Below, in pieces: positions 1 through 64,000 of a stretch of DNA of 64,000 bases. The notes beneath the pieces are model-generated. The model was not told where the DNA came from, did not search any database, and saw only the letters and a list, made by a program, of their open reading frames with translations. Made by a program: the position numbers and the translations under genes. Position 1 is the stretch's first letter; each line of letters opens with the position of its first letter. The stretch is from NCBI GenBank assembly GCA_020718845.1, contig DYRG01000001.1, forward strand, positions 124,001 through 188,000, read 5' to 3'. Origin of the DNA: Thiomargarita sp. GTDB lineage: Bacteria; Pseudomonadota; Gammaproteobacteria; Beggiatoales; Beggiatoaceae.

Positions 1-111
1 TTCAATTAAAAATTCCCGAACTTCCTTTGTCCGCTCTGGGCTTAATGTCCCATGAACAACGTGATAACCTTGCTCAAGGAAATTAGCTTTAATAGCTTCG
101 TTTGTTTCCAC
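1..111 (-). CDS. PhyH-like dioxygenase, N-terminal fragment (cut by window edge)
   Basis: Thirty-seven codons of an open frame run off the left edge. The start is a GTG at 109-111, preceded by a strong AGGAGG nine bases upstream. That ribosome site overlaps the TAG stop of the aminotransferase gene, so the two are translationally coupled. The peptide has the pattern of the N-terminus of phytanoyl-CoA dioxygenase-like enzymes (FLEQGYHVVHGTLSPE, then a helix), closely parallel to the N-terminus of the complete PhyH gene at 2774-3610 (FKKEGYLILPSFLPE). No metal-binding residue is in the visible part, so the family call rests on this pattern and on the context. Last visible gene of the operon. 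Confidence 0.6.
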   Translation of the reverse strand, partial: METNEAIKANFLEQGYHVVHGTLSPERTKEVREFLIE

Positions 112-124
112 AACTATTTTCCTC

Positions 125-1507
125 CTAAATTTCTTTAACACAACGATTAAATAATTGATCTAAAAGAGAAATTGCCAAATCAATTTCTTCATAGCTAATT
201 TCAAGTGAAGGTGCAAGCGTAATTACATTTTTGTAATATCCACCAATATCTAAAATTAACCCATAGCGTTTTCCGTTGGTTTCTAATGTTCCACTTAATG
301 CGATTTCACAGAGTTTATCAACCATTGATTTATCAGGTGTAAAACTGTCCTCTGCTTTACAGATTTCAATTCGTAAAGCTAAACCTAATCCATCAACATC
401 ACCAATGATTCGATGTTTGCGTTTAAGTTCTTTTAATCCATTGAGGAAATATGCACCTTTTTCCATTGTTGAATGATGATAATCACTCGTTTCTAACATC
501 GTAACAGTTTCTAACGCAACAGCTGTTCCTAAAGGATTTGATGAAAAGGTTGAATGAGTTGAACCTGCTGGAAATAAAGTCGGGTTAATTAATTCTTCTC
601 TTGCCCATAAACCAGATAGAGGATTTAAACCATTTGTCAATGCCTTTCCAAAAACGATAATATCTGGTTTAATATTGAAATGTTCTATTGACCAAAATTT
701 CCCCGCCCGATAGAAACCCATTTGTACTTCATCATCAACTAAAAGAATTTTACGCGCTTCTAATATTTTTTTGAGTTTTTCAAAATAGCCTTGGGGAGGA
801 ACAACATAGCCACCTGTTCCTTGAATTGATTCAACATAGAAAGCAGCATATTCAGAACTATTTACTTTAGGGTCCCAAACACCTTGATATTCAGAATCAA
901 ATAAACGCTCAAATTGATCAACACAAAACAACTCACAATCTTCACGTTTTTTACCATAAGGGCAACGAAAGCAATAAGGGAAAGGAACAAATTGTGCGCG
1001 TTCTCCAAAATGACCATAACGACGGCGATAACGATAACTAGAAGTAATTGAGGAAGCTCCTAAGGTTCTGCCGTGATAACCACCTTCAAATGCAAACATC
1101 AAACTTTTACCGTTTGTAGCATTGCGTATAACTTTTAAAGAATCTTCAATAGCTTGAGAACCACCCACATTAAAATGAATACGCCCTTTTAAGCCAAATG
1201 TTCTTTCAACATTTTTAGCTAATGCGGCAGCTAATAAAATCTTTTCCTTATGAAGATATTCACTGGTGATTTGAGGAAGGGTATCAAGTTGTCTTTTTAA
1301 TGCGTTATTTAAACGAGGATTTGCATATCCAAAATTTGCCGCCGAATACCACATTTGTAAATCGAGAAAGGCTTGCCCTTTCTCATCATACATATAACTT
1401 CCTTCACAGCGGGTAAAAATCTTTGGTGGATTATGGTAATGAACGGTATCACCATGTGAGCAATATTGTGCTTCAAGTTCTAATAATTCTTGTTCTGTTA
1501 AAGACAT
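125..1507 (-). CDS. Class III PLP-dependent aminotransferase
   Basis: 460-residue class III (ornithine/GABA-type) aminotransferase. Visible marks are the cofactor-phosphate region GGSQAIEDSLK (115-125), the aromatic GGYHGRTLG (142-150), the PLP-pyridine Asp in LLVDDEVQMG (Asp259) and the Schiff-base Lys288 in FGKALTNG. An insertion with four cysteines (Cys179, Cys182, Cys191, Cys195; CFRCP...CELFC) resembles one I know from some archaeal-type GABA/ornithine aminotransferases. The amino donor and acceptor cannot be read from sequence. Its ATG overlaps the stop of the HAD phosphatase gene by one base (TAATG), and its own stop overlaps the ribosome site of the next PhyH gene, so it is the fourth gene of a tight operon. 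It probably installs or removes an amino group on the operon's product. Confidence 0.9.
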   Translation of the reverse strand: MSLTEQELLELEAQYCSHGDTVHYHNPPKIFTRCEGSYMYDEKGQAFLDLQMWYSAANFGYANPRLNNALKRQLDTLPQITSEYLHKEKILLAAALAKNVERTFGLKGRIHFNVGGSQAIEDSLKVIRNATNGKSLMFAFEGGYHGRTLGASSITSSYRYRRRYGHFGERAQFVPFPYCFRCPYGKKREDCELFCVDQFERLFDSEYQGVWDPKVNSSEYAAFYVESIQGTGGYVVPPQGYFEKLKKILEARKILLVDDEVQMGFYRAGKFWSIEHFNIKPDIIVFGKALTNGLNPLSGLWAREELINPTLFPAGSTHSTFSSNPLGTAVALETVTMLETSDYHHSTMEKGAYFLNGLKELKRKHRIIGDVDGLGLALRIEICKAEDSFTPDKSMVDKLCEIALSGTLETNGKRYGLILDIGGYYKNVITLAPSLEISYEEIDLAISLLDQLFNRCVKEI

Positions 1508-2214
1508 TAGTAAGTTTCCATCAATAAGTGGGTGGTTGCTAAAGTTGGTTTATGAAAAATGAAATCAGAATGTTTAAAAATATTTCTAATTTCAGAGAAA
1601 TTTTGGACGGGATAATGTGCAATATTTTTTTGTACACAATGTGAAATCAATTTATGTTTAGCAAAAACCATATCAACTTCTTCCGCAGCACAAAAATCAG
1701 ACGTACCATCTCCAATTAAAATGCTATGTGTTGATTGATGTTGCTTAACTGTTGAACATTTGCAATGTCCAGAAATCGCTTTACATTCTGGTTTAAAATG
1801 AGGAAAAGTTAATTGCCAATGGCGTTCATCAATGGTTTGTAAATGATTTGAAAATACAGGTAAATAGTTCAAATGATAACGTGTTAAAATGCGTTGAATA
1901 GCATAATCTAGCCCATCACTAACGATTGTAATTTTGTAACCTTTAGAAAACATTTCTTTCACAAAAACAGGAAAATCACTATCAATTTCGATTTCGTTAA
2001 GATATTGATCCAATTGAAATTGTGACATATCTAACAAGGCTACCTGACGAGTTAAACATTCGCGAGAACCAATTTTCCCCGTTTTCCATTCTTGCTCTAT
2101 ATCTCGCCATTGTGGAGGCGCAAAATTTTCTAATAGTGAATCAATTACATCGACTTGAGCAATTGTTCCATCAAAATCACAAAAAATACGCGGCTGCTTA
2201 TTTAAATTTAGCAT
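1507..2214 (-). CDS. HAD-superfamily phosphatase (SerB/MtnX-like)
   Basis: 235-residue haloacid-dehalogenase phosphatase. Motif I is DFDGT (residues 13-17: nucleophile Asp and acid/base Asp), motif II is the Ser in ITIVSDG, and motif IV is IGDGTSDFCAA. The fold and length match the subfamily IB enzymes that include phosphoserine phosphatase and the MtnX phosphatase of methionine salvage. No other methionine-salvage gene is present, so a different phosphorylated intermediate in this operon is more likely. The ATG follows an AAGGAAG ribosome site. The stop overlaps the aminotransferase start. Specific substrate unknown. Confidence 0.82.
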   Translation of the reverse strand: MLNLNKQPRIFCDFDGTIAQVDVIDSLLENFAPPQWRDIEQEWKTGKIGSRECLTRQVALLDMSQFQLDQYLNEIEIDSDFPVFVKEMFSKGYKITIVSDGLDYAIQRILTRYHLNYLPVFSNHLQTIDERHWQLTFPHFKPECKAISGHCKCSTVKQHQSTHSILIGDGTSDFCAAEEVDMVFAKHKLISHCVQKNIAHYPVQNFSEIRNIFKHSDFIFHKPTLATTHLLMETY

Positions 2215-2238
2215 AAGCTTTTCTTCCTTTAGGCGGGT

Positions 2239-2769
2239 TTAAGTTGTTATATTGGGATTGCTTGCAAGATATGCTTCAATTAAAGAATTATTGATGAATA
2301 AACCATGTAATTCCCAACCAATCATACGGTGCAAACCATCTAAATGAATTAAACCAGATTTAATGGTTAGTTCATTATAGTCTTCGGTATCAAGTGCCTG
2401 AGTAGATAAAAACAAGGGAGTGAAAGGTAGATATTGCATTCTTTGCAGTTTATTAAAACATACTGGACAAGAATCTTTGAATTGAATTTTGACATTAGAA
2501 AGTTTTTCAACTGTTTCCTGCACAGAAAGCCCTGTTTTTGGAACAAGTTCCATATCTCCACCACAACTTAAATGCCAAGGTAGCCTTACTTGCAGAATAT
2601 CCTCTCGTGTTAAAGAAACTCTGTGCCATTCACCAAATAAAATTTGAGCACGCTGTAATGATTCTTCAGCATCGGCATTCGTATTAACTTCGTGAGGATG
2701 ATCTGCGTCATGCTCTGCACGAAATTGCTTTAATACTTCTTCAAAAGAAACTTTTTCGATGATTTTCAT
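2239..2769 (-). CDS. Conserved-looking protein of unknown function with DGLHR motif
   Basis: 176 residues from the ATG at 2769; a TTG at 2781 would add four. Not recognised. Visible features are an acidic/His-rich N-terminus, a CPVC pair with a further upstream Cys (SCGG), which could bind metal, and a C-terminal segment GLIHLDGLHRMIGWELHG. The DG-x-HR core resembles the motif in ParB/sulfiredoxin-like and DGQHR proteins, but the surrounding sequence is not enough to assign either. The start lies four bases after the stop of the PhyH gene, without a clear ribosome site, which suggests translational coupling. It sits between an oxygenase and a phosphatase and is probably a pathway component. 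Confidence 0.7.
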   Translation of the reverse strand: MKIIEKVSFEEVLKQFRAEHDADHPHEVNTNADAEESLQRAQILFGEWHRVSLTREDILQVRLPWHLSCGGDMELVPKTGLSVQETVEKLSNVKIQFKDSCPVCFNKLQRMQYLPFTPLFLSTQALDTEDYNELTIKSGLIHLDGLHRMIGWELHGLFINNSLIEAYLASNPNITT

Positions 2770-2773
2770 TGTG

Positions 2774-3610
2774 TTATGCAATCAATTTTTCGATCAAACT
2801 ACCTTGATTTATTTGATCAAATTGAGGCAGAATTTCAAATGGATCATAGAAATGTTTTTCATCGAATAAATCTTTCCAAGTTCCTCTATCAAGTTTTAAT
2901 TCTCGTGCTTTTGCTAACATACCACGCCAATAAGGTTTCACTTGAGGCCAACGAACTCCTACTTGACAATAAGAGCAATCAATGAAATAGCGGGGAGGAA
3001 CTTTCCCCACAGAAAAAGGTTTAGCACGACGTGCATGAAAGATAGCAGAATGAGCAATAACGGTTGTACCAGCAGGAAGATTATTAATAGCAATTTCATG
3101 AGGTAAGGTATCAACCCCAAAACAATCTAAAGCACGTTTATCCATTACTTCATATTGCGTTCTTGGAACTACCACTAAATCAGCAATTGCTCCATCTAAA
3201 CCATTTAAATAGTGAAATACATGAACCATTGCATGAGAACGATTGCTTTGAGGATATTGCTCATAATCATGATGCCAGTTCTTATGGGTACAACCCGAAT
3301 CATGGCGATCGCTGTGCAAATGATGAAATGCAAAAGAAGTTCCCATGAGTTGCTCTAAAATTGTCATAAGTGGCGGATAACTAATTAGCCAACCATGCTC
3401 ACCTAATTCTAATTCCATTAATTCAGGAGGATGTTTTTCTTTGCAACCCGCAATAGATTTTTGACGAAACCCTTGATCAACCCAACGGTCGACTTCGGCT
3501 TTCAAGGAATTAACAAGATTTTCAGGAAGAAAAGAAGGTAAAATTAAGTAACCTTCTTTTTTAAAATCAAGAACTTGCTGTTTTGTAAGTGAAAAACTTT
3601 GGGCACACAT
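2774..3610 (-). CDS. Phytanoyl-CoA dioxygenase-like Fe(II)/2-oxoglutarate oxygenase
   Basis: 278-residue PhyH-family oxygenase. The iron triad is visible: the H-x-D in WHHDYEQ and the distal His in HSAIFHARRAKP, followed by an Arg that typically binds 2-oxoglutarate. The N-terminal FKKEGYLILPSFLPENLV is typical of the family. A TTG six codons further upstream (3628) is possible, but the ATG at 3610 has a GGAG about twelve bases before it and gives the usual N-terminus. First gene of the five-gene operon, and a second PhyH gene ends the visible part, so two hydroxylation or desaturation steps are likely. The substrate cannot be read from the sequence. Confidence 0.85.
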   Translation of the reverse strand: MCAQSFSLTKQQVLDFKKEGYLILPSFLPENLVNSLKAEVDRWVDQGFRQKSIAGCKEKHPPELMELELGEHGWLISYPPLMTILEQLMGTSFAFHHLHSDRHDSGCTHKNWHHDYEQYPQSNRSHAMVHVFHYLNGLDGAIADLVVVPRTQYEVMDKRALDCFGVDTLPHEIAINNLPAGTTVIAHSAIFHARRAKPFSVGKVPPRYFIDCSYCQVGVRWPQVKPYWRGMLAKARELKLDRGTWKDLFDEKHFYDPFEILPQFDQINQGSLIEKLIA

Positions 3611-3690
3611 TGTCAGTCGTATCTCCAAATCATTTTTTTGTATGAATTATGTTTTTTATCAAACGGCTATTATTTAATATACTTTAATAC

Positions 3691-3789
3691 TTGGTAGTGA
3701 TCAAAAATGAGAGATGATTTTTATGAGTTTTTCTTTTATTTTCATAAGACTATTTGATGCACTAACATCTCTTATTGATCACTACCTAA
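3691..3789. repeat. Imperfect long inverted repeat with nested hairpin
   Basis: The left arm 3691-3716 (TTGGTAGTGATCA, then AAAATGAGAGATG) is largely complementary to the right arm 3766-3789 (CATCTCTTATTGATCACTACCTAA). GGTAGTGATCA pairs exactly with TGATCACTACC, and GAGATG pairs with CATCTC. A second inner pair, TTATGA (3721-3726) and TCATAA (3742-3747), would extend the fold. There is no clear T-tract, so it is not an ordinary terminator. It could be a remnant of a small non-autonomous element or a regulatory structure. Confidence 0.6.
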
Positions 3790-4018
3790 TATCTCCCATG
3801 TGGTGCAATTTTATACATATTTTTTCATTTTGCAATTTTTTTATTTTACTTTAAAAACAAATAGTTATAGAAAATATTTTAGGAAAAACATTTGATGTAA
3901 TTTTCAACAGCCGTTAATAAAAAAGAGGCTAGTGATGCACTATTGAAATTCTGTTTTAATTTATTGAAATATAAAGACTATTACACCAAAAAATGCACCG
4001 CTATCGAAAAAACTTAGT

Positions 4019-4046
4019 TTGGACTTTTTTCTGTATGATCTATATG
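4019..4046 (+). promoter_or_regulatory. Candidate sigma-70 promoter for mobB-moeA
   Basis: TTGGAC at 4019-4024 as -35, a 16-base spacer, and TATATG at 4041-4046 as a weak -10. The ATG is about 60 bases further down. Placement and spacing fit, but the -10 is poor. Confidence 0.35.
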
Positions 4047-4105
4047 TCATGTAATATCACCATATAACGCAAAAATATCAAAAGATTGCGTGGTACAATT
4101 TGCGA

Positions 4106-5854
4106 ATGAACACGTTATTTTCAAAAATACCGATTTTAGGGATCGCGGCGTTTAGCGGGACGGGTAAAACCACGCTTTTAACGCAAATCTTGCCGCTATT
4201 GTGCGAGAAAGGGTGGCGAATTGGCATTATCAAACACACGCATCATGGGTTTGATATGGATAAACCCGGCAAAGATAGCTATCGTTTGCGAGAAGCGGGC
4301 GCGGCGGTGGTGACGGTTGCGTCGGCGCAGCGGTGGGCGTTATTGCAGGAAACCGACGGGCAAGCCGAACCTTTGTTGCAAAATGTCTTACCGCACGTTG
4401 CGTTGTGCAATGTCGATGCGATGTTGGTCGAAGGCTTTAAACATCAACGTTTTCCGAAACTTGAACTTCACCGCCCGTCTTTAAATCATTCTTTTTTATA
4501 CCCTCAAGATAATTCCGTGATTGCGATTGCCAGCGACGAACATTTAGATGTTCCGTTGCCGTTGTTGGATTTAAATAATCCCGTGCAAATCGCTGATTTT
4601 ATTATTAATTATTTCAAAGGATTTCAAATGCCAAGCTGTTGTGATGAAGAGGATTGCGGGGTGTTAACCGTCGATCAAGCCTTAGTTCGTTTAAAAAAAT
4701 CTGTGCAACCCATTGAAGATATTGAAAATTTACCACTTCGCACCGCATTAGGTCGAATTTTAGCAGAAACCGTGATTTCAAAAGTGAACGTTCCCGCGCA
4801 CATTAATTCGGCAATGGATGGATATGCGATTAAATTCAATGATTTAGATAAACAACCCTTAAAAGTCATTGGCACGTCGTGGGCGGGCAAACCCTTTGAT
4901 TTTCCTGTTAAAAATGGCGAATGCGTGCGAATTATGACGGGCGCAAAAGTTCCCGCCGACACCGACACGGTAATTATGCAAGAACACGTCGACCGCGATG
5001 GCGATCTCATTTCCATAAAAAAGCAATATAAACAAGGAGATAACGTTCGATTCGCGGGCGAAGATTTGGCGATTGGCGATGAAGTTTTAATTTCAGGCAA
5101 AAAATTAAATCCTGCGGACATCGGACTTTTAGCGTCTTTAGGCGTGAGTGAAATCAAAGTTAAAAGAAAATTACGGGTCGCGTTCTTTAGCACGGGAAAT
5201 GAATTAAAATCGGTCGGAGAAATGCTCGGCGACGGCGATATTTACGATAGCAATCGTTACACCTTATTTGCAATGCTTGCAGAAATGGGCGTTGAAATGA
5301 TCGACTTAGGCGTAATCCAAGATGATAAAGAAAAAATTCGTCAAGCATTTCAACAGGCTGCAAATTCCGCCGATGCGGTAATTACCACTGGCGGAGTTTC
5401 TATCGGAGAAGCCGATTTTGTTAAAGAAATCTTAGAACAAGAAGGCAAAATTAATTTCTGGAAAGTGGCGATGAAACCCGGCAAACCTTTAGCCTTTGGT
5501 GAATTAAAAAAAGCCAAGTTCTTTGGATTACCGGGAAACCCCGTTTCTGCAATGATTACCTTCCAACAATTTGTCAAACCCACCTTACAAAAAATGACTG
5601 GTCAATTAGAAGAACCAGCTTTACGTTTTGAAGCAATAGCTGGAAGCAACTTTAAGAAAAAAGCGGGAAGAATGGAGTTTCAACGCGGGATTTTAAAAAT
5701 GGAAGAAAATCAGTGGAAAGTCTATTCAACAGGAAATCAAAGTTCTGCGGTTTTAAGTTCGATGAGCAAAGCAAATTGTTTAGTTTTATTAACCGCCGAT
5801 TCGACGGGTGCTCAAATTGGCGATTCTATTCTCATTGAATTACTTAACTTTTAA
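4106..5854 (+). CDS. MobB-MoeA fusion: molybdopterin-guanine dinucleotide adaptor plus molybdopterin molybdenumtransferase
   Basis: 582 residues from the ATG (a TTG two codons upstream is possible). The first ~174 residues are MobB-like: P-loop AFSGTGKTTLL and IGIIKHTHHGFDMDKPGKDS, as in the GTP-binding partner of MobA. From PSCCDEEDCGVLTVDQAL onward it is a complete ~409-residue MoeA, with the SAMDGYA loop, IMTGAKVP, STGNEL, TTGGVSIGEADFV and GLPGNPVSA. MoeA inserts molybdate into adenylated molybdopterin. Each half has the length of its stand-alone relative. No ribosome site precedes the first ATG, whereas a good one precedes the in-frame ATG at 4628 (separate entry). The 5' part is visibly more GC-rich than the rest. 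Confidence 0.93.
   Translation: MNTLFSKIPILGIAAFSGTGKTTLLTQILPLLCEKGWRIGIIKHTHHGFDMDKPGKDSYRLREAGAAVVTVASAQRWALLQETDGQAEPLLQNVLPHVALCNVDAMLVEGFKHQRFPKLELHRPSLNHSFLYPQDNSVIAIASDEHLDVPLPLLDLNNPVQIADFIINYFKGFQMPSCCDEEDCGVLTVDQALVRLKKSVQPIEDIENLPLRTALGRILAETVISKVNVPAHINSAMDGYAIKFNDLDKQPLKVIGTSWAGKPFDFPVKNGECVRIMTGAKVPADTDTVIMQEHVDRDGDLISIKKQYKQGDNVRFAGEDLAIGDEVLISGKKLNPADIGLLASLGVSEIKVKRKLRVAFFSTGNELKSVGEMLGDGDIYDSNRYTLFAMLAEMGVEMIDLGVIQDDKEKIRQAFQQAANSADAVITTGGVSIGEADFVKEILEQEGKINFWKVAMKPGKPLAFGELKKAKFFGLPGNPVSAMITFQQFVKPTLQKMTGQLEEPALRFEAIAGSNFKKKAGRMEFQRGILKMEENQWKVYSTGNQSSAVLSSMSKANCLVLLTADSTGAQIGDSILIELLNF
4616..4630 (+). promoter_or_regulatory. Internal ribosome-binding site and ATG for a stand-alone MoeA
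   Basis: AAAGGA at 4616-4621 lies six bases before an in-frame ATG at 4628-4630, exactly at the MobB/MoeA domain boundary. It may start translation of MoeA alone (409 residues) from the fused message. The junction could also be a relic of two formerly separate genes. Confidence 0.5.
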
Positions 5855-5916
5855 TTCTTTTTTTATTTCTAAGTGCATAGGAACGAGTTAAGAATGGAAT
5901 CTAAAGAACAGAAGAA

Positions 5917-5942
5917 CCCGATAAGCCTTAAAACCTATCGGG
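5917..5942. terminator. Hairpin after mobB-moeA
   Basis: CCCGATA (5917-5923) pairs with TATCGGG (5936-5942), with AGCC/CC bases between. It is followed on the plus strand by a pyrimidine-rich CTTCATTCTTTATTT. It lies between convergent genes and may stop transcription from both sides, though the T-tract is weak. Confidence 0.6.
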
Positions 5943-5975
5943 CTTCATTCTTTATTTAATAACAATTGACTTATC

Positions 5976-6191
5976 CTATCTCACTCGTTGGGACGTTATT
6001 CTAAGTCCTGCTGATTGAGATAATCTGAATGTTTTACGACATTTGGTACACTCAACAGTTTTATCTCTCATAGAAAAACATGTACCTGGTACAGGAATTC
6101 CTGGTAATCCTGCTTGCATTACTTCATCCGTTCCATCACCAAACGTTTGATCACAAGAAGGACAAGTTACCATAAGATCAAATACATACAT
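5976..6191 (-). CDS. Small zinc-ribbon-like protein, unknown function
   Basis: 71 residues from the ATG at 6191, which has GGAG seven bases upstream. The longer frame to 6242 overlaps the upstream gene and lacks such a site. The protein has CPSC near the N-terminus (Cys10, Cys13), a lone Cys38 and CTKC (Cys48, Cys51), so it could form one four-Cys zinc site. The middle is Gly/Pro-rich and the tail is basic. No family recognised. It follows the other Cys-rich gene by 17 bases, so it is the third gene of a small operon with 6209-6427 and the 23-residue lipopeptide. Confidence 0.65.
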   Translation of the reverse strand: MYVFDLMVTCPSCDQTFGDGTDEVMQAGLPGIPVPGTCFSMRDKTVECTKCRKTFRLSQSAGLRITSQRVR

Positions 6192-6208
6192 ATTTTTTCT
6201 CCATTTTA

Positions 6209-6427
6209 TTAAGGGGGATTTCGTATTGAATTTCCACCACAATTAGGGCAGAAAAACTGCTCGCCATTCCAAGGTTTGATAGCGGAATGCCAAACATGCC
6301 CGCAATATATGCAACCAACACCAAAAGCACCTGTTGAAGTGCATCTATTTACGCGGTTTGCCTCTTGTCCTGAAGTTCCTTGACCATAGGCAATCTCTGT
6401 TGGACTACCACAAACTATACACCCCAT
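6209..6427 (-). CDS. Small Cys-rich zinc-ribbon-like protein, unknown function
   Basis: 72 residues from the ATG at 6427 (MGCIVCGSP), which has GGAG seven bases upstream. Three C-x-x-C pairs are visible: CIVC (3-6), CIYC (39-42) and CPNC (60-63), plus Cys29 and HVWH after the second pair. The second and third pairs look like a zinc ribbon or rubredoxin-like knuckle pair. Not recognised as a named family. Its ribosome site begins right after the stop of the tiny lipoprotein gene, so the two are probably co-translated. Confidence 0.65.
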   Translation of the reverse strand: MGCIVCGSPTEIAYGQGTSGQEANRVNRCTSTGAFGVGCIYCGHVWHSAIKPWNGEQFFCPNCGGNSIRNPP

Positions 6428-6441
6428 AGGTAATCTCCTCG

Positions 6442-6513
6442 TTAGCAACAGCAAGCCGTGAGAGAAAAAACAACGACTGCACTTAAAATGATAAAATTCA
6501 TCACTCTTTTCAT
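6442..6513 (-). CDS. 23-residue lipoprotein signal peptide ending in Cys-Cys-Cys
   Basis: A short frame with ATG at 6513, AGAGGA seven bases upstream and TAA at 6442-6444. The product begins MKRVMNF, continues with a hydrophobic stretch (IILSAVVVFSL) and ends TACCC. That is a textbook lipoprotein signal peptide with lipobox L-T-A-C. Cleavage before the first Cys would leave a lipidated tripeptide Cys-Cys-Cys. It is followed at once by the ribosome site of the Cys-rich gene at 6209-6427. Known tiny lipoproteins such as entericidins are longer. Expression is inferred from the ribosome site and signal-peptide pattern only. Confidence 0.6.
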   Translation of the reverse strand: MKRVMNFIILSAVVVFSLTACCC

Positions 6514-6604
6514 GGTATAATCCTCTAAAATATTAAGGTGGTGAAATGATAATTTTGAAATTATCGCTTTTAATTCTAGGGAAACAATTTAATACTTAAC
6601 AGAG

Positions 6605-6637
6605 CCTACGGCGGAAGGTGTTTCCTATAACGGTAGG
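6605..6637 (+). promoter_or_regulatory. Possible hairpin in the leader of the XRE gene
   Basis: CCTAC (6605-6609) can pair with GTAGG (6633-6637), and an inner GGAA can pair with TTCC. It lies about 30 bases before the ATG of the regulator and could be an operator or leader structure. Weak call. Confidence 0.3.
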
Positions 6638-6664
6638 TATTTTTGAACTGGGAGGGTAGGTTTT

Positions 6665-7066
6665 ATGGAACTACATGAAATCATTGCTAAAATTCGTGAT
6701 GATAAAGATTTTTCACAAGAAGAAATGGCTGAACAATTGATGATGTCTATAAGCGGTTATTCAAAAATTGAACGAGGAAAAAGTGAACTTTCTTGTCCAA
6801 GATTAAAACAGATTGCTGATGTACTCGGATTAGAGCTAAAATTAGAACCAAAAGATTTATTGAACAAAAAAGAAAAAGCTATTTTTAATATTGCATCTTC
6901 TCATGATGAAAGTCATCAAAATACTTATTTCCAATCTTCTTCAAAAGACTTCGAACATAAGATAGAAAAACAGCAAATCATTATTGAACAAAAAGATAGC
7001 GAAATTACTTTATTAAAGCAACAAATTGAAGATTTACGATCAATGTTAAATTTTTTAAAGAAATAA
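6665..7066 (+). CDS. XRE-family transcriptional regulator with C-terminal coiled coil
   Basis: 133 residues. Residues about 5-62 form a Cro/C1-type helix-turn-helix (IIAKIRDDKDFSQEEMAEQL, ISGYSKIERGKSEL, LKQIADVLGLEL). A Ser/His/Gln-rich linker follows, then a predicted coiled coil from about residue 96 to the end (heptads in EKQQIIIEQKDSEITLLKQQ), suited to dimerisation. The ATG follows a strong GGAGG with nine-base spacing. It is divergent from the Cys-rich mini-protein operon, so it may control that operon and itself. No effector domain is present. Confidence 0.85.
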   Translation: MELHEIIAKIRDDKDFSQEEMAEQLMMSISGYSKIERGKSELSCPRLKQIADVLGLELKLEPKDLLNKKEKAIFNIASSHDESHQNTYFQSSSKDFEHKIEKQQIIIEQKDSEITLLKQQIEDLRSMLNFLKK

Positions 7067-7189
7067 AATTGAAGAAAAACTTGCTAGGCTTTTACTCAGA
7101 CGGTAATTTGAGGTTTATTTTCTTCGAAATGGCAATCGACAGCATCACTAATTTGGATTTGTAGTTCTTTAATTACTCTCGAAATAAAA

Positions 7190-7216
7190 AAGGGAGAAAG
7201 TTTCTCCCTTATTTGA
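7190..7216 (-). terminator. Rho-independent terminator of adk
   Basis: AAGGGAGAAA (7190-7199) and TTTCTCCCTT (7201-7210) form a ten-base-pair stem. Read on the minus strand it is followed by TTTTTATTTC, and it lies just after the adk stop. Confidence 0.85.
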
Positions 7217-7225
7217 AATGATTGA

Positions 7226-7903
<678 letters not shown>

Positions 7904-7997
7904 TTAAAGGTGACTATTATGCCGTGTTAGTGACAAAATGAGTATGCACTAAAAACTATAGCAAAAAAAACTAGCATTACAAAACCCACCAATCATT

Positions 7998-8018
7998 TAT
8001 AATGTTGCTCTGCAACAT
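7998..8018 (+). promoter_or_regulatory. TATAAT box abutting a perfect 7-bp palindrome upstream of the sensor kinase
   Basis: TATAAT at 7998-8003 overlaps ATGTTGC-TCT-GCAACAT (8002-8018), a perfect seven-pair inverted repeat 25 bases before the kinase start. The position at and just after a -10 box fits an operator. As RNA it would be a small leader hairpin. No good -35 is visible. Confidence 0.4.
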
Positions 8019-8042
8019 AACGCAACTGAATGGATTACTAAA

Positions 8043-10073
8043 ATGTCAAAATTTCATAATTTGAGTATTTTCAAGAAGTTAATTATCTTAATTGGCTTTA
8101 TTTTATCCGGCTATGCGGTAACGCAAAGTGCCTTTGTTTATTTTCAAGTTCATGAAGATTTTTTGATCCAAAAAAATAAAATTATTGAAACAAAGAAATC
8201 TGAAGTTACTGAAAAAATGAATATGGTGTATAAACTTGCCAAACAAGTTCATTACGAAGAAACCAAAATCGAAACCATCGAAAAAAACCATCGCGCCAAA
8301 CTAAAAAGTATTATCGATACCGTGATTTCTACCTTAGAATTTGAATGTCAAAAATTAAAACAACAAGGCATCGAAGATCGCATTATTGAAGAATATTTGA
8401 AAGATTACTTGCGCCATATTCGTTATGATGATGGAATGGGATATATTTTTACTTATAATATGCAAGGATTTATTATTAGTCATGGCGATAAATCTTTGGA
8501 AAATCAATTATTTATTAACAAACAAGATGCAAATGGAAAATATTTTGCGCAAGAATTTCTTGATATTGCAAAAAGTCCCGACGGAGAAGGTTTCTCTCAT
8601 TATTATTGGCGAAAATTAGGTCATGAAAAACCTCAATTGAAAATTTCTTATATCAAAAAATTTAAACCTTTAAATTGGGTGATTGGAACGGGAATTTATG
8701 TTGAAGATCATTTGCCCGAATTAGAAATGAAAATTGCTAAACTTATTACATCGTATTTCTATGATATGGGTAAAACAAAAAATAACTATTTCTTTATTTT
8801 AACTGAAAAAGCAGTGGAAGTTCTAAATGGAGGATTTCCAGAATTAAACGGAAAAAGCGTTTGGGATTTGCAAGATAAAGAAGGACATTTCTTTACGCGA
8901 GAGATGATTAAAATGGCGAGAGATTCGCAATCAAAAAATGGATTTGTAGAATATCTTTGGCATCGCCCAATAACTTACGACAAAATGACAAAAATAACCC
9001 GTGTACAATGGTTTGAACCCTTTAGATGGACTATTGCAACGGGTGTTTATGTTGAAGACTTAGGCATCGAAGAAATTCATCAAGAATTACAACAAAAAAC
9101 CTATAGCATTATTAAAAAAATTGTTTTATCTGGAACGGCGTTTTTATTGATTGGAATTTTTATGAGCATGAGTTTAGTTCGCTTATTAATTAATCCTTTA
9201 ATTTCGGCAAAAAATGCTGCTGAGGAAATTTCTAAAGGAAACTTCTCTCAAGAAATTATTTATGAAGCCAAAGATGAAATCGGACAATTGGTTACAACTT
9301 TAAATATCATGGCAAAACAATTAAAATCTTCTTTTGATAAACTTAATCAGCAAAATCAAGAGCTTATTAGATTAAATCAAGATAAAAATGAATTTCTAGC
9401 GATTGCTGCACATGATTTGAAAAATCCTTTGTCAGGTATTTTAGGGCTTTCTGAAAATATTGTCGATTCAAATGGAGAAATGCCGCCAGAAGATATTTTA
9501 GAATTTACAGGAATGATCAAAGACAGCGCAGAAAGAATGTTCTTGTTAATTACCAATTTATTAGACGTAAATTCTTTAGAATCTGGGAAAATCACTGTTC
9601 ATTTAAAACCAGTTGATATTTTAAATCTTATTAAAAAGAATTTACATAATTATCAAGATCGATCAAAAAATAAACAACTCACTTTACATTTGATTGCGAA
9701 TGAAAATAACGTTTATGTTGCTTATGCAGATAAAGAATTAGTCCATCAAATCTTAGATAATTTGATTTCAAATGCGATTAAATATTCGCCCTCAAATTCA
9801 AATAAAAATATCTATGTGCGAATTTCAGAGCAACATAAAACAATTCGTTGTGAAATTCAAGATGAAGGACAAGGTTTAACGCCGCAAGATCAAAAGAAAT
9901 TATTTAGTAAATTCCAACGGTTAAGCGCGAAACCGACAGGCGGTGAACATTCAACTGGTTTGGGGTTATTTATCGTGAAAAAGTTGGTCGAAGCGCAACA
10001 GGGGCAAGTATGGTGTGAAAGTGAAGTCGGAAAAGGGGCAACTTTTATTGTTGAATTTCCTCAATCAAAATAA
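8043..10073 (+). CDS. Membrane sensor histidine kinase with double Cache sensor, HAMP, HisKA, HATPase
   Basis: 676 residues. A membrane segment lies at about 12-32. A long periplasmic region follows with two Cache-like repeats, each ending in the same motif (WVIGTGIYVEDH near 215 and WTIATGVYVEDL near 330). The second membrane segment is about 360-382, followed by HAMP. HisKA has the phospho-acceptor His457 in AAHDLKNPLSG, and the ATPase domain has N box DNLISNAIKYSP, G1 DEGQGL and G2 GLGLFIVKKL. It should sense a small ligand and phosphorylate a response regulator. No response regulator is adjacent, so it is an orphan kinase here. Confidence 0.92.
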   Translation: MSKFHNLSIFKKLIILIGFILSGYAVTQSAFVYFQVHEDFLIQKNKIIETKKSEVTEKMNMVYKLAKQVHYEETKIETIEKNHRAKLKSIIDTVISTLEFECQKLKQQGIEDRIIEEYLKDYLRHIRYDDGMGYIFTYNMQGFIISHGDKSLENQLFINKQDANGKYFAQEFLDIAKSPDGEGFSHYYWRKLGHEKPQLKISYIKKFKPLNWVIGTGIYVEDHLPELEMKIAKLITSYFYDMGKTKNNYFFILTEKAVEVLNGGFPELNGKSVWDLQDKEGHFFTREMIKMARDSQSKNGFVEYLWHRPITYDKMTKITRVQWFEPFRWTIATGVYVEDLGIEEIHQELQQKTYSIIKKIVLSGTAFLLIGIFMSMSLVRLLINPLISAKNAAEEISKGNFSQEIIYEAKDEIGQLVTTLNIMAKQLKSSFDKLNQQNQELIRLNQDKNEFLAIAAHDLKNPLSGILGLSENIVDSNGEMPPEDILEFTGMIKDSAERMFLLITNLLDVNSLESGKITVHLKPVDILNLIKKNLHNYQDRSKNKQLTLHLIANENNVYVAYADKELVHQILDNLISNAIKYSPSNSNKNIYVRISEQHKTIRCEIQDEGQGLTPQDQKKLFSKFQRLSAKPTGGEHSTGLGLFIVKKLVEAQQGQVWCESEVGKGATFIVEFPQSK

Positions 10074-10077
10074 AGGC

Positions 10078-11154
10078 TTATAACACGCCAAGCACTTTAT
10101 AGACCATCGTTTCACAACTTTTTCCTTTGAATTTAAGCGGTTGTTCGAATGGCGTGGCTTGAATATGTTTTTTAACAATATCGTAAGTGTTTGTTCCAAT
10201 TAAGATTTCACCCGCTCGCGCATGACTGCAAATCCGCGACGCAACATTCACGCTATCCCCAATCGCCGTGTATTGATAATGCTGTTGCGCGCCGATATTT
10301 CCCATCACGACCTGCCCCGTATTAATCCCGACCCCAAAAAACATCGACGGAATATCCTGCGTTTGCGTGGCGTGATGTTGCGAGGCTTTGAGTTGCATAA
10401 TCAGACCCGCCCGCACCGCTCTAAGTGCATGATCTGGTTGAAAATTTGGGGCATTAAATACCGCCATCACCGCATCGCCCATATAATTAACAACGACCCC
10501 GCCCGTTTCTTCGATGGCTTCGCTGGCTAAATTCAAATAAATATGAAGCATTTCAACAATTTGGCGCGGAGAGAATTTTTCTGATGTGCTGGTAAAATTT
10601 CGTAAATCTGCAAATAAAACAGTCACTTCGCGTAATTCACCACCTAATTTGGGCGTAATGCGTTTTTCTAATAAACCTTTGCTGACTTCTCGAGGAACAT
10701 AATGTTGCAAAATAAATTCAAGTTGTTGATTTGTTTGAGCTAAATCGTGTTGTAACAAATGTAAATCGTTGCGTTGTTGGGTTAAAGTTTGCTGAATTTT
10801 TGTCCATTCGGTGGTGTTGCGCAACACAATAAGTAGTAATTTCTCGCCTTGCGGTGGCTGATATGGCAATATGCAAATATTTAAATAAAAAACCTCTTCT
10901 ATATCATTGATTCTATTAAGATTTTCCAATTCAAAATCAGGCAAATTCCCATCTAAAACATCGAATAAAATATCGTCACAACCGATTAATTCTGGAATAA
11001 AATCAAAGACATCCTTGCTATCAGTCAAACACTGTTCATTTAACCCAAAACTCAAAAAACTGCCACACGACTGCATAACTTCACATTGGCGGTTAATTAA
11101 CAAATAAGCCGAGTGCTGTTTGTGCAGAAGTAATTTAAAAAGTTCAGCTTCCAT
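10078..11154 (-). CDS. PAS-coiled coil-class III adenylate/guanylate cyclase
   Basis: 358 residues, no membrane segment. Residues about 10-115 look like a PAS domain, 120-150 are a coiled coil, and 175-355 are a class III nucleotide cyclase domain. The metal-binding aspartates are in LFADLRNFT and NYMGDAVMAVF. YTAIGDSVNVASRIC carries the Asp commonly seen in adenylate-specific enzymes and the transition-state Asn/Arg. Product most likely cAMP, but GMP specificity cannot be excluded by eye. It converges on the sensor kinase with a four-base gap, so the two are not co-transcribed. Confidence 0.88.
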   Translation of the reverse strand: MEAELFKLLLHKQHSAYLLINRQCEVMQSCGSFLSFGLNEQCLTDSKDVFDFIPELIGCDDILFDVLDGNLPDFELENLNRINDIEEVFYLNICILPYQPPQGEKLLLIVLRNTTEWTKIQQTLTQQRNDLHLLQHDLAQTNQQLEFILQHYVPREVSKGLLEKRITPKLGGELREVTVLFADLRNFTSTSEKFSPRQIVEMLHIYLNLASEAIEETGGVVVNYMGDAVMAVFNAPNFQPDHALRAVRAGLIMQLKASQHHATQTQDIPSMFFGVGINTGQVVMGNIGAQQHYQYTAIGDSVNVASRICSHARAGEILIGTNTYDIVKKHIQATPFEQPLKFKGKSCETMVYKVLGVL

Positions 11155-11169
11155 AAAGGCTTAGGACAA

Positions 11170-11200
11170 TAAAAAAACCCGACCTTAATAGTCAGGTTTT
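11170..11200 (-). terminator. Rho-independent terminator after tRNA-Val
   Basis: AACCCGAC (11176-11183) and GTCAGGTT (11191-11198) pair with one wobble. Read on the minus strand the hairpin is followed by a run of seven T. It lies just downstream of the tRNA. Confidence 0.8.
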
Positions 11201-11210
11201 ATAAAAAAGA

Positions 11211-11285
11211 TGGTGGGCGATGCTGGGATCGAACCAGCGACCCCTGCCGTGTGAAGGCAGTGCTCTCCCCCTGAGCTAATCGCCC
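11211..11285 (-). tRNA. tRNA-Val (anticodon CAC)
   Basis: 75-base cloverleaf with CCA encoded. The acceptor stem is GGGCGAT/ATCGCCC, and the D arm GCTC...GAGC. The anticodon stem CTGCC/GGCAG encloses loop TTCACAC, giving anticodon CAC (codon GUG). The T arm is GCTGG-TTCGATC-CCAGC. It resembles E. coli valine tRNA through the acceptor and D arms. It has its own promoter and terminator. Confidence 0.95.
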
Positions 11286-11298
11286 CACTGATTCTCAA

Positions 11299-11327
11299 AT
11301 TTTAGTCGCAATCTGCTATTAAGTCAA
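11299..11327 (-). promoter_or_regulatory. Sigma-70 promoter of tRNA-Val
   Basis: On the minus strand, TTGACT (11322-11327), a 17-base spacer and TAAAAT (11299-11304), fourteen bases before the tRNA 5' end. Near-consensus boxes at ideal spacing. Confidence 0.75.
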
Positions 11328-11347
11328 ATAACCCTATATTTATTTAA

Positions 11348-11376
11348 TAAAAAACCTGACATTATCATTAGGTTTT
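11348..11376 (-). terminator. Terminator of recA
   Basis: On the minus strand AAACCT and AGGTTT pair around a 12-base loop, followed by TTTTATTAAAT. It lies 12 bases after the recA stop. The stem is short, but the position and the T-tract fit. Confidence 0.6.
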
Positions 11377-11387
11377 AGGTTATTAGA

Positions 11388-12449
11388 TTAATTAGCGGAT
11401 TCTTCTGTATTATCTAATGGATCAGCGGCTTCAAAAATAGGAGGAACTGCGCCAGTTTTGGGTAAGAGTTTCTCACGGATTTGTTTCTCAATATCTTTAG
11501 CGGTGTCGGCGTGTTCACGCATATAAGAACGGGCGTTATCTTTTCCTTGACCAATCTTTTCGCCTTTATAACTATACCAAGCACCAGATTTACCGATTAA
11601 TTCACATTTTGTTCCTAAGTCGATGATTTCACTTTCTCTGGAAATTCCTTCGCCGTAAATAATATCAAAAGTGACTTCTTTGAAAGGCGGGGCGAGTTTG
11701 TTTTTTAAAACCTTGACGCGGGTTTCACTTCCAATCACTTCTTCACCACGTTTGATTGCACCGATTCTTCTAATATCTAATCGCACAGAAGCATAGAATT
11801 TTAGCGCATTTCCTCCCGTCGTGGTTTCTGGACTTCCAAACATCACGCCGATTTTCATACGAATCTGATTTATGAAGATAATCAAGGTATTAGAACGTTT
11901 GATATTCGCAGTTAATTTGCGTAATGCTTGCGACATCAAACGCGCTTGCAATCCCATGTGAGAATCGCCCATTTCGCCTTCGATTTCGGCTTTCGGGGTT
12001 AATGCCGCGACCGAGTCGATAATCACCACATCGACCGCGCCTGATCTCACTAACATATCAGTAATTTCAAGGGCTTGCTCGCCCGTGTCGGGTTGTGAAA
12101 TAAGCAAATCAGCGGTGTTCACGCCCAATTTTTCTGCATAACTTCGATCCAAAGCATGTTCGGCATCGATAAAAGCTGCCGTGCCGCCGAGTTTTTGGAT
12201 TTCTGCGACGACGTGTAGGGTTAAAGTGGTTTTGCCAGAGGCTTCAGGTCCGTAAATTTCCACGACCCGTCCACGCGGCAATCCGCCCACGCCCAGTGCC
12301 AAATCTAAGCCCAACGATCCGGTCGACACAACCTCAACTTCTGTGATGGCATTGTCGCCCAACCGCATAATTGAGCCTTTGCCGAATTGCTTTTCGATTT
12401 GCGTGAGTGTCGTTCCCAGTGCTTTTTTGCGGTTATCATCTATTGCCAT
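11388..12449 (-). CDS. recA: Recombinase RecA
   Basis: 353 residues from the ATG at 12449 ([11 protein letters not shown]); the longer open frame upstream covers the promoter and is not coding. RecA forms the nucleoprotein filament for strand exchange and triggers LexA self-cleavage. Walker [10 protein letters not shown], Walker [11 protein letters not shown], the DNA-binding loop regions ([43 protein letters not shown]) and an acidic C-terminus are present. Full length. Preceded by a LexA-type operator overlapping the -10. No recX follows; the next gene is tRNA-Val. Confidence 0.98.
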
Positions 12450-12473
12450 TGTGTCGCCCTCGTTGTGAAAGTA

Positions 12474-12489
12474 GTGTATAAGTGTACAG
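12474..12489 (-). promoter_or_regulatory. LexA operator (SOS box) of recA
   Basis: Read on the minus strand, CTGT-ACACTTAT-ACAC: one mismatch from the gammaproteobacterial CTGT-N8-ACAG consensus. It overlaps the -10 box and lies 24 bases before the recA start, as expected for SOS control. Confidence 0.75.
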
Positions 12490-12509
12490 TATTTTGCGCC
12501 ATTCGTCAC
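12481..12509 (-). promoter_or_regulatory. recA promoter
   Basis: On the minus strand GTGACG (12504-12509), a 17-base spacer and TACACT (12481-12486). The -10 lies inside the LexA box. Confidence 0.6.
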
Positions 12510-12534
12510 CTGCTGCATTATAGTTCGGAAGCCT

Positions 12535-12933
12535 TCAAAGAAGCCAATTTTCAACTTTCAAATGGGATACTCTTTCAAATTCACGCATATTATTTGTGAC
12601 TAATGTTGCATCTAAACTGAGCGCGTGAGCTGCAATAAGCATATCCATATTACCAATTGGCGTACCTTTTATTTTCAAATCTGCTCTAATTTTCGCATAA
12701 GAAATTGCCGCTTTTTTATCCCAATTATGTACTGTTGTTAAAGCAATAAATTCTTCTAATTGCTGTTGTCTTATGGTTTGCAAATGGACTGGACTTAAAG
12801 TCACCCCAGAACACAGCTCAGAATAAACAATGGTAGAAAGGTGTATTTCTTTAAGTTACTTAAATTTTTCTAACAAACAAAGCGGATGTTTTTTCAATAT
12901 ATACACGCAGATATTTGTGTCCAACATATACAT
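12535..12933 (-). pseudogene. vapC: vapC-type PIN-domain toxin interrupted by an in-frame stop
   Basis: The full reading frame is 133 codons, the usual VapC size. It starts ATG at 12933 with MYMLDTNICVYIL (first catalytic Asp), then a TAA at 12856-12858 ends it after 25 residues. The same frame continues to the natural stop with LSTIVYSEL, the later PIN acidic residues (GTPIGNMDMLIAAHA) and LVTNNMREFERV. A single C-to-T change of a CAA codon would explain it. The start overlaps the antitoxin stop (TAATG). VapC enzymes cleave RNA. Here no active toxin is expected unless the stop is read through or is a sequence error. A GTG at 12804 could start only an inactive C-terminal fragment. Confidence 0.88.
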
Positions 12934-13178
12934 TAATAAAACTCCCGATCTTGCGGTTTTTCATTATCTCTTTCAAGAAGAAAATCATCGTCAAAAACAC
13001 TGTTAGAAATAAAAAAATCTTCCCACTTATTATCAACAAGAGTGGGTTGTTTTATTTGAGAAAATTGTGTAAAAAGCACTAACGCTTTTTCTATCAGTTC
13101 TTTTTTATCTCTTAAACCTGAAAATTTAATCGCGTTATCAATTAAATTATTGTCGATTTCTATCCGATTCACTTGCAT
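12933..13178 (-). CDS. vapB: VapB-type antitoxin
   Basis: 81 residues from the ATG at 13178, which has GGAG nine bases upstream; longer starts at 13193 and 13220 are less well placed. The N-terminus VNRIEIDNNLIDNAIKFSGLRDKKELIEKAL is a ribbon-helix-helix of the VapB type, which binds DNA and, through an acidic C-terminal tail (VFDDDFLLERDNEK), the toxin. Forms a module with the broken vapC downstream, overlapping by one base. Expected to autorepress the module. Confidence 0.85.
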   Translation of the reverse strand: MQVNRIEIDNNLIDNAIKFSGLRDKKELIEKALVLFTQFSQIKQPTLVDNKWEDFFISNSVFDDDFLLERDNEKPQDREFY

Positions 13179-13249
13179 GGTTTTTTTCTCCATTTTCACG
13201 CCAAACATTGTTTGTTGCATTATACTTAAATTTATTTAGGAACGTTTTT

Positions 13250-13711
13250 ATGTGGCGATTGTTTTTATCTAACTTGTTGATTTTATTATCAATAAATGTA
13301 AATGCAGATGTGATTTATAAATGTTTTAGCGCGGACGGCAAGGTGACGTTGAGCGACGAAATTTGTCCGTCGGGAATGCGCAGCGAAACGTTGAAAATTC
13401 CCCCAAAAGTCAATCAAATGAAGGTGTTACCCGATCCACCAAAATCACCTGAAAAACCTACGCTTAAATTTACGCCACCCATTGTGATTATTCCCCAAAA
13501 AATCTTTCCAAAACAACCACCTGACGATGGTTTAGGCGATGGTTATGGGGTTTTAAGCCGCGAATATCGAGCCAATAAAAACGGAAAACCTTATTGGGGT
13601 GATGGTTTAGGTGACGGCTTTGGCGTTTTCAGCAAAGAACATCGCAAACATCAGCAACTCATTGAAAAACAACAAAAATATCGTGAAAAACACCGCGAAC
13701 GATTGCAATGA
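13250..13711 (+). CDS. Secreted DUF4124 protein with duplicated GLGDG-FGV-S-EHR motif
   Basis: 153 residues from the ATG at 13250 (AGGA upstream). The signal peptide MWRLFLSNLLILLSINVNA would be cut before DVIYKC. Next comes a DUF4124-like N-terminal domain (DVIYKCFSADGKVTLSDEICPSG) with two Cys, then a Pro/Lys-rich linker. Two copies of a ~30-residue unit follow: DDGLGDGYGVLSREYRA and GDGLGDGFGVFSKEHRK. The C-terminus is basic and Gln-rich. Periplasmic; function unknown. Divergent from vapB and 26 bases upstream of the ars operon. Confidence 0.78.
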   Translation: MWRLFLSNLLILLSINVNADVIYKCFSADGKVTLSDEICPSGMRSETLKIPPKVNQMKVLPDPPKSPEKPTLKFTPPIVIIPQKIFPKQPPDDGLGDGYGVLSREYRANKNGKPYWGDGLGDGFGVFSKEHRKHQQLIEKQQKYREKHRERLQ

Positions 13712-13719
13712 TTTTATAT

Positions 13720-13735
13720 TTCAATTATTATTGAA
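13720..13735 (+). promoter_or_regulatory. Candidate ArsR operator
   Basis: TTCAAT-TATT-ATTGAA, a six-pair inverted repeat ending two bases before the arsR-arsC ATG. The size, AT-richness and place suit an ArsR-family operator for autorepression. There is no ribosome-binding site in the same span. Confidence 0.5.
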
Positions 13736-13737
13736 TT

Positions 13738-14547
13738 ATGGAAACAATAGATGTCATTAAAGCCTTGGCGGGATTGGCGCAGGAATCGAGATTGGCGATT
13801 TTTCGGCTCTTAATTCAAGCAGGGCAGCAAGGGTTAACGGCTGGGAAAATTGCTGAAAATCTAAATATCGCACCGTCTTCTTTATCGTTTCATTTCAAAG
13901 AGTTATTGCACGCTCAATTGATTGAATCTCGACAAAATGGGCGGTTCGTCATTTATTCCGCAAATTTTCAACAAATTCGCAACTTAACTAATTATTTGAC
14001 AGAAAACTGTTGTTATGGAAGTTCTTGTTTAATCACGGAAAATACTATGAGCGCGAAAATCTATAATGTGTTATTTCTATGTACAGGCAATTCTGCACGG
14101 TCAATTTTGGCAGAAGCTCTTTTAAATCAAATGGGTAAAGGCAAATTTCAAGCGTTTAGCGCGGGAAGTTTCCCAACTGGAAAAGTTAATCCTTTTGCAC
14201 TAGAACTCCTTCAAAAACAAGGAATTGACATAACATCCTTCCGCAGCAAAAGTTGGGATGAATTTGTAGGAATTCCGCTTGATTTTGTATTTACGGTCTG
14301 TGACAACGCTGCGGGCGAAATTTGCCCTATTTGGATCGGTCAGCCGATGACCGCGCACTGGGGCATCGAAGACCCCGCTTCCGCTGAGGGAACTGACGAC
14401 GATAAACGCCGCGCTTTTTTCAAAGCATTTTCTTTATTACAACGGCGCATTGGATTGTTCACCAGTTTGCCATTTGAAAAATTAGATCAACTTGCTCTCA
14501 AAAAAGAGCTTTCACAAATCGGTCATTTATCGAGAAATGAAATATGA
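13738..14547 (+). CDS. ArsR repressor-ArsC arsenate reductase fusion
   Basis: 269 residues. Residues 1-97 are an ArsR-type winged helix (LAGLAQESRLAIFRLLI, IAPSSLSFHFKELLHAQLI). The As(III)-binding cysteines are probably Cys91, Cys92 and Cys97 (NCCYGSSC). This is the C-terminal arrangement known from Acidithiobacillus ArsR rather than the classical helix CxCxxC site. Residues 108-240 are a low-molecular-weight-phosphatase-type arsenate reductase: P-loop Cys115 in FLCTGNSARS and redox cysteines Cys188 and Cys196 in VCDNAAGEICP. An in-frame ATG at codon 104 could start ArsC alone. No ribosome site precedes the first ATG. It overlaps the next gene by four bases (ATGA). One protein would both sense arsenite and make it. 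Confidence 0.92.
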   Translation: METIDVIKALAGLAQESRLAIFRLLIQAGQQGLTAGKIAENLNIAPSSLSFHFKELLHAQLIESRQNGRFVIYSANFQQIRNLTNYLTENCCYGSSCLITENTMSAKIYNVLFLCTGNSARSILAEALLNQMGKGKFQAFSAGSFPTGKVNPFALELLQKQGIDITSFRSKSWDEFVGIPLDFVFTVCDNAAGEICPIWIGQPMTAHWGIEDPASAEGTDDDKRRAFFKAFSLLQRRIGLFTSLPFEKLDQLALKKELSQIGHLSRNEI

Positions 14548-14780
14548 AAAATATTAAAGTATTAGGCATTGGTTGCACTAAATGCTCTCAAACCTACCAA
14601 ATGATTTCAGAAACCGCTGACAACTTAGGTTTAGAAATCCAATTAGAAAAAATTGAGAAAGCCCCAGAAATCGTTAAATTTGGCGTAATGACCACGCCAG
14701 CAGTTGTTGTCGACGGCAAAGTTGTTCACGCGGGTGGATTACCTCAACTTTCTCAAATTGAAACGTGGTTAAAATCGTGA
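14544..14780 (+). CDS. Mini-thioredoxin (redox-active disulfide protein 2 family)
   Basis: 78 residues with the thioredoxin-fold core IKVLGIGCTKCSQTYQMI, active site Cys-Thr-Lys-Cys (11-14), and the cis-Pro motif VMTTPAVVVDGKVV. This family of very small thioredoxins is usually encoded next to YraQ/ArsP-type permeases, as here. Likely reduces the arsenate reductase or a partner of the permease (inference). ATGA overlap with the preceding ArsR-ArsC gene. Confidence 0.9.
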   Translation: MKNIKVLGIGCTKCSQTYQMISETADNLGLEIQLEKIEKAPEIVKFGVMTTPAVVVDGKVVHAGGLPQLSQIETWLKS

Positions 14781-15769
14781 TAATTACTTTATTTATCATT
14801 GGGTTAGTAATATATTGGTTTTTACCAGACATTACTAACTTTTTATTTCAACTTCTTCCCTTAAATCAAAACACGCATTTAGGGGAAGCGGTGCATTTTT
14901 TTCTTTACGATACACCTAAAGTTTTTTTGTTATTAACTTTAGTGGTTTTTGTAATGGGAATTATCCGATCTTATTTCTCACCTGAAAATACTCGAGCTTT
15001 GCTTTCTGGAAAACGTGAAGGATTAGGCAATATTTTCGCGGCTTTATTAGGCATTGTAACGCCTTTTTGCTCATGTTCTGCTGTGCCGTTATTTATTGGA
15101 TTTTTATCGGCGGGCGTTCCTTTAGGAGTGACTTTTTCCTTTCTGATTTCTGCACCGATGATCAATGAAATTGCTTTAGCTTTATTATTTAGCTTATTTG
15201 GTTGGAAAGTCGCTGGTTTGTATTTAGTTTTAGGTTTAAGTATTGCAATCATTTCGGGTTATGTAATTGGACGTTTAAAATTAGAGCATTATTTAGAAGA
15301 ATGGGTGTTAGAAATGCCCAAAATTAACGCAACGCTTGAAACACATCAAATCAATTTTGAAATGAGAATAAATGAAGGAAAACAAGCAGTTATTGATATT
15401 TTAAAAAAGGTTTGGCTTTATATTATTTTAGGGATTGCGGTGGGTGCGGGGATTCATGGTTATGTGCCGCAAGATTTAATGGCTTCTTTTATGGGAAAAG
15501 AAACGTGGTGGTCAGTTCCTCTGGCAGTTTTATTAGGGATTCCAATGTATGCAAATGCGGCGGGCATTATTCCGATTGTAGAAGCTCTTTTAGCAAAAGG
15601 TGCAGCATTAGGAACGGTATTAGCTTTTATGATGAGTGTGATTGCACTTTCTTTACCTGAAATGATTATTTTGAGAAATGTCTTAAAACCCACTTTAATT
15701 GCGATTTTTATTAGTGTGGTTGGTTTGGGTATTTTAATCGTTGGATTTTTATTTAATTGGATACTTTGA
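14777..15769 (+). CDS. ArsP/YraQ-type permease (DUF318)
   Basis: About 330 residues with roughly eight to ten membrane segments. The signature TPFCSCSAVPLFIGFLSAGVP and the repeated half-signature GIPMYANAAGIIPIVEALLAKG are those of the permease family that includes ArsP, an exporter of trivalent organoarsenicals. The start is either GTG 14777, overlapping the previous stop as GTGA (chosen because the same kind of overlap occurs upstream), or GTG 14765. A cytoplasmic loop lies near residues 165-205. Third gene of the ars operon. Substrate not certain: arsenite-linked or organoarsenical. Confidence 0.85.
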   Translation: MIITLFIIGLVIYWFLPDITNFLFQLLPLNQNTHLGEAVHFFLYDTPKVFLLLTLVVFVMGIIRSYFSPENTRALLSGKREGLGNIFAALLGIVTPFCSCSAVPLFIGFLSAGVPLGVTFSFLISAPMINEIALALLFSLFGWKVAGLYLVLGLSIAIISGYVIGRLKLEHYLEEWVLEMPKINATLETHQINFEMRINEGKQAVIDILKKVWLYIILGIAVGAGIHGYVPQDLMASFMGKETWWSVPLAVLLGIPMYANAAGIIPIVEALLAKGAALGTVLAFMMSVIALSLPEMIILRNVLKPTLIAIFISVVGLGILIVGFLFNWIL

Positions 15770-15770
15770 A

Positions 15771-16808
15771 ATGAATATTTTTGAACGTTTCTTAACGATT
15801 TGGGTCTTTTTATGTATTGTGGTGGGGATTGCATTAGGACAAATATTTCCTCACTTTTTTCAAATCATTGGCGGATTAGAAATTGCAAAAGTTAATATCC
15901 CTGTGGGTTTATTGATTTGGGTGATGATTATTCCAATGTTGCTCAAAATTGATTTTGGGGCTTTGCATCAAGTCAAAGAACATTGGAAAGGGATTGGCGT
16001 TACTTTGTTTGTGAATTGGGCAATTAAACCTTTTTCAATGGCGTTATTTGGATGGTTTTTTATTAAGTATTTGTTTGCAGATTATTTACCCGCCGATCAA
16101 ATAGATAGTTATATTGCGGGATTAATTTTATTAGCGGCTGCGCCTTGCACGGCGATGGTGTTTGTATGGAGTTCACTTTCTAAAGGCGATCCGTATTTCA
16201 CGCTTTCTCAAGTTGCTCTAAATGATACGATTATGATCTTTGCATTTGCGCCGATTGTTGGAATTTTATTGGGAATTGCAAACATTTCCATTCCTTGGGA
16301 TACGCTTTTTATGTCGGTGTTGTTATATATTTTAATACCCGTTTTAATTGCCCAAGTTTGGCGTTTTTTATTATTACAAAAAGGTGAGTCTGCTTATCAA
16401 AACGCATTAGCAAAAATAACGCCGTTTTCAATTTCTGCATTATTATTAACGTTAGTTTTATTATTTGCATTTCAAGGTGAGGCGATCATTAAACAACCGT
16501 TAGTTATTGCTTTACTTGCAATCCCCATTTTATTACAAGTTTTCTTAAATGCGGGCGTTGCGTATTTAATGAATCGACAATTAGGTGTTGCTCACTGTAT
16601 TGCTGCGCCCTCTTGTTTAATTGGAGCGAGCAATTTCTTTGAATTAGCGGTTGCAGCGGCGATTAGTTTATTTGGATTTGAATCGGGTGCGGCATTAGCA
16701 ACGGTGGTTGGTGTTTTAATTGAAGTTCCTGTAATGCTTTTAGTTGTTAAAATTGTCAATCAAACCAAACCTTGGTACGAATTAAAAGTTACCAAATCTA
16801 CTAAATAA
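15771..16808 (+). CDS. Arsenite efflux permease Acr3
   Basis: 345 residues, about ten membrane helices. It shows hallmarks of the ACR3 branch of the BASS superfamily: GLLIWVMIIPMLLKIDF near the start, AAPCTAMVFVWSSL with the conserved Cys, and IGASNFFELAVAAAISLFG near the end. It exports As(III) using the proton gradient. The ATG lies one base after the permease stop. A longer frame from 15741 overlaps the upstream gene and is unlikely. Last gene of the ars operon. Confidence 0.95.
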   Translation: MNIFERFLTIWVFLCIVVGIALGQIFPHFFQIIGGLEIAKVNIPVGLLIWVMIIPMLLKIDFGALHQVKEHWKGIGVTLFVNWAIKPFSMALFGWFFIKYLFADYLPADQIDSYIAGLILLAAAPCTAMVFVWSSLSKGDPYFTLSQVALNDTIMIFAFAPIVGILLGIANISIPWDTLFMSVLLYILIPVLIAQVWRFLLLQKGESAYQNALAKITPFSISALLLTLVLLFAFQGEAIIKQPLVIALLAIPILLQVFLNAGVAYLMNRQLGVAHCIAAPSCLIGASNFFELAVAAAISLFGFESGAALATVVGVLIEVPVMLLVVKIVNQTKPWYELKVTKSTK

Positions 16809-17207
16809 TACGGCATTACGAGTTTCTCATTTCTTTTTTTCTAGTTTTTATGCTTTGACAAATAACTTGTAGAACAAACAGCTTCTAATTCTTCAAATAT
16901 ATCGATGTTGATAAAACATAAATTGATTTCTTAGATATATGTACTATAGAGTGAAGCCCTGTTCTAACTTCTTGAAATATAAAGATCATCACTTAGCAAA
17001 TGCACTACTACCTACATTACAAATGGTTAATCCCTTTAAAAAAATAACTCTTTAGCCATATCAAAGTAGTAATTATTTAATACATTGATTTATATAGTAT
17101 AATTTTGAGCGTTGGTTAAATCTTCGACTGATTTTTTTGCAGATGAAGCGGGCTAAAAACTAAAACTTTGTTACACTGTTAAGCCGTTTTTTTAGAACAC
17201 CATCGCC
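16809..17207 (+). other. AT-rich spacer before ygiQ
   Basis: About 400 bases with no gene that I can support. A TATAAT at 17098-17103 and a TACACT near 17173 are possible -10 boxes for ygiQ, with poor -35 partners. The word TTGAAATATAAAGA near 16974 is shared with the spacer at 3611-4105. No convincing terminator for the ars operon. Confidence 0.5.
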
Positions 17208-19223
17208 ATGCAACCTTTATTTCGCCATTCTTCTGCTCAAAATTCCCGTCCAGCCCCATTTTTACCGATGACCCGCGCTGAAATGGACTCGCTCGGCTGG
17301 GATTGCTGTGACGTGATTCTCGTCACGGGCGACGCTTACATCGATCACCCTAGTTTTGGCATGGCTTTGATCGGACGGTTGCTCGAAGCGCAAGGTTTTC
17401 GCGTCGGAATTATTTCGCAACCTGATTGGCAAGCCGCTGATTCTTTTAGAGTTTTAGGAAAGCCGCGCTTATATTTTGGCGTAACTGCGGGCAACATGGA
17501 TTCGATGGTCAATCATTTCACCTCAGATCGCAAAATTCGCAGCGATGATGCTTACACGGCGGGCGGAATGGCGGGAAAACGCCCTGATCGTGCGGTGATC
17601 GTGTATGCTCAACGTTGTCGAGAAGCGTTTTCGGATGTCCCAATTGTGATTGGGGGAATTGAAGCCAGTTTGCGACGCATTGCCCATTATGATTATTGGT
17701 CGGATACCGTTCGACGCTCGGTTCTCGTTGATTCTAAAGCAGATATTTTATTATACGGCAATGCTGAACGGGCTTTAGTGGATTTAACATTTCTCTTAAA
17801 TAAAGGAACTAAAATAAATGACATTCAAGATTTGCGTGGAACAGTGGTTATTAAAAAACAAATCCCAGAAGATTTCATTGAAGTATTTGAACATACGCCA
17901 AAAGTAGAAAGAACAAAAACGGTAATGCGCTTACCCAGTTTTGAGGAAGTTAAAATAAATCAAACCTTATATGCGCAGGCTTCTCGAATCTTACATTTAG
18001 AATCCAATCCGCATAATGCACGCGCTTTAATTCAGAAACATGGAAACCGTGAAGTTTGGTTAAATCCACCACCTTTTCCGTTGAGTACAATTGAATTAGA
18101 TCAAGTTTATGATTTAAATTATGCAAGATTACCGCATCCGTCTTATCAAAATCAAAAGATTCCCGCATTTGAAATGATCCGTTTTTCGATCAATATTATG
18201 CGAGGTTGTTTTGGCGGTTGTACCTTTTGTTCGATCACTGAGCACGAAGGAAGAATTATTCAAAGTCGATCTGAACAATCCATCTTAAAAGAAATTAAAC
18301 AAATTCAAGAAGTTGGACAAGGTTTTACAGGTGTCATTTCTGATTTGGGCGGACCGACTGCAAATATGTATCGTTTGGGTTGCAAAGATCATAATATTGA
18401 GAAACATTGCCGTAAATTGTCTTGTGTTTATCCGACCATTTGTCAAAACTTAAATACCGATCATAAACCTTTAATTGAAATCTATAAAAAAGCAAGAGAA
18501 ATTAAAGGGATAAAAAAAATAACTATTGGTTCAGGTGTGCGTTATGATTTAGCCGTTGAATCGCCTGAATATATTAAAGAACTTGTCACGCATCATGTGG
18601 GTGGTTATTTAAAAATTGCGCCTGAACATACCGAAGATAATGTATTAAAAAAGATGATGAAACCTTCAATTAGTTCTTATGATAAATTTAAGCAACTTTT
18701 TGAGAAATATTCTAAAGCGGCTGGTAAAGAACAATATTTGATTCCTTATTTCATTGCTGCGCATCCGGGTGCAACTACTCAAGATATGTTAAATTTAGCT
18801 TTATGGTTAAAGAAAAATAATTTCAGATTAGATCAAGTTCAAGCATATTTACCTTCCCCAATGGCATTAGCAACGGCGATGTATCATTCGGGTAAAAATC
18901 CGTTGCATTTAGTGAATGAAAAAAGTGAGCAAGTTTATACGGCAAAAGGTTTAAAATTACGTCGATTACACAAAGCCTTTTTACGTTATCATGATCCCGC
19001 GAATTGGTCGTTATTAAGAGATGCACTTCGACAAATGGGTCGTGTGGATTTGATTGGGAATGGAAAACATCATTTAGTTCCTAATTTTCAACCCGCATTA
19101 TCTCCAAAGCAACAACCCGAAGGTGCGCGTTTCAAAACGACACCACTTTCTTCTCGTGCTGACCGTTCTTGGACAGCGGGCAGTCCTTCTGGTCGTGGAA
19201 AACGGCGGAGAGATAAGAAATGA
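17208..19223 (+). CDS. ygiQ: YgiQ-family radical SAM protein
   Basis: 671 residues. The N-terminal half (about 20-320) is the YgiQ-specific domain ([31 protein letters not shown], related to B12-binding folds). The radical SAM core carries the cluster motif Cys334-x3-Cys338-x2-Cys341 in [13 protein letters not shown]. The C-terminal part is basic and ends in a Lys/Arg tail. It is expected to bind a [4Fe-4S] cluster and cleave S-adenosylmethionine. The reaction of the family is not established to my knowledge. Overlaps mgtE by four bases (ATGA). Confidence 0.93.
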
Positions 19224-20656
19224 AAAATCCAATTCAACATCAAAGAAACCCCGAAGCAGTATTGCAACACGTATTAGAATTGCTCAAAAAAGCTGAAATC
19301 ATGGACGCATTGGCAAGCAATCAAGAAACGCCTCGCCAAGATTTAGTACAAGCCTTAGTAAAACGTCAAAACATTACGGCATTACAACAGCGTTTAAATT
19401 CATTGCATCCAGCTGATGTTGCATTTGTATTAGAATCATTACCTTTAGAACCGCGTCAAATCATTTGGGATTTATTGAAAGTTGAACACGCAGGTGCTAT
19501 TTTATTAGAGGTTTCTGATGCAGTTCGTGAAAATCTAATTGCAGATATGACATCGAGTGAATTAGTCGGTGTTGCTCGGCATTTGGATTCTGATGAAATT
19601 GCTGAATTAGTGACTGATTTACCTAAAGATGTTGTTTTAGAAGTTTTAAATACGTTAGATAGCGAATCACGTTTAGATGTTCAATCAATGTTGGCATTTC
19701 CAGAGGGTTCTGTCGGCGCATTAATGGAATATGATTTAGTTACCGTTCGTGAAGATATTAATTTAGATGTTGTTTTAAGATATTTACGTCGTCAAAAAGA
19801 CCATTTGGGTAATGCAGAACAAATCTTTGTTGTTAATAGAGAAGGCACATTAAGAGGTTCATTAGCTTTAAAAGATTTACTATTTCATGATCCAGAAGAA
19901 TTAGTGATTGAAGTGATGAATCAAGAGCCTTTCTTTTTCTATACTAATGACGATGCAAAAGAAGCCGCCAGCGCATTTGAACGTTATGATTTGATTTCTG
20001 CGCCGGTCGTAAATAATCACAAACAATTAGTCGGGCGTTTAACTATTGATGCGATGCTTGATTTTACCAAAGAAATTGCTCAAAAAGAACTCTTAAATCA
20101 AGCGGGTTTAAATGATAAAGAAGACTTGTTTGCTTCCATTTATAAAAGTGCAAAGAACCGTTGGGCATGGTTGGCAATTAATTTAGTAACTGCTTTTATT
20201 GCATCGCGGGTGATTGGTGCATTTGAAGAAACCATTGAGAAACTTGTTGCATTAGCGACCTTAATGCCGATTATTGCGGGGATTGGTGGAAATAGTGGAA
20301 ATCAAATTGTTACTTTAATTATTCGAGGATTAGCCTTGAAACAAGTTCACACTGATAATATTTGGTATTTATTGAGGAAAGAATTGAGCATTGCAATGAT
20401 TAACGGTTTGTTATGGGGTGCAGTGATGGGTGTTATTGCAATGTTATTATACAAACAAATTTCTTTAGGAATTGTCATGATGGCGGCAATGACTTTAAAC
20501 TTATTAGTTGCGGCTTGTGTTGGGGTATTTGTACCTTTAATTATTTACAAACTAGGACGTGATCCCGTATTTGGGAGCAACGTGATTTTAACGGCTTTAA
20601 CAGATAGTTTAGGTTTCTTTATCTTTTTAGGTTTGGCGAGTGTGTTTTTATTATGA
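19220..20656 (+). CDS. mgtE: Magnesium transporter MgtE
   Basis: 478 residues with the MgtE layout: an N-terminal superhelical domain to about 165 ([30 protein letters not shown]), two CBS domains (about 165-285) and five membrane helices from about 310 ([25 protein letters not shown], the pore helix with the conserved GGNSGNQ). Mg2+ channel gated by cytosolic Mg2+. ATGA overlaps on both sides, with ygiQ and with the glycosylase gene, so all three are probably one message. Confidence 0.95.
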
Positions 20657-21423
20657 ACAGTTATCTTAAAGCAATGGGTATTACAGAATGGGTAAGACGC
20701 GATATTATTTATCCTTCTGAACAGGTTGTTGAAAAAATAGAACAAATTCAAGAGGTTATTCAAGCAAAACCTGAAGTGCCTGAAATAAAAAATATTCAAA
20801 AAAATCAACCTGTTATAACGCAATCTATGCCAGAGTCAGAAATCGACAATTCACGCGAAAAATTTATTTTAAGTTTGGATTGGACGAATTTAGAACAACG
20901 TATTAAAAGTTGCACAGATTGTCCATTGCATCAAGAAAGAACCAATACGGTATTTGGGGTAGGAAGTAAGCAAGCAAAATGGTTAATTTTAGGGGAAGCA
21001 CCAGGACAAGAAGAAGATAAACAAGGCGAACCATTTGTAGGGAGAGCGGGGCAATTATTAAATTCAATGTTGTTTGCAGTTGGATTACAAAGAAATGATA
21101 TTTTTATTGCAAACACCGTGAAATGTCGACCACCAAACAACCGTGATCCGCATCCAACCGAAATTTTGAGTTGTGCGCCGTTTTTAAGTCGACAAATTGA
21201 ATTATTAAAACCGCGTTTAATTTTGATTTTAGGAAGAGTGGCAGTTCGACGTTTATTACAAAAAGAAGATGCGTTAGGAAAATTAAGAGGAAAAGTTCAC
21301 GAATATCAAAACATTCCCGTCGTCATTACTTATCATCCCGCGTATTTGTTGAGAAGCCCCAGCGAGAAAGCAAAAGCATGGGAAGATTTACAATTTGCAT
21401 TAAGTGTTGCATCACCTATTTAA
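20653..21423 (+). CDS. Uracil-DNA glycosylase, family 4/5 type with Fe-S cluster
   Basis: 256 residues. The core from about 80 shows [37 protein letters not shown] and the late motif [14 protein letters not shown]. Cluster-binding cysteines are in SCTDCP (two), NTVKCRPP and LSCAPF. These are the marks of the family 4 enzymes that remove uracil from DNA. The first 75 residues are a variable linker seen in many proteobacterial members. Start overlaps the mgtE stop. Confidence 0.93.
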
Positions 21424-21439
21424 TTGAGAGGAAAAAATT

Positions 21440-21736
21440 ATGTTTCCCGCCGCAAGAATCCTTGTAGATCAACACGTTTGCCCAATGGTGACAGTGGTTG
21501 TTCCTCACGTTGGAGGACCTATTATAGGACCGGGTGCAATGACAGTTTTGATTGGAAAAATACCAGCGGCTGTTATGGGTGATATGTGTTTCTGTGTTGG
21601 ACCGCCTTCAACCGTAATCAAAGGAAGTATGACGGTTTTATTAATGAAGAAACCAGCGGCACGTTTGTTAGATAATACCGCGCATGGTGGCGTGATTGTT
21701 GGACCTGGAATGCCAACGGTTTTAATTGGAGGATAA
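21440..21736 (+). CDS. PAAR-motif protein (type VI secretion spike tip)
   Basis: 98 residues with Pro-Ala-Ala-Arg near the N-terminus and again at 76-79 (KKPAARLLD). Gly-rich repeats GGPIIGPGAMTVLIGKIPAAVMGD and GPPSTVIKGSMTVLLMKKPAARLLDN are the strands of the PAAR cone, and it ends in GPGMPTVLIGG. PAAR proteins cap the VgrG spike of type VI secretion systems and may carry effectors. This one has no extension. The ATG has GAGAGGA upstream. It is followed one base later by the MORN-repeat gene and embedded among housekeeping genes; a ClpV gene is 41 kb away. Confidence 0.9.
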   Translation: MFPAARILVDQHVCPMVTVVVPHVGGPIIGPGAMTVLIGKIPAAVMGDMCFCVGPPSTVIKGSMTVLLMKKPAARLLDNTAHGGVIVGPGMPTVLIGG

Positions 21737-21737
21737 A

Positions 21738-22376
21738 ATGGAGGAACAAACGCGAATTGATTATCATGACAATGGTCAAATAAGCCAGCGTTGTATTTTG
21801 AAAAATAATCAATTACATGGTAAAGCAACTTTTTATAATGAAATGGGACAATTAACCCAAGAATTACAATTTGAAAATAATGTTTTAAATGGGATTGGAT
21901 TAATTTATGATGAAGAAAGCAATTTATCGCAAGCATTATCTTTTAAAGAAGGCGTTTTAGAAGGCGAATCTTGTTTTTATGAAGAAGGTATTTTAAATTC
22001 TAAAATTAATTATAAAAATGGAAAGCAAGAAGGGTTAAGCATTTTTTATCATGAAAATGGTCTAGTTAAAATGCTTTCTGAGTACAAAAAAGGTAAATTA
22101 GACGGCGATATGATGATCTATTCAGAAGAGGGGATTTTAATGCGTCGTTCTTTCTATCAAGAAGGCTTATTAGAAAAAGTGAGCTACGATTATTATCCAG
22201 ATGGAAAAATGGTTCGTCAATTGACAACTTTTTTGAAAGGAAAACAAGAGGGTGAAACCATTAGTTATTTCACTGATGGACAAATGGCAAGGATTTGTTA
22301 TTTTAGAAATGGTAAGCAAGTCGCTGAAATTGAATATGATCAGCATGGAAATGAACGTCATCGGGAGGGTATATGA
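21738..22376 (+). CDS. MORN-repeat-variant (YwqK-like) protein
   Basis: 212 residues from the ATG at 21738 (GGAGG five bases upstream). Almost the whole chain is a tandem of about eight ~23-residue units of the form Y-x-NG-x(4-9)-Y-KNGKQEG: YHENGLVKMLSEYKKGKLDG, YYPDGKMVRQL and FTDGQMARICYFRNGKQ, for example. This is the MORN_2/YwqK type of beta-hairpin repeat. No signal peptide. Members occur beside secretion and toxin genes, sometimes as immunity or adaptor proteins. Here it sits between the PAAR gene and lpoA, so a role with PAAR is plausible but unproven. Confidence 0.85.
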   Translation: MEEQTRIDYHDNGQISQRCILKNNQLHGKATFYNEMGQLTQELQFENNVLNGIGLIYDEESNLSQALSFKEGVLEGESCFYEEGILNSKINYKNGKQEGLSIFYHENGLVKMLSEYKKGKLDGDMMIYSEEGILMRRSFYQEGLLEKVSYDYYPDGKMVRQLTTFLKGKQEGETISYFTDGQMARICYFRNGKQVAEIEYDQHGNERHREGI

Positions 22377-24196
22377 TTTTAAAACGTATTTTAATAGTTG
22401 CTTTGTTAGTGTTATTACAACAAGGTTGCATGGTGCGACCTATTATAAGTGATACATCTGTGAGAAACTTAGAAACGCAAGCCCTGCAATTGCTCAAAAG
22501 AGGTGATTATTCTGGGGCAGCAAATACCTATTTGAAAATGGCAGGTTATAGTGTTTCTCCGTTGAAAGAAGAATATCAAATTACCGCAGTGGAATATTAC
22601 ATTCGAGCAAATCTAATGAATCCCGCCAAAGTGCAATTGCGGCAAATTCAAACTGCTCAACCTTCTATTCAATCAAGGATTTATTTAGCGCAAGCACAAG
22701 TTGCTTTATCAGAAAACCAAGTTTCTCAAGCAGCGAGTTTCTTAAATCGTTTGAATTCAAAAGCCTTACAAACCGCGCAATTGATTAATTATCATCATTT
22801 GAAAGCCACCATTTTTGAAATACAGGGACAAACCATTCGAGCTTTATATGAACGTTTAATACTTGATCCGATTTTAAATAATGATTCTGCACAACGTTTA
22901 AATCATGAAAATATTTGGCAAGTTCTTACCCAACTTTCTCCGATACAATTAAAGCAAATGCCCTTGCCAGTTCCTCCAAATTTATTAGGTTGGACGGGTT
23001 TAGCGCAATTATCTAAAAACTTGCAAGCCCCTGATTTTCAAACACGTTTAGCGGATTGGAAATTACGTTATCCACAGCATCCAGCGCATAAAACGTTGAT
23101 TGCACGTTTAAATGAAAATATTCCGATTGTGGCAACCACGCCGTCAGCAATGCCTTTGCCAATAAATCCTCAACAAAATCAAAATATTATATCGCAAAAC
23201 ATTGCTTTATTACTTCCAATGACGGGTCAATTCAAAGATGCGGCGGAAGCGGTGCGCGATGGTTTTATGGCGGCGGCAAATGCGGATGAGCGAGCAAATA
23301 AACCTCAAATTAAGATTCACGATGTTACCCCAGAAACCGTTGCAAATTTGTATCAACAAGCCCAGCAAAACGGTGCTCAAGCGATTGTTGGTCCAATGGG
23401 TAGAAATACGTCTGTCGCGCTTTATAATGCGTTTGAGCGCGGTTTTCCATTGCCGACCCTGATGTTATATGAACCCGAAGAATTAGCAAATAAAAATCCT
23501 CCCCAAAATTTATTTCAATTTAGTTTAACGCCCGAAGATGAAGCGCGGCAAGTTGCTGAAAAGGCTTGGAAAGAGGGACATCGAAACGCGGCGATTATTC
23601 ATTTTGAAGGTGGATGGGGTGAACGGGTTGCAAAAGCATTTGCGGATCGTTGGAGTTCTTTAGGTGGACAGGTTTCTGGAACGATTTCATTTAATAAGAA
23701 AAATCTTAAACAACAGCTTAAAAGTGTTCCTGAAACTGCGCAATGTATTTTGTTAGGAACATTTGCACAAGAAGCACGTTTAGTTCCTTCTTATTTGAAA
23801 TATATGAAAAAAGCACAAATTCCTTTTTATGCAACCTCCCATGTGTATGATGCAGAACCTCAAACTTCATTAGATCGTGAATTAGAAGGCGTTATTTTTC
23901 CTGATATGCCTTGGGTGTTATTAAAAGGAAATTACCCAGAAAATAATCAATCAAATCAAGAGCCTATTTCAATCTATACTATATTACAACAGCAATCTTC
24001 AGAGCGCATGAGTGGCGCAAATAAACGGTTATTTGGATTTGGTGTCGATGCGTATCGAGTGATAATGCAAATGCCGCAATTAAATAACCAAAGAATAGCG
24101 GGCGTGACGGGTTTATTATCCGTTGATCAAAACAACCGCATTTATCGAGAAATGATGTGGGCTAAATTTGTGAATGGCTTAGCAAAACCGTTTTAA
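22373..24196 (+). CDS. lpoA: LpoA/LppC outer-membrane lipoprotein, activator of PBP1A
   Basis: 607 residues. The signal peptide ends in lipobox LLQQGC (Cys19). Residues ~30-245 are helical TPR-like repeats, then a linker, then a type-I periplasmic-binding-like domain (from NIALLLPMTGQFKDAAEAVRDGF, with VGPMGRNTSVAL, TLMLYEPEELANKNPPQNLFQF). This is the layout of LpoA, which spans the periplasm and stimulates the glycosyl/transpeptidase PBP1A. It is followed by yraN as in E. coli. ATGA overlap with the MORN gene. Confidence 0.93.
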   Translation: MILKRILIVALLVLLQQGCMVRPIISDTSVRNLETQALQLLKRGDYSGAANTYLKMAGYSVSPLKEEYQITAVEYYIRANLMNPAKVQLRQIQTAQPSIQSRIYLAQAQVALSENQVSQAASFLNRLNSKALQTAQLINYHHLKATIFEIQGQTIRALYERLILDPILNNDSAQRLNHENIWQVLTQLSPIQLKQMPLPVPPNLLGWTGLAQLSKNLQAPDFQTRLADWKLRYPQHPAHKTLIARLNENIPIVATTPSAMPLPINPQQNQNIISQNIALLLPMTGQFKDAAEAVRDGFMAAANADERANKPQIKIHDVTPETVANLYQQAQQNGAQAIVGPMGRNTSVALYNAFERGFPLPTLMLYEPEELANKNPPQNLFQFSLTPEDEARQVAEKAWKEGHRNAAIIHFEGGWGERVAKAFADRWSSLGGQVSGTISFNKKNLKQQLKSVPETAQCILLGTFAQEARLVPSYLKYMKKAQIPFYATSHVYDAEPQTSLDRELEGVIFPDMPWVLLKGNYPENNQSNQEPISIYTILQQQSSERMSGANKRLFGFGVDAYRVIMQMPQLNNQRIAGVTGLLSVDQNNRIYREMMWAKFVNGLAKPF

Positions 24197-24202
24197 AAAA
24201 AC

Positions 24203-24604
24203 ATGGAAAAAATTATAAAGAAACTTTGGGAAACGGCTCAAATTGCGTTAAAGAAAAGTGGTGCACGAACAAAAGGACAATGGGCAGAAAATCTCGCCGA
24301 ACGTTATTTAGAAATGCAAGGTTTGACTTTATTAGAACGTAATTTCTCTTGTAAAGGTGGAGAAATCGATTTGATAATGGAACATGGCGAGATTTTAGCA
24401 TTTGTAGAAGTGCGTTATCGCAAAGAAAGTAACCCGTTAGAAACCATTAATCGCCCAAAAGAAAAACGGATTATTTTGTGTGCGGAAAAGTATTTGTTAA
24501 ATTATCCGACGGCGTTGTATCCACCGTGTCGTTTTGATGTGGTGATCATTCAATCGCAACCCATTGAAAAGATTGAATGGATTCCCGATGCGTTTAGACC
24601 TTAA
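24203..24604 (+). CDS. yraN: YraN family protein (UPF0102)
   Basis: 133 residues with the nuclease-like core of the UPF0102 family: GQWAENLAERYLEMQGLTLLERNF, KGGEIDLIMEHGEILAFVEVRYR, i.e. E-x-D...E-x-R of the PD-(D/E)xK type. Function not established. The lpoA-yraN order is conserved in gammaproteobacteria. The 3' end overlaps the convergent GGDEF-EAL gene by 11 bases. Confidence 0.93.
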   Translation: MEKIIKKLWETAQIALKKSGARTKGQWAENLAERYLEMQGLTLLERNFSCKGGEIDLIMEHGEILAFVEVRYRKESNPLETINRPKEKRIILCAEKYLLNYPTALYPPCRFDVVIIQSQPIEKIEWIPDAFRP

Positions 24605-27506
24605 ACCAATGAAACTCTTTTGCAAGTTCTTCTAATTTTTCTGGAAGAACGCCTTTAGTATAATAAAATCCTTGCACGCCGTCACAACCTAATTGTTTGA
24701 GGAATTGTTTTTGTTCAAGGGTTTCTACACCTTCCGCAACCACTTTCAAACCTAAGTTTTTTGCAATAAATAAAATAGAAGGAACGATTTTATGATTCAT
24801 TGAATCGGGTTTCTCAACATCTGTAATTAAAGAGCAATCGACTTTTAAACTATCGACGGGTAATGATTTCAAATAATTTAAAGAAGAATAACCTGTTCCA
24901 AAATCATCAATTGATAAATGAATGCCTAATTCTTTGATTTTTAAAAGAATATCGCACGCTAAATTTAAATCGTATAAAGCCGCACTTTCGGTGATTTCTA
25001 TTTCTAACCATTCTCCGCACACGTCGGTTTCTAATAAAATGTTTTGAATGCGTTCAAATAAGTTATCTCGTTGAAAGGCTTTTACCGATAAATTGATTGC
25101 CAAGCGTAACTCTAATCCTTTGTTTTTCCAGTCTTTTATTTGATTACAGGCTGTGCGTAAAACAAAATCATCAATATCATAAATAATATGAGATTGCTCT
25201 GCTAAAATAATGAAAACATCGGGAGAAATTTCTCCACGTTCTGGGTGTTTCCAACGCAATAATGCTTCAATGCTCGTGATTTTCTCATCGATTAAATCAA
25301 TTCGCGGTTGATAAACCAAATACAGTTCATTATTTAAAATTGCTTGTTCTAAAGATTGTTCTAAATAGAAATCTTCTTCTAATTTCTTTGCGAGTTTTTC
25401 CTCAAAAAAAGCATAACTGATTCTCTCTTGTTTTGCATAATACATTGCAATGTCAGCAGATTTGTATAATATTTCTAATTTGTTTCCATCTTGAGGGGCG
25501 CACGCAATACCGATACTTACTGAAACTCTAATTTCATATTTATCAAACACAAAAGGTTTATGTAAAACATCAATAATTTGTTGAGCAATTGCAATCGCTT
25601 CGGTTTCTCTGGCGTTTAATAATAGAAATGCAAATTCATCACCACCTAATCTTGCAAGCATATTTTTACCATGCACACAAATTTTTAATCTTTCTGCAAC
25701 GTGAATAAGTAACTTATCACCTACATCATGACCACGCGTATCATTAATAATTTTGAAACGATCTAAATCTAAACATAATAAAGCTAATGGGTTGATTAAT
25801 AAGTTTTTTTCAAAAGATAAATGCTTATTTGCAAATTCATTCCAATAACGTCGATTAGGTAAATTAGTTAAAGGATCAAAATAAGCTAAATGTTTAATCG
25901 CTGATTCAGATTTCTTCCGTTCAGTTAAATCAATACCAATGGCGATTTGGGTTTCATCTGATAAGTTAATTAATGCCCATGAGGTATTGATTATTTCTCC
26001 ATAACAACTTAGCATATCGTAATCATGCCAACGCATTTCATCAGTGCGTTCAAATAAGGTTCTTAATTGTTGAATCTGCTCCCAATTTTCATCAGGTTTA
26101 AAACCCATTAAACGTTCAAATTCATAATTTGAAGATAACGCAGGTTGATCTATTTTATTAAGCAAGATCATGACTGGAATTGCATTACCAATTTTCTTAA
26201 ATAATTCACGTTCATTAGAGGTTGTTATTTTAAGTTCTAAATTATCTAATGCAAAACAAACATCATTAATAACTTTCTCACATAATTTTGAATATTCGGG
26301 CGTAAAGAAATTCTCAATAGAAGAACAAAGCGTAAATACGCCGACTATTTGATTATTTTGAAATAATGGAAACATTGCCGTTGATGCAACATTACAATAT
26401 CGAGGTTTCTTATCACTAAATGATATTAAATTAGGATTAAAATGATTCATAATTAACGGTTTTTTATGAAGCCAAACTTCACTAATTAAACCTGTTCTAC
26501 CAGATTTTAATTCTTTGATTGATAAATGAAAATTAGTTGGACATTCACAAAGATTTCCTATACTAATTATTTCAGCATAGTTGTCATCGTTTTTATTATT
26601 TGAAAAGACTACCCACGCACTTTCTAAACCAATAGTATTAATGGTAACCTGACATACTTGCTCAAATAATTCACGATAATTTGTAGTTCGCATAATAATT
26701 TGATTGGTTTCTGCCAACGCATTATAGAAACGATTTTGTTGTTCTAAATCATGACTTTTTTCTTCTATACGTTTCGCCATTTCATTAAAACTATGGTTTA
26801 ATTGATTAAACTCATCATTTCCTTGAATAGAAATGCGTGCTTTATAATTAAATTGAGAAAATTCTTGAGAAAGATGAATTAATTTATTTACTCGACGAGA
26901 AACATGGTAATTTAAAAATAAACTTAAAAGAAAAGCACTCAGAATAATAAAAGATAAAATCAGTATTTTTCCTTTTAGATAATGCCATTCAAGTCTTTGT
27001 TGTTTAAAGGTTGTATTGTACAAAATAAAAAGCGTATAAATTTTTTGAAATGAAACACCAAACCGCTCTCGTTTACTTAAATCAAGAGGATAATAAATTG
27101 CCATAAAATTTTGATCTCGAAGAGGTACAATAATTGGAACATTATTTGTTCTCACATTTGTTGCAATTATTTCATCATAATGTGGCATAACGCTTACAGC
27201 AAGTTTTCCTTTCACATCCATACGACCTGCATATAATATTTGATTATGTTCATCCGCCACAAAAATACAAAATATTTCACTAATTGCACTCACCCAACTT
27301 AGTTCACGCTGTATTTCAAAAATATCTTTTTTTTCTAATGTATTAATGAGTTCTGCTTGTAATCGACTTGCACGAATTTCAATTTCTTTTGTAATCTCTT
27401 TTTTTAAATTATCTTGTTCGTGATAATACAAGCCATAAGATAGAAAACTCATAATAATTATGCTATATAAAATTAATAGCAATGGTATTTTGTAAGAAAG
27501 TTTCAT
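24594..27506 (-). CDS. Membrane GGDEF-EAL protein with periplasmic sensor, HAMP and GAF
   Basis: 970 residues. Membrane segments lie at about 8-28 and 172-196, enclosing a periplasmic domain of ~140 residues. Then come HAMP (~197-250), a GAF-like domain (~270-430), a PAS-like stretch (~435-545), GGDEF (RLGGDEF near 618, with DFDxLTxLPNR-type start DPLTNLPNRRYW) and EAL (SIEALLRW near 747; later ITESAA, IDDFGTGYSSL, KVDCSLI). Both catalytic motifs look intact, so it could make and degrade cyclic di-GMP. It is 14 bases after a substrate-binding lipoprotein gene, the likely source of its signal. Confidence 0.93.
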   Translation of the reverse strand: MKLSYKIPLLLILYSIIIMSFLSYGLYYHEQDNLKKEITKEIEIRASRLQAELINTLEKKDIFEIQRELSWVSAISEIFCIFVADEHNQILYAGRMDVKGKLAVSVMPHYDEIIATNVRTNNVPIIVPLRDQNFMAIYYPLDLSKRERFGVSFQKIYTLFILYNTTFKQQRLEWHYLKGKILILSFIILSAFLLSLFLNYHVSRRVNKLIHLSQEFSQFNYKARISIQGNDEFNQLNHSFNEMAKRIEEKSHDLEQQNRFYNALAETNQIIMRTTNYRELFEQVCQVTINTIGLESAWVVFSNNKNDDNYAEIISIGNLCECPTNFHLSIKELKSGRTGLISEVWLHKKPLIMNHFNPNLISFSDKKPRYCNVASTAMFPLFQNNQIVGVFTLCSSIENFFTPEYSKLCEKVINDVCFALDNLELKITTSNERELFKKIGNAIPVMILLNKIDQPALSSNYEFERLMGFKPDENWEQIQQLRTLFERTDEMRWHDYDMLSCYGEIINTSWALINLSDETQIAIGIDLTERKKSESAIKHLAYFDPLTNLPNRRYWNEFANKHLSFEKNLLINPLALLCLDLDRFKIINDTRGHDVGDKLLIHVAERLKICVHGKNMLARLGGDEFAFLLLNARETEAIAIAQQIIDVLHKPFVFDKYEIRVSVSIGIACAPQDGNKLEILYKSADIAMYYAKQERISYAFFEEKLAKKLEEDFYLEQSLEQAILNNELYLVYQPRIDLIDEKITSIEALLRWKHPERGEISPDVFIILAEQSHIIYDIDDFVLRTACNQIKDWKNKGLELRLAINLSVKAFQRDNLFERIQNILLETDVCGEWLEIEITESAALYDLNLACDILLKIKELGIHLSIDDFGTGYSSLNYLKSLPVDSLKVDCSLITDVEKPDSMNHKIVPSILFIAKNLGLKVVAEGVETLEQKQFLKQLGCDGVQGFYYTKGVLPEKLEELAKEFHWFKV

Positions 27507-27520
27507 AGTAATATTTATAA

Positions 27521-28492
27521 TTAAGGAATAAGTTCAGATAAAGCATCAATAGATGCTAATGAACTTATTGAATTATTTGGAATTTGTTGAGGAACATAGC
27601 CATAATATGCCATCCAATCTGCCATTGCTTCAGTCCTTTGTTGTAAGATAGGAAGTCCACCGCCTAAAAAATAATAATTTTGATCTAAATTAGGAAAGCG
27701 TACACCCTTGATCATGTTTAATATTAATTCTGGGGTAGTATTTTTTCTTTCAGCAATATATTTTAACGCCATTTCTGGTTGTTGTTTTTCGAGAAAATTA
27801 AGTCCTTTAAACCATGCTTCTGCAACCATTTTCCAATCTACTTTACGATTTTGTAAAATATCTTCACGGACAACTAAAATATCAAGAATTTGCTCAGATA
27901 TATGACGACTATTAAATAAATTAATTCCTCCTTTTTCTACTAAATAAGATAAAATCGGATCAGCACTAATAATTCCATCAACTTGCTTTGATAAAAAAGC
28001 TGTTTCATGCTTATCCCAAGTTAAAGAAATAAATTTAACATCATGCAAAGACAATCCCGCTTTATTTAAAATTTTTTGTAATAAAAATTGGCTTAAAATA
28101 GTGTTTTCTCCACCAATGGTTTTTCCTTTCAATTGATTTAATTCAGTAATATGAGATTGAGTAATAAGCGCATCTCCACCGTCAGAAACATCTAAAATTA
28201 AAATAGCGCGTAAGTCTGGAATGAAAGGTAATAAAGTAATTGCTTCATTTAATGAAATCATTAAACCATCAATTAAATTATTACGAAAAGCTAACATCGA
28301 TTCGGTTGTAGATTGATAATCAACAATCCTCACTTTTTTGGGAGAAAGATAACCCAAATTCCGAGCCAAATATAACGGCTCATAACCAATCCACAAATTA
28401 GAACCAATCTTTAAAACATCTTGTGGCGGTTCAAGACAACCCGTTAAATTCAAACATAATATACTAATCAAAAAATATTTTTTTAAATCCAT
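27521..28492 (-). CDS. Periplasmic substrate-binding lipoprotein, NMT1/SsuA-ThiY-like, orphan
   Basis: 323 residues. The signal peptide ends with a lipobox (LNLTGC, Cys19). The mature part is a type-II periplasmic binding protein of the nitrate/taurine/thiamine-precursor group: LKIGSNLWIGYEPLYLARNLGYL, YQSTTESMLAFRNNLIDGLMISL, LKGKTIGG. GGAG precedes the ATG. No ABC permease or ATPase is nearby. Instead the next gene is a GGDEF-EAL membrane protein, so it likely senses a ligand for cyclic di-GMP signalling rather than feeding a transporter. Confidence 0.88.
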   Translation of the reverse strand: MDLKKYFLISILCLNLTGCLEPPQDVLKIGSNLWIGYEPLYLARNLGYLSPKKVRIVDYQSTTESMLAFRNNLIDGLMISLNEAITLLPFIPDLRAILILDVSDGGDALITQSHITELNQLKGKTIGGENTILSQFLLQKILNKAGLSLHDVKFISLTWDKHETAFLSKQVDGIISADPILSYLVEKGGINLFNSRHISEQILDILVVREDILQNRKVDWKMVAEAWFKGLNFLEKQQPEMALKYIAERKNTTPELILNMIKGVRFPNLDQNYYFLGGGLPILQQRTEAMADWMAYYGYVPQQIPNNSISSLASIDALSELIP

Positions 28493-28587
28493 TATTTTAA
28501 CTCCACTTTGTATTGGTTTAATAATCTATGCAAATCGCGTTCTTATCTAGTATTTTAAAGCATTTTTATACGAAATGGGGAAGTTAA

Positions 28588-28617
28588 TTGAAACTTAGTT
28601 ATTAAGCACGTTATAAT
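28588..28617 (+). promoter_or_regulatory. Sigma-70 promoter of the DUF1674 gene
   Basis: TTGAAA (28588-28593), an 18-base spacer and a perfect TATAAT (28612-28617), 27 bases before the ATG. Confidence 0.7.
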
Positions 28618-28644
28618 GCGTTCTTTTAATTTGGAGCAGATAAC

Positions 28645-28809
28645 ATGACTGATATTTCGTCAACCCCTGTCGATGAATCCGTACCTCACCAACCTCTTGA
28701 AAATAAAGATGATCTTGAAAAGAAACCAGAAGAAATTGGCGGGCGACAAGGCTTAGAACCCACCCGTTACGGTGATTGGGAAAAAGGCGGACGTTGTATT
28801 GATTTTTAA
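28645..28809 (+). CDS. DUF1674 small protein (succinate dehydrogenase assembly factor 4-like)
   Basis: 54 residues with GGAG eight bases before the ATG and its own promoter and terminator. The N-terminus is acidic and disordered. The C-terminus is the DUF1674 signature, EEIGGRQGLEPTRYGDWEK and GGRCIDF. In mitochondria the relative Sdh8/SDHAF4 helps assemble the flavinated SdhA subunit. The bacterial role is inferred from this. No sdh gene is in the window. Confidence 0.88.
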   Translation: MTDISSTPVDESVPHQPLENKDDLEKKPEEIGGRQGLEPTRYGDWEKGGRCIDF

Positions 28810-28975
28810 TTAACTTGGATTCTTTTAATTTCAGGTTTATAGTTTGTTATTGAAAAACCCAGTCAACTTAAAGAATCCAATACTGTTTTTCAAGCAATTT
28901 AAAACTCTCAGAAACCATCCCTGAATCCTATCACAAAACCCAAAATTTGGATCAACATCGCAAAACAAGATTTAG

Positions 28976-29010
28976 CCTAGACATATCAAATGATTATATC
29001 TAGGTTTTTA
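28976..29010 (+). terminator. Terminator after the DUF1674 gene
   Basis: CCTAGACATA (28976-28985) pairs with TATATCTAGG (28995-29004) with one mismatch, followed by TTTTTA. It ends just before the convergent gcvT stop. Confidence 0.7.
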
Positions 29011-29013
29011 AAA

Positions 29014-30093
29014 TCAAACTAAGGCTTTGCCGTGACGAACAAAGGGGGATTTAACTATTTGAGCGGCATAGAGTTTTCCTCTAATTTCTACTTGAACTTG
29101 ATCGCCACAATCTGCGGGAACACGCGCTAATGCAATTGCTCGACCTAAAGTTGGAGAAAATGTTCCGCTGGTGATTTCTCCGTTGCCTTTTTCAGTTAAG
29201 ACTTTTTGATGATTTCTTAACACACCTTTCTCTAATAATAACAAACCCACTTGCACTAAACAGTTGCTCTCACATTTTTCTTTTAATGCTGCGCGTCCGA
29301 TGAAATCCCGTTCTTCAGGTTGAAAAGCAATTGTCCATTTCAAACCCGCTTCACATGGAGAAATGCTTTCATCCATATCTGTTCCATACAAACACATCCC
29401 TGCTTCTAATCGTAAAGTATCGCGTGCACCTAATCCAGCGGGTTTGAAACCAGCATTTAAAAGTACATCCCAAAATTCTGTAACCTCTTGATTTGGAAGC
29501 ATAATTTCAAATCCATCTTCGCCGGTATAACCCGTTCTAGCAATAAACCAATCGTTATTCCAAGTTGCGAAAAACACACCTAATTGAATTGCAGAATCTT
29601 GTAAGTCTTTGGGTAATAAAGGTAAAACTTTAGCACGAGCATTGGGTCCTTGAACCGCTAACATCGACAAATCTCGGCGTTCTTGAATAGAAATATCAAA
29701 AGATTCAGCTTGTTGCGTAATCCAAGCAAGGTCTTTATCGTGCGTTCCCGCATTTACGACCAAACGATAATGTTCCTCTGCACAGAAATAAACAATTAAA
29801 TCATCAATTACACCGCCTTGTTCATTTAACATACAACTGTATAATGCTTTGCCAGTTGTTTTAAGTCGATCAACATCATTTGCTAAGAGTTTTTGTAAGA
29901 AAGTTTTAACATTTGTTCCTTTCAAATCAACGATGGTCATGTGAGAAACATCAAATACGCCCGCATCACGACGAACTTGGTGATGTTCATTGAGTTGTGA
30001 ACCGTAATGCAATGGCATTTCCCAGCCCGCAAAATCGACCATTTTTCCACCCGCAGCAACGTGTTGCGCAAATAAAGCGGTTTGTTGTGTCAT
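29014..30093 (-). CDS. gcvT: Glycine cleavage system T protein (aminomethyltransferase)
   Basis: 359 residues. Transfers the methylene group from the lipoyl-bound aminomethyl of H protein to tetrahydrofolate. Family marks are VDFAGWEMPLHYGSQLNEHHQVRRDAGVFDVSHM, the folate-site Asp and YTGEDGFEIMLP, GLGARDTLRLEAGMCLYG, and the C-terminal GEITSGTFSPTLGRAIALARV. AGAGGA precedes the ATG. gcvH and gcvP are not adjacent, unlike in many relatives. Confidence 0.96.
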   Translation of the reverse strand: MTQQTALFAQHVAAGGKMVDFAGWEMPLHYGSQLNEHHQVRRDAGVFDVSHMTIVDLKGTNVKTFLQKLLANDVDRLKTTGKALYSCMLNEQGGVIDDLIVYFCAEEHYRLVVNAGTHDKDLAWITQQAESFDISIQERRDLSMLAVQGPNARAKVLPLLPKDLQDSAIQLGVFFATWNNDWFIARTGYTGEDGFEIMLPNQEVTEFWDVLLNAGFKPAGLGARDTLRLEAGMCLYGTDMDESISPCEAGLKWTIAFQPEERDFIGRAALKEKCESNCLVQVGLLLLEKGVLRNHQKVLTEKGNGEITSGTFSPTLGRAIALARVPADCGDQVQVEIRGKLYAAQIVKSPFVRHGKALV

Positions 30094-30149
30094 AATAGTT
30101 GTCCTCTAATTATTCAATTTAAGCGTATTTTAACATATCATAATGTAGA

Positions 30150-30190
30150 AAAATAAAAAAACCACCACAGTTATTACAACTATGATGGTT
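30150..30190 (-). terminator. Rho-independent terminator of the C11 protease gene
   Basis: AACTATGATGGTT (30178-30190) pairs with AACCACCACAGTT (30160-30172), 13 pairs with wobbles and a five-base loop. Followed on the minus strand by TTTTTTATTTTTC. Confidence 0.85.
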
Positions 30191-30213
30191 AAATTTAAAG
30201 TTATTTGAAAGTT

Positions 30214-32469
30214 TTAGGGTTGAGAAACTTCAAATAATTTTGGTGTGCTAGTATTTCCAAACGTATCTTCAGCAATTGCTTCAAGTACAAATGATCCCGC
30301 TACTTTCACATTTATTAATGATAAACCGCTCAATCCTTCTTTAGGAATGACTAAAGGATCAACATCCCCAATCAAAGTCGTTAAAAGCCATTGATCAGCA
30401 GGTTTATTTGTACGAATTTCCGCATAATACAAAGGTAACAACAAACCCTTTTCTTTCACTTCAATTCCTTTTGGAGCAATCCCTTCTGGTGTTTCACCAT
30501 CGAGGATTTGTATTACTTTATTGGTTGAAGTATCGACTTGCAACATTACCAATTTAATATCATCAGTATCAGGTCCTAAATACAACGCTGTTCCTATCAA
30601 GATATTACCATTAGGTTCTGCACGAAAACCACTAATCGATAAATTAGTTCCATTTGCACCTTTTAAAACAGGAAATTCACCATTCCATTGCACAGGATAA
30701 TTACCAGAAGAAGTAATCTTTGTATAAGAAACTTCATTCAAATAAGTAATAAGTTGAGCAGGTTGTGCATCTAATAATGTAACAGTATTGCTTTCAGGTT
30801 GATATTTTAATTCTACCTGATAACTTACACCATTAGCGACTACAATTGGAATAGAAAGTGTGAGTTTATTCAAATCAAAGGTACTGGAAATGGTTAATCC
30901 AGAAATAAAATCAGCCACCTCAGAAATTTCTACATTAAAGCTACCTTGAGTATTTGAAGTTAAAATAACTTTGAAATAGTTAGTTTCTCCATTATTATCC
31001 GTAACTTCAACAAGAGGTAAGGTAACTTTGTTGTCTGCAAAAACCGCTTGTTTATCAAGCCCAAAAGTTTTACTCAATACTGAAATTCGCAATGCTGCCA
31101 AGTTATTATCAGCAATATTCACTTGGTTAGTATTTGCCCGAGTAGCCACTCCTGTTATGGTTGGTGCACTATCTGTTTTTTGAGCATTTCCTACCGCCAC
31201 TAAGATTTCTGACCACTTATTTGCTAAGCCATTCACTGTTTCGGTAATAAAAGCTAACAGATTGTATTGTTGGTAATTGGTGTAATCAACATCTAACCCT
31301 TTTTGAGGATAGTAGATCGACAAACCAAATGCACCATTATTTTGACGCAGCGTTCCTAAGTCTTTTGCAATGATCATATCATTGATAGCAGCAGTCAATT
31401 GATCGGCAGATTGTTTAACGTTAGTATTAGCAGTTTCATTTTTCAAACGGACTGCAAATTCACCGATGTCAATGTAGTTTGTATCATCTTTTGCTTTTGC
31501 GGGAGAATTAATACTATATTTAGTAGTTTCACCGCGTGCTTTTTGGATCAACAATAATTCACTTGCTCCACCAATAGTAACTGCATTTGCTACCGCATCA
31601 AAAAATGAAAGTGCACTGTTTTGATAGTGAGGATATTTTGTTAAATCAAATGCCGCATGCGCTTTTAATATCTTATCTGCTTCACCTTTGTTATGGTGTG
31701 CTTGATATGTTTTAACTTCTTCTATTGAAAAGTTACGCATAGTTGCATCAGGATTATTTTTTAACCAACCTAATGCACCGTTGTAATCCCAACCAGCTCC
31801 AAAATCGATTTCTGCATTTGCAATGTAGGTATCAGTATGTTTAACCATATCAGGTAGAAGTTCCATACCACCTAATAAGCAAGTATCAAAGGTAATGAAA
31901 TCAAATTTTCCTAAGGTTAATTCATTTCTAACTTCATTAATGATTTTACCGATTTCGGCAATTTTCATACCCGGACCGTGCGCTGTTCCATCTTGGGTAT
32001 CGCCACCAAAACCACCGCTCCATTGTCCGCCGTGATCCCATAGCACCAAGCCATAACGTTGCGCTGGATATTTATTAATTCCCCATTTGAGAAATGCTTT
32101 AAAATTCTCAGTTTTATCTAAATCAAGTTCTTCACTTTTTTCAATAGGCGTTGAACTCGGAACAGGCACTTCATTGTATGCTTTTTTTCCAACCACAAGA
32201 GCTTCTAGTTTAGGGTCGCCTTTTTGAATTAAATAGCGAAAACTTCCTTTGTAGCTAGGATTTTTTTCTCCATCGTAATCTGCTTGAACAACGATGTTAA
32301 AACCTTCAGAGCTACCTACTTGCTCCATTTCCAACATATCTTGCATTAAACTGTAAGATAGATTGTGATCTGCGTGTCCATAGACTAAAATTGTCCATGT
32401 TTGTGCAGCAAAAGAACTCGTTGAACCTATTAGAACTAATAGGACAACTAACCAACGCGTTAACTTCAT
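30214..32469 (-). CDS. Secreted clostripain-like cysteine protease (peptidase C11)
   Basis: 751 residues with a signal peptide (cleavage near FAA-QTW, residue 21-22). The protease domain (~25-400) has the clan CD catalytic dyad: His146 in VLWDHGGQWSGGFG and Cys197 in FDTCLLGGMELL. Hydrophobic strands precede both, as in clostripain and caspases. YGHADHNL near the N-terminus is typical of C11. The second half (~440-751) is beta-rich, without a recognised domain, and may be a binding or anchoring module. Exported. Monocistronic, with its own terminator. Confidence 0.88.
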   Translation of the reverse strand: MKLTRWLVVLLVLIGSTSSFAAQTWTILVYGHADHNLSYSLMQDMLEMEQVGSSEGFNIVVQADYDGEKNPSYKGSFRYLIQKGDPKLEALVVGKKAYNEVPVPSSTPIEKSEELDLDKTENFKAFLKWGINKYPAQRYGLVLWDHGGQWSGGFGGDTQDGTAHGPGMKIAEIGKIINEVRNELTLGKFDFITFDTCLLGGMELLPDMVKHTDTYIANAEIDFGAGWDYNGALGWLKNNPDATMRNFSIEEVKTYQAHHNKGEADKILKAHAAFDLTKYPHYQNSALSFFDAVANAVTIGGASELLLIQKARGETTKYSINSPAKAKDDTNYIDIGEFAVRLKNETANTNVKQSADQLTAAINDMIIAKDLGTLRQNNGAFGLSIYYPQKGLDVDYTNYQQYNLLAFITETVNGLANKWSEILVAVGNAQKTDSAPTITGVATRANTNQVNIADNNLAALRISVLSKTFGLDKQAVFADNKVTLPLVEVTDNNGETNYFKVILTSNTQGSFNVEISEVADFISGLTISSTFDLNKLTLSIPIVVANGVSYQVELKYQPESNTVTLLDAQPAQLITYLNEVSYTKITSSGNYPVQWNGEFPVLKGANGTNLSISGFRAEPNGNILIGTALYLGPDTDDIKLVMLQVDTSTNKVIQILDGETPEGIAPKGIEVKEKGLLLPLYYAEIRTNKPADQWLLTTLIGDVDPLVIPKEGLSGLSLINVKVAGSFVLEAIAEDTFGNTSTPKLFEVSQP

Positions 32470-32709
32470 AACTTCTTATGCCTCATAAATAAATTAAAAT
32501 TAAAAGAAAAAATATTGCAAAATGCTAAAAATTAACCTTAACACCTGATCATCATAAAATAAAAGAACACCATTTGTCAAAAAGCCAATATTAGAAAATC
32601 TTAATTTTCATTGGGACGAGAATTTTTTACTTTGTATTGACAAAAAGCATTCACAATTGTTGATTTGCGTTTCATAATATAAAGTTCACTCGTTATAAAA
32701 AAACTAAAC

Positions 32710-34110
32710 GTGGCAATTTCACAGTGGCGACAACATTTTGATGAGGCGTTAAATCGCACGCTTGACCGCACGGTGCGGCTCGCGGTGACGGGGCTAAGTC
32801 GAAGTGGCAAAACGGTTTTTATCACCTCGTTGGTGCAGCAGCTTTTGCACAGCGCGGACAATCCGCATTTGCCGTTCTTCAAAGTCGCGGGCGAAGGGCG
32901 TTTGCGCGGCACGAAACCCCAATCTCAGCCCGATTTGCACATTCCGGCGTTTCGTTATGATGTGGCGTTGGAGGCGTTTCTTGCCGATCCGCCGCGCTTT
33001 CCTGAACCCACGAATGGGATTAGTGAAATTCGTTTGGCGATTCGTTACAAATCTTCAAATAAAATCATCCAAAAATTGAGTAAAATCAATACTTTATATG
33101 TAGATATAATTGATTATCCGGGTGAATGGTTATTAGATTTGCCGTTATTAGAATGGTCGTTTGATGAATGGTCACGACAAATCGCTTTGTTATGCGATAA
33201 ATCACCGAGAAATCATTTGTCAGAAGCGTGGCGGGTATTTCTGGATGCGGTGGATGTCACCAAAGAAACGAATGAAACAACGTTAAGACAAGCCAGCGAA
33301 TTATATACGCAATTTTTATTAGCTTGTAAAGATAAACAACAAGGTTTAACTTTATTACAACCCGGGCGTTTCACAATGCCGGGTGATTTGAAAGGCGCGC
33401 CGTTATTAGAATTTTGTCCGATTCTTAAAATTCCTTTGGGAGTAAAAAAAGAAGATTCTTTTTATGGAATCATGAAGAAACGTTACGAATCTTATAAAGA
33501 ACACGTCGTTAAGAAATTCTATAAAGAACACTTTTCAAATTTTGATCGACAAATCGTGTTAGTCGACGTTTTAAAAACCTTTAATACGGGATTTCATACT
33601 TTTGTCGATATGCGAGAAGCGATTCATTTGGTATTAAAGAGTTTTCATTATGGAAAATCGGGCGTTTTTAATCGTTTATTTCGGTTTCAAACCAAAGTTG
33701 ATAAACTGCTATTTGCGGCGACGAAAGCAGATCACATCACTCCGAATCAACTCCCTAATTTAGAACGATTTTTACAATTAATGCTCATGCAAGCGAATAA
33801 CAATGCCCGATTTGAAGGGGTAGAAACTGAAACCCTCGCATTATCGGCTTTGCAATGTACAACTCCTGTTTCTGCATCATTTCAAGGAAAACCTTTGTCG
33901 TGCATTAAAGGAATCCCGAATGATAGTGAGAAACCTTTAGCGATTTTTCCTGGAGAAATCCCAGTAGAAATTCCACCGCCTGAAGATTGGACGACAGAGC
34001 GGTTTTATTTTGTTGATTTTCGTCCACCCTTATTGCACGATGCCCACGCCCTTCCTCATTTACGGATGGATCGCGCATTAGAGTTTTTATTAGGAGATAA
34101 ATTTTCATGA
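32710..34110 (+). CDS. ycjX: YcjX-family P-loop ATPase/GTPase
   Basis: 466 residues from a GTG at 32710; the N-terminus WRQHFDEALNRTLDRTVRLAVTGLSRSGKTVFITSLVQQLL matches the family, with the P-loop at GLSRSGKT. YVDIIDYPGEWLLDLPLLEWSF is the DUF463 signature (Walker B-like). No ribosome site is evident. A TTCACA-17-CATAAT pair upstream could be its promoter. In E. coli ycjX belongs to the phage-shock regulon; the function is not known. Overlaps ycjF by four bases. The first ~300 bases are more GC-rich than the rest. Confidence 0.93.
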   Translation: MAISQWRQHFDEALNRTLDRTVRLAVTGLSRSGKTVFITSLVQQLLHSADNPHLPFFKVAGEGRLRGTKPQSQPDLHIPAFRYDVALEAFLADPPRFPEPTNGISEIRLAIRYKSSNKIIQKLSKINTLYVDIIDYPGEWLLDLPLLEWSFDEWSRQIALLCDKSPRNHLSEAWRVFLDAVDVTKETNETTLRQASELYTQFLLACKDKQQGLTLLQPGRFTMPGDLKGAPLLEFCPILKIPLGVKKEDSFYGIMKKRYESYKEHVVKKFYKEHFSNFDRQIVLVDVLKTFNTGFHTFVDMREAIHLVLKSFHYGKSGVFNRLFRFQTKVDKLLFAATKADHITPNQLPNLERFLQLMLMQANNNARFEGVETETLALSALQCTTPVSASFQGKPLSCIKGIPNDSEKPLAIFPGEIPVEIPPPEDWTTERFYFVDFRPPLLHDAHALPHLRMDRALEFLLGDKFS

Positions 34111-35255
34111 CTACAAAATGGCAAACGCCAATTATCTTTGATTTAGATGATTTGAATGCGCATCCTCAAGAAAGCAACCGCCGTCCACAACCGCCCATTA
34201 TTTTATCAGAGGTAGAAACAACAATTTCAAATGCAGAAATGGCGAGCAACTCGGAATCTTTCTCAAATGAAAATATTTCAGAAACTGAGAAACCTGATTT
34301 AAAATTAGAGGGTTTCCCAGCATTAGCACAATTGGTTGAAAAAGGCGGTAAATTATGGGAGAAACTTTCCATTCCAACCACCTCGCCACTATTTTGGTTG
34401 TTTTGCGGATTGGGTTTGTGGTGGATTGGAATATTAGTCGTCGATAGTGTTAGTTTTATCGCGGCACGTTTCTCTAATAACTTCTTGATTGGATTATTCT
34501 TTTTAGGATTATTTGGCGTAATTATTGTGAGCTTGTCGCGTTTGATCTGGGCGGCTTGGCAGGATTTCTTGGCATTAAAAAGTGTTTCAAATTTACAAAC
34601 CGAAGGACAAGACCTTTTAGAAAGCAAAAACTATGGTCAAGGGATTTCTTATGTGAGCAAAATTGCACGTTTCTACACCCAACGCCAAGACGTAAAAGAA
34701 CGCTTAGATCATTTTTATATGACGGTCAATGATAGTCATTCAAATTCAGAGGTTTGCGCGTTATTTAGCAAGCAAGTTTTAAAAGAACTCGATGAACAAG
34801 CGCATCGTTTAATTTTAAAGCAATCTAAAGAAACTGCCTTATTAGTTGCTTTAAGTCCGCGAGCATTTCTGAGCACTATTTTAACTTTATGGAGCACCAT
34901 TAAAATGATCCGCGATTTAGCGACTTTATATGGTGGGCGACCCGGGTTAATTAGTTCTATCTCATTGATTGGAAAGGTTTTTCAATCACTCATTTACGCA
35001 GGTGTCAGCGAACACATTGCCCAATCCGTCAGCGATTTATTGGGCGGATCGTTGTTATCGGTGGTGTCGGCGCAATTGGCGCAGGGCGTGGGCAGCGGCA
35101 TTTTAACCGCGCGCGTCGGGCTTCACGCGATGCAAACCTGCCGCCCGTTGCCGTTCAGAACCGACGAACGCCCCCAATGGCAAAGCATCGCCAAAGAAAT
35201 TTGGGCATCTTTCAAATCCTCTGATTTTTCATTTGGCAAAACAAAAACTGCTTAA
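34107..35255 (+). CDS. ycjF: YcjF-type inner-membrane protein (DUF697/TIGR01620)
   Basis: 382 residues. A disordered acidic N-terminus (~1-75), two membrane segments (about 92-113 and 123-147), then a soluble helical region and a hydrophobic Gly-rich DUF697 stretch (LVALSPRAFLSTILTLWSTIKMIRDLATLYGGRPGLISSI, VVSAQLAQGVGSGILTARVGLHAMQTCRPLPF). The ycjX-ycjF pairing is conserved, and the ATGA overlap supports coupled expression. Confidence 0.9.
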   Translation: MTTKWQTPIIFDLDDLNAHPQESNRRPQPPIILSEVETTISNAEMASNSESFSNENISETEKPDLKLEGFPALAQLVEKGGKLWEKLSIPTTSPLFWLFCGLGLWWIGILVVDSVSFIAARFSNNFLIGLFFLGLFGVIIVSLSRLIWAAWQDFLALKSVSNLQTEGQDLLESKNYGQGISYVSKIARFYTQRQDVKERLDHFYMTVNDSHSNSEVCALFSKQVLKELDEQAHRLILKQSKETALLVALSPRAFLSTILTLWSTIKMIRDLATLYGGRPGLISSISLIGKVFQSLIYAGVSEHIAQSVSDLLGGSLLSVVSAQLAQGVGSGILTARVGLHAMQTCRPLPFRTDERPQWQSIAKEIWASFKSSDFSFGKTKTA

Positions 35256-35263
35256 AATTCAAT

Positions 35264-38200
35264 ATGTTACGATTATTGCGCCATTTATTTCTCGGATTAG
35301 TTTTAATTCTCAGCGGATTAAGTGGCGTTCTATTCTGGTTGCTCGATACAGAAAGCGGTTTGCAATGGATTTTGAAACAAATTCCCGATTTAAAAATCAA
35401 ATCCATTCAAGGTCGTTTATTAGAAGACATTTCTTTAAAAGATGTTTCCTTTCAGAATAAAGAAATAAACCTTCAAATTCAACAAGTTAAGTTCTCATGG
35501 CAACCTCTTTTTTTAATCGATAAAAAACTCGTTTTAAATTCGTTAATTATTGAAAAAGCTAACATCGAATTACCCGCTCCCATTCCCACTGAAAAACCAG
35601 CTGAAAAGAAACCTTTAGAAATCCCAGAGTTAAAACTCCCAATTCAAATCGTTTTGCAAGACGTTCAACTACGCGATCTTCAAATCAAACAAGGCGATCA
35701 AATTTTACCTGTTTTGAACGAACTTCTTTTAAGTGCAGAAATCACTGATCAATTACAAATTCATAAACTCGATATTAAAACACCTTTAGCAACTGCTGAT
35801 TTAAAAGGTTTCTTTCAACTTTCTAAACCTTTTGATTTGAATTTTAAAATCAATTGGCAAGCCCCGATTCCAATAGATAATTTGCAAGCCTCTGGCAACG
35901 CACTTTTACACGGTAATTTAGAAAAGTTAATTTTAGAACATGATTTAAAAAAACCAATAAAATTAAATACTTACGCGGAAATTGAAACGCCATTAACTAA
36001 TCCACTTTGGCAAACCCATTTGAAATGGGAAACGATTCAATATCCTTTAAGTGGAAATGCGCTTGTTCAAACCTCAAATGGAGAGATTCAAGCACAAGGG
36101 AATTTAAAAGATTATCAAATCAAATTTGCAACCGATTTAAAAGGACAACAAATCCCCGTTAGCAAATGGTTTATTGATGTTGAAGGTGATTTTGAAAAAG
36201 CCAAAATAAATCAACTTCGTGGTGAGCTTTTGAAAGGTATTTTTGAAACCGCTGGAAAGGTGAGTTGGAAACCCGACATTACATGGGAATTAGCTTTGAA
36301 AGGTGAGAAACTTCAACCGTCGGTGCAATTTCCTGAATTAGACGGGGAAATTGGTTTTAAGATTCAAACTGATGGGAAATTATTGGAAAATCATCAACCG
36401 CAAGTCAATGTAAATATTGAAGAAATTGCAGGTAAATTGCGAAATTATCCGATTAATTTAAAAAGTCAGCTTTTTATCGATAAAACTCACTATTTTCTTA
36501 AAAGTTTAACTGCGCAATCGGGTTCAGCAACTTTGCAAGCAAAAGCCGATTTTCAAGCCCCGAATGTGAATGCAGAATTTCAATTGCAAGCCAATAATCT
36601 AAAAGAGGTTTTACCCAAAGCGCAAGGTAAAATTCAAGCAAAAGGTCAAATCAACGGCACTTTGCCAATGCCAAAAATTGCTTTAGAAGTGAATGCTGAG
36701 AAAGCGGGTTTTGAAGATTTAATTTTGGAAAAATTGAAATTAGTCTTAAATGCTGATCCGCTTAAAAATCAAGCCTTTAATATCGCCTTAGATGCACAAA
36801 ATTTAACAAAATCAGGCAAATTACAATTAAAATCGGCAAAACTCCGCAGTGATGGTACTTTGCCTAAACATCATTTGAATTTAACAATCGACTCGCCGAT
36901 TGCTCAATTTAATACCCAATTAAAAGGTGGTTTTTTTCAAACTCAACAAATGTGGAAAGGGCAATTAGAAAAATTATTTTTTGAAATGCCAGAATTAGCT
37001 AAAATCAATCTATTACAAGCGGCAAATTTGAATTTATCGGTAAAATCAGCAAATTTAGAGAAAAGTTGCTTTAATTTACATTTTAAACAGCAAAAAGCGG
37101 GAAAAAATTGTGTAACTGCTGATTGGAATGTGCAAAAAGGTGCAAGCGTTGAAAATCAACTTTCAGAGGTGTCTTTAACGCTCTTAAAGCCCTATTTACC
37201 GTCAAATATTTCTATCGATAATGTGTTAAATGGCACGCTTCAGGCGAAAATTTCTCCAAACAATACAATTTCAGCAAAATCAGATTGGGAGCTAAAAAAC
37301 GGACAACTCAAAATAGAAGATGAAATCAATAGGTTACAAACTTTTGAAGTGTTAGGTGGGACATTAAATCTCAATTTAGATCAGCAAGGTTTGCAAACCA
37401 AGCTAAATTTTCAACCCCTTGATTTTGTTAAATTAGAAGCTGACATTAAATTACCCAATTTTGGAAAATTACCGATTAATTTAGAAAAACAGACGATTCA
37501 AGGTAAAATTTACACAAAAGTGGAGAATTTTGATCGTTTGCCGCAATTGGTGTCTGTTTTGGAAAAAGCGGAGGGTTTTTTACAATTAAATGCAGATTTA
37601 AGTGGAAAATTAACGTCTCCTCAAATTCAAGGCGTTTTAGAAGTGAATGCGCCTTTATTGCAACTTCCTGATTTAGGCTTGCAATTCAAAGAGTTACAAC
37701 TCACTGCGCGCAATCAAAGTTTAGAGAAACTGGATATTCAAGGCACGGTAAATTCTGGAAATGGTTATTTGGGGATTGGCGGCACGTTGGCAATGAAAGA
37801 TAAAATGCAGTTAGTGCTTGATATTGAAGGAAAAAATTTTGAAGTGCTTAATAATCCTAATGCGTGGGTAATTATTTCTCCCAAGATTAATGTTCAATTT
37901 CAACCTAACTTATTGAATTTAAAGGGAGAAATTGTGATTCCAGATGCCAATATTACCCCTGTTTTGGGTGGCGGATCGGGCGGCAGCGTGGGAATTTCTC
38001 CCGATGCGAAAGTAAAATCAAAACAAAAAACTGAAGAAACGGCAAAAAGTGCATTACAAATTCTCGGTGAAATTAAAATAAAATTAGATGAAAAGATTCG
38101 TTTGAAAGTGGCGGATTTTCAAAGTCGTTTAGGTGGAGAATTTGTAATGAACTTTAAACCCAATGAACTAATTCCTTTGGCGAATGGAAATATTAATGTG

Positions 38201-38659
38201 TTTGATGGTTTTTATCGAGCATACGGACAAGATTTACAAATCAAAAAAGGGCAAATTATTTTCACTGGAGATTATGTAAATAATCCAACTTTAGATATAG
38301 AAACTATTCGTAAAATATATGGTGATCCAGCGGTAGAAATGGCAGGTGTTTCAATTAAAGGATTAGCAAAGAAACCAGAAATAAAATTGTTTTCAAAACC
38401 TCAATTATCAGAATCAAAAGCATTGTCGTATGTGATGTTTGGAAATTCGATGTTAGAACAGGGAGGAAATCGAACCATGCAAATGGGCATTTATTTAACG
38501 CCAGAATTATATGTTGGTTATGGTTTAAATGTATTGCAAAGCAAAAGCGATAATAGCCAAAATTTCAATATACGTTATGAGTTCACGCCGCGTTGGGGAG
38601 TGGAAGCCCAATTTGGTCAAAGCGATAGCGGTGTGGATATTTCTTATACCATTGAGTGA
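35264..38659 (+). CDS. tamB: TamB-family translocation and assembly module protein (DUF490)
   Basis: 1131 residues. The N-terminal membrane anchor (~8-28) is followed by a very long repetitive beta-taco-type region. The C-terminal DUF490 domain ends LSYVMFGNSML...MGIYLTPELYVGYGLNVLQ...FNIRYEFTPRWGVEAQFGQSDSGVDISYTIE. TamB/AsmA-like proteins bridge the periplasm and move phospholipids to the outer membrane. The usual partner tamA is not next to it; ycjF precedes it by nine bases. Confidence 0.93.
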   Translation: MLRLLRHLFLGLVLILSGLSGVLFWLLDTESGLQWILKQIPDLKIKSIQGRLLEDISLKDVSFQNKEINLQIQQVKFSWQPLFLIDKKLVLNSLIIEKANIELPAPIPTEKPAEKKPLEIPELKLPIQIVLQDVQLRDLQIKQGDQILPVLNELLLSAEITDQLQIHKLDIKTPLATADLKGFFQLSKPFDLNFKINWQAPIPIDNLQASGNALLHGNLEKLILEHDLKKPIKLNTYAEIETPLTNPLWQTHLKWETIQYPLSGNALVQTSNGEIQAQGNLKDYQIKFATDLKGQQIPVSKWFIDVEGDFEKAKINQLRGELLKGIFETAGKVSWKPDITWELALKGEKLQPSVQFPELDGEIGFKIQTDGKLLENHQPQVNVNIEEIAGKLRNYPINLKSQLFIDKTHYFLKSLTAQSGSATLQAKADFQAPNVNAEFQLQANNLKEVLPKAQGKIQAKGQINGTLPMPKIALEVNAEKAGFEDLILEKLKLVLNADPLKNQAFNIALDAQNLTKSGKLQLKSAKLRSDGTLPKHHLNLTIDSPIAQFNTQLKGGFFQTQQMWKGQLEKLFFEMPELAKINLLQAANLNLSVKSANLEKSCFNLHFKQQKAGKNCVTADWNVQKGASVENQLSEVSLTLLKPYLPSNISIDNVLNGTLQAKISPNNTISAKSDWELKNGQLKIEDEINRLQTFEVLGGTLNLNLDQQGLQTKLNFQPLDFVKLEADIKLPNFGKLPINLEKQTIQGKIYTKVENFDRLPQLVSVLEKAEGFLQLNADLSGKLTSPQIQGVLEVNAPLLQLPDLGLQFKELQLTARNQSLEKLDIQGTVNSGNGYLGIGGTLAMKDKMQLVLDIEGKNFEVLNNPNAWVIISPKINVQFQPNLLNLKGEIVIPDANITPVLGGGSGGSVGISPDAKVKSKQKTEETAKSALQILGEIKIKLDEKIRLKVADFQSRLGGEFVMNFKPNELIPLANGNINVFDGFYRAYGQDLQIKKGQIIFTGDYVNNPTLDIETIRKIYGDPAVEMAGVSIKGLAKKPEIKLFSKPQLSESKALSYVMFGNSMLEQGGNRTMQMGIYLTPELYVGYGLNVLQSKSDNSQNFNIRYEFTPRWGVEAQFGQSDSGVDISYTIE

Positions 38660-38666
38660 GAAAAAG

Positions 38667-39665
38667 ATGCTACCTATTTACATTTTAACAGGATTTCTAG
38701 GAAGTGGAAAAACTACCCTTTTAAATCGATTTTTAAATAATGAAAAATTACAAAATACGGCGGTAATTGTTAATGAATTTGGAGATGTAGGTATTGATCA
38801 TTTATTAGTGAGAGCAAAAACTGATGATTTGATTATGTTAGCGGGAGGTTGTTTGTGTTGTAAAGTTCGAGGAGATTTATTAGATACTTTAGAAATGCTT
38901 TATAAACAACGCGAGCACGGAGAAATCCCCAAGTTTGAGAGAGTGTTAATTGAAACCAGTGGATTAGCTGCCCCTGCACCGATTTTAAGAATGTTATTGT
39001 CTGATCATTTCATTCGTGAGCATTTTCAAATCGCCCAATTGATTGCAACAGTGGATGGAATTTACGGTTTTAAGCATTTGAAAAGACATGAAGAATCTGC
39101 ACAACAAATTGCGTTAGCAAACTATTTGATTTTAACGAAAACAGATATTGCAAAACCAAAAGCGATTTCAAAATTAAAAGAACGTTTAAAACAACTTAAT
39201 CCAACAGCACACATTTTTGAAAGCAATCAAGATTTGATGGAATTATTTGAAAATGATAACAAAGAAGATTTTTTTAAAATCAAAAATTTAGAGAAACATT
39301 CGCATCATTCAAATCAAGACATTCAAAGTTTTGTGATTGAATATGATCAACCGATTGAAACAAAAATGATAGGACAGTGGATTCAACAATTAAGTCGTTT
39401 GAGGGGACAAGATTTGTTAAGAATCAAAGGGTTAGTTTATATTCAAGAAAATAAATTACCGATGGTTATTCAAGGTGTTCAACACGTTTTTCAAAAGCCA
39501 ACTTTCTTAGAAAAATGGGTTTTTAATCCACCAAAAACGCAATTGGTTTTTATAACTCGCCGCATTCCCAAACAAATGATTGAGAAAAGTTTTCACGCGA
39601 TTTTAAATGCAAGAAATCCGATTGAACGTTGTCAAGCGGCGAGTATTTTATTAGAAATAACGTAA
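38667..39665 (+). CDS. CobW/COG0523-family GTPase (metal chaperone)
   Basis: 333 residues from the ATG at 38667, seven bases after tamB; an earlier frame start lies inside tamB. G1 GFLGSGKTTLLNRFL, the metal-binding C-x-C-C in GGCLCCKVRGDL, ETSGLAAPAPI and the G4-like LTKTDIAK are all present, with a CobW C-terminal domain. A His-containing linker (KHSHHSNQ) is typical. Metal not readable: zinc, cobalt or other. Confidence 0.92.
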   Translation: MLPIYILTGFLGSGKTTLLNRFLNNEKLQNTAVIVNEFGDVGIDHLLVRAKTDDLIMLAGGCLCCKVRGDLLDTLEMLYKQREHGEIPKFERVLIETSGLAAPAPILRMLLSDHFIREHFQIAQLIATVDGIYGFKHLKRHEESAQQIALANYLILTKTDIAKPKAISKLKERLKQLNPTAHIFESNQDLMELFENDNKEDFFKIKNLEKHSHHSNQDIQSFVIEYDQPIETKMIGQWIQQLSRLRGQDLLRIKGLVYIQENKLPMVIQGVQHVFQKPTFLEKWVFNPPKTQLVFITRRIPKQMIEKSFHAILNARNPIERCQAASILLEIT

Positions 39666-40238
39666 CTAAGGCATTGGAACATCTTGATAGAAATCTTCTA
39701 AACAAAATGCAATCGTTTTTTGCTCACACTTGATGTTAAGAATTTCCTCAAAAGATTCTAAAATACCAATATGCCAATTTTGCTCATCGTCGCGTTGATA
39801 ATATTCTACTTTCTTTTGATTTGAAAAAACCAGCAAATAATAACGCAAAGATTTAATACGTTGATAAGTTAACCATTTCTCACGACGATCAATAGTTTCT
39901 GTTGATGGTGACAAAACTTCTACAATTAAACAAGGTTTCTCACGATATAAATCATGATTATCTTCCGTATCACAGCATAACATAACATCTGGATAATAAA
40001 AGATTTTTTGTTCAGAAAATCGAAATTTCATATCATTCATAAATACCTGACAATGAGTTCCTCTCGTTGCGGTTTTCAAATGATAATAAACATTTCCAGA
40101 AATCAAATTATGTCGAGCATTTGCTCCCGCCATTGCATACACTTGTCCATCGATGTATTCATGGCGAATCTTTGCAAAAGGTTCACCTTCCAAATACTCA
40201 TTTTCACTAATCCATACAACCTTATGTAATTGGTTCAT
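39666..40238 (-). CDS. Uma2-family restriction-endonuclease-fold protein (DUF820)
   Basis: 190 residues with the Uma2 pattern: ISENEYLEGEPFAKIRHEYIDGQVYAMAGANARHNLISGNVYYHL, then the PD-(D/E)xK core YYPDVMLCC and PCLIVEVLSPSTETIDRREKW. Such genes are numerous in cyanobacteria and filamentous sulfur bacteria. Their function is uncertain. AAGGAA precedes the ATG. Abuts the convergent CobW gene directly, with no spacer. Confidence 0.9.
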   Translation of the reverse strand: MNQLHKVVWISENEYLEGEPFAKIRHEYIDGQVYAMAGANARHNLISGNVYYHLKTATRGTHCQVFMNDMKFRFSEQKIFYYPDVMLCCDTEDNHDLYREKPCLIVEVLSPSTETIDRREKWLTYQRIKSLRYYLLVFSNQKKVEYYQRDDEQNWHIGILESFEEILNIKCEQKTIAFCLEDFYQDVPMP

Positions 40239-40289
40239 TTGTTTTCCTTTTTTATAACGTTATTTAGAGGAAAGAGAAATAAAAAACTG

Positions 40290-41378
40290 CTAGGTTTTGA
40301 AATAATGCGTTGGTTTAACTTCAGCGTTTTGTGCCCGATGTCGTAACAAATGATCAATTAAAACAAGGGCTAACATCGCTTCGGCAATCGGAGTTGCTCG
40401 AATCCCCACACAAGGATCATGGCGACCAAGCGTCACGACTTCGCATTCATCTCCATGAATATTAAGGGTTTTTCCCGCAATTCTCATGCTTGATGTGGGT
40501 TTTAAAGCCATACTGACAATAATGTTTTGACCGGTCGAAATCCCGCCCAAAATCCCGCCCGCATGATTGCTTAAAAAGCCGTTTTGGGTCATTTCGTCAC
40601 GATGTTGCGAGCCTTTTTGTTCAACACAATCAAAGCCATCGCCGATTTCCACTGCTTTTACTGCGTTAATTCCCATCATTGCGTGGGCGATGTCCGCGTC
40701 GAGGCGATCAAAAATCGGCTCGCCCAATCCGACAGGAACGTTTGAAGCGATCACATTAATTCTTGCGCCAATCGAATTACCTTCTTTGCGCAAACTATCC
40801 ATAAATGCTTCTAATTCAACGACTTTCGACGGATCAGGACAAAAAAACGGATTTTGCTCAACCGCATTCCAATCGAGCAACTCGCATTTGATCGACCCTA
40901 ATTGAGATAAATATCCGCGTATTAAAATGTTATGTTTTTCAAAGAGATATTTCTTTGCGATTGCACCAGCAGCGACTCGAACAGCGGTTTCTCGAGCCGA
41001 AGAACGTCCGCCGCCTCGATAATCTCTAAATCCATATTTTTGTTGATAAGTGTAATCGGCGTGACCAGGTCTGAATTTTTCGGCAATATCGCCGTAATCC
41101 TTTGATCTTTGGTCAGTATTTTCGATCAACAATCCGATGGGCGTTCCCGTTGTTTTGCCTTCAAACACACCCGACAAAATTTTGACTTCATCGGCTTCGC
41201 GGCGTTGGGTGGTGTGACGCGATTGCCCGGGTTTGCGGCGATCCAAATCGATTTGCAAATCCGCTTCGCACAAACCCAAATTCGGCGGACACCCATCAAC
41301 AACCCCGCCAATCGCCGCCCCGTGACTTTCTCCAAACGTCGTCACCGTAAATAACTTCCCAAACGTATTGCCTGACAT
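40290..41378 (-). CDS. aroC: Chorismate synthase
   Basis: 362 residues. Makes chorismate from EPSP, the last shared step of aromatic synthesis, using reduced FMN. Signatures [64 protein letters not shown] and [15 protein letters not shown] are intact. AAGGGA precedes the ATG. Full length. A short spacer separates it from the Uma2 gene downstream. Confidence 0.98.
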
Positions 41379-41727
41379 TTTTTTATCCCTTGTAATAACT
41401 AAACTTTTTGCAATTATAGTGTAATTTCTCTAAAATGATGAATAGGAATATTTTTATTGCATTGATTTTCAATAAATTTTTATAATTCATCTTCATTCAC
41501 ACAAATCCACTCATCACACTATAAAAGAGAAAAATGATAATGATGAATAAATTGGCAAATAGACGCAAGATGGTGAGAAAATTTCTTAGGAGCTAAAAGA
41601 GAGTTTTTGCCGCAAAACTTGTTTTTTAATATTTAATTTTGACGTGGGTTATGTAAAAAAGCGCAAAAAACGGGTATTCTATTAGCTATTTTTCCCCAAA
41701 GGATTCACATAAAGAGGGTTCAGTATT
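41379..41727. other. Divergent AT-rich intergenic region
   Basis: About 350 bases between aroC (minus) and the dynamin-like gene (plus), so it must hold both promoters. TTGACG near 41640 and TATTCT near 41675 are box-like, but their spacing is wrong for a pair. A 20-codon frame at 41534-41596 is too weak to call. Nothing else seen. Confidence 0.45.
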
Positions 41728-43170
41728 ATGACCGAAAGCTCATTACAAGTGGTTAGACGTTTGGAGAGTCTGGAAAAACACCTCGCCGAAGAGCATCAAG
41801 ACAATCCAACACTCGCCAAAGCAGTACAAAGTTTCCGCCGTTTAGATCAAGTTGCCTACAATTTAGGCTTGCTCACCTCGAATCAATCCTACGCAACCCG
41901 CGTGTCGTGGTGGCCCATGATCGCGGTGTTAGGAACGTTTTCGGCGGGTAAATCGACCTTTATTAACAGCTATTTAAGTCGTCCGCTTCAACGCACTGGC
42001 ACGCAAGCCGTCGATGATAAATTCACCGTCATTTGCTATACAAATCGAGAAGAAGGCAAAACTTTACCCGGTGTGGCATTAGATGCTGATCCGCGTTTTC
42101 CATTTTTCCAAATCAGCCGTTCGATTGCGGAAATTTCTCAAGCGGGTCCTCAACGCATCGACGCGTATCTTCAATTGAAAACCTCCCCAAGCGAAGAAAT
42201 GCGCGGCAAAATTTTGATCGATTCCCCTGGTTTCGATGCCGACAGTCAACGCGCCTCAACGTTAAGATTAACCGAACATATCATAGACTTAGCGGATTTA
42301 GTGTTGGTTTTCTTCGATGCACGTCATCCAGAACCCGGCGCAATGCAAGATACGTTGCAGCATTTGGTTGCGAAAACCATCGATCGTGCTGATTCTAATA
42401 AATTTTTATACATTTTGAATCAAATGGATGTCACCGCAAAAGAGGACAATCCCGAAGAAGTCGTCGCGGCATGGCAACGGGCTTTGGCACAAGCGGGTTT
42501 AACGTCGGGGCGTTTTTATCGGATTTATAATCCCGAAGCGGCAGTTCCGATCGACAATCCCGTCGTCAAAACTCGTTATGAATCAAAGTGTAAGGAAGAT
42601 TTAAACGAAATCTCCACGCGCATGAATCAGGTTGAAGTCGAGCGTTGTTATCGGATTGTGGGCGCGATTGAACAAACCGCCAAAGACATCGAAGACCGTT
42701 TTGTTCCCAAACTCAAGAGCATGATCGCAAGTTGGAAAAAACGGATTTGGACGTATGAAGCCTTTGGTTTAGCGGGGATGTTAGGGCTTGCCTTAATTAC
42801 CGCTGCTTCGACGGGTACATTGCCAGCACTTGGCGTGTTTGCTCAAAAACTTTTTGCTTTTGATGCAATGAGTTGGATAATGTGGGCGGTGATTGCGGGT
42901 GCGGCGGGTTATACGCATTTTAGTTTGCGCAAATTATCGACGCGGATCGAAATGCGCAATTTAAGTCGTGAATTCGCCGACGATGCGGATGTTTGTGAAC
43001 AATTTGGACGCGCTTTTGTGAAAAGTACTTCGCCCGCACGACCGATGTTGTTTAGCAATCCCGCCGGTTGGAGCGTTCACACCAAACGCATTTTAGACAG
43101 CGTTCGCGGCGAAACAAACGATTATATTCAAGCACTTAACGATCGTTTCACCAACCCTTCTGGTAAATAA
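41728..43170 (+). CDS. Bacterial dynamin-like/EHD-type GTPase with two membrane segments
   Basis: 480 residues. GTPase domain: G1 GTFSAGKST (69-77), G2 Thr in the KFTVICY region, G3 DSPGFD (165-170) and G4 NQMD (231-234). The SAGKST P-loop and DSPG are characteristic of the dynamin superfamily rather than Ras-like proteins. A helical region follows, then two membrane segments at about 350-375 and 385-400, and a short helical tail. Probably acts on the inner membrane (remodelling or repair). Cargo unknown. Followed by a strong terminator; monocistronic. Confidence 0.82.
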   Translation: MTESSLQVVRRLESLEKHLAEEHQDNPTLAKAVQSFRRLDQVAYNLGLLTSNQSYATRVSWWPMIAVLGTFSAGKSTFINSYLSRPLQRTGTQAVDDKFTVICYTNREEGKTLPGVALDADPRFPFFQISRSIAEISQAGPQRIDAYLQLKTSPSEEMRGKILIDSPGFDADSQRASTLRLTEHIIDLADLVLVFFDARHPEPGAMQDTLQHLVAKTIDRADSNKFLYILNQMDVTAKEDNPEEVVAAWQRALAQAGLTSGRFYRIYNPEAAVPIDNPVVKTRYESKCKEDLNEISTRMNQVEVERCYRIVGAIEQTAKDIEDRFVPKLKSMIASWKKRIWTYEAFGLAGMLGLALITAASTGTLPALGVFAQKLFAFDAMSWIMWAVIAGAAGYTHFSLRKLSTRIEMRNLSREFADDADVCEQFGRAFVKSTSPARPMLFSNPAGWSVHTKRILDSVRGETNDYIQALNDRFTNPSGK

Positions 43171-43186
43171 ACCAGCTTAATTTCTT

Positions 43187-43223
43187 AAGGCGCATTTCAG
43201 TTCAAGGGTGCGCCTTTTCTTTG
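43187..43223 (+). terminator. Rho-independent terminator of the dynamin-like gene
   Basis: AAGGCGCA (43187-43194) and TGCGCCTT (43209-43216), a perfect eight-pair stem followed by TTCTTTG. Confidence 0.85.
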
Positions 43224-43235
43224 TGAGATAATAAA

Positions 43236-44868
43236 ATGTTATTTAGAAAAGATTTCTTCTTACTTGTTATAAATTTTGTAATTCTATTGATACCCAATAT
43301 TTTATATTTTACTCAAATTAATTGGCTGCTTTCTGAACAACTAGAATTATTTGCGATTTCTTTGATTGTTTTATTAGTGCTTTTAAGTTTAGTGAAAAAA
43401 GCGTGGATATTTCTCGTTTTAACGTTGCCTTTTGTGCTAATTGTTCCTTTAGAAGCCTTCTACATTTCAAATTACCATTCTTTCATTACACCACATATTT
43501 TAGGCATAGTTTTCGATAGCAATTCCTCAGAAATCCGTGATTTCACCCAAGGCAATGAACTTAAAATCTTTTTTATTTATGTCGTTCTTTTAACAAGTTG
43601 GATTTCTGGCATTGTAAGTTGTTATAAAAGTAACTTAATTTATAACCATTTTTCACGTTACCTTATCTTGTTAATTTTTCTACCTTTTATAATTTACACC
43701 GCCAGCATTCATGAGCCTACATTTGCTGATTATTATGTGTATGGAGAAACTAAATTTGAAGTGCAAAGAAATCAATTGCCAGATGGTTTCTATCGTTTTG
43801 AGAAAGCCTTTCCTTTTGGAATATTTGTAACATTGTATGAGTTCTATCAAGAAACTCAACGATTTTACCAATTATTAGAACACACCAAAAATTTCCATTT
43901 TAATGCAAGTCGACAACCATTATTTGAAGAAAAAACTAAAGGAAAACCTGAAATCTATGTTTTAGTAATTGGAGAAAGTAGCCGTTATGATCGATGGCAA
44001 TTAAATGGCTATTCTAAACCCACTACGCCTTATTTGGCTCAAAGACAAGATATTGTTTCTTATGAAAAATTTTATACAGTTGCTAAAAGCAGCCGTGAAT
44101 CAATTCCCATTATGTTAACGCGCAAAAAAGCCGATGATAAACGCTTTGGTTTTCATGAAAAATCCATTATCGATGCGTTTAATATTTTAGATTTCAAAAC
44201 ACATTGGTTATCAACGCAAATGACCTTTGGAGAATACGATACGCCAATTTCAATTCATGCCAAAGAAGCACAGCATTTGAAATATTTGAATAATGGTAAT
44301 TTTAAAACCGATAATGTGTATGATGAAGTGTTAATTAAACCCTTTCAACAAATTGTTGAAAATATTAAGCAACCTGAGAAACATTTTATTATTATTCACA
44401 CCTTAGGAAGTCATTTTAATTATGCACATCGTTATCCTGTTGAATTTGATATGTTTAAACCATCATTGAAAAATGAAGTCTTTAATTTACACGACATTGC
44501 ATTAGTCGATAAATTGAGAAACTCATACGATAATTCTATCTTATATACAGATTTTATTTTAAATGAATTATTGAATATTATGAGTAATAAAAAAAGATGC
44601 CATAAGTTGGTTAATTTACTTATCTGATCACGGGGTTGATTTATTTGAAGATGGGGTTAGTTCAGGGCAAGGAAGAGATTCAGAAAATGTTTTTCATATT
44701 CCTTTAGTTTTTTGGCTTTCAGATGCGTATAAAAATTTATATCCTGATACAGTACAAATGATTTCAAATAACAAATCTCAAAAGAATACAACCGAGTTAA
44801 TGTTTGATTGGTTGTGTAATTTAGCGGGCATTCAAATTATCGATCAAAAGGGAGTTATTGCCAAATGA
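43236..44868 (+). pseudogene. EptA-like phosphoethanolamine/sulfatase-family transferase, frameshifted near the C-terminus
   Basis: The first frame (43236-44627) has four to five N-terminal membrane helices, then the alkaline-phosphatase-fold domain: IYVLVIGESSRYDRWQLNGYSKPTTPYL and AKSSRESIPIML, where the nucleophile Ser/Thr would lie. It goes off frame at a run of seven A (44589-44595). Removing one A restores a continuous reading with the expected metal motif YLSDHGVDLFEDG and HIPLVFWLSDAY, to a stop at 44866-44868 that overlaps the next ATG (ATGA). The family adds phosphoethanolamine to lipid A or glycans. The lesion may be a real mutation, slippage or a homopolymer read error. Confidence 0.88.
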
Positions 44869-46094
44869 AAAGATTTATTGTTGTTTTTTCCTTATTAATC
44901 ATTATGTTAGGATCAAGTGTGCCTTATGTAACGGGTAAATTTGTTGAAGGACATTTGCAACAATTTGAAAACACCGTGATGAATACCGACGGGTTACAAT
45001 TGATTGGAAAACCCCATCAACAAATCATTGGTTGGAACAATTCTCAATCACAGAGCAATATTAAAATTGTTGCATTAGATGGACAAATGAAACTTGAACA
45101 ACAAGTTGAACATGGATTTTTGCCTTTTAAACCTGTTGAATTATCTACCAAAGTATATCCCGATGCGGTTTTAAAAAATACTTTTAAAGATTTATTTGAA
45201 AATGATTTGCCGATTGAAGCAATTACTCAAATTGATTTAATGGGTAAAAGCAATACCATCTTTCATCAAACAAATGGTGGGTTGAAAGGAACGTTGAATA
45301 TTGATCCGAAAGGAAAAGTGGTTTCTGGAACATTACAAACGCCCAAATTAAAGTCACCTTTATTAGCATATCCTTTTGAATTAAATGAAGGAAATTTTAA
45401 ATTTAATCTTCAACGTCAAGAAGAACGCCTTAATACTCAAGTGGATGGAGAATTACATAATATTGCTTTTTTAAAACAAGTGGATGCGCAAAAGATTTCA
45501 TTTCATAGTAATGTGAGCAATAGTGGTCAAATGATTCATCAATTTGCGTGGGATTTGAAAAGCGATCAAATCATTGTTCTTAATAAAAACTGGGGTAAAT
45601 TAAATTTAGTGATGAATGGGAAGAACTTTGATTTGAGTGTGTTTGCAAAATTAAAAGAACTTTCTAAAGCGTCGGGATTTCAACAACGCTTAATGTTGCC
45701 CATTATTTTATTACAAGAAGCGCCCGCGTTTCTTCAAAAATTACCCGCCTTTCAAGTGAAAACATTGACTTTAGAAACATCTGAAGGAAATTTAGAATTA
45801 ACTGGCAATTTTGAAATGACTCCTCCACAAAATACTAATGTAAATAGCTTAAACATTTTGTTTAAAAATATTAAAGCAACTTGGGATGGAAAAGTCAGTG
45901 AAAAACTTTTGCGTCAATGGTTAAGTGCATCGAGCAATAAAAATAGCGATGAAGTTGATAAAATGTTGAAAAATATAGAAAATAAGCATCGCTTAGTGAG
46001 AAAAGGAGAGGATTTTGTAATGAATCTTCGCATTGAAAACGGCGAGGTTTTATTAAATGACCAGCCGTTGACGTTGAAAGATTTGAAATTCTAA
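44865..46094 (+). CDS. DUF945 (YdgA-family) protein
   Basis: 409 residues with an N-terminal membrane anchor or signal (MKRFIVVFSLLIIMLGSSVPYVTG). A long soluble domain follows with the repeating pattern of DUF945: GKFVEGHLQQFENT, HGFLPFKPVELSTKVYPDA, FDLSVFAKLKEL, LTLETSEGNLELTGNFEM. The family is periplasmic or inner-membrane-linked with unknown function. ATG overlaps the restored stop of the preceding transferase gene, which supports that gene's corrected frame. Its 3' end overlaps the convergent methyltransferase gene by four bases. Confidence 0.8.
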   Translation: MKRFIVVFSLLIIMLGSSVPYVTGKFVEGHLQQFENTVMNTDGLQLIGKPHQQIIGWNNSQSQSNIKIVALDGQMKLEQQVEHGFLPFKPVELSTKVYPDAVLKNTFKDLFENDLPIEAITQIDLMGKSNTIFHQTNGGLKGTLNIDPKGKVVSGTLQTPKLKSPLLAYPFELNEGNFKFNLQRQEERLNTQVDGELHNIAFLKQVDAQKISFHSNVSNSGQMIHQFAWDLKSDQIIVLNKNWGKLNLVMNGKNFDLSVFAKLKELSKASGFQQRLMLPIILLQEAPAFLQKLPAFQVKTLTLETSEGNLELTGNFEMTPPQNTNVNSLNILFKNIKATWDGKVSEKLLRQWLSASSNKNSDEVDKMLKNIENKHRLVRKGEDFVMNLRIENGEVLLNDQPLTLKDLKF

Positions 46095-46681
46095 CGTTTG
46101 CGAAACATATCAACCCGCGCAGGCGGTAAATTTCTCCAAATAATGGTCGATTGCGCACGGCGAAATTGTTTGTGCTGTTGTTCAAACCATTCACCTCGCA
46201 AATCATAAGTGAATTGAATTAATATCCCATCATGATGTAATAAATGATTGATTTGATTGACAATTCCTTTCACAATCGGCGCGGGCAACGATCTCAACGG
46301 TAATCCCGACACAATCGCTGCCACTTTCGTATCTTTTTCCAAATAATTGCCCAATTGCGCCGCATCGCCTTCAATAACTTGTAATTGTGGGAATTTTTCG
46401 CGCAAATGTTTCACCAAATTCGTTGACCGTTCTAAAACCAACAATTTTTCAGGCGGAATCCCTCGCGCCAACAATGCCGCCGTGATCGTTCCTGTGCCCG
46501 CGCCCAACTCGATGACCACACCATTTAAGTGGGTAGGCAACGCATTCGCCATCGCCCGCGCCAAAATTGGCGAACTCGGACACGCCGCCCCGATTTCACG
46601 CGGATTATTTAAAATCTCTCGTGCAAACAATATCAATGACGAGGTTTTCTCAGCCATTTTTGAGAAAGTTCTTTTAATCAT
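46091..46681 (-). CDS. SAM-dependent methyltransferase, PmtA/KsgA-like
   Basis: 196 residues. The SAM-binding motif is VVIELGAGTGTITAALLARG with the acidic end of strand 2 in LLVLERS, then IEGDAAQL and VSGLPLRSLP. FAREILNNPREIGAACPSSPILARAMA is the N-terminal segment shared by the phospholipid N-methyltransferase (PmtA) group and some rRNA adenine dimethyltransferase-like enzymes. A phospholipid substrate is likely but unproven. The start lies eight bases inside the end of the Rpn-like gene. An internal ATG at 46657 is an alternative. Confidence 0.83.
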   Translation of the reverse strand: MIKRTFSKMAEKTSSLILFAREILNNPREIGAACPSSPILARAMANALPTHLNGVVIELGAGTGTITAALLARGIPPEKLLVLERSTNLVKHLREKFPQLQVIEGDAAQLGNYLEKDTKVAAIVSGLPLRSLPAPIVKGIVNQINHLLHHDGILIQFTYDLRGEWFEQQHKQFRRAQSTIIWRNLPPARVDMFRKR

Positions 46682-47516
46682 TTGATTTCTCTGAAAAGAT
46701 TTCTGCTAAAGTCGGTGCGTCCAATAATCGATCACCCCATGTTTCTATTTGCTGAATTGAGGCTTTTGCAAGGCTTTGTTTGATTTCTAACGGCAACACA
46801 CCAAAACGTTTTTCTAACATCTTTTGTAATAATTTTATTTCACCTTGTTGCGTACCTTGTTTTAATCCTTCTTGCGTACCTTTTTGAAAGATTTGTCGCA
46901 CGAAGAGATTGTTTTCAATAGAGAGTTCGATGCTCATACGTTGTTCCTCTTGTTTTAAAATGGGATTTAGATTTCTTAAATTGGCTAAATTTCCTAAAAT
47001 CAATAACATATCTTTGCGGGTTTTGTCGTCTAATAGGTTGATTTTATTTAAGATATTTTTAATTGTGAATTCATAATTATCTAAATGACATAAAATGGCT
47101 AAAATGTTATCGGAAAGAGAATCGCTTTCCAATAAAAGCTGACCATCCAAGTTTCTAATATCAATCAACTCATAATAAAAGGATAAATGTTTAGTGTTGC
47201 AATGGGTTATGAAATGAGGCGTTGCTTGACCAATATAAACGACTTGTTGCAAGGGATAAACGCCATAATGTTGATAAATCAAAATGTAATATTCCAACAT
47301 TCGCCACAACATTTGAGGATCGGGTGCGCTTTGCAATTCCAAATGAAGGATCGATCCGTCGGTCAAACGAGCGACCACATCGGGGCGACGCACTTTAACG
47401 GACGGATACTCAATATTAAGCCAATCAGTGGCTTGCAATCCCGTGAGCATTTGTAAAAATCGTTGTGGGAAATGGTGCAGTAATTCTTTGAGGGGAACAT
47501 CGTAGCGCATCGGCAT
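46674..47516 (-). CDS. Rpn-family recombination-promoting nuclease-like protein (PD-(D/E)xK)
   Basis: 280 residues. The N-terminal half carries the transposase_31/Rpn-type nuclease core: RRPDVVARLTDGSILHLELQSAPDPQMLWRMLEYY, with catalytic D...E-x-Q. The C-terminal half is helical with a repeated Gln/Gly segment (QKGTQEGLKQGTQQGEIKLLQKMLEKRFG), as seen in DUF4351-type proteins. Such proteins cut DNA and promote RecA-independent recombination, or act in defence. Not linked to a mobile element here. Overlaps the methyltransferase gene. Confidence 0.85.
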   Translation of the reverse strand: MPMRYDVPLKELLHHFPQRFLQMLTGLQATDWLNIEYPSVKVRRPDVVARLTDGSILHLELQSAPDPQMLWRMLEYYILIYQHYGVYPLQQVVYIGQATPHFITHCNTKHLSFYYELIDIRNLDGQLLLESDSLSDNILAILCHLDNYEFTIKNILNKINLLDDKTRKDMLLILGNLANLRNLNPILKQEEQRMSIELSIENNLFVRQIFQKGTQEGLKQGTQQGEIKLLQKMLEKRFGVLPLEIKQSLAKASIQQIETWGDRLLDAPTLAEIFSEKSND

Positions 47517-47699
47517 ATAGTATGGAAAAAAGTGAGTATTTTCAATTGTTTTTTGTGATCTTGACCATTTGTCTTAAAAAACGCTCCTTTTGTCAGAATC
47601 GACTGTGCCTAATTGAGATATACCCCTTATACTTTACCTAAATCATAGAAGGAGTGTGGCATAAAAACTACGCTTTTTCGCAAATCGTGGTTAAAATGC

Positions 47700-47728
47700 T
47701 TTACTTGCGAAGGCTTACGCACTATACT
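47700..47728 (+). promoter_or_regulatory. Promoter of the first secreted repeat-pair gene
   Basis: TTTACT (47700-47705), a 17-base spacer and TATACT (47723-47728), 74 bases before the ATG. The surrounding 285-base spacer (47517-47802) shows nothing else clear. Confidence 0.55.
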
Positions 47729-47802
47729 AGATTTTGGTTAAAGAATGCGTTAATCTAAGCAAGACTTTAGATTTTATGACAACTCAAAAGGAGTAATTTT
47801 TC

Positions 47803-49428
47803 ATGAAACGTTCTCAATTAGCTCTTGCCATCGCGGGTTTATTGGCAAGCTCAGCTTCCTTCGCGACTATCAATGCAACAGGAACAACCCCTACGGGTGC
47901 ACCCGTGCTTTTCGCAAAAGGTTTGCCCAGCAGCAGCACCTCTGTGGTGAGAATTCCCGCTTTTGGCGTGGATAATACGAAGTTAGATGTAACTTTCCCT
48001 GTGGGTTTTGGTGTCCCCGCGGGTGCGATCCAATTTGTCCGTCTTGATTTGAGCGGTGGCGCAACCTTTGCCGTTGAACCTGGATGTCAAACAAGCGGTG
48101 TTTTAATTGCTTGTAACAAGCGCGGTGTATCCGCAGTAGGTAAATCCTTTGCTACCTTCTCCATTAAAGCGGCAACGACTGGTGATATTCTCCCATCGCA
48201 CGCGCTTACGGTGGGTTTTTCAGCAACAGCAGGTGTGCAAGGTACTCTTCCTGTAGCTTCAGGTATTAACGTTCCCAATACAGACAATAACGTTACCTTA
48301 ACTTATACGCTTCACAACAACGACGTGAGTGCTGATAAGGGTATGTCTGGGGAAGGTGTGTTGCAAGCCGCGACAAAGACTATCCCTTATGTATCGTTTG
48401 TTGACGCGATTTCTGCCAACTTTAGCGGATTTAAACAAAACGACGCTGCTAGTACCAATGGAAACGTTGCATATGCTGCTGAGCTATTCTCAGACGTAGG
48501 GGCAGAATTTAAGAAGTTTTTCAGCGTTTCTGAACCTGTTCAACTTGGTCAAGTTCTCCTTACCGTCAATACAAGCGTGTTCTTGAATACAGGAAACACC
48601 AGCGATAACAACATGGCGGTGAACGTCCTAAGCAATGGCAGCAACTTGTTAGGAACGGGTTCAACTTTAGTGGTTAGTGGTAACTTTTCCTTCTTACAAG
48701 ACCTGACCAATGGCGAGCCAAACGGTAAATATGACAGTGCAGGTTCAAGAGTCACATTGAAATTAGGTGGTGCTGATACAACTACTCGCCAGTGCTCAGG
48801 AACTGATGTCGCTGTAGGTGGAACAACGGTTGCGGGCGATAAAGTCACCTTTAAATTAGATGGTGGTGGTGCATTTCTCAGTGCTTTGACTGCACCCGCC
48901 TCGATGTCATTGTGTATTTCTCCGAACGGCTCATCCATTATTGAAGGTTCTGATGTTTCGATCAGCTTTAACCCCGTTGGAATGTCTAGCTTGAAACTCA
49001 ACGCAGCAACCTTTGATAAATTTGCAAAAATTGCTCAAAACGGTACGGTACTTGATTCCCCTTACGTGTCAACCAACAAAAATTACGTTAATCGCTTAAT
49101 TTTGACAAATACCTCTGGCAAAGCCTTGAAATACCAAGTTTTACAAGTGGTTACAGATGCTGGAAAGACGCTTCCTCTTAATATGGCTAATAGCACTGGA
49201 AATATTCCAGCGAGCGCAAATCTGTTCCTCAAAGTTGAAGACTTAATCACGGATGCAGCAAACGTTTCACCTGCTCGCGTAGCTGTGAGAATTAGCGTAA
49301 CAGGCTCAAATAAAGCCGTACAAGGCGTTGCTCAAACCATTAAGAAGGTAAATGTGATCAACGGCGGTGCAGGTGATTTACAAACCGTTCCATTCGTTCG
49401 TAAATGCGGCGGAAGCGGCTGTAACTAA
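47803..49428 (+). CDS. Secreted protein of unknown function, paralogue 1 (surface/S-layer-like)
   Basis: 541 residues with a signal peptide (MKRSQLALAIAGLLASSASFA). The mature protein is Ser/Thr/Gly/Val-rich and low in charged residues, with beta-sandwich character and paired cysteines (CQTSGVLIAC). Its C-terminal third (SPYVSTNKNYVNRLILTNTSGK..., VQGVAQTIKK..., TVPFVRKCGGSGCN) matches the next gene's end (APYITASAAFTTRILLSNFSD, VQGVVQTINK, SIPMVRKGGGNGN), and LTYTLHNNDVSAD matches MSYSLHTNNVSAS. A perfect AAGGAG precedes the ATG. Higher GC and a strong ribosome site suggest high expression. I do not recognise a named family. Confidence 0.75.
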   Translation: MKRSQLALAIAGLLASSASFATINATGTTPTGAPVLFAKGLPSSSTSVVRIPAFGVDNTKLDVTFPVGFGVPAGAIQFVRLDLSGGATFAVEPGCQTSGVLIACNKRGVSAVGKSFATFSIKAATTGDILPSHALTVGFSATAGVQGTLPVASGINVPNTDNNVTLTYTLHNNDVSADKGMSGEGVLQAATKTIPYVSFVDAISANFSGFKQNDAASTNGNVAYAAELFSDVGAEFKKFFSVSEPVQLGQVLLTVNTSVFLNTGNTSDNNMAVNVLSNGSNLLGTGSTLVVSGNFSFLQDLTNGEPNGKYDSAGSRVTLKLGGADTTTRQCSGTDVAVGGTTVAGDKVTFKLDGGGAFLSALTAPASMSLCISPNGSSIIEGSDVSISFNPVGMSSLKLNAATFDKFAKIAQNGTVLDSPYVSTNKNYVNRLILTNTSGKALKYQVLQVVTDAGKTLPLNMANSTGNIPASANLFLKVEDLITDAANVSPARVAVRISVTGSNKAVQGVAQTIKKVNVINGGAGDLQTVPFVRKCGGSGCN

Positions 49429-49438
49429 CATTTTCTTA

Positions 49439-49465
49439 GGCGATATTTGATCTCTAAATGTCGCC
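49439..49465 (+). terminator. Hairpin between the two secreted-protein genes
   Basis: GGCGATATTT (49439-49448) pairs with AAATGTCGCC (49456-49465), ten pairs with one wobble. It is not followed by a T-tract, so it is more likely an mRNA-stabilising or attenuating structure than a full stop. Confidence 0.55.
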
Positions 49466-49510
49466 GAGTTCAAGGTTTTTATAGGTTACTATTTTTAAGG
49501 AGTTTTAATC

Positions 49511-51364
49511 ATGAAACATCAACACAAAGCCCTCGCCAGTTTAATCGCTGGTTTGTTGGGCACCACTTTAGCTCACAACGCCCTTGCCGTCGGTGTAATA
49601 TCTCTTAACGCCGCAAAAGCTGATCTTTATGCAAGCGAAATGAGTACCCCTGAAATCATAATTAGTTCAGCCTACGTCACAAAGTTAGGTGCAGGTGAAC
49701 TCCCTGATACAGATACTGCTGTTTTTGCGGGTAAAACCAGTTATGTTCGTGTTGACTTTAGTAACGCGACTATTACCACGGCTGCAACTATTCAGTTAGG
49801 TGGGGTTGGCACTCAAGAAACCACAGATGCAAGTAGTTTTATCGGCATGGGAGTGACAGCTGGAGCTAATCCAACACCAAATTACGGTACGTTCGGAATT
49901 GGGATGACCTCTGCAGGTTACTCGCCTGGAGGTGGGTTATATGCAACGACGGGGGGGAGTGCTACTGCAACAAATCCTGGCGGACATACTTTTGTAACAT
50001 ACTCTACTCCTACTACCAGTAACTGTCCTACAGCCACTAGCAGCTTAGGTTTGATTGGAACAGATGGTATTAAATTATCAGCAACAGCATCAGGCACAAG
50101 CACTGCAATCTTTGCCCTCACTGAAGGTGGAACTAGAGCAACAGGTGCGACAGGCACAGAAGGAACTCACGTTTTGGCGGGTTGTCGGATTGGTTTTTAT
50201 ATTAGTCAACTCAAGGTAATTGATACAACTAAACCCGTTACCATGAGTTACAGCTTGCATACCAACAACGTTAGTGCTTCTTATCCCTTGGGCGATCCAA
50301 AGAGCACTCCAGCTGCCAAAAAACTTAATGTCCCAGTAATCAACTTTGCACCCGCATTGTCTTACACATTAACAGCTAGAGATGCAACATCCGAAGTAGC
50401 AGCTCTCTTCAAAGAGTTTAAATTAGGAGATAATGGCAGCACTAAAACAGCGGGTGTGATTGGCTTGCTTGATATTAAGACCACCGATGGCATCAAAGAT
50501 GTGACTGGTACTGTGATATCAAGTATTGCCACGATCTTAGGGTCAGGTTCAAAATTAGACATCACGGGTGATTTCTCTACCATCGCCGCTAACAAAGGTC
50601 GTGTTTATGTTACCAATGCTGCAAGTTGTGCTACCACTGCGGCTAACATGATTTCAAGCATTGTGGAACTCCCATCCAGTGCAACTGTGGGTGATTACAC
50701 CGCTAGCCTTACTATGGATTATCTCGGTACCGCCCTGAATGTTACGGGCAATTCTGTAGGTAGAATTTGTTTAGATATCACCAACACAACAGGTACAGTA
50801 AGCACTTCAGGCACTGAAATTGCCGCAACTGATAATGCGTTCTTGGTGAAATTCTCTCCGCAACCTAAGACGAATTATAAACCCTACACGCCGAAAGAAG
50901 GTACTGCGGGTAAGATTATTCGTAACGGCGCGGAGTTAGAAGCCCCTTACATCACCGCTTCTGCTGCTTTCACTACGCGTATCTTGCTTTCCAATTTCAG
51001 CGATGCGAAGATGCCCTTTACTGTAAGACTCGCCACAGATGGTGTTGGTGGTAGCACTGCCGCAACCGCTGTGCTTCCCAAAGTTACGGCGCTTACCGCT
51101 CCACCTTCGGGTAGCACTTTGCCTGTGTATGGTGTAACAGGTAAATCTTACCAAGCAGCTGGAGAAGTTTCTGCTAAATCCATGTTAGTTATCAACGCAA
51201 CATCTCAATTAGCCACCGTTACTGGCGGCGGACGTTACTCTGCTACCTTTACTTTCCAAGGCGGCAATGAAAACGTTCAAGGCGTTGTCCAAACCATCAA
51301 TAAGACTACTGGCGAAGTCACTAGTATCCCAATGGTTCGTAAAGGTGGTGGCAACGGTAATTAA
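49511..51364 (+). CDS. Secreted protein of unknown function, paralogue 2 (surface/S-layer-like)
   Basis: 617 residues with a signal peptide ending near LAHNALA. Very Thr/Ala/Gly-rich, low in charge, several cysteines (TSNC, LAGC, ASC, GRIC). Same architecture as the preceding gene: an N-terminal variable half, SLHTNNVSASYPLGD in the middle and a shared C-terminal domain ending SIPMVRKGGGNGN. It is larger mainly through a Gly/Thr-rich insertion (~120-215). AAGGAG precedes the ATG at ideal spacing, and a strong terminator follows. The pair probably forms a two-subunit extracellular layer or fibre (inference). Confidence 0.75.
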   Translation: MKHQHKALASLIAGLLGTTLAHNALAVGVISLNAAKADLYASEMSTPEIIISSAYVTKLGAGELPDTDTAVFAGKTSYVRVDFSNATITTAATIQLGGVGTQETTDASSFIGMGVTAGANPTPNYGTFGIGMTSAGYSPGGGLYATTGGSATATNPGGHTFVTYSTPTTSNCPTATSSLGLIGTDGIKLSATASGTSTAIFALTEGGTRATGATGTEGTHVLAGCRIGFYISQLKVIDTTKPVTMSYSLHTNNVSASYPLGDPKSTPAAKKLNVPVINFAPALSYTLTARDATSEVAALFKEFKLGDNGSTKTAGVIGLLDIKTTDGIKDVTGTVISSIATILGSGSKLDITGDFSTIAANKGRVYVTNAASCATTAANMISSIVELPSSATVGDYTASLTMDYLGTALNVTGNSVGRICLDITNTTGTVSTSGTEIAATDNAFLVKFSPQPKTNYKPYTPKEGTAGKIIRNGAELEAPYITASAAFTTRILLSNFSDAKMPFTVRLATDGVGGSTAATAVLPKVTALTAPPSGSTLPVYGVTGKSYQAAGEVSAKSMLVINATSQLATVTGGGRYSATFTFQGGNENVQGVVQTINKTTGEVTSIPMVRKGGGNGN

Positions 51365-51393
51365 TCTTAACTGATTCTTTACTTAAAACCTAA

Positions 51394-51422
51394 AAAGGGG
51401 AGAGCAATCTCCCTTTTTTTAT
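51394..51422 (+). terminator. Rho-independent terminator after the secreted pair
   Basis: GGGAGA (51398-51403), loop GCAA, TCTCCC (51408-51413), then seven T; flanking A/T bases extend the stem. GCAA is a GNRA tetraloop. Confidence 0.9.
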
Positions 51423-51444
51423 TTCAAATTTTTGAGAAAAAAAT

Positions 51445-52887
51445 ATGGAAAAACAAATTTGCATTCATCCGTCGTGCATTATTGATATGCCAGAAAATAT
51501 GCAATTAGGTAATAATATCCACATTGGAAAAGATACCGAAATTCAAGCCGCTGGTGGTTTGAAAATTGGTAATAATGTCGTGATTTCTTATCATTGCGTA
51601 TTGTGGAGCATCGATCATAACTATGAAGGCGAATTATTGCCTTACGATCACGCGAGAATCCGTAAACCCATTGTTATTGAAGACAACGTTTGGATTGGGC
51701 GCAATTCAATTATTCGCGGCGGCGTAACTGTTGGCGAAGGTGCAGTGATTGCAATGGGCAGCGTGGTTGTTAAAGATGTTCCTCCCTTAGCAATAGTGGG
51801 CGGAAATCCCGCTAAAATTCTCAAATTTCGTAATCCAGAACGTTACAACGCTTTAAAAAAAGATAATAAAAGTCTTTGGATTTCTGAAGGTAAATGCGGT
51901 GCGTGCGATCCCGAACATTTTTATTTCGTGGACTCAAAATCACAGCAGCCTAAAATAAATTTTATAAATAAAAACAATGAATTATTAATTCATATTGGTT
52001 ATCATAAAACCGCAACGACATGGTTACAACAATATTATTTTCCTCAACATCCTCAAATTGATTTTATTGGAAAACATGAAGATTTGTGGGAAAACTTAAT
52101 GTCACCACATGGATTTGATTTTGATCCAAAAATTGCTCAAGAATTCTTTTATCCAAAAATAGAGCAAGCATTACAAAAAAATTTAATTCCCGTGATTTCT
52201 GCAGAACGTTTGTCGGGGAATCCACATTCGGGTGGATACGATAGCAAAGAAATTGCTGATCATTTAAAAAAGGTATTTCCCGAAGCAAAGATTTTAATTA
52301 TGATTCGGCATCAACCCGAAGCCATTTTATCTAATTACAAACAATACATTAAAATGGGTGGAATTTGTACCTTAAAAGAATATCTATTTCCACCACAAGA
52401 AGGTCGTATCCCCTTGTTTAGATTGGATAATTTGAAATATCATAAATTGGCGAATTATTACGCAAAATTGTTTGGAAAAGAGAACATTAAAATCATTCCA
52501 TACGAAAAATTTAGATTTCATCCGCAAGCATTTTTAGAGGAATTAGCGAATTTCATGGGCATTGATTCTAAAATATCCTTTCCCTTTGAAGAAAAAGTGA
52601 ATCAATCTTTGTGTGATGCGACCATTTTATTGAAAAGAAAAGTCAATCGTTGGCATGGCAATGATTCTTTGTTTCCAGTCACGCCACCTTTTCCAAATAT
52701 TACAAAAAAACTCTTTGATTTAATTCAAAAATTAGATAAAAAGCCATTGTTTAGACGTTATAATGCGCATTTCATTGAGCAAATTCACAACGATATTGGA
52801 CATTTCTACGGCGAGAGCAATCGTCAATTAAATGAAACCTTTGAATTGAATTTGCAAACTTATCATTATTGCTTAGAAAGTATTTAA
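51445..52887 (+). CDS. Fusion of hexapeptide-repeat acyltransferase and sulfotransferase
   Basis: 480 residues. Residues ~1-140 are a left-handed beta-helix O-acetyltransferase of the maltose/LpxA type: NIHIGKDTEIQAAGGLKIGNNVVISYHCVLWS, VWIGRNSIIRGGVTVGEGAVIAMGSVV, VGGNPAKILKFR, with an active-site His before the loop. A CGAC pair (~150) begins the linker. Residues ~170-475 are a PAPS-dependent sulfotransferase: the 5'-phosphosulfate loop LIHIGYHKTATTWLQ and 3'-phosphate site ILIMIRHQPEAILSNYKQYI. It is likely to acetylate and sulfate a glycan. No signal peptide. It follows the terminator of the secreted pair but is on the same strand. Confidence 0.85.
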   Translation: MEKQICIHPSCIIDMPENMQLGNNIHIGKDTEIQAAGGLKIGNNVVISYHCVLWSIDHNYEGELLPYDHARIRKPIVIEDNVWIGRNSIIRGGVTVGEGAVIAMGSVVVKDVPPLAIVGGNPAKILKFRNPERYNALKKDNKSLWISEGKCGACDPEHFYFVDSKSQQPKINFINKNNELLIHIGYHKTATTWLQQYYFPQHPQIDFIGKHEDLWENLMSPHGFDFDPKIAQEFFYPKIEQALQKNLIPVISAERLSGNPHSGGYDSKEIADHLKKVFPEAKILIMIRHQPEAILSNYKQYIKMGGICTLKEYLFPPQEGRIPLFRLDNLKYHKLANYYAKLFGKENIKIIPYEKFRFHPQAFLEELANFMGIDSKISFPFEEKVNQSLCDATILLKRKVNRWHGNDSLFPVTPPFPNITKKLFDLIQKLDKKPLFRRYNAHFIEQIHNDIGHFYGESNRQLNETFELNLQTYHYCLESI

Positions 52888-52897
52888 AAAAAAAAGC

Positions 52898-52930
52898 AAA
52901 CCTGACAGGTTTTTAAAACCTGTCAGGTTT
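52898..52930. terminator. Bidirectional terminator between the fusion gene and spoT
   Basis: AAACCTGACAGG (52898-52909) pairs perfectly with CCTGTCAGGTTT (52919-52930), with TTTT/AAAA able to extend it. The minus-strand side runs into a long T-tract; the plus-strand T-tract is short. Confidence 0.85.
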
Positions 52931-52938
52931 ATTGATCT

Positions 52939-55080
52939 TCAAACAAGATTGCGATGACGATAGACTTTGTGGACAACAGAAGTGCGGTAAATTGCACGCA
53001 TAGCAGTGGCTAATTCTTTGCGGTTGTGGACGGCGATATTGAGTTTTAATTCGGGGCTTGCGCCGTCTTTACGAACCAAACTTAATGTTTCGATGTTAAT
53101 GTTTCGCTCGGCTAATTCTTGAGAAACGCTCGCTAATGCACCAGGGATATTCATTAGTTCAACGCGGATTTCAACTTCAAATGTTTGTTGAAGATTTTCT
53201 TCCCAATTCAAACGCAAACAATTTTCAGGATGAAGTTGTCGTTGTTTGGCTAATGTCGGGCATTTCTGGGTGTGAACTAAAATCCCTTTTCCCGCGCTAA
53301 TAAAACCCATAATTGGGTCTTGAGGAATCGGTTGGCAACATTTCGCAAAGTGCAGCACCATGCCTTCTGTGCCGCGAATCGCCAGAGGTTTAGTGGATTC
53401 CTCACAAGAAGGCGCAAGCGGTTTCAATTCCAATTGCTGCGCGACTAAAAACGCCAAATGATCGCCCAATCCAATGTCCACCAACAAATCCTCGCGCGTT
53501 TTACATTTAAAAGTGCTCAACAACCCATTCAATGCAGATTCATTAAGTAAATCAAAGGTTTTCCCAAATCGGTTTAATTCGTGATCTAACAAACGATGCC
53601 CTAAAACAATTGCCTGTTCTCGGTTGAGTTTTTTGAGGAATTTTAAAATGTGGCTACGTGCGCGTCCCGTCACGGCAAAATTCAGCCATTCGGGACAAGG
53701 TGTTGCTTCTGGATTAGTAATTAATTCAACACGTTGCCCGCTTTCTAAAATGGTATTTAAAGAACTTACGTCATTGCCGTCGATTTTCGCATTCACCAAA
53801 TGATCGCCCAAATCACTGTGCAACGCATACGCAAAATCCACGATTGTCGCGCCTTTTGGCAAAGTAAAGATTTCGTGTTTCGACGTAAAAATGCAAATTT
53901 CATTGGGTTGTAAATCGGCTTTGATGTGTTCAAAAAAATCTAAAGAATTCGACGTATTATTCAATAAAGACAACACATTACGCACCCATTCATGAGTATT
54001 TTTATGAGATTCGCTGACTGTAATTCCAAATTCAGTGAACGCCCACATTTCCCATGTACATATTTGAATATTAATGAATTTAAAATCTTTTGAACCCACG
54101 ACCGTCGAATGCAAGGCTTGGCTTTGATTGGCGTTGGGAATGGCGATGTGATCGGTGACGCTTTGGGCGGTTTTGGGTTGGTAAAGTTGATGAATTACCC
54201 CCAACGCTCGATAACAATTGTCCGCATCCTTCACAATAATTCGAAAAGTAACCGAATCTTTAGTATCTTTAAAAGTTTTGCGTAACTCTTTGTATATATT
54301 ATAATTTTGCTGAGGAATGAATTTAACCGCTGAAATCACATGATGTTTTTCAAGCCATTGATTTAATTGAAGTTCTAATTGTTGAATTGCTTTAGAATGA
54401 GATTCATGATATTGCTGCAAATGATGTCGAATCACCCGACTTCTAAAAGGGTAATAGCCGCTAAAACCCAACTCAATCAATTCATCGCGCATTCGCCCCA
54501 ATCCCAAACGATCGGCAATCGGCGCATAAATATCTAAGGTTTCCCGTGCTTTACGACGACGCGTGCTGACACTCATAAACCATTGCGTGCGCATATTGTG
54601 CAGCCGATCCGCTAACTTGATGATAATCACCCGAATATCGCGCGTCACCGCTAACATCATTTTATGAAAACTTGCGGCGGCGACTTCTTTTTTGGATGTT
54701 GTTTTTTCAGTTTTCGATTTGTCGTTCAAGTTGTGTAATTTACTCACCCCGTCGACCATTTCCGCAACGGCTTTTCCAAACTCTTGATTTAAATAATCTT
54801 TTTCATAGTCAGTATCTTCAATCACGTCATGCAGCAACGCCGCCATGATCGTTTCGCAATCGAGGTGCATTTGTGCCAAAATCGTTGCGACCGCAATCGG
54901 ATGAATAATATAAGGTTCTCCGCTTTTACGACGCTGATGTCGATGCGCTTGTTCGCTTAATTTGAATGCCAGCACCACGCGGTTGATTTCTGGCGCAGAC
55001 AAATAGGTTTTAATCTGCGCGACCAACTCACGGATTAAAACCAACGACTCATCATGTTCAAAACAATGATCAACGTCCAT
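52939..55080 (-). CDS. spoT: SpoT/RelA homologue: (p)ppGpp hydrolase with degenerate synthetase site
   Basis: 713 residues. The HD hydrolase domain is intact: EQAHRHQRRKSGEPYIIHP, LLHDVIEDT (His84, Asp85) and KLADRLHNMRT (Asp158). The synthetase domain is present but altered. The usual QIRT-preceding Glu is Asn337 and the Arg is Cys341 (INIQICT for EIQIRT). The GYQSLHT substrate loop reads QSQALHS (319-325), and the GR-x-KDYIA loop reads QSVTDHIA. TGS, the zinc-finger-like KCCQPIPQDPIMGFIS and a C-terminal ACT domain are all present. It probably removes (p)ppGpp but does not make it. The rpoZ-spoT order is the classical one; gap three bases. Confidence 0.93.
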   Translation of the reverse strand: MDVDHCFEHDESLVLIRELVAQIKTYLSAPEINRVVLAFKLSEQAHRHQRRKSGEPYIIHPIAVATILAQMHLDCETIMAALLHDVIEDTDYEKDYLNQEFGKAVAEMVDGVSKLHNLNDKSKTEKTTSKKEVAAASFHKMMLAVTRDIRVIIIKLADRLHNMRTQWFMSVSTRRRKARETLDIYAPIADRLGLGRMRDELIELGFSGYYPFRSRVIRHHLQQYHESHSKAIQQLELQLNQWLEKHHVISAVKFIPQQNYNIYKELRKTFKDTKDSVTFRIIVKDADNCYRALGVIHQLYQPKTAQSVTDHIAIPNANQSQALHSTVVGSKDFKFINIQICTWEMWAFTEFGITVSESHKNTHEWVRNVLSLLNNTSNSLDFFEHIKADLQPNEICIFTSKHEIFTLPKGATIVDFAYALHSDLGDHLVNAKIDGNDVSSLNTILESGQRVELITNPEATPCPEWLNFAVTGRARSHILKFLKKLNREQAIVLGHRLLDHELNRFGKTFDLLNESALNGLLSTFKCKTREDLLVDIGLGDHLAFLVAQQLELKPLAPSCEESTKPLAIRGTEGMVLHFAKCCQPIPQDPIMGFISAGKGILVHTQKCPTLAKQRQLHPENCLRLNWEENLQQTFEVEIRVELMNIPGALASVSQELAERNINIETLSLVRKDGASPELKLNIAVHNRKELATAMRAIYRTSVVHKVYRHRNLV

Positions 55081-55083
55081 TTG

Positions 55084-55293
55084 TTAGATGTCTTGTTTTT
55101 TAATAAATTCAATCGACACCGCGCCCGTTGCAATTTCTCGCAACGCCAACACGGTGGGCTTATCTTTTTCTTCTGGCAGATGGGATTTCGCACCCAACGC
55201 CAATTGGCGCGCCCGTTTTGTGCCCAACAGCACCAAATTAAAGCGGTTGTCCACAGGGATCAAACAATCTTCAACACTTACTCGCGTAGCCAT
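55084..55293 (-). CDS. rpoZ: RNA polymerase omega subunit
   Basis: 69 residues from the ATG at 55293, with GGAG five bases upstream; an ATG one codon earlier is too close to that site. [31 protein letters not shown] and [15 protein letters not shown] are the omega core. It lacks the C-terminal tail of E. coli omega (91 residues). Omega helps assemble beta-prime and is part of one ppGpp site. gmk, its frequent upstream partner, is absent. Confidence 0.93.
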
Positions 55294-55392
55294 CATAACT
55301 CCATTTTTATAAGACAAAAAAACCACAAACACCCGTCAAGTGTACCTACATACAACAATTTTTGACAAGTCTTTTTTTGCACTGCAAAAATT

Positions 55393-55429
55393 AACCTCGT
55401 TCCCATGCCCGAACACAGAAACGAGGGTT
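55393..55429. terminator. Hairpin between hom and rpoZ
   Basis: AACCTCGTT (55393-55401) pairs with AACGAGGGTT (55420-55429). It lies just after the hom stop on the minus strand, with AATTTTTG following. The CCTCGTTCCCATGC arm resembles the arms of a dispersed repeat known in some filamentous bacteria, a weak resemblance. Confidence 0.65.
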
Positions 55430-55441
55430 TCTCAAAAAAAA

Positions 55442-56758
55442 TTAAATCAAATTTTCAACGCGAATGCGGGTTAATTTGCCAATAATTTCGGGAAGATTTT
55501 CGATCCGTTTAATCGCCAGATTCATTTGTTGTTCTTGAACACGATGCGTTAAAATTGCAATGGTATTTTGTTTCGCATTTTCTACCATTGGAGGTTTTTG
55601 AGAAACCGCGTCGATACTAATCCCAGCTTCACTCAAAATCGTGGCGATTTTTGCTAAAACTCCCGTTTGATCATTGGCTTTCATGCGCAAATAAAATCCG
55701 GTTTCAATTTCCTCAATTGCGAGAAATTTGCTTTTTTGATGAATTGCATCGGGTTGAAATGCTAAATGCGGCACACGGTTCTCTGGATCAACGGTTAAAC
55801 TTCTCACCACGTCCACCAAATCAGACACCACCGAACTCGCGGTCGGTTCAGAACCCGCGCCCGCCCCGTAAAACAACGTCGAACCCACCGCATCGCCATT
55901 CACCACCACCGCATTCATCACGCCATTCACGTTGGCGATTAAACGTGATTGTGGAATTAAAGTTGGATGAACACGAATTTCTACGCCTTTACTCGAACAA
56001 CGAGCAAACCCTAAGTGTTTGATTCGATAGCCAAATTGTTCTGCATATTGAACGTCTTCGCGGTCGATTTTGGTGATGCCTTCAGTGTACGCCGCGTCGA
56101 AATTCAACGGCACACCAAACGCAATCGCGGTCAAAATGGTTAATTTATGAGCCGCATCAATGCCTTCCACGTCAAAAGTCGGATCGGCTTCCGCATAACC
56201 TAACGCTTGGGCTTCTTTTAATACATCATTGAATTCACGACCTTTTTCACGCATTTCCGTTAAAATAAAATTAGTCGTGCCGTTAATGATCCCCGCTAAC
56301 CAATTGATTCGATTACCACTTAATCCTTCACGAATCGCTTTAATGATCGGAATACCGCCCGCGACTGCCGCTTCGAACGCGACGATAACCCCTTGTTTTT
56401 GGGCTTCTTCGAAGATTTCATTGCCGTGCAACGCGATTAAGGCTTTGTTGGCGGTGACGACGTGTTTGCCGTTCGCAATCGCTTTCAAAACGAGTTCGCG
56501 CGCTCGCGTTGTGCCGCCGATTAATTCCACCACGATTTCAAGGTCGGAATTATTGACGACATCCATCGGGCGTTCAGATAAAACGATTCCAGCCGTGCTG
56601 CACAGGCGTTTTTTGCTTAAATTTCGCACCGATGCGTGGGTGACTTGAATGCCACGTCCCGCACGTCGAGCGATTTCTGAGGCGTTGCGTTGCAATACAT
56701 TTACCACGCCTCCACCGACCGTTCCTAATCCTAAAATTCCGATTTTAACTGGTTTCAT
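55442..56758 (-). CDS. hom: Homoserine dehydrogenase
   Basis: 438 residues, monofunctional (no aspartokinase domain). Reduces aspartate semialdehyde to homoserine for threonine and methionine. NAD(P) site GILGLGTVGGGVVNVL, ANKALIALHG, catalytic region AVAGGIPIIKAIREGLSGNRINWLAGIINGTTNFILTEM, YAEADPTFDVEGIDAAHKLTILTAIAFG, and a C-terminal ACT domain (~355-430). It starts three bases after the stop of the aminotransferase gene, an alaC-hom operon common in gammaproteobacteria. Confidence 0.96.
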   Translation of the reverse strand: MKPVKIGILGLGTVGGGVVNVLQRNASEIARRAGRGIQVTHASVRNLSKKRLCSTAGIVLSERPMDVVNNSDLEIVVELIGGTTRARELVLKAIANGKHVVTANKALIALHGNEIFEEAQKQGVIVAFEAAVAGGIPIIKAIREGLSGNRINWLAGIINGTTNFILTEMREKGREFNDVLKEAQALGYAEADPTFDVEGIDAAHKLTILTAIAFGVPLNFDAAYTEGITKIDREDVQYAEQFGYRIKHLGFARCSSKGVEIRVHPTLIPQSRLIANVNGVMNAVVVNGDAVGSTLFYGAGAGSEPTASSVVSDLVDVVRSLTVDPENRVPHLAFQPDAIHQKSKFLAIEEIETGFYLRMKANDQTGVLAKIATILSEAGISIDAVSQKPPMVENAKQNTIAILTHRVQEQQMNLAIKRIENLPEIIGKLTRIRVENLI

Positions 56759-56761
56759 GTT

Positions 56762-57940
56762 CTAACCCTTTTTCAGTAAGTTTTTGATACCACGAACGGC
56801 TTGACGTGTTCTATGGGGATTTTCAATCAACGAGAAACGCACATGATCATCGCCATACATTCCAAATCCAATCCCAGGTGAAACCGCCACTTTTGCTTCG
56901 GAAAGTAATAGTTTGGTGAATTCTAATGATCCCATGCTTTGAAACTGTTCTGGGATTTTCGCCCATACAAACATCGTTGCTTTGGGTTTCTCAATGTTCC
57001 AACCCGCTGAATTTAAACCGTCACACAACACGTCGCGGCGTTGTTGATACATTTCACAGATTTCTGAAACGCAGCTTTGATCGCCTTCGAGCGCGGCAAT
57101 TGCCCCAACTTGAATCGGCGTAAATGTTCCGTAATCTAAGTATGATTTGATTTTCGCCAATGCGCCAATTAACGTTTTATTTCCTACCATAAAACCAACC
57201 CGCCAACCCGGCATATTGTAACTTTTAGAAAGCGTGAAACTTTCTACTGCAACGTCTTTTGCGCCTTCTATTTGTAAAATCGACGGTGCAACATACCCAT
57301 CAAATACCAAATCCGCATACGCTAAATCGTGAATTACCCAAATGCCATATTCTTTTGCAATTGCAACCACTTTCTCAAAAAAATCTAATTCAACGCATTG
57401 GGTCGTGGGATTTGCGGGAAAACTAATCACCAACATTTTAGGTTTGGGCCACGATTCTTTAATTGCTTTGACGAGTTCCTCAAAGAAATCCACGTTTGGC
57501 GTTAAAGGAACGTGACGCACATCCGCACCCGCAATAATAAATCCATACGGATGAATGGGATACGCGGGATTGGGCACTAAAACCACATCGCCAGGTCCCG
57601 TCGTCGCCAATGCCAAATGCGATAAACCCTCTTTTGAACCAATGGTATTAATTATTTCAGTTTCTATATCTAAATCAACGTCATAGCGCGTTTTATACCA
57701 ATTCGCCATTGCACGACGCAAACGCGGCACACCTTTCGAATTTGAATATCGATGAGTGGTGGGTTTTCGGGCAGTTTCGACAAGTTTTTCAATGATATGC
57801 GACGGCGCGGGCTGATCGGGATTGCCCATTCCGAAATCGATAATATCTTCGCCACGAGCGCGCGCTTCAGCGGTTAATTTCTTCACAATCGCAAACACAT
57901 ACGGCGGCAAGCGATTGATACGCGGAAAATCTGTATTCAT
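56762..57940 (-). CDS. alaC: Class I/II aminotransferase, AlaC-type (alanine-synthesizing)
   Basis: 392 residues. [66 protein letters not shown] and the PLP lysine in [21 protein letters not shown] are as in AlaC, which makes alanine from pyruvate. Located just upstream of hom in the same operon, as in many relatives; an aspartate-family role cannot be excluded. No clear ribosome site; AAGGA lies before the ATG in ATCCTTTT orientation (AAGGATTTTTATG). Confidence 0.92.
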
Positions 57941-58089
57941 AAAAATCCTTCAAAATGCAAGTCGAACTTGCGAAATAAAACTTTATATTATTCACAATTA
58001 CGAGCCGTTTGTCAGGCATTTTTGTTGAGTGTTGCTTTTTCAAGTCGATTATAATTAGCTTTTTCACTGCTTCGATTAAGGAAAACAAC

Positions 58090-58983
58090 ATGATTAATTA
58101 TGATAATAAAAACTGGAAGAAACTTTTATTTGGTCTACACGGTTCAATTCTCCCGACCATAATGCCAAGATTAATTTTATTAGGAGGGATTGCATCTATT
58201 GTTGTTTTAATGAATCGTTTTATAATAAAAATTGATGTAAATTCAGTACCTTGGACAATTGTAGGCGTTGCCTTAGGTTTGTTATTAGTGTTTAGAACTA
58301 ACACCGCTTATGATCGTTATTGGGAAGGACGCAGAATGTGGGGCGGGATTGTCAATTCAAGTTATGCTTTGATTTCAGCGATTTTGGGTTATGTAGGAAA
58401 TCACGATCCTAAAACGCGAGCAATTCAAGAAAAAATTACGCATTTAATTAGTGCATTACCGATTTTAATTAAACAGAAACTCCGCGATCAACGAGATTTG
58501 AAAGAGATTGAAAAATTTATCACATCGGATGAAATACAACTTCTTGAAAATGCTCAAAATTATCCTATTGCATTGCATGGACTTTTAGTCAAATAAATTA
58601 ATAGGGGTTATAAAGAAAATGCCATTACAAAAGAAGCCGGAAATTTAATAAATACTTGCTTAAATGAATATATCAATTGCTTAGGTTCATGCGAACGAAT
58701 TAAAAACACGCCTTTACCAGTTGCTTATGTTTTGCACACCAAACGTTTCTTATATTTGTTTTGCGCAACGATTTCTTTGCCTTTGGTAAATTATTTTAAT
58801 ACATGGAGCATTTTAATTACGATATTTATTTCTTATGCTCTAATTGGGATTGAGGAAATCGGCGTGGAAATTGAAGACCCGTTTGGTGATGATCCTAATG
58901 ATTTACCCATTGATGACATTTGTCAAAATATTATTTCTAATGCTCAAAATAGTTTTGAGATTCACGCCGTGAAATTACATTAA
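58090..58983 (+). pseudogene. Bestrophin-family chloride channel (UPF0187) interrupted by an in-frame stop
   Basis: The full frame is 298 codons, the usual length. From the ATG at 58090 (AAGGA upstream): LLFGLHGSILPTIMPRL, LGLLLVFRTNTAYDRYWEGRRMWGGIVNSS, the bestrophin N-terminal hallmark. A TAA at 58594-58596 ends it after 168 residues. Reading continues in the same frame with INRGYKENAITKEAG..., LPVAYVLHTKRFLYLF and ISYALIGIEEIGVEIEDPFGDDPNDLPID, the second hallmark. The stop removes the last two helices. It converges on the efflux adaptor gene with one base between. Confidence 0.88.
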
Positions 58984-58984
58984 T

Positions 58985-60046
58985 TTATTGAGCAATGATG
59001 TTAACCAGATCGCCATCGTTGAGAAAACCTGCGCCGCGAACAATGATGGGATCATTTTCGTTAACGCCTTGTAATATCTCAATAAAATTACCTTGGCGAC
59101 GACCCGTATCGACGGATAATTGTTGAACGCGATTATTTTCTTTCAATAAAAACAATGAGCTACGTCCATCTCGAATCACCACGCTTTCAGAAGGCACAAT
59201 TAACACGGATGATTGTTGAATATCGATGCGCCCATTCGCAAACATTCCCGCTTTCGCCGCGCTTTCCGCTTGCAAATCAACGTACGCAATCCCCAATCGA
59301 GAATTCGCATCGAGAGCAGGCGCAATTTGGCGAATCTTTCCATAAATAATTGAATTATCTGATAAAATAACTTGTGCATTCATGCCGACATTGAGTTGAG
59401 CGAGTTGTTGAGCGGTCAATTCTGCGCGCCATTCCAAACGATTTCGGCGAATCAAACGAAATAACTCCGCTCCGAGCGCGGGAACTTGCCCCAACATCAC
59501 GGTTTGTGCGGTGATCACGCCGTCATCGGGCGCGACAATCCGCGTGTGTTCGAGGCGAATTTTTAAATTAGCCAATCCCGCTTCCGCAACGGCTTTTTGC
59601 GCAGACGTGGTTTTAGCTTGGGTGGTGGCGTTTAATTCGTCTTGATCGCTGATTAGATTGGATTTTTTCAATTGAACCGCACGCTGACTATTTGCCGCTG
59701 CTTGTTTCAAACTGGCGGTATTTTGGGCGATGGTCGCTTCGGATTGGGCGATTTCTGCGCGCACCGTCCGATCATCAAACACCGCCAAAACGTCACCTTT
59801 TTTGACCTGATCGCCGACATTCACGACAATTTCCGCAATCGGCAACCCCGCCACTCGAGCACTCACAATCGCTTCCTGCCACGCCGTGATCGCGCCTTGC
59901 GTTTCAATGGTCGTCGCCCAATCAGCTTTTGAAACTGTCGCAGTCGTCACAGTCATCGCTGGTTTAACTTTTTTATGATCATCAGCAGCCGTCGCCATTA
60001 ATGATAACAAAAATAAAGCATTGATTATAAAGCCTTTTTTAATCAT
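58985..60046 (-). CDS. RND efflux periplasmic adaptor (membrane fusion protein)
   Basis: 353 residues with a signal peptide ending near ATAAD. Lipoyl-like half-domains VGDQVKKGDVLAVFDDRTVRAEIAQSEATI and LEHTRIVAPDDGVITAQTV flank a coiled-coil hairpin (~100-165). A beta-barrel domain (LEWRAELTAQQLAQLNVGMNAQVIL) and the membrane-proximal domain follow. It would link an inner-membrane RND pump to an outer-membrane channel. Neither pump nor channel gene is adjacent. It ends the minus-strand run gspF-hemN-small gene-adaptor, after a 58-base gap. Confidence 0.92.
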   Translation of the reverse strand: MIKKGFIINALFLLSLMATAADDHKKVKPAMTVTTATVSKADWATTIETQGAITAWQEAIVSARVAGLPIAEIVVNVGDQVKKGDVLAVFDDRTVRAEIAQSEATIAQNTASLKQAAANSQRAVQLKKSNLISDQDELNATTQAKTTSAQKAVAEAGLANLKIRLEHTRIVAPDDGVITAQTVMLGQVPALGAELFRLIRRNRLEWRAELTAQQLAQLNVGMNAQVILSDNSIIYGKIRQIAPALDANSRLGIAYVDLQAESAAKAGMFANGRIDIQQSSVLIVPSESVVIRDGRSSLFLLKENNRVQQLSVDTGRRQGNFIEILQGVNENDPIIVRGAGFLNDGDLVNIIAQ

Positions 60047-60104
60047 AAAAATCCTTTTTTTGAAAAAAATAGATAAACATTTACATTCATCTATTTTTAT
60101 TAAG

Positions 60105-60362
60105 TTACTTTTGAGATTGATGTTTTTCCAAACTATCGAGAACTTGGTTTTGTAATGTGAGGACTTTATCGAGTTGTCCTTTCATTTCTTCGATAAGTTT
60201 CTTTGCCGCATTTAATTCTTTTCGCAAATGTTGATTCTCTGCGGCTAATTTGTTATTTTGCTCAATGAGAACCTCACAATCTTCCTCGTCCTCTTCTTCT
60301 GCTTGAGGCGCAGCAAATACTATAGGTGAAAGAAATACTAAAATAAATAACCAGCGTTTCAT
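60105..60362 (-). CDS. Small secreted coiled-coil protein
   Basis: 85 residues. The signal peptide (MKRWLFILVFLSPIVFA) is cut before an acidic stretch (EEEDEEDCE). A coiled coil then runs nearly to the end (LIEQNNKLAAENQHLRKELNAAKKLIEEM). One Cys could dimerise it. Not a lipoprotein. Starts one base after hemN, so it is translationally linked to it. Function unknown. Confidence 0.75.
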   Translation of the reverse strand: MKRWLFILVFLSPIVFAAPQAEEEDEEDCEVLIEQNNKLAAENQHLRKELNAAKKLIEEMKGQLDKVLTLQNQVLDSLEKHQSQK

Positions 60363-60363
60363 G

Positions 60364-61746
60364 TTATAACACCTTTGAAAAACGTTGATGCGTAGATTCT
60401 TCTAAATAACGATCAAACAACATACAAATGTTGCGAATCATCAATTTTCCTACTGGTAAAACTTCAATGCTTTGTTCATTATATTTTAACAAACCATCGA
60501 TTTGAAATTGCGCTAATCCAGTCCAAGCATTTCCAAAATAGTCAATAAAATTAATATGATACTTTGCTTCAATCGCTGGAATCGACAAATAAAAATGACA
60601 AATCAATTGTGTAATCACATCGCGGCGTAAAACATCATCGTCCGTTAATGCAACGCCTCTAAAAACGGCTAATTTATTTGCATCAATCGCTGCATAATAT
60701 TCAGGAAGAAGTTTTAAGTTTTGACTATAACTATTTCCTACCTTTCCTATCGACGTTGAACCCATCCCGATCAAATCACAATCCGCGTGGGTTGCATATC
60801 CTTGGAAGTTACGATATAAAGTGCGATTTCTTTGCGCAATGGCTAATTCATCATTAGGTTTCGCAAAATGATCCATTCCAATATACACATAACCCGACGT
60901 TGTTAAGGTTTGAATGGCGTGCTGTAAAATGCTGAGTTTCTCTGCGGGAGAAGGCAAATCATGCTCTGCAATTCGACGTTGTGGTTTAAACAAAGTTGGC
61001 AAATGCGCATAATTGAAAATTGAAATCCGATCGGGCGACGCTGCAATGATCTTTTCTAAGGTTCTCAGAAATGAAGCGGTGTTTTGAAATGGCAATCCAT
61101 AAATCAAATCAATACTAATCGATTTGAAACCTTCGTTTCTTGCCGCATTCATCACTAAAAAAGTTTCTGCTTCGCTTTGAATTCTATTCACGGCTTTTTG
61201 AACTTGTGGCTCAAAATCTTGCACGCCTAAACTCATCCGATTGAAACCTTGTTTTCTCAACAATGCAACGGTTTCTTCATTGGCTTCTCTCGGATCAATT
61301 TCAATTGAATATTCACCCGAATCATCCTCTAATAAATGAAAATGTTCACGGGTTTTATTCATTAACTCATTGATTTGATTATGATTTAAGAAAGTCGGTG
61401 TGCCGCCACCCCAATGTAATTGATTGACTTGACGATTTTTATCAAATAACGCGCCTTGTAATTCAATTTCACGAAACAAACGTTGCAAATAAGGTGGGCT
61501 TAAATTACGATCTTTTGTGACCACTTTGTTACACGCACAATAATAACAAACAGTATCACAAAATGGGATATGAAAATATAAAGAAATCGGCGATTTTTGT
61601 TCATTACTTTTTAGTGCATATTCTTTATAAGTTTCTTCATTAAAACCTTCATGAAATTGCACGGCGGTTGGATAAGAAGTGTAACGTGGACCTGATTTGT
61701 CGTAACGTTTAATGAGGTCGCTATCAAAAACAATCGTTTGTTCCAT
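60364..61746 (-). CDS. hemN: Oxygen-independent coproporphyrinogen III oxidase
   Basis: 460 residues, HemN proper rather than the shorter HemW type. Radical SAM motif Cys63-x3-Cys67-x2-Cys70 with Cys72 (FCDTVCYYCACNK), LHWGGGTPTFLN, SIEIDPREANEE, RMSLGVQDFEPQVQKAVNR and the HemN-specific C-terminal domain. It decarboxylates coproporphyrinogen III to protoporphyrinogen IX without oxygen, which suits anoxic or microoxic life. It lies four bases after gspF. Confidence 0.95.
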   Translation of the reverse strand: MEQTIVFDSDLIKRYDKSGPRYTSYPTAVQFHEGFNEETYKEYALKSNEQKSPISLYFHIPFCDTVCYYCACNKVVTKDRNLSPPYLQRLFREIELQGALFDKNRQVNQLHWGGGTPTFLNHNQINELMNKTREHFHLLEDDSGEYSIEIDPREANEETVALLRKQGFNRMSLGVQDFEPQVQKAVNRIQSEAETFLVMNAARNEGFKSISIDLIYGLPFQNTASFLRTLEKIIAASPDRISIFNYAHLPTLFKPQRRIAEHDLPSPAEKLSILQHAIQTLTTSGYVYIGMDHFAKPNDELAIAQRNRTLYRNFQGYATHADCDLIGMGSTSIGKVGNSYSQNLKLLPEYYAAIDANKLAVFRGVALTDDDVLRRDVITQLICHFYLSIPAIEAKYHINFIDYFGNAWTGLAQFQIDGLLKYNEQSIEVLPVGKLMIRNICMLFDRYLEESTHQRFSKVL

Positions 61747-61750
61747 AAAA

Positions 61751-62959
61751 TTATTTAACCAGTTGATTTAATTCAAAAATTGGCATTAATACCGCTAAAA
61801 CGATAGTTAAAACAATGCCACCCATCACTAAAATTAAAATCGGTTCAAATAAACCGACTAACATTCCTATGCGCGTTTCTATTTCTCTTTCTTGATTGAT
61901 TGCTGCGCGTTCTAACATATCTGATAAATTACCGCCAGCTTCACCCGATGCAATCAAATGCAATGTCAACGGAGGAAACAACTTGCTCCGATTTAAAGCC
62001 TGATATAAACTCTCTCCTTCGCGGACTTTTTCACTCGCATTTAAAACCGCTAAACGCATAGGACGATTAGCCATCACTTGCGCAGTTATTTTTAAAGCAT
62101 CTAATACTGGAACGCCGCCCGCAGTTAAAATACTTAAAGTTCGAGTAAAACGTGCAGAATTTAAATGTTGTTCTAAATGTCCTAAAATCGGTAATTTTAA
62201 CAAAACCTGATGCCATTTTCTTTTAACTCTTTCGTCTTTCATTAACCATGAAATTGTTAAAATAAGCGATATAAAAAAAATCAATAAATACAATGCGTTA
62301 TTTTTTAAAAAGTCGCTAATTGAAATCAAAATAGTAGTTAAAAGGGGTAATTGTTGTTTTTGATGCGCAAAGACTTGAACAACTTGCGGAACAACATAAG
62401 TTAATAAACCAATCACCACTAATAATGCAACCGATGTTAAAAGCAATGGATAAAACAACGCCATTAAGGTTTTTTGACGTAATTGTTGGCGGTTTTCTAC
62501 ATAGTCTGCTAAACGTTCTAAAACCGCATCCAAATGCCCTGCTTGTTCTCCCGCAGCAACCGTTGCACGATATAATTCTGGAAATACATTTGGGAAATCC
62601 GTTAAACTTGCCGCCAAACTATGACCTTCAGTCACTCTTGCTCGCACGGCTACCAATAAACTTTTAATTGCTGGTTTCTCTGCTTGATCTGCAATCGCTT
62701 GTAATGCCGTTTCTACCGCCAAACCTGCGCGACTTAAGGTTGCTAATTGTCGAGTTATTAATGCTAAATCAGCGGTTTTAATGCTAAAACGTTGCGATTT
62801 TCTTTTGCGAGAAATCGGTTGTAACACCGCGTCGACTTTCAAAGGTGTTAAACCTTGGTCGCGTAATTTTTGGCGAATGTGGCGAGCGGTATCGCCTTCT
62901 AAAACGCCTTTTTTCGTGTTACCTTGTGCGTCGAGCGCAGCAAATTCAAATGCGGGCAT
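61751..62959 (-). CDS. gspF: Type II secretion/type IV pilus-like inner-membrane protein GspF
   Basis: 402 residues. Two repeated T2SSF domains ([31 protein letters not shown] and [26 protein letters not shown]) with three membrane helices (~170-195, 220-242, 375-396). The N-terminus [22 protein letters not shown] is that of GspF more than PilC. It would be the platform protein for pseudopilus assembly. No other gsp gene is adjacent; it heads the run to hemN. The divergent clpV gene starts 26 bases away. Confidence 0.9.
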
Positions 62960-62985
62960 ATTTAACTATTTTGAGGAATTTTGCA

Positions 62986-64000
62986 ATGAGTTTAGAACTA
63001 AAACCACTAATTGGCAAATTAAATACCACTTGTCGTCGGGCGTTTGAATTAGCCGCCGAATTATGTGTTTCACAAAATCACTATAGCGTAGAAATTGAAC
63101 ATTTGCTCATTAAATTATTAGAACAACCCGATACCGATATTCGGCGTATTTTACGTTACTATGATGTTGAATTATCTCGTTTAAATCGTGAATTAAATCA
63201 ATCGTTAGATAAATTCAAACGGGGAAATTCCCGTACACCCACCATGTCACCTTATATTTTATCATTATTGAAAGAAGCATGGTTAATTTCTTCTTTAAAT
63301 TTTAATGCAGATAATGTGCGTTCGGGTGCGATTTTGCAAGGTTTAATTGATCACGATACGTTACGAGGGATTTTATTAGAAGCCGTGCCTTGTTTAAGCA
63401 AAATTTCTCGTGAGTTTCTTCGCAATGATATTCGAGATTTAATTAAGCAATCCGCAGAGGAAATTTCTTCTCAATTCAAACAGGATATGAAATCCTCAGA
63501 AACCACTGCAAAAGTTAATTCAAATACGCCTTCTTTAGAGCAATTTACCGTCGATTTGACGGAAGAAGCACGCTTAGGAAAAATCGATGCGATTGAAGGT
63601 CGAGATAATGAAATTCGCCAAATTATCGATATTTTAACCCGTCGGCGACAAAATAACCCAATTTTAACTGGCGATGCGGGCGTTGGAAAAACCGCCGTTG
63701 TGGAGGGTTTTGCGCTCCGAATTGCCAAAGGCGACGTGCCGCCTGCGTTACGCAATATTTCGGTTCGTGCATTGGATTTAGGGTTATTGCAAGCGGGAGC
63801 GGGTGTCAAAGGTGAATTTGAAAATCGTTTAAAATCAATCATTAACGAAATCAAAGGATCGCCTCGACCGATTATTTTATTCATCGACGAAGCGCACACT
63901 TTGATCGGCGCAGGCGGATCGGCGGGTCAAGGTGATGCCGCAAATTTGCTAAAACCCGCACTCGCACGCGGAGAATTGCGCACGATTGCCGCCACAACTT
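62986..64000 (+). CDS. tssH: Type VI secretion ATPase ClpV (TssH), N-terminal part, cut by window edge
   Basis: 338 codons are visible and the frame runs off the right edge. ATG with GAGGA upstream. Residues ~1-150 are the ClpV-type N-domain ([31 protein letters not shown]), then the linker [41 protein letters not shown]. The first AAA domain has Walker [14 protein letters not shown] and Walker [14 protein letters not shown], and the run [21 protein letters not shown]. That combination separates ClpV from ClpB and ClpA. It disassembles the contracted sheath of the type VI secretion apparatus. Other tss genes would be expected to the right. Confidence 0.92.

Follow-up and report, generated by a model that had tools for sequence, protein, structure and literature searches.

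Can a lipoprotein signal peptide with only three residues behind it be a gene product in its own right, and what would such a gene do next to two small cysteine-rich genes? The question is raised by three short ORFs in a 64,000-nt stretch of the Thiomargarita sp. genome, the whole of which we refer to as the window. Based on our analysis, we give about even odds to a repressor-controlled operon of three lineage-specific orphan genes at this locus, in which a 23-residue lipoprotein precursor occupies a position that is held by exported proteins at related loci. The initial annotation of this DNA had described ORFs of 23, 72 and 71 codons in tight order, each with its own ribosome site, and this description proved accurate. 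The three ORFs are transcribed from the minus strand in the order 23-mer, 72-mer and 71-mer (Table 1), they are separated by gaps of 14 and 17 nt, and they are preceded by the ribosome sites GAGGA, GAGGAG and GGAG, respectively, each located 7 nt 5′ of the ATG. That annotation was silent on the strand and missed the divergently transcribed XRE regulator, which, together with a mobB-moeA fusion and adk, makes up the neighbourhood of the cluster. The mobB and moeA genes are seemingly fused into one ORF with a TTG start (positions 4100-5854 of the window).

Table 1. Features of the three-ORF cluster and its divergent regulator (positions in the window).
Feature	Position	Strand	Characteristics
23-codon ORF MKRVMNFIILSAVVVFSLTACCC	6442-6513	-	Predicted type II (lipoprotein) signal peptide, lipobox LTA/C
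72-aa Cys-rich orphan protein	6209-6427	-	Three C-x-x-C pairs, zinc-ribbon-like C-terminal half, without signal peptide
71-aa orphan protein	5976-6191	-	Two C-x-x-C pairs, resemblance to MJ0042-type zinc ribbons, without signal peptide
Terminator-like stem-loop, 13 pairs	5915-5944	-	Closes the three-gene unit
Palindrome GATAATTTTGAAATTATC, 8-bp arms, 2-bp spacer	6548-6565		Divergent intergenic region; candidate operator
Divergent XRE/Cro-CI-type repressor, 133 aa	6665-7066	+	HTH_3 and C-terminal coiled coil

The nucleotide-level signals around the cluster were evaluated against shuffled sequences where this was possible. The palindrome in the divergent intergenic region is a candidate operator, although suggestive only, as 10 of 500 base shuffles also gave arms of 8. 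In a promoter scan, the shuffled sequences gave more sites than the real sequence; therefore, promoter prediction carries no weight at this locus. No match was obtained in an Rfam search of positions 5800-7300, and the gene order around adk is not conserved within the taxonomic family. The codon usage of the three ORFs was indistinguishable from out-of-frame noise, which is a weak test for ORFs of such short length and odd composition.

The 23-mer consists of a charged start (MKRVMN), a hydrophobic core (FIILSAVVVFS) and an LTAC lipobox, and it thus presents the positive n-region, the hydrophobic core and the lipobox near residue 20 that characterize bacterial lipoproteins, the lipobox pattern used being [LVI][ASTVI][GAS]C. 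Cleavage between LTA and the first cysteine is predicted to leave a mature part consisting of Cys-Cys-Cys, as the initial annotation had read from the ORF when it called it a bare lipoprotein signal peptide. To our knowledge, a three-residue mature lipoprotein is far smaller than any of known size, which speaks against such a product. We scanned both strands for short ORFs of 18-40 aa with an ATG, an SD sequence, a signal peptide and a lipobox; the 23-mer was the sole match in 140 kb of DNA from its own genome, and one match was found in 445 kb from other loci. The latter, MYKTMMSMICILLFLSLKSLTGCLLKVITNQ at L114:831, is the only other short ORF with a signal peptide and lipobox that was found among relatives. 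The DNA motif for [AG]-Cys-Cys-Cys followed by a stop or Trp occurs a single time in the 2.98-Mb genome. A search of 369 genomes of the class with the lipobox-CCC motif retrieved 30 loci, including that of the 23-mer, and none of the others with a true stop was a convincing signal-peptide ORF. The nearest case (L187, in an unrelated genome of the class) is a hydrophobic frame that ends in MSVFAWSELLFSFWLLSFLPFSGCCC and a stop and has no positive start.

One of the closest known systems is LptM (YifL), a small bacterial lipoprotein whose short precursor likewise carries a type II signal peptide with a lipobox. The mature part of LptM is described as acting on the LptD/LptE translocon (PMC10567701), whereas the predicted mature part of the 23-mer is three cysteines and the conserved mature region is absent; the 23-mer scored 13.5 bits against the LptM model NF047847 of NCBIfam, below its cut-off of 27.7. 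A second comparison is with CruR/CutF (DUF2946), which, like the 23-mer, are small Cys-containing proteins of exported type that head an operon. As described in PMC9426467 and PMC9973294, CruR/CutF sense copper by means of CXXC or CxxxC together with a C-terminal stall motif that contains proline. The 23-mer contains no proline and has no Pfam match, which places it outside the DUF2946 family. Additionally, the ribosome tunnel is given a length of about 30 residues (PMC9973294), so the 23-residue chain would end inside the tunnel, and a nascent-chain sensor of the CutF type is unlikely. For the same reason, the chain would be complete before it clears the tunnel, and any membrane insertion must come after translation.

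The three terminal Cys codons admit another interpretation, in which the 23-mer is a regulatory leader. Under Cys-tRNA shortage, a ribosome would pause at this point and mask the ribosome site of the 72-mer; the 72-mer and 71-mer, with seven and five cysteines, respectively (12 in 143 residues), would thus be made only when cysteine is plentiful. The 3′ end of the ORF reads TGC TGT TGC TAA and is directly followed by CGAGGAG, so that a single base separates the stop from the ribosome site of the 72-mer, and a run of Cys codons upstream of Cys-rich genes is the arrangement expected of an attenuator ORF. Polycysteine short ORFs have been described as cysteine-responsive attenuators in mycobacteria (Canestrari et al. 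2020, cited in PMC9094748), and they share with the 23-mer the consecutive Cys codons just upstream of operon genes. The mycobacterial ORFs are described as leaderless, whereas the 23-mer combines a ribosome site with a complete signal peptide and lipobox. A leader needs no K/R-containing start, hydrophobic core or LTAC lipobox, all of which are explained by the position of an exported partner. Moreover, the fold of the putative leader RNA was not above that of shuffled sequences (z -0.8), and no terminator separates the 23-mer from the 72-mer gene. We therefore regard both the attenuator role and the cysteine-dependent production of the two downstream proteins as unlikely, and we return to the 23-mer as a lipoprotein precursor.

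The divergent regulator places this precursor in a wider context. The repressor scored 46.6 bits against HTH_3 of Pfam (cut-off 23) and belongs to this family. In its N-terminal HTH and its divergent orientation from an operon of small genes, it resembles the phage-type RstR/XRE repressors. It differs from RstR in its score (39.7 bits against NF041951, cut-off 80), which leaves it outside that family; in its setting, with mobB-moeA and adk as neighbours and no phage genes recognised around it; and in its paralogues, which pair with exported proteins. The repressor, along with its coiled coil, belongs to a set with 12 matches in its own genome. Of the 43 genomes of the taxonomic family, 35 carried at least one match, compared with 2 of 271 genomes outside the family (class sample, E<=1e-12). 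An alignment of 71 copies showed that the HTH, an EKNVFN motif and the coiled coil HELEK...EQ..KEI are kept. The set is multiplied within one family, with up to 21 matches per genome (L063-L082 and L092-L131), and some copies lie only a few kb apart. At many loci, AACCCAGAGTTATTAATNGCCTAACTCAGAGTAT or ACTGTGAGGATG sites recur in the last ~75 nt before the repressor ATG, often in pairs about 22 nt apart, and they are possibly an autoregulatory operator. The window carries at most a degenerate form of this site (at about 6620-6664).

In the genome of the 23-mer, a signal-peptide gene faces the repressor at 9 of the 10 other loci examined, the exception being L072. For seven of these nine genes, the start lies at a distance of 109-193 nt from the ATG of the repressor, and for the remaining two it lies at ~232 nt (L070) and ~283 nt (L063). 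The start of the 23-mer lies 151 nt from the repressor ATG, inside the 109-193-nt slot. Across the family, 34 of 70 other sampled repressor copies with enough upstream sequence have a near divergent ORF with a signal peptide. Compared with a background of 9 of 60 ORFs (15%), which was taken from the window alone, the binomial probability was 3e-7 for the own-genome loci and 4e-11 for the family copies (Fisher 4e-5); signal peptides were called here by a simple in-house rule, under which some membrane anchors pass as well. The own-genome partners include a PMP-repeat protein, a beta-propeller, an RCC1-repeat protein and a CHAP-domain protein; others have no Pfam name. A number of the partners are likely related secreted proteins with the pattern ..LLNLS/DATTM..VG..GENL.V.. 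(L065:4574-6351, L067:3495-4304, L110, L022, L023, L100 and L119); the two that were tested, those of L065 and L067, gave no Pfam match. The occupation of this slot by the 23-mer is the strongest argument for a real, exported product, and it supports that conclusion. The association of the repressor set with varied exported proteins is itself better supported than the micro-cassette.

The same observation bears on three further explanations. Since full-length exported proteins occupy this slot at other repressor copies, the 23-mer might be what is left of an earlier exported partner, a relic signal peptide that stayed when the zinc-ribbon genes took the place of the protein body, functionless and maybe still translated. 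The odd three-residue mature part and the lack of anything conserved in relatives agree with a relic, whereas the signal peptide, the lipobox and the ribosome site are all intact, the next ribosome site comes right after the stop, as in a working operon and not as in a truncation scar, and single-base changes in the T6 run yield no plausible fused exported protein. A relic origin is, in our estimation, improbable. A frame-error fusion of the 23-mer and the 72-mer was also considered, as an extra T in the T6 run joins the two frames, but the product would lack a cleavage site and the two ribosome sites are of good quality, and this possibility was set aside.

The presence of a divergent XRE regulator also recalls the enterococcal pheromones, of which cCF10 is described as the C-terminal heptapeptide of a lipoprotein signal peptide, acting through the regulator PrgX (PMC7117660). 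By analogy, the 23-mer would be the precursor of a secreted signal, and its released fragments would be sensed by the XRE protein. We regard this as highly improbable: no peptide-binding repeat domain was found in the regulator besides its HTH and short coiled coil, its paralogues face large exported proteins and not peptides, and no genes for import or processing were recognised in the vicinity. That the 23-mer, or all three ORFs, are chance frames and not genes could be argued from their very short length, their neutral codon usage and their lack of relatives. The tight order with ribosome sites, the zinc-ribbon spacing of the cysteines, the uniqueness of the 23-mer and its position in the slot together make this very unlikely. 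An exported 23-mer, encoded with the two zinc-ribbon-like proteins, is the interpretation that we favour.

The 72-mer and 71-mer are rich in C-x-x-C pairs and zinc-ribbon-like, as had been annotated. The 71-mer shares paired C-x-x-C with the MJ0042-type ribbons, from which it differs by a long insert between the pairs and by scores below the curated cut-offs: 24.7 bits against PF13717 of Pfam (E=2.2e-5, gathering score 30.3) and 19.2 bits against TIGR02098 of NCBIfam (cut-off 20.9), so that it falls outside both families as curated. The 72-mer showed a weak likeness to several ribbon families of Pfam and NCBIfam, below their curated cut-offs, and, among solved structures, to an HVO_2753-like zinc finger (E 0.0023). 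Single-sequence AlphaFold models were of low confidence (pLDDT 50 and 43) and unsuitable for a fold search. As neither protein has a signal peptide, both are probably cytosolic. The initial interpretation is therefore supported in part: it holds for the bare signal peptide, the operon-like order and the Cys-rich ribbon-like partners, whereas an envelope system for metal or redox handling stays conjectural, given this lack of signal peptides, the ribbon scores and the absence of a metal or redox gene next door.

No relative of the 72-mer or the 71-mer was found in the 43 genomes of the family, in plasmids, in phages or in viral contigs. The class-wide search (369 genomes) gave borderline matches only, in generic CxxC stretches; these weak matches fall in different genomes, and no gene pair was found. 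A match in a Muricauda contig lies inside a SusC/TonB-type receptor and was discarded as chance, as were phage matches in helicases and nucleases (E ~0.2-0.9). In a search of a defence library, the matches of the small genes were weak or absent. The initial annotation had suggested looking for the three-gene order in relatives and had named a lack of conservation of the 23-codon frame or its lipobox as grounds for refutation. The order was not found, and the frame was absent from the 43 family and 369 class genomes, so that, taken literally, these grounds apply; none of the genomes is congeneric, which makes this a weak test. As none of the three genes had a relative in these searches, there is no sign of selection. 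The micro-cassette is an orphan, restricted to one genome among those searched, in a sample without a second genome of the genus.

If the locus is an operon of this kind, it may work as follows. The XRE repressor would keep the divergent promoter shut, and derepression would yield one short mRNA across the three genes. The 23-mer would be inserted post-translationally via Sec/YidC, lipidated by Lgt and then cut by LspA before the first Cys, and the product would be a lipid-anchored Cys-Cys-Cys; if uncut, the 23-mer would instead be a small membrane peptide. The 72-mer and 71-mer would remain in the cytosol as co-produced small zinc-ribbon proteins that presumably bind zinc. As for the purpose of the operon, one would first think of sensing or buffering thiols or metals. 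A more specific proposal gives the lipidated Cys-Cys-Cys, nearly the smallest conceivable lipoprotein, a function as thiol or metal ligand at the membrane and has two dedicated zinc-ribbon proteins co-expressed in the cytosol under the control of a family-specific repressor; it seems to us rather doubtful.

The alternatives differ in what they would mean. A working 23-mer product would lower the known size limit of lipoproteins and would indicate that, in a Gram-negative bacterium, a signal peptide on its own can be what a gene encodes. Should the 23-mer instead be a cysteine leader, polycysteine attenuation would extend beyond mycobacteria. The repressor set that is multiplied within this family and faces varied exported proteins deserves a separate study.
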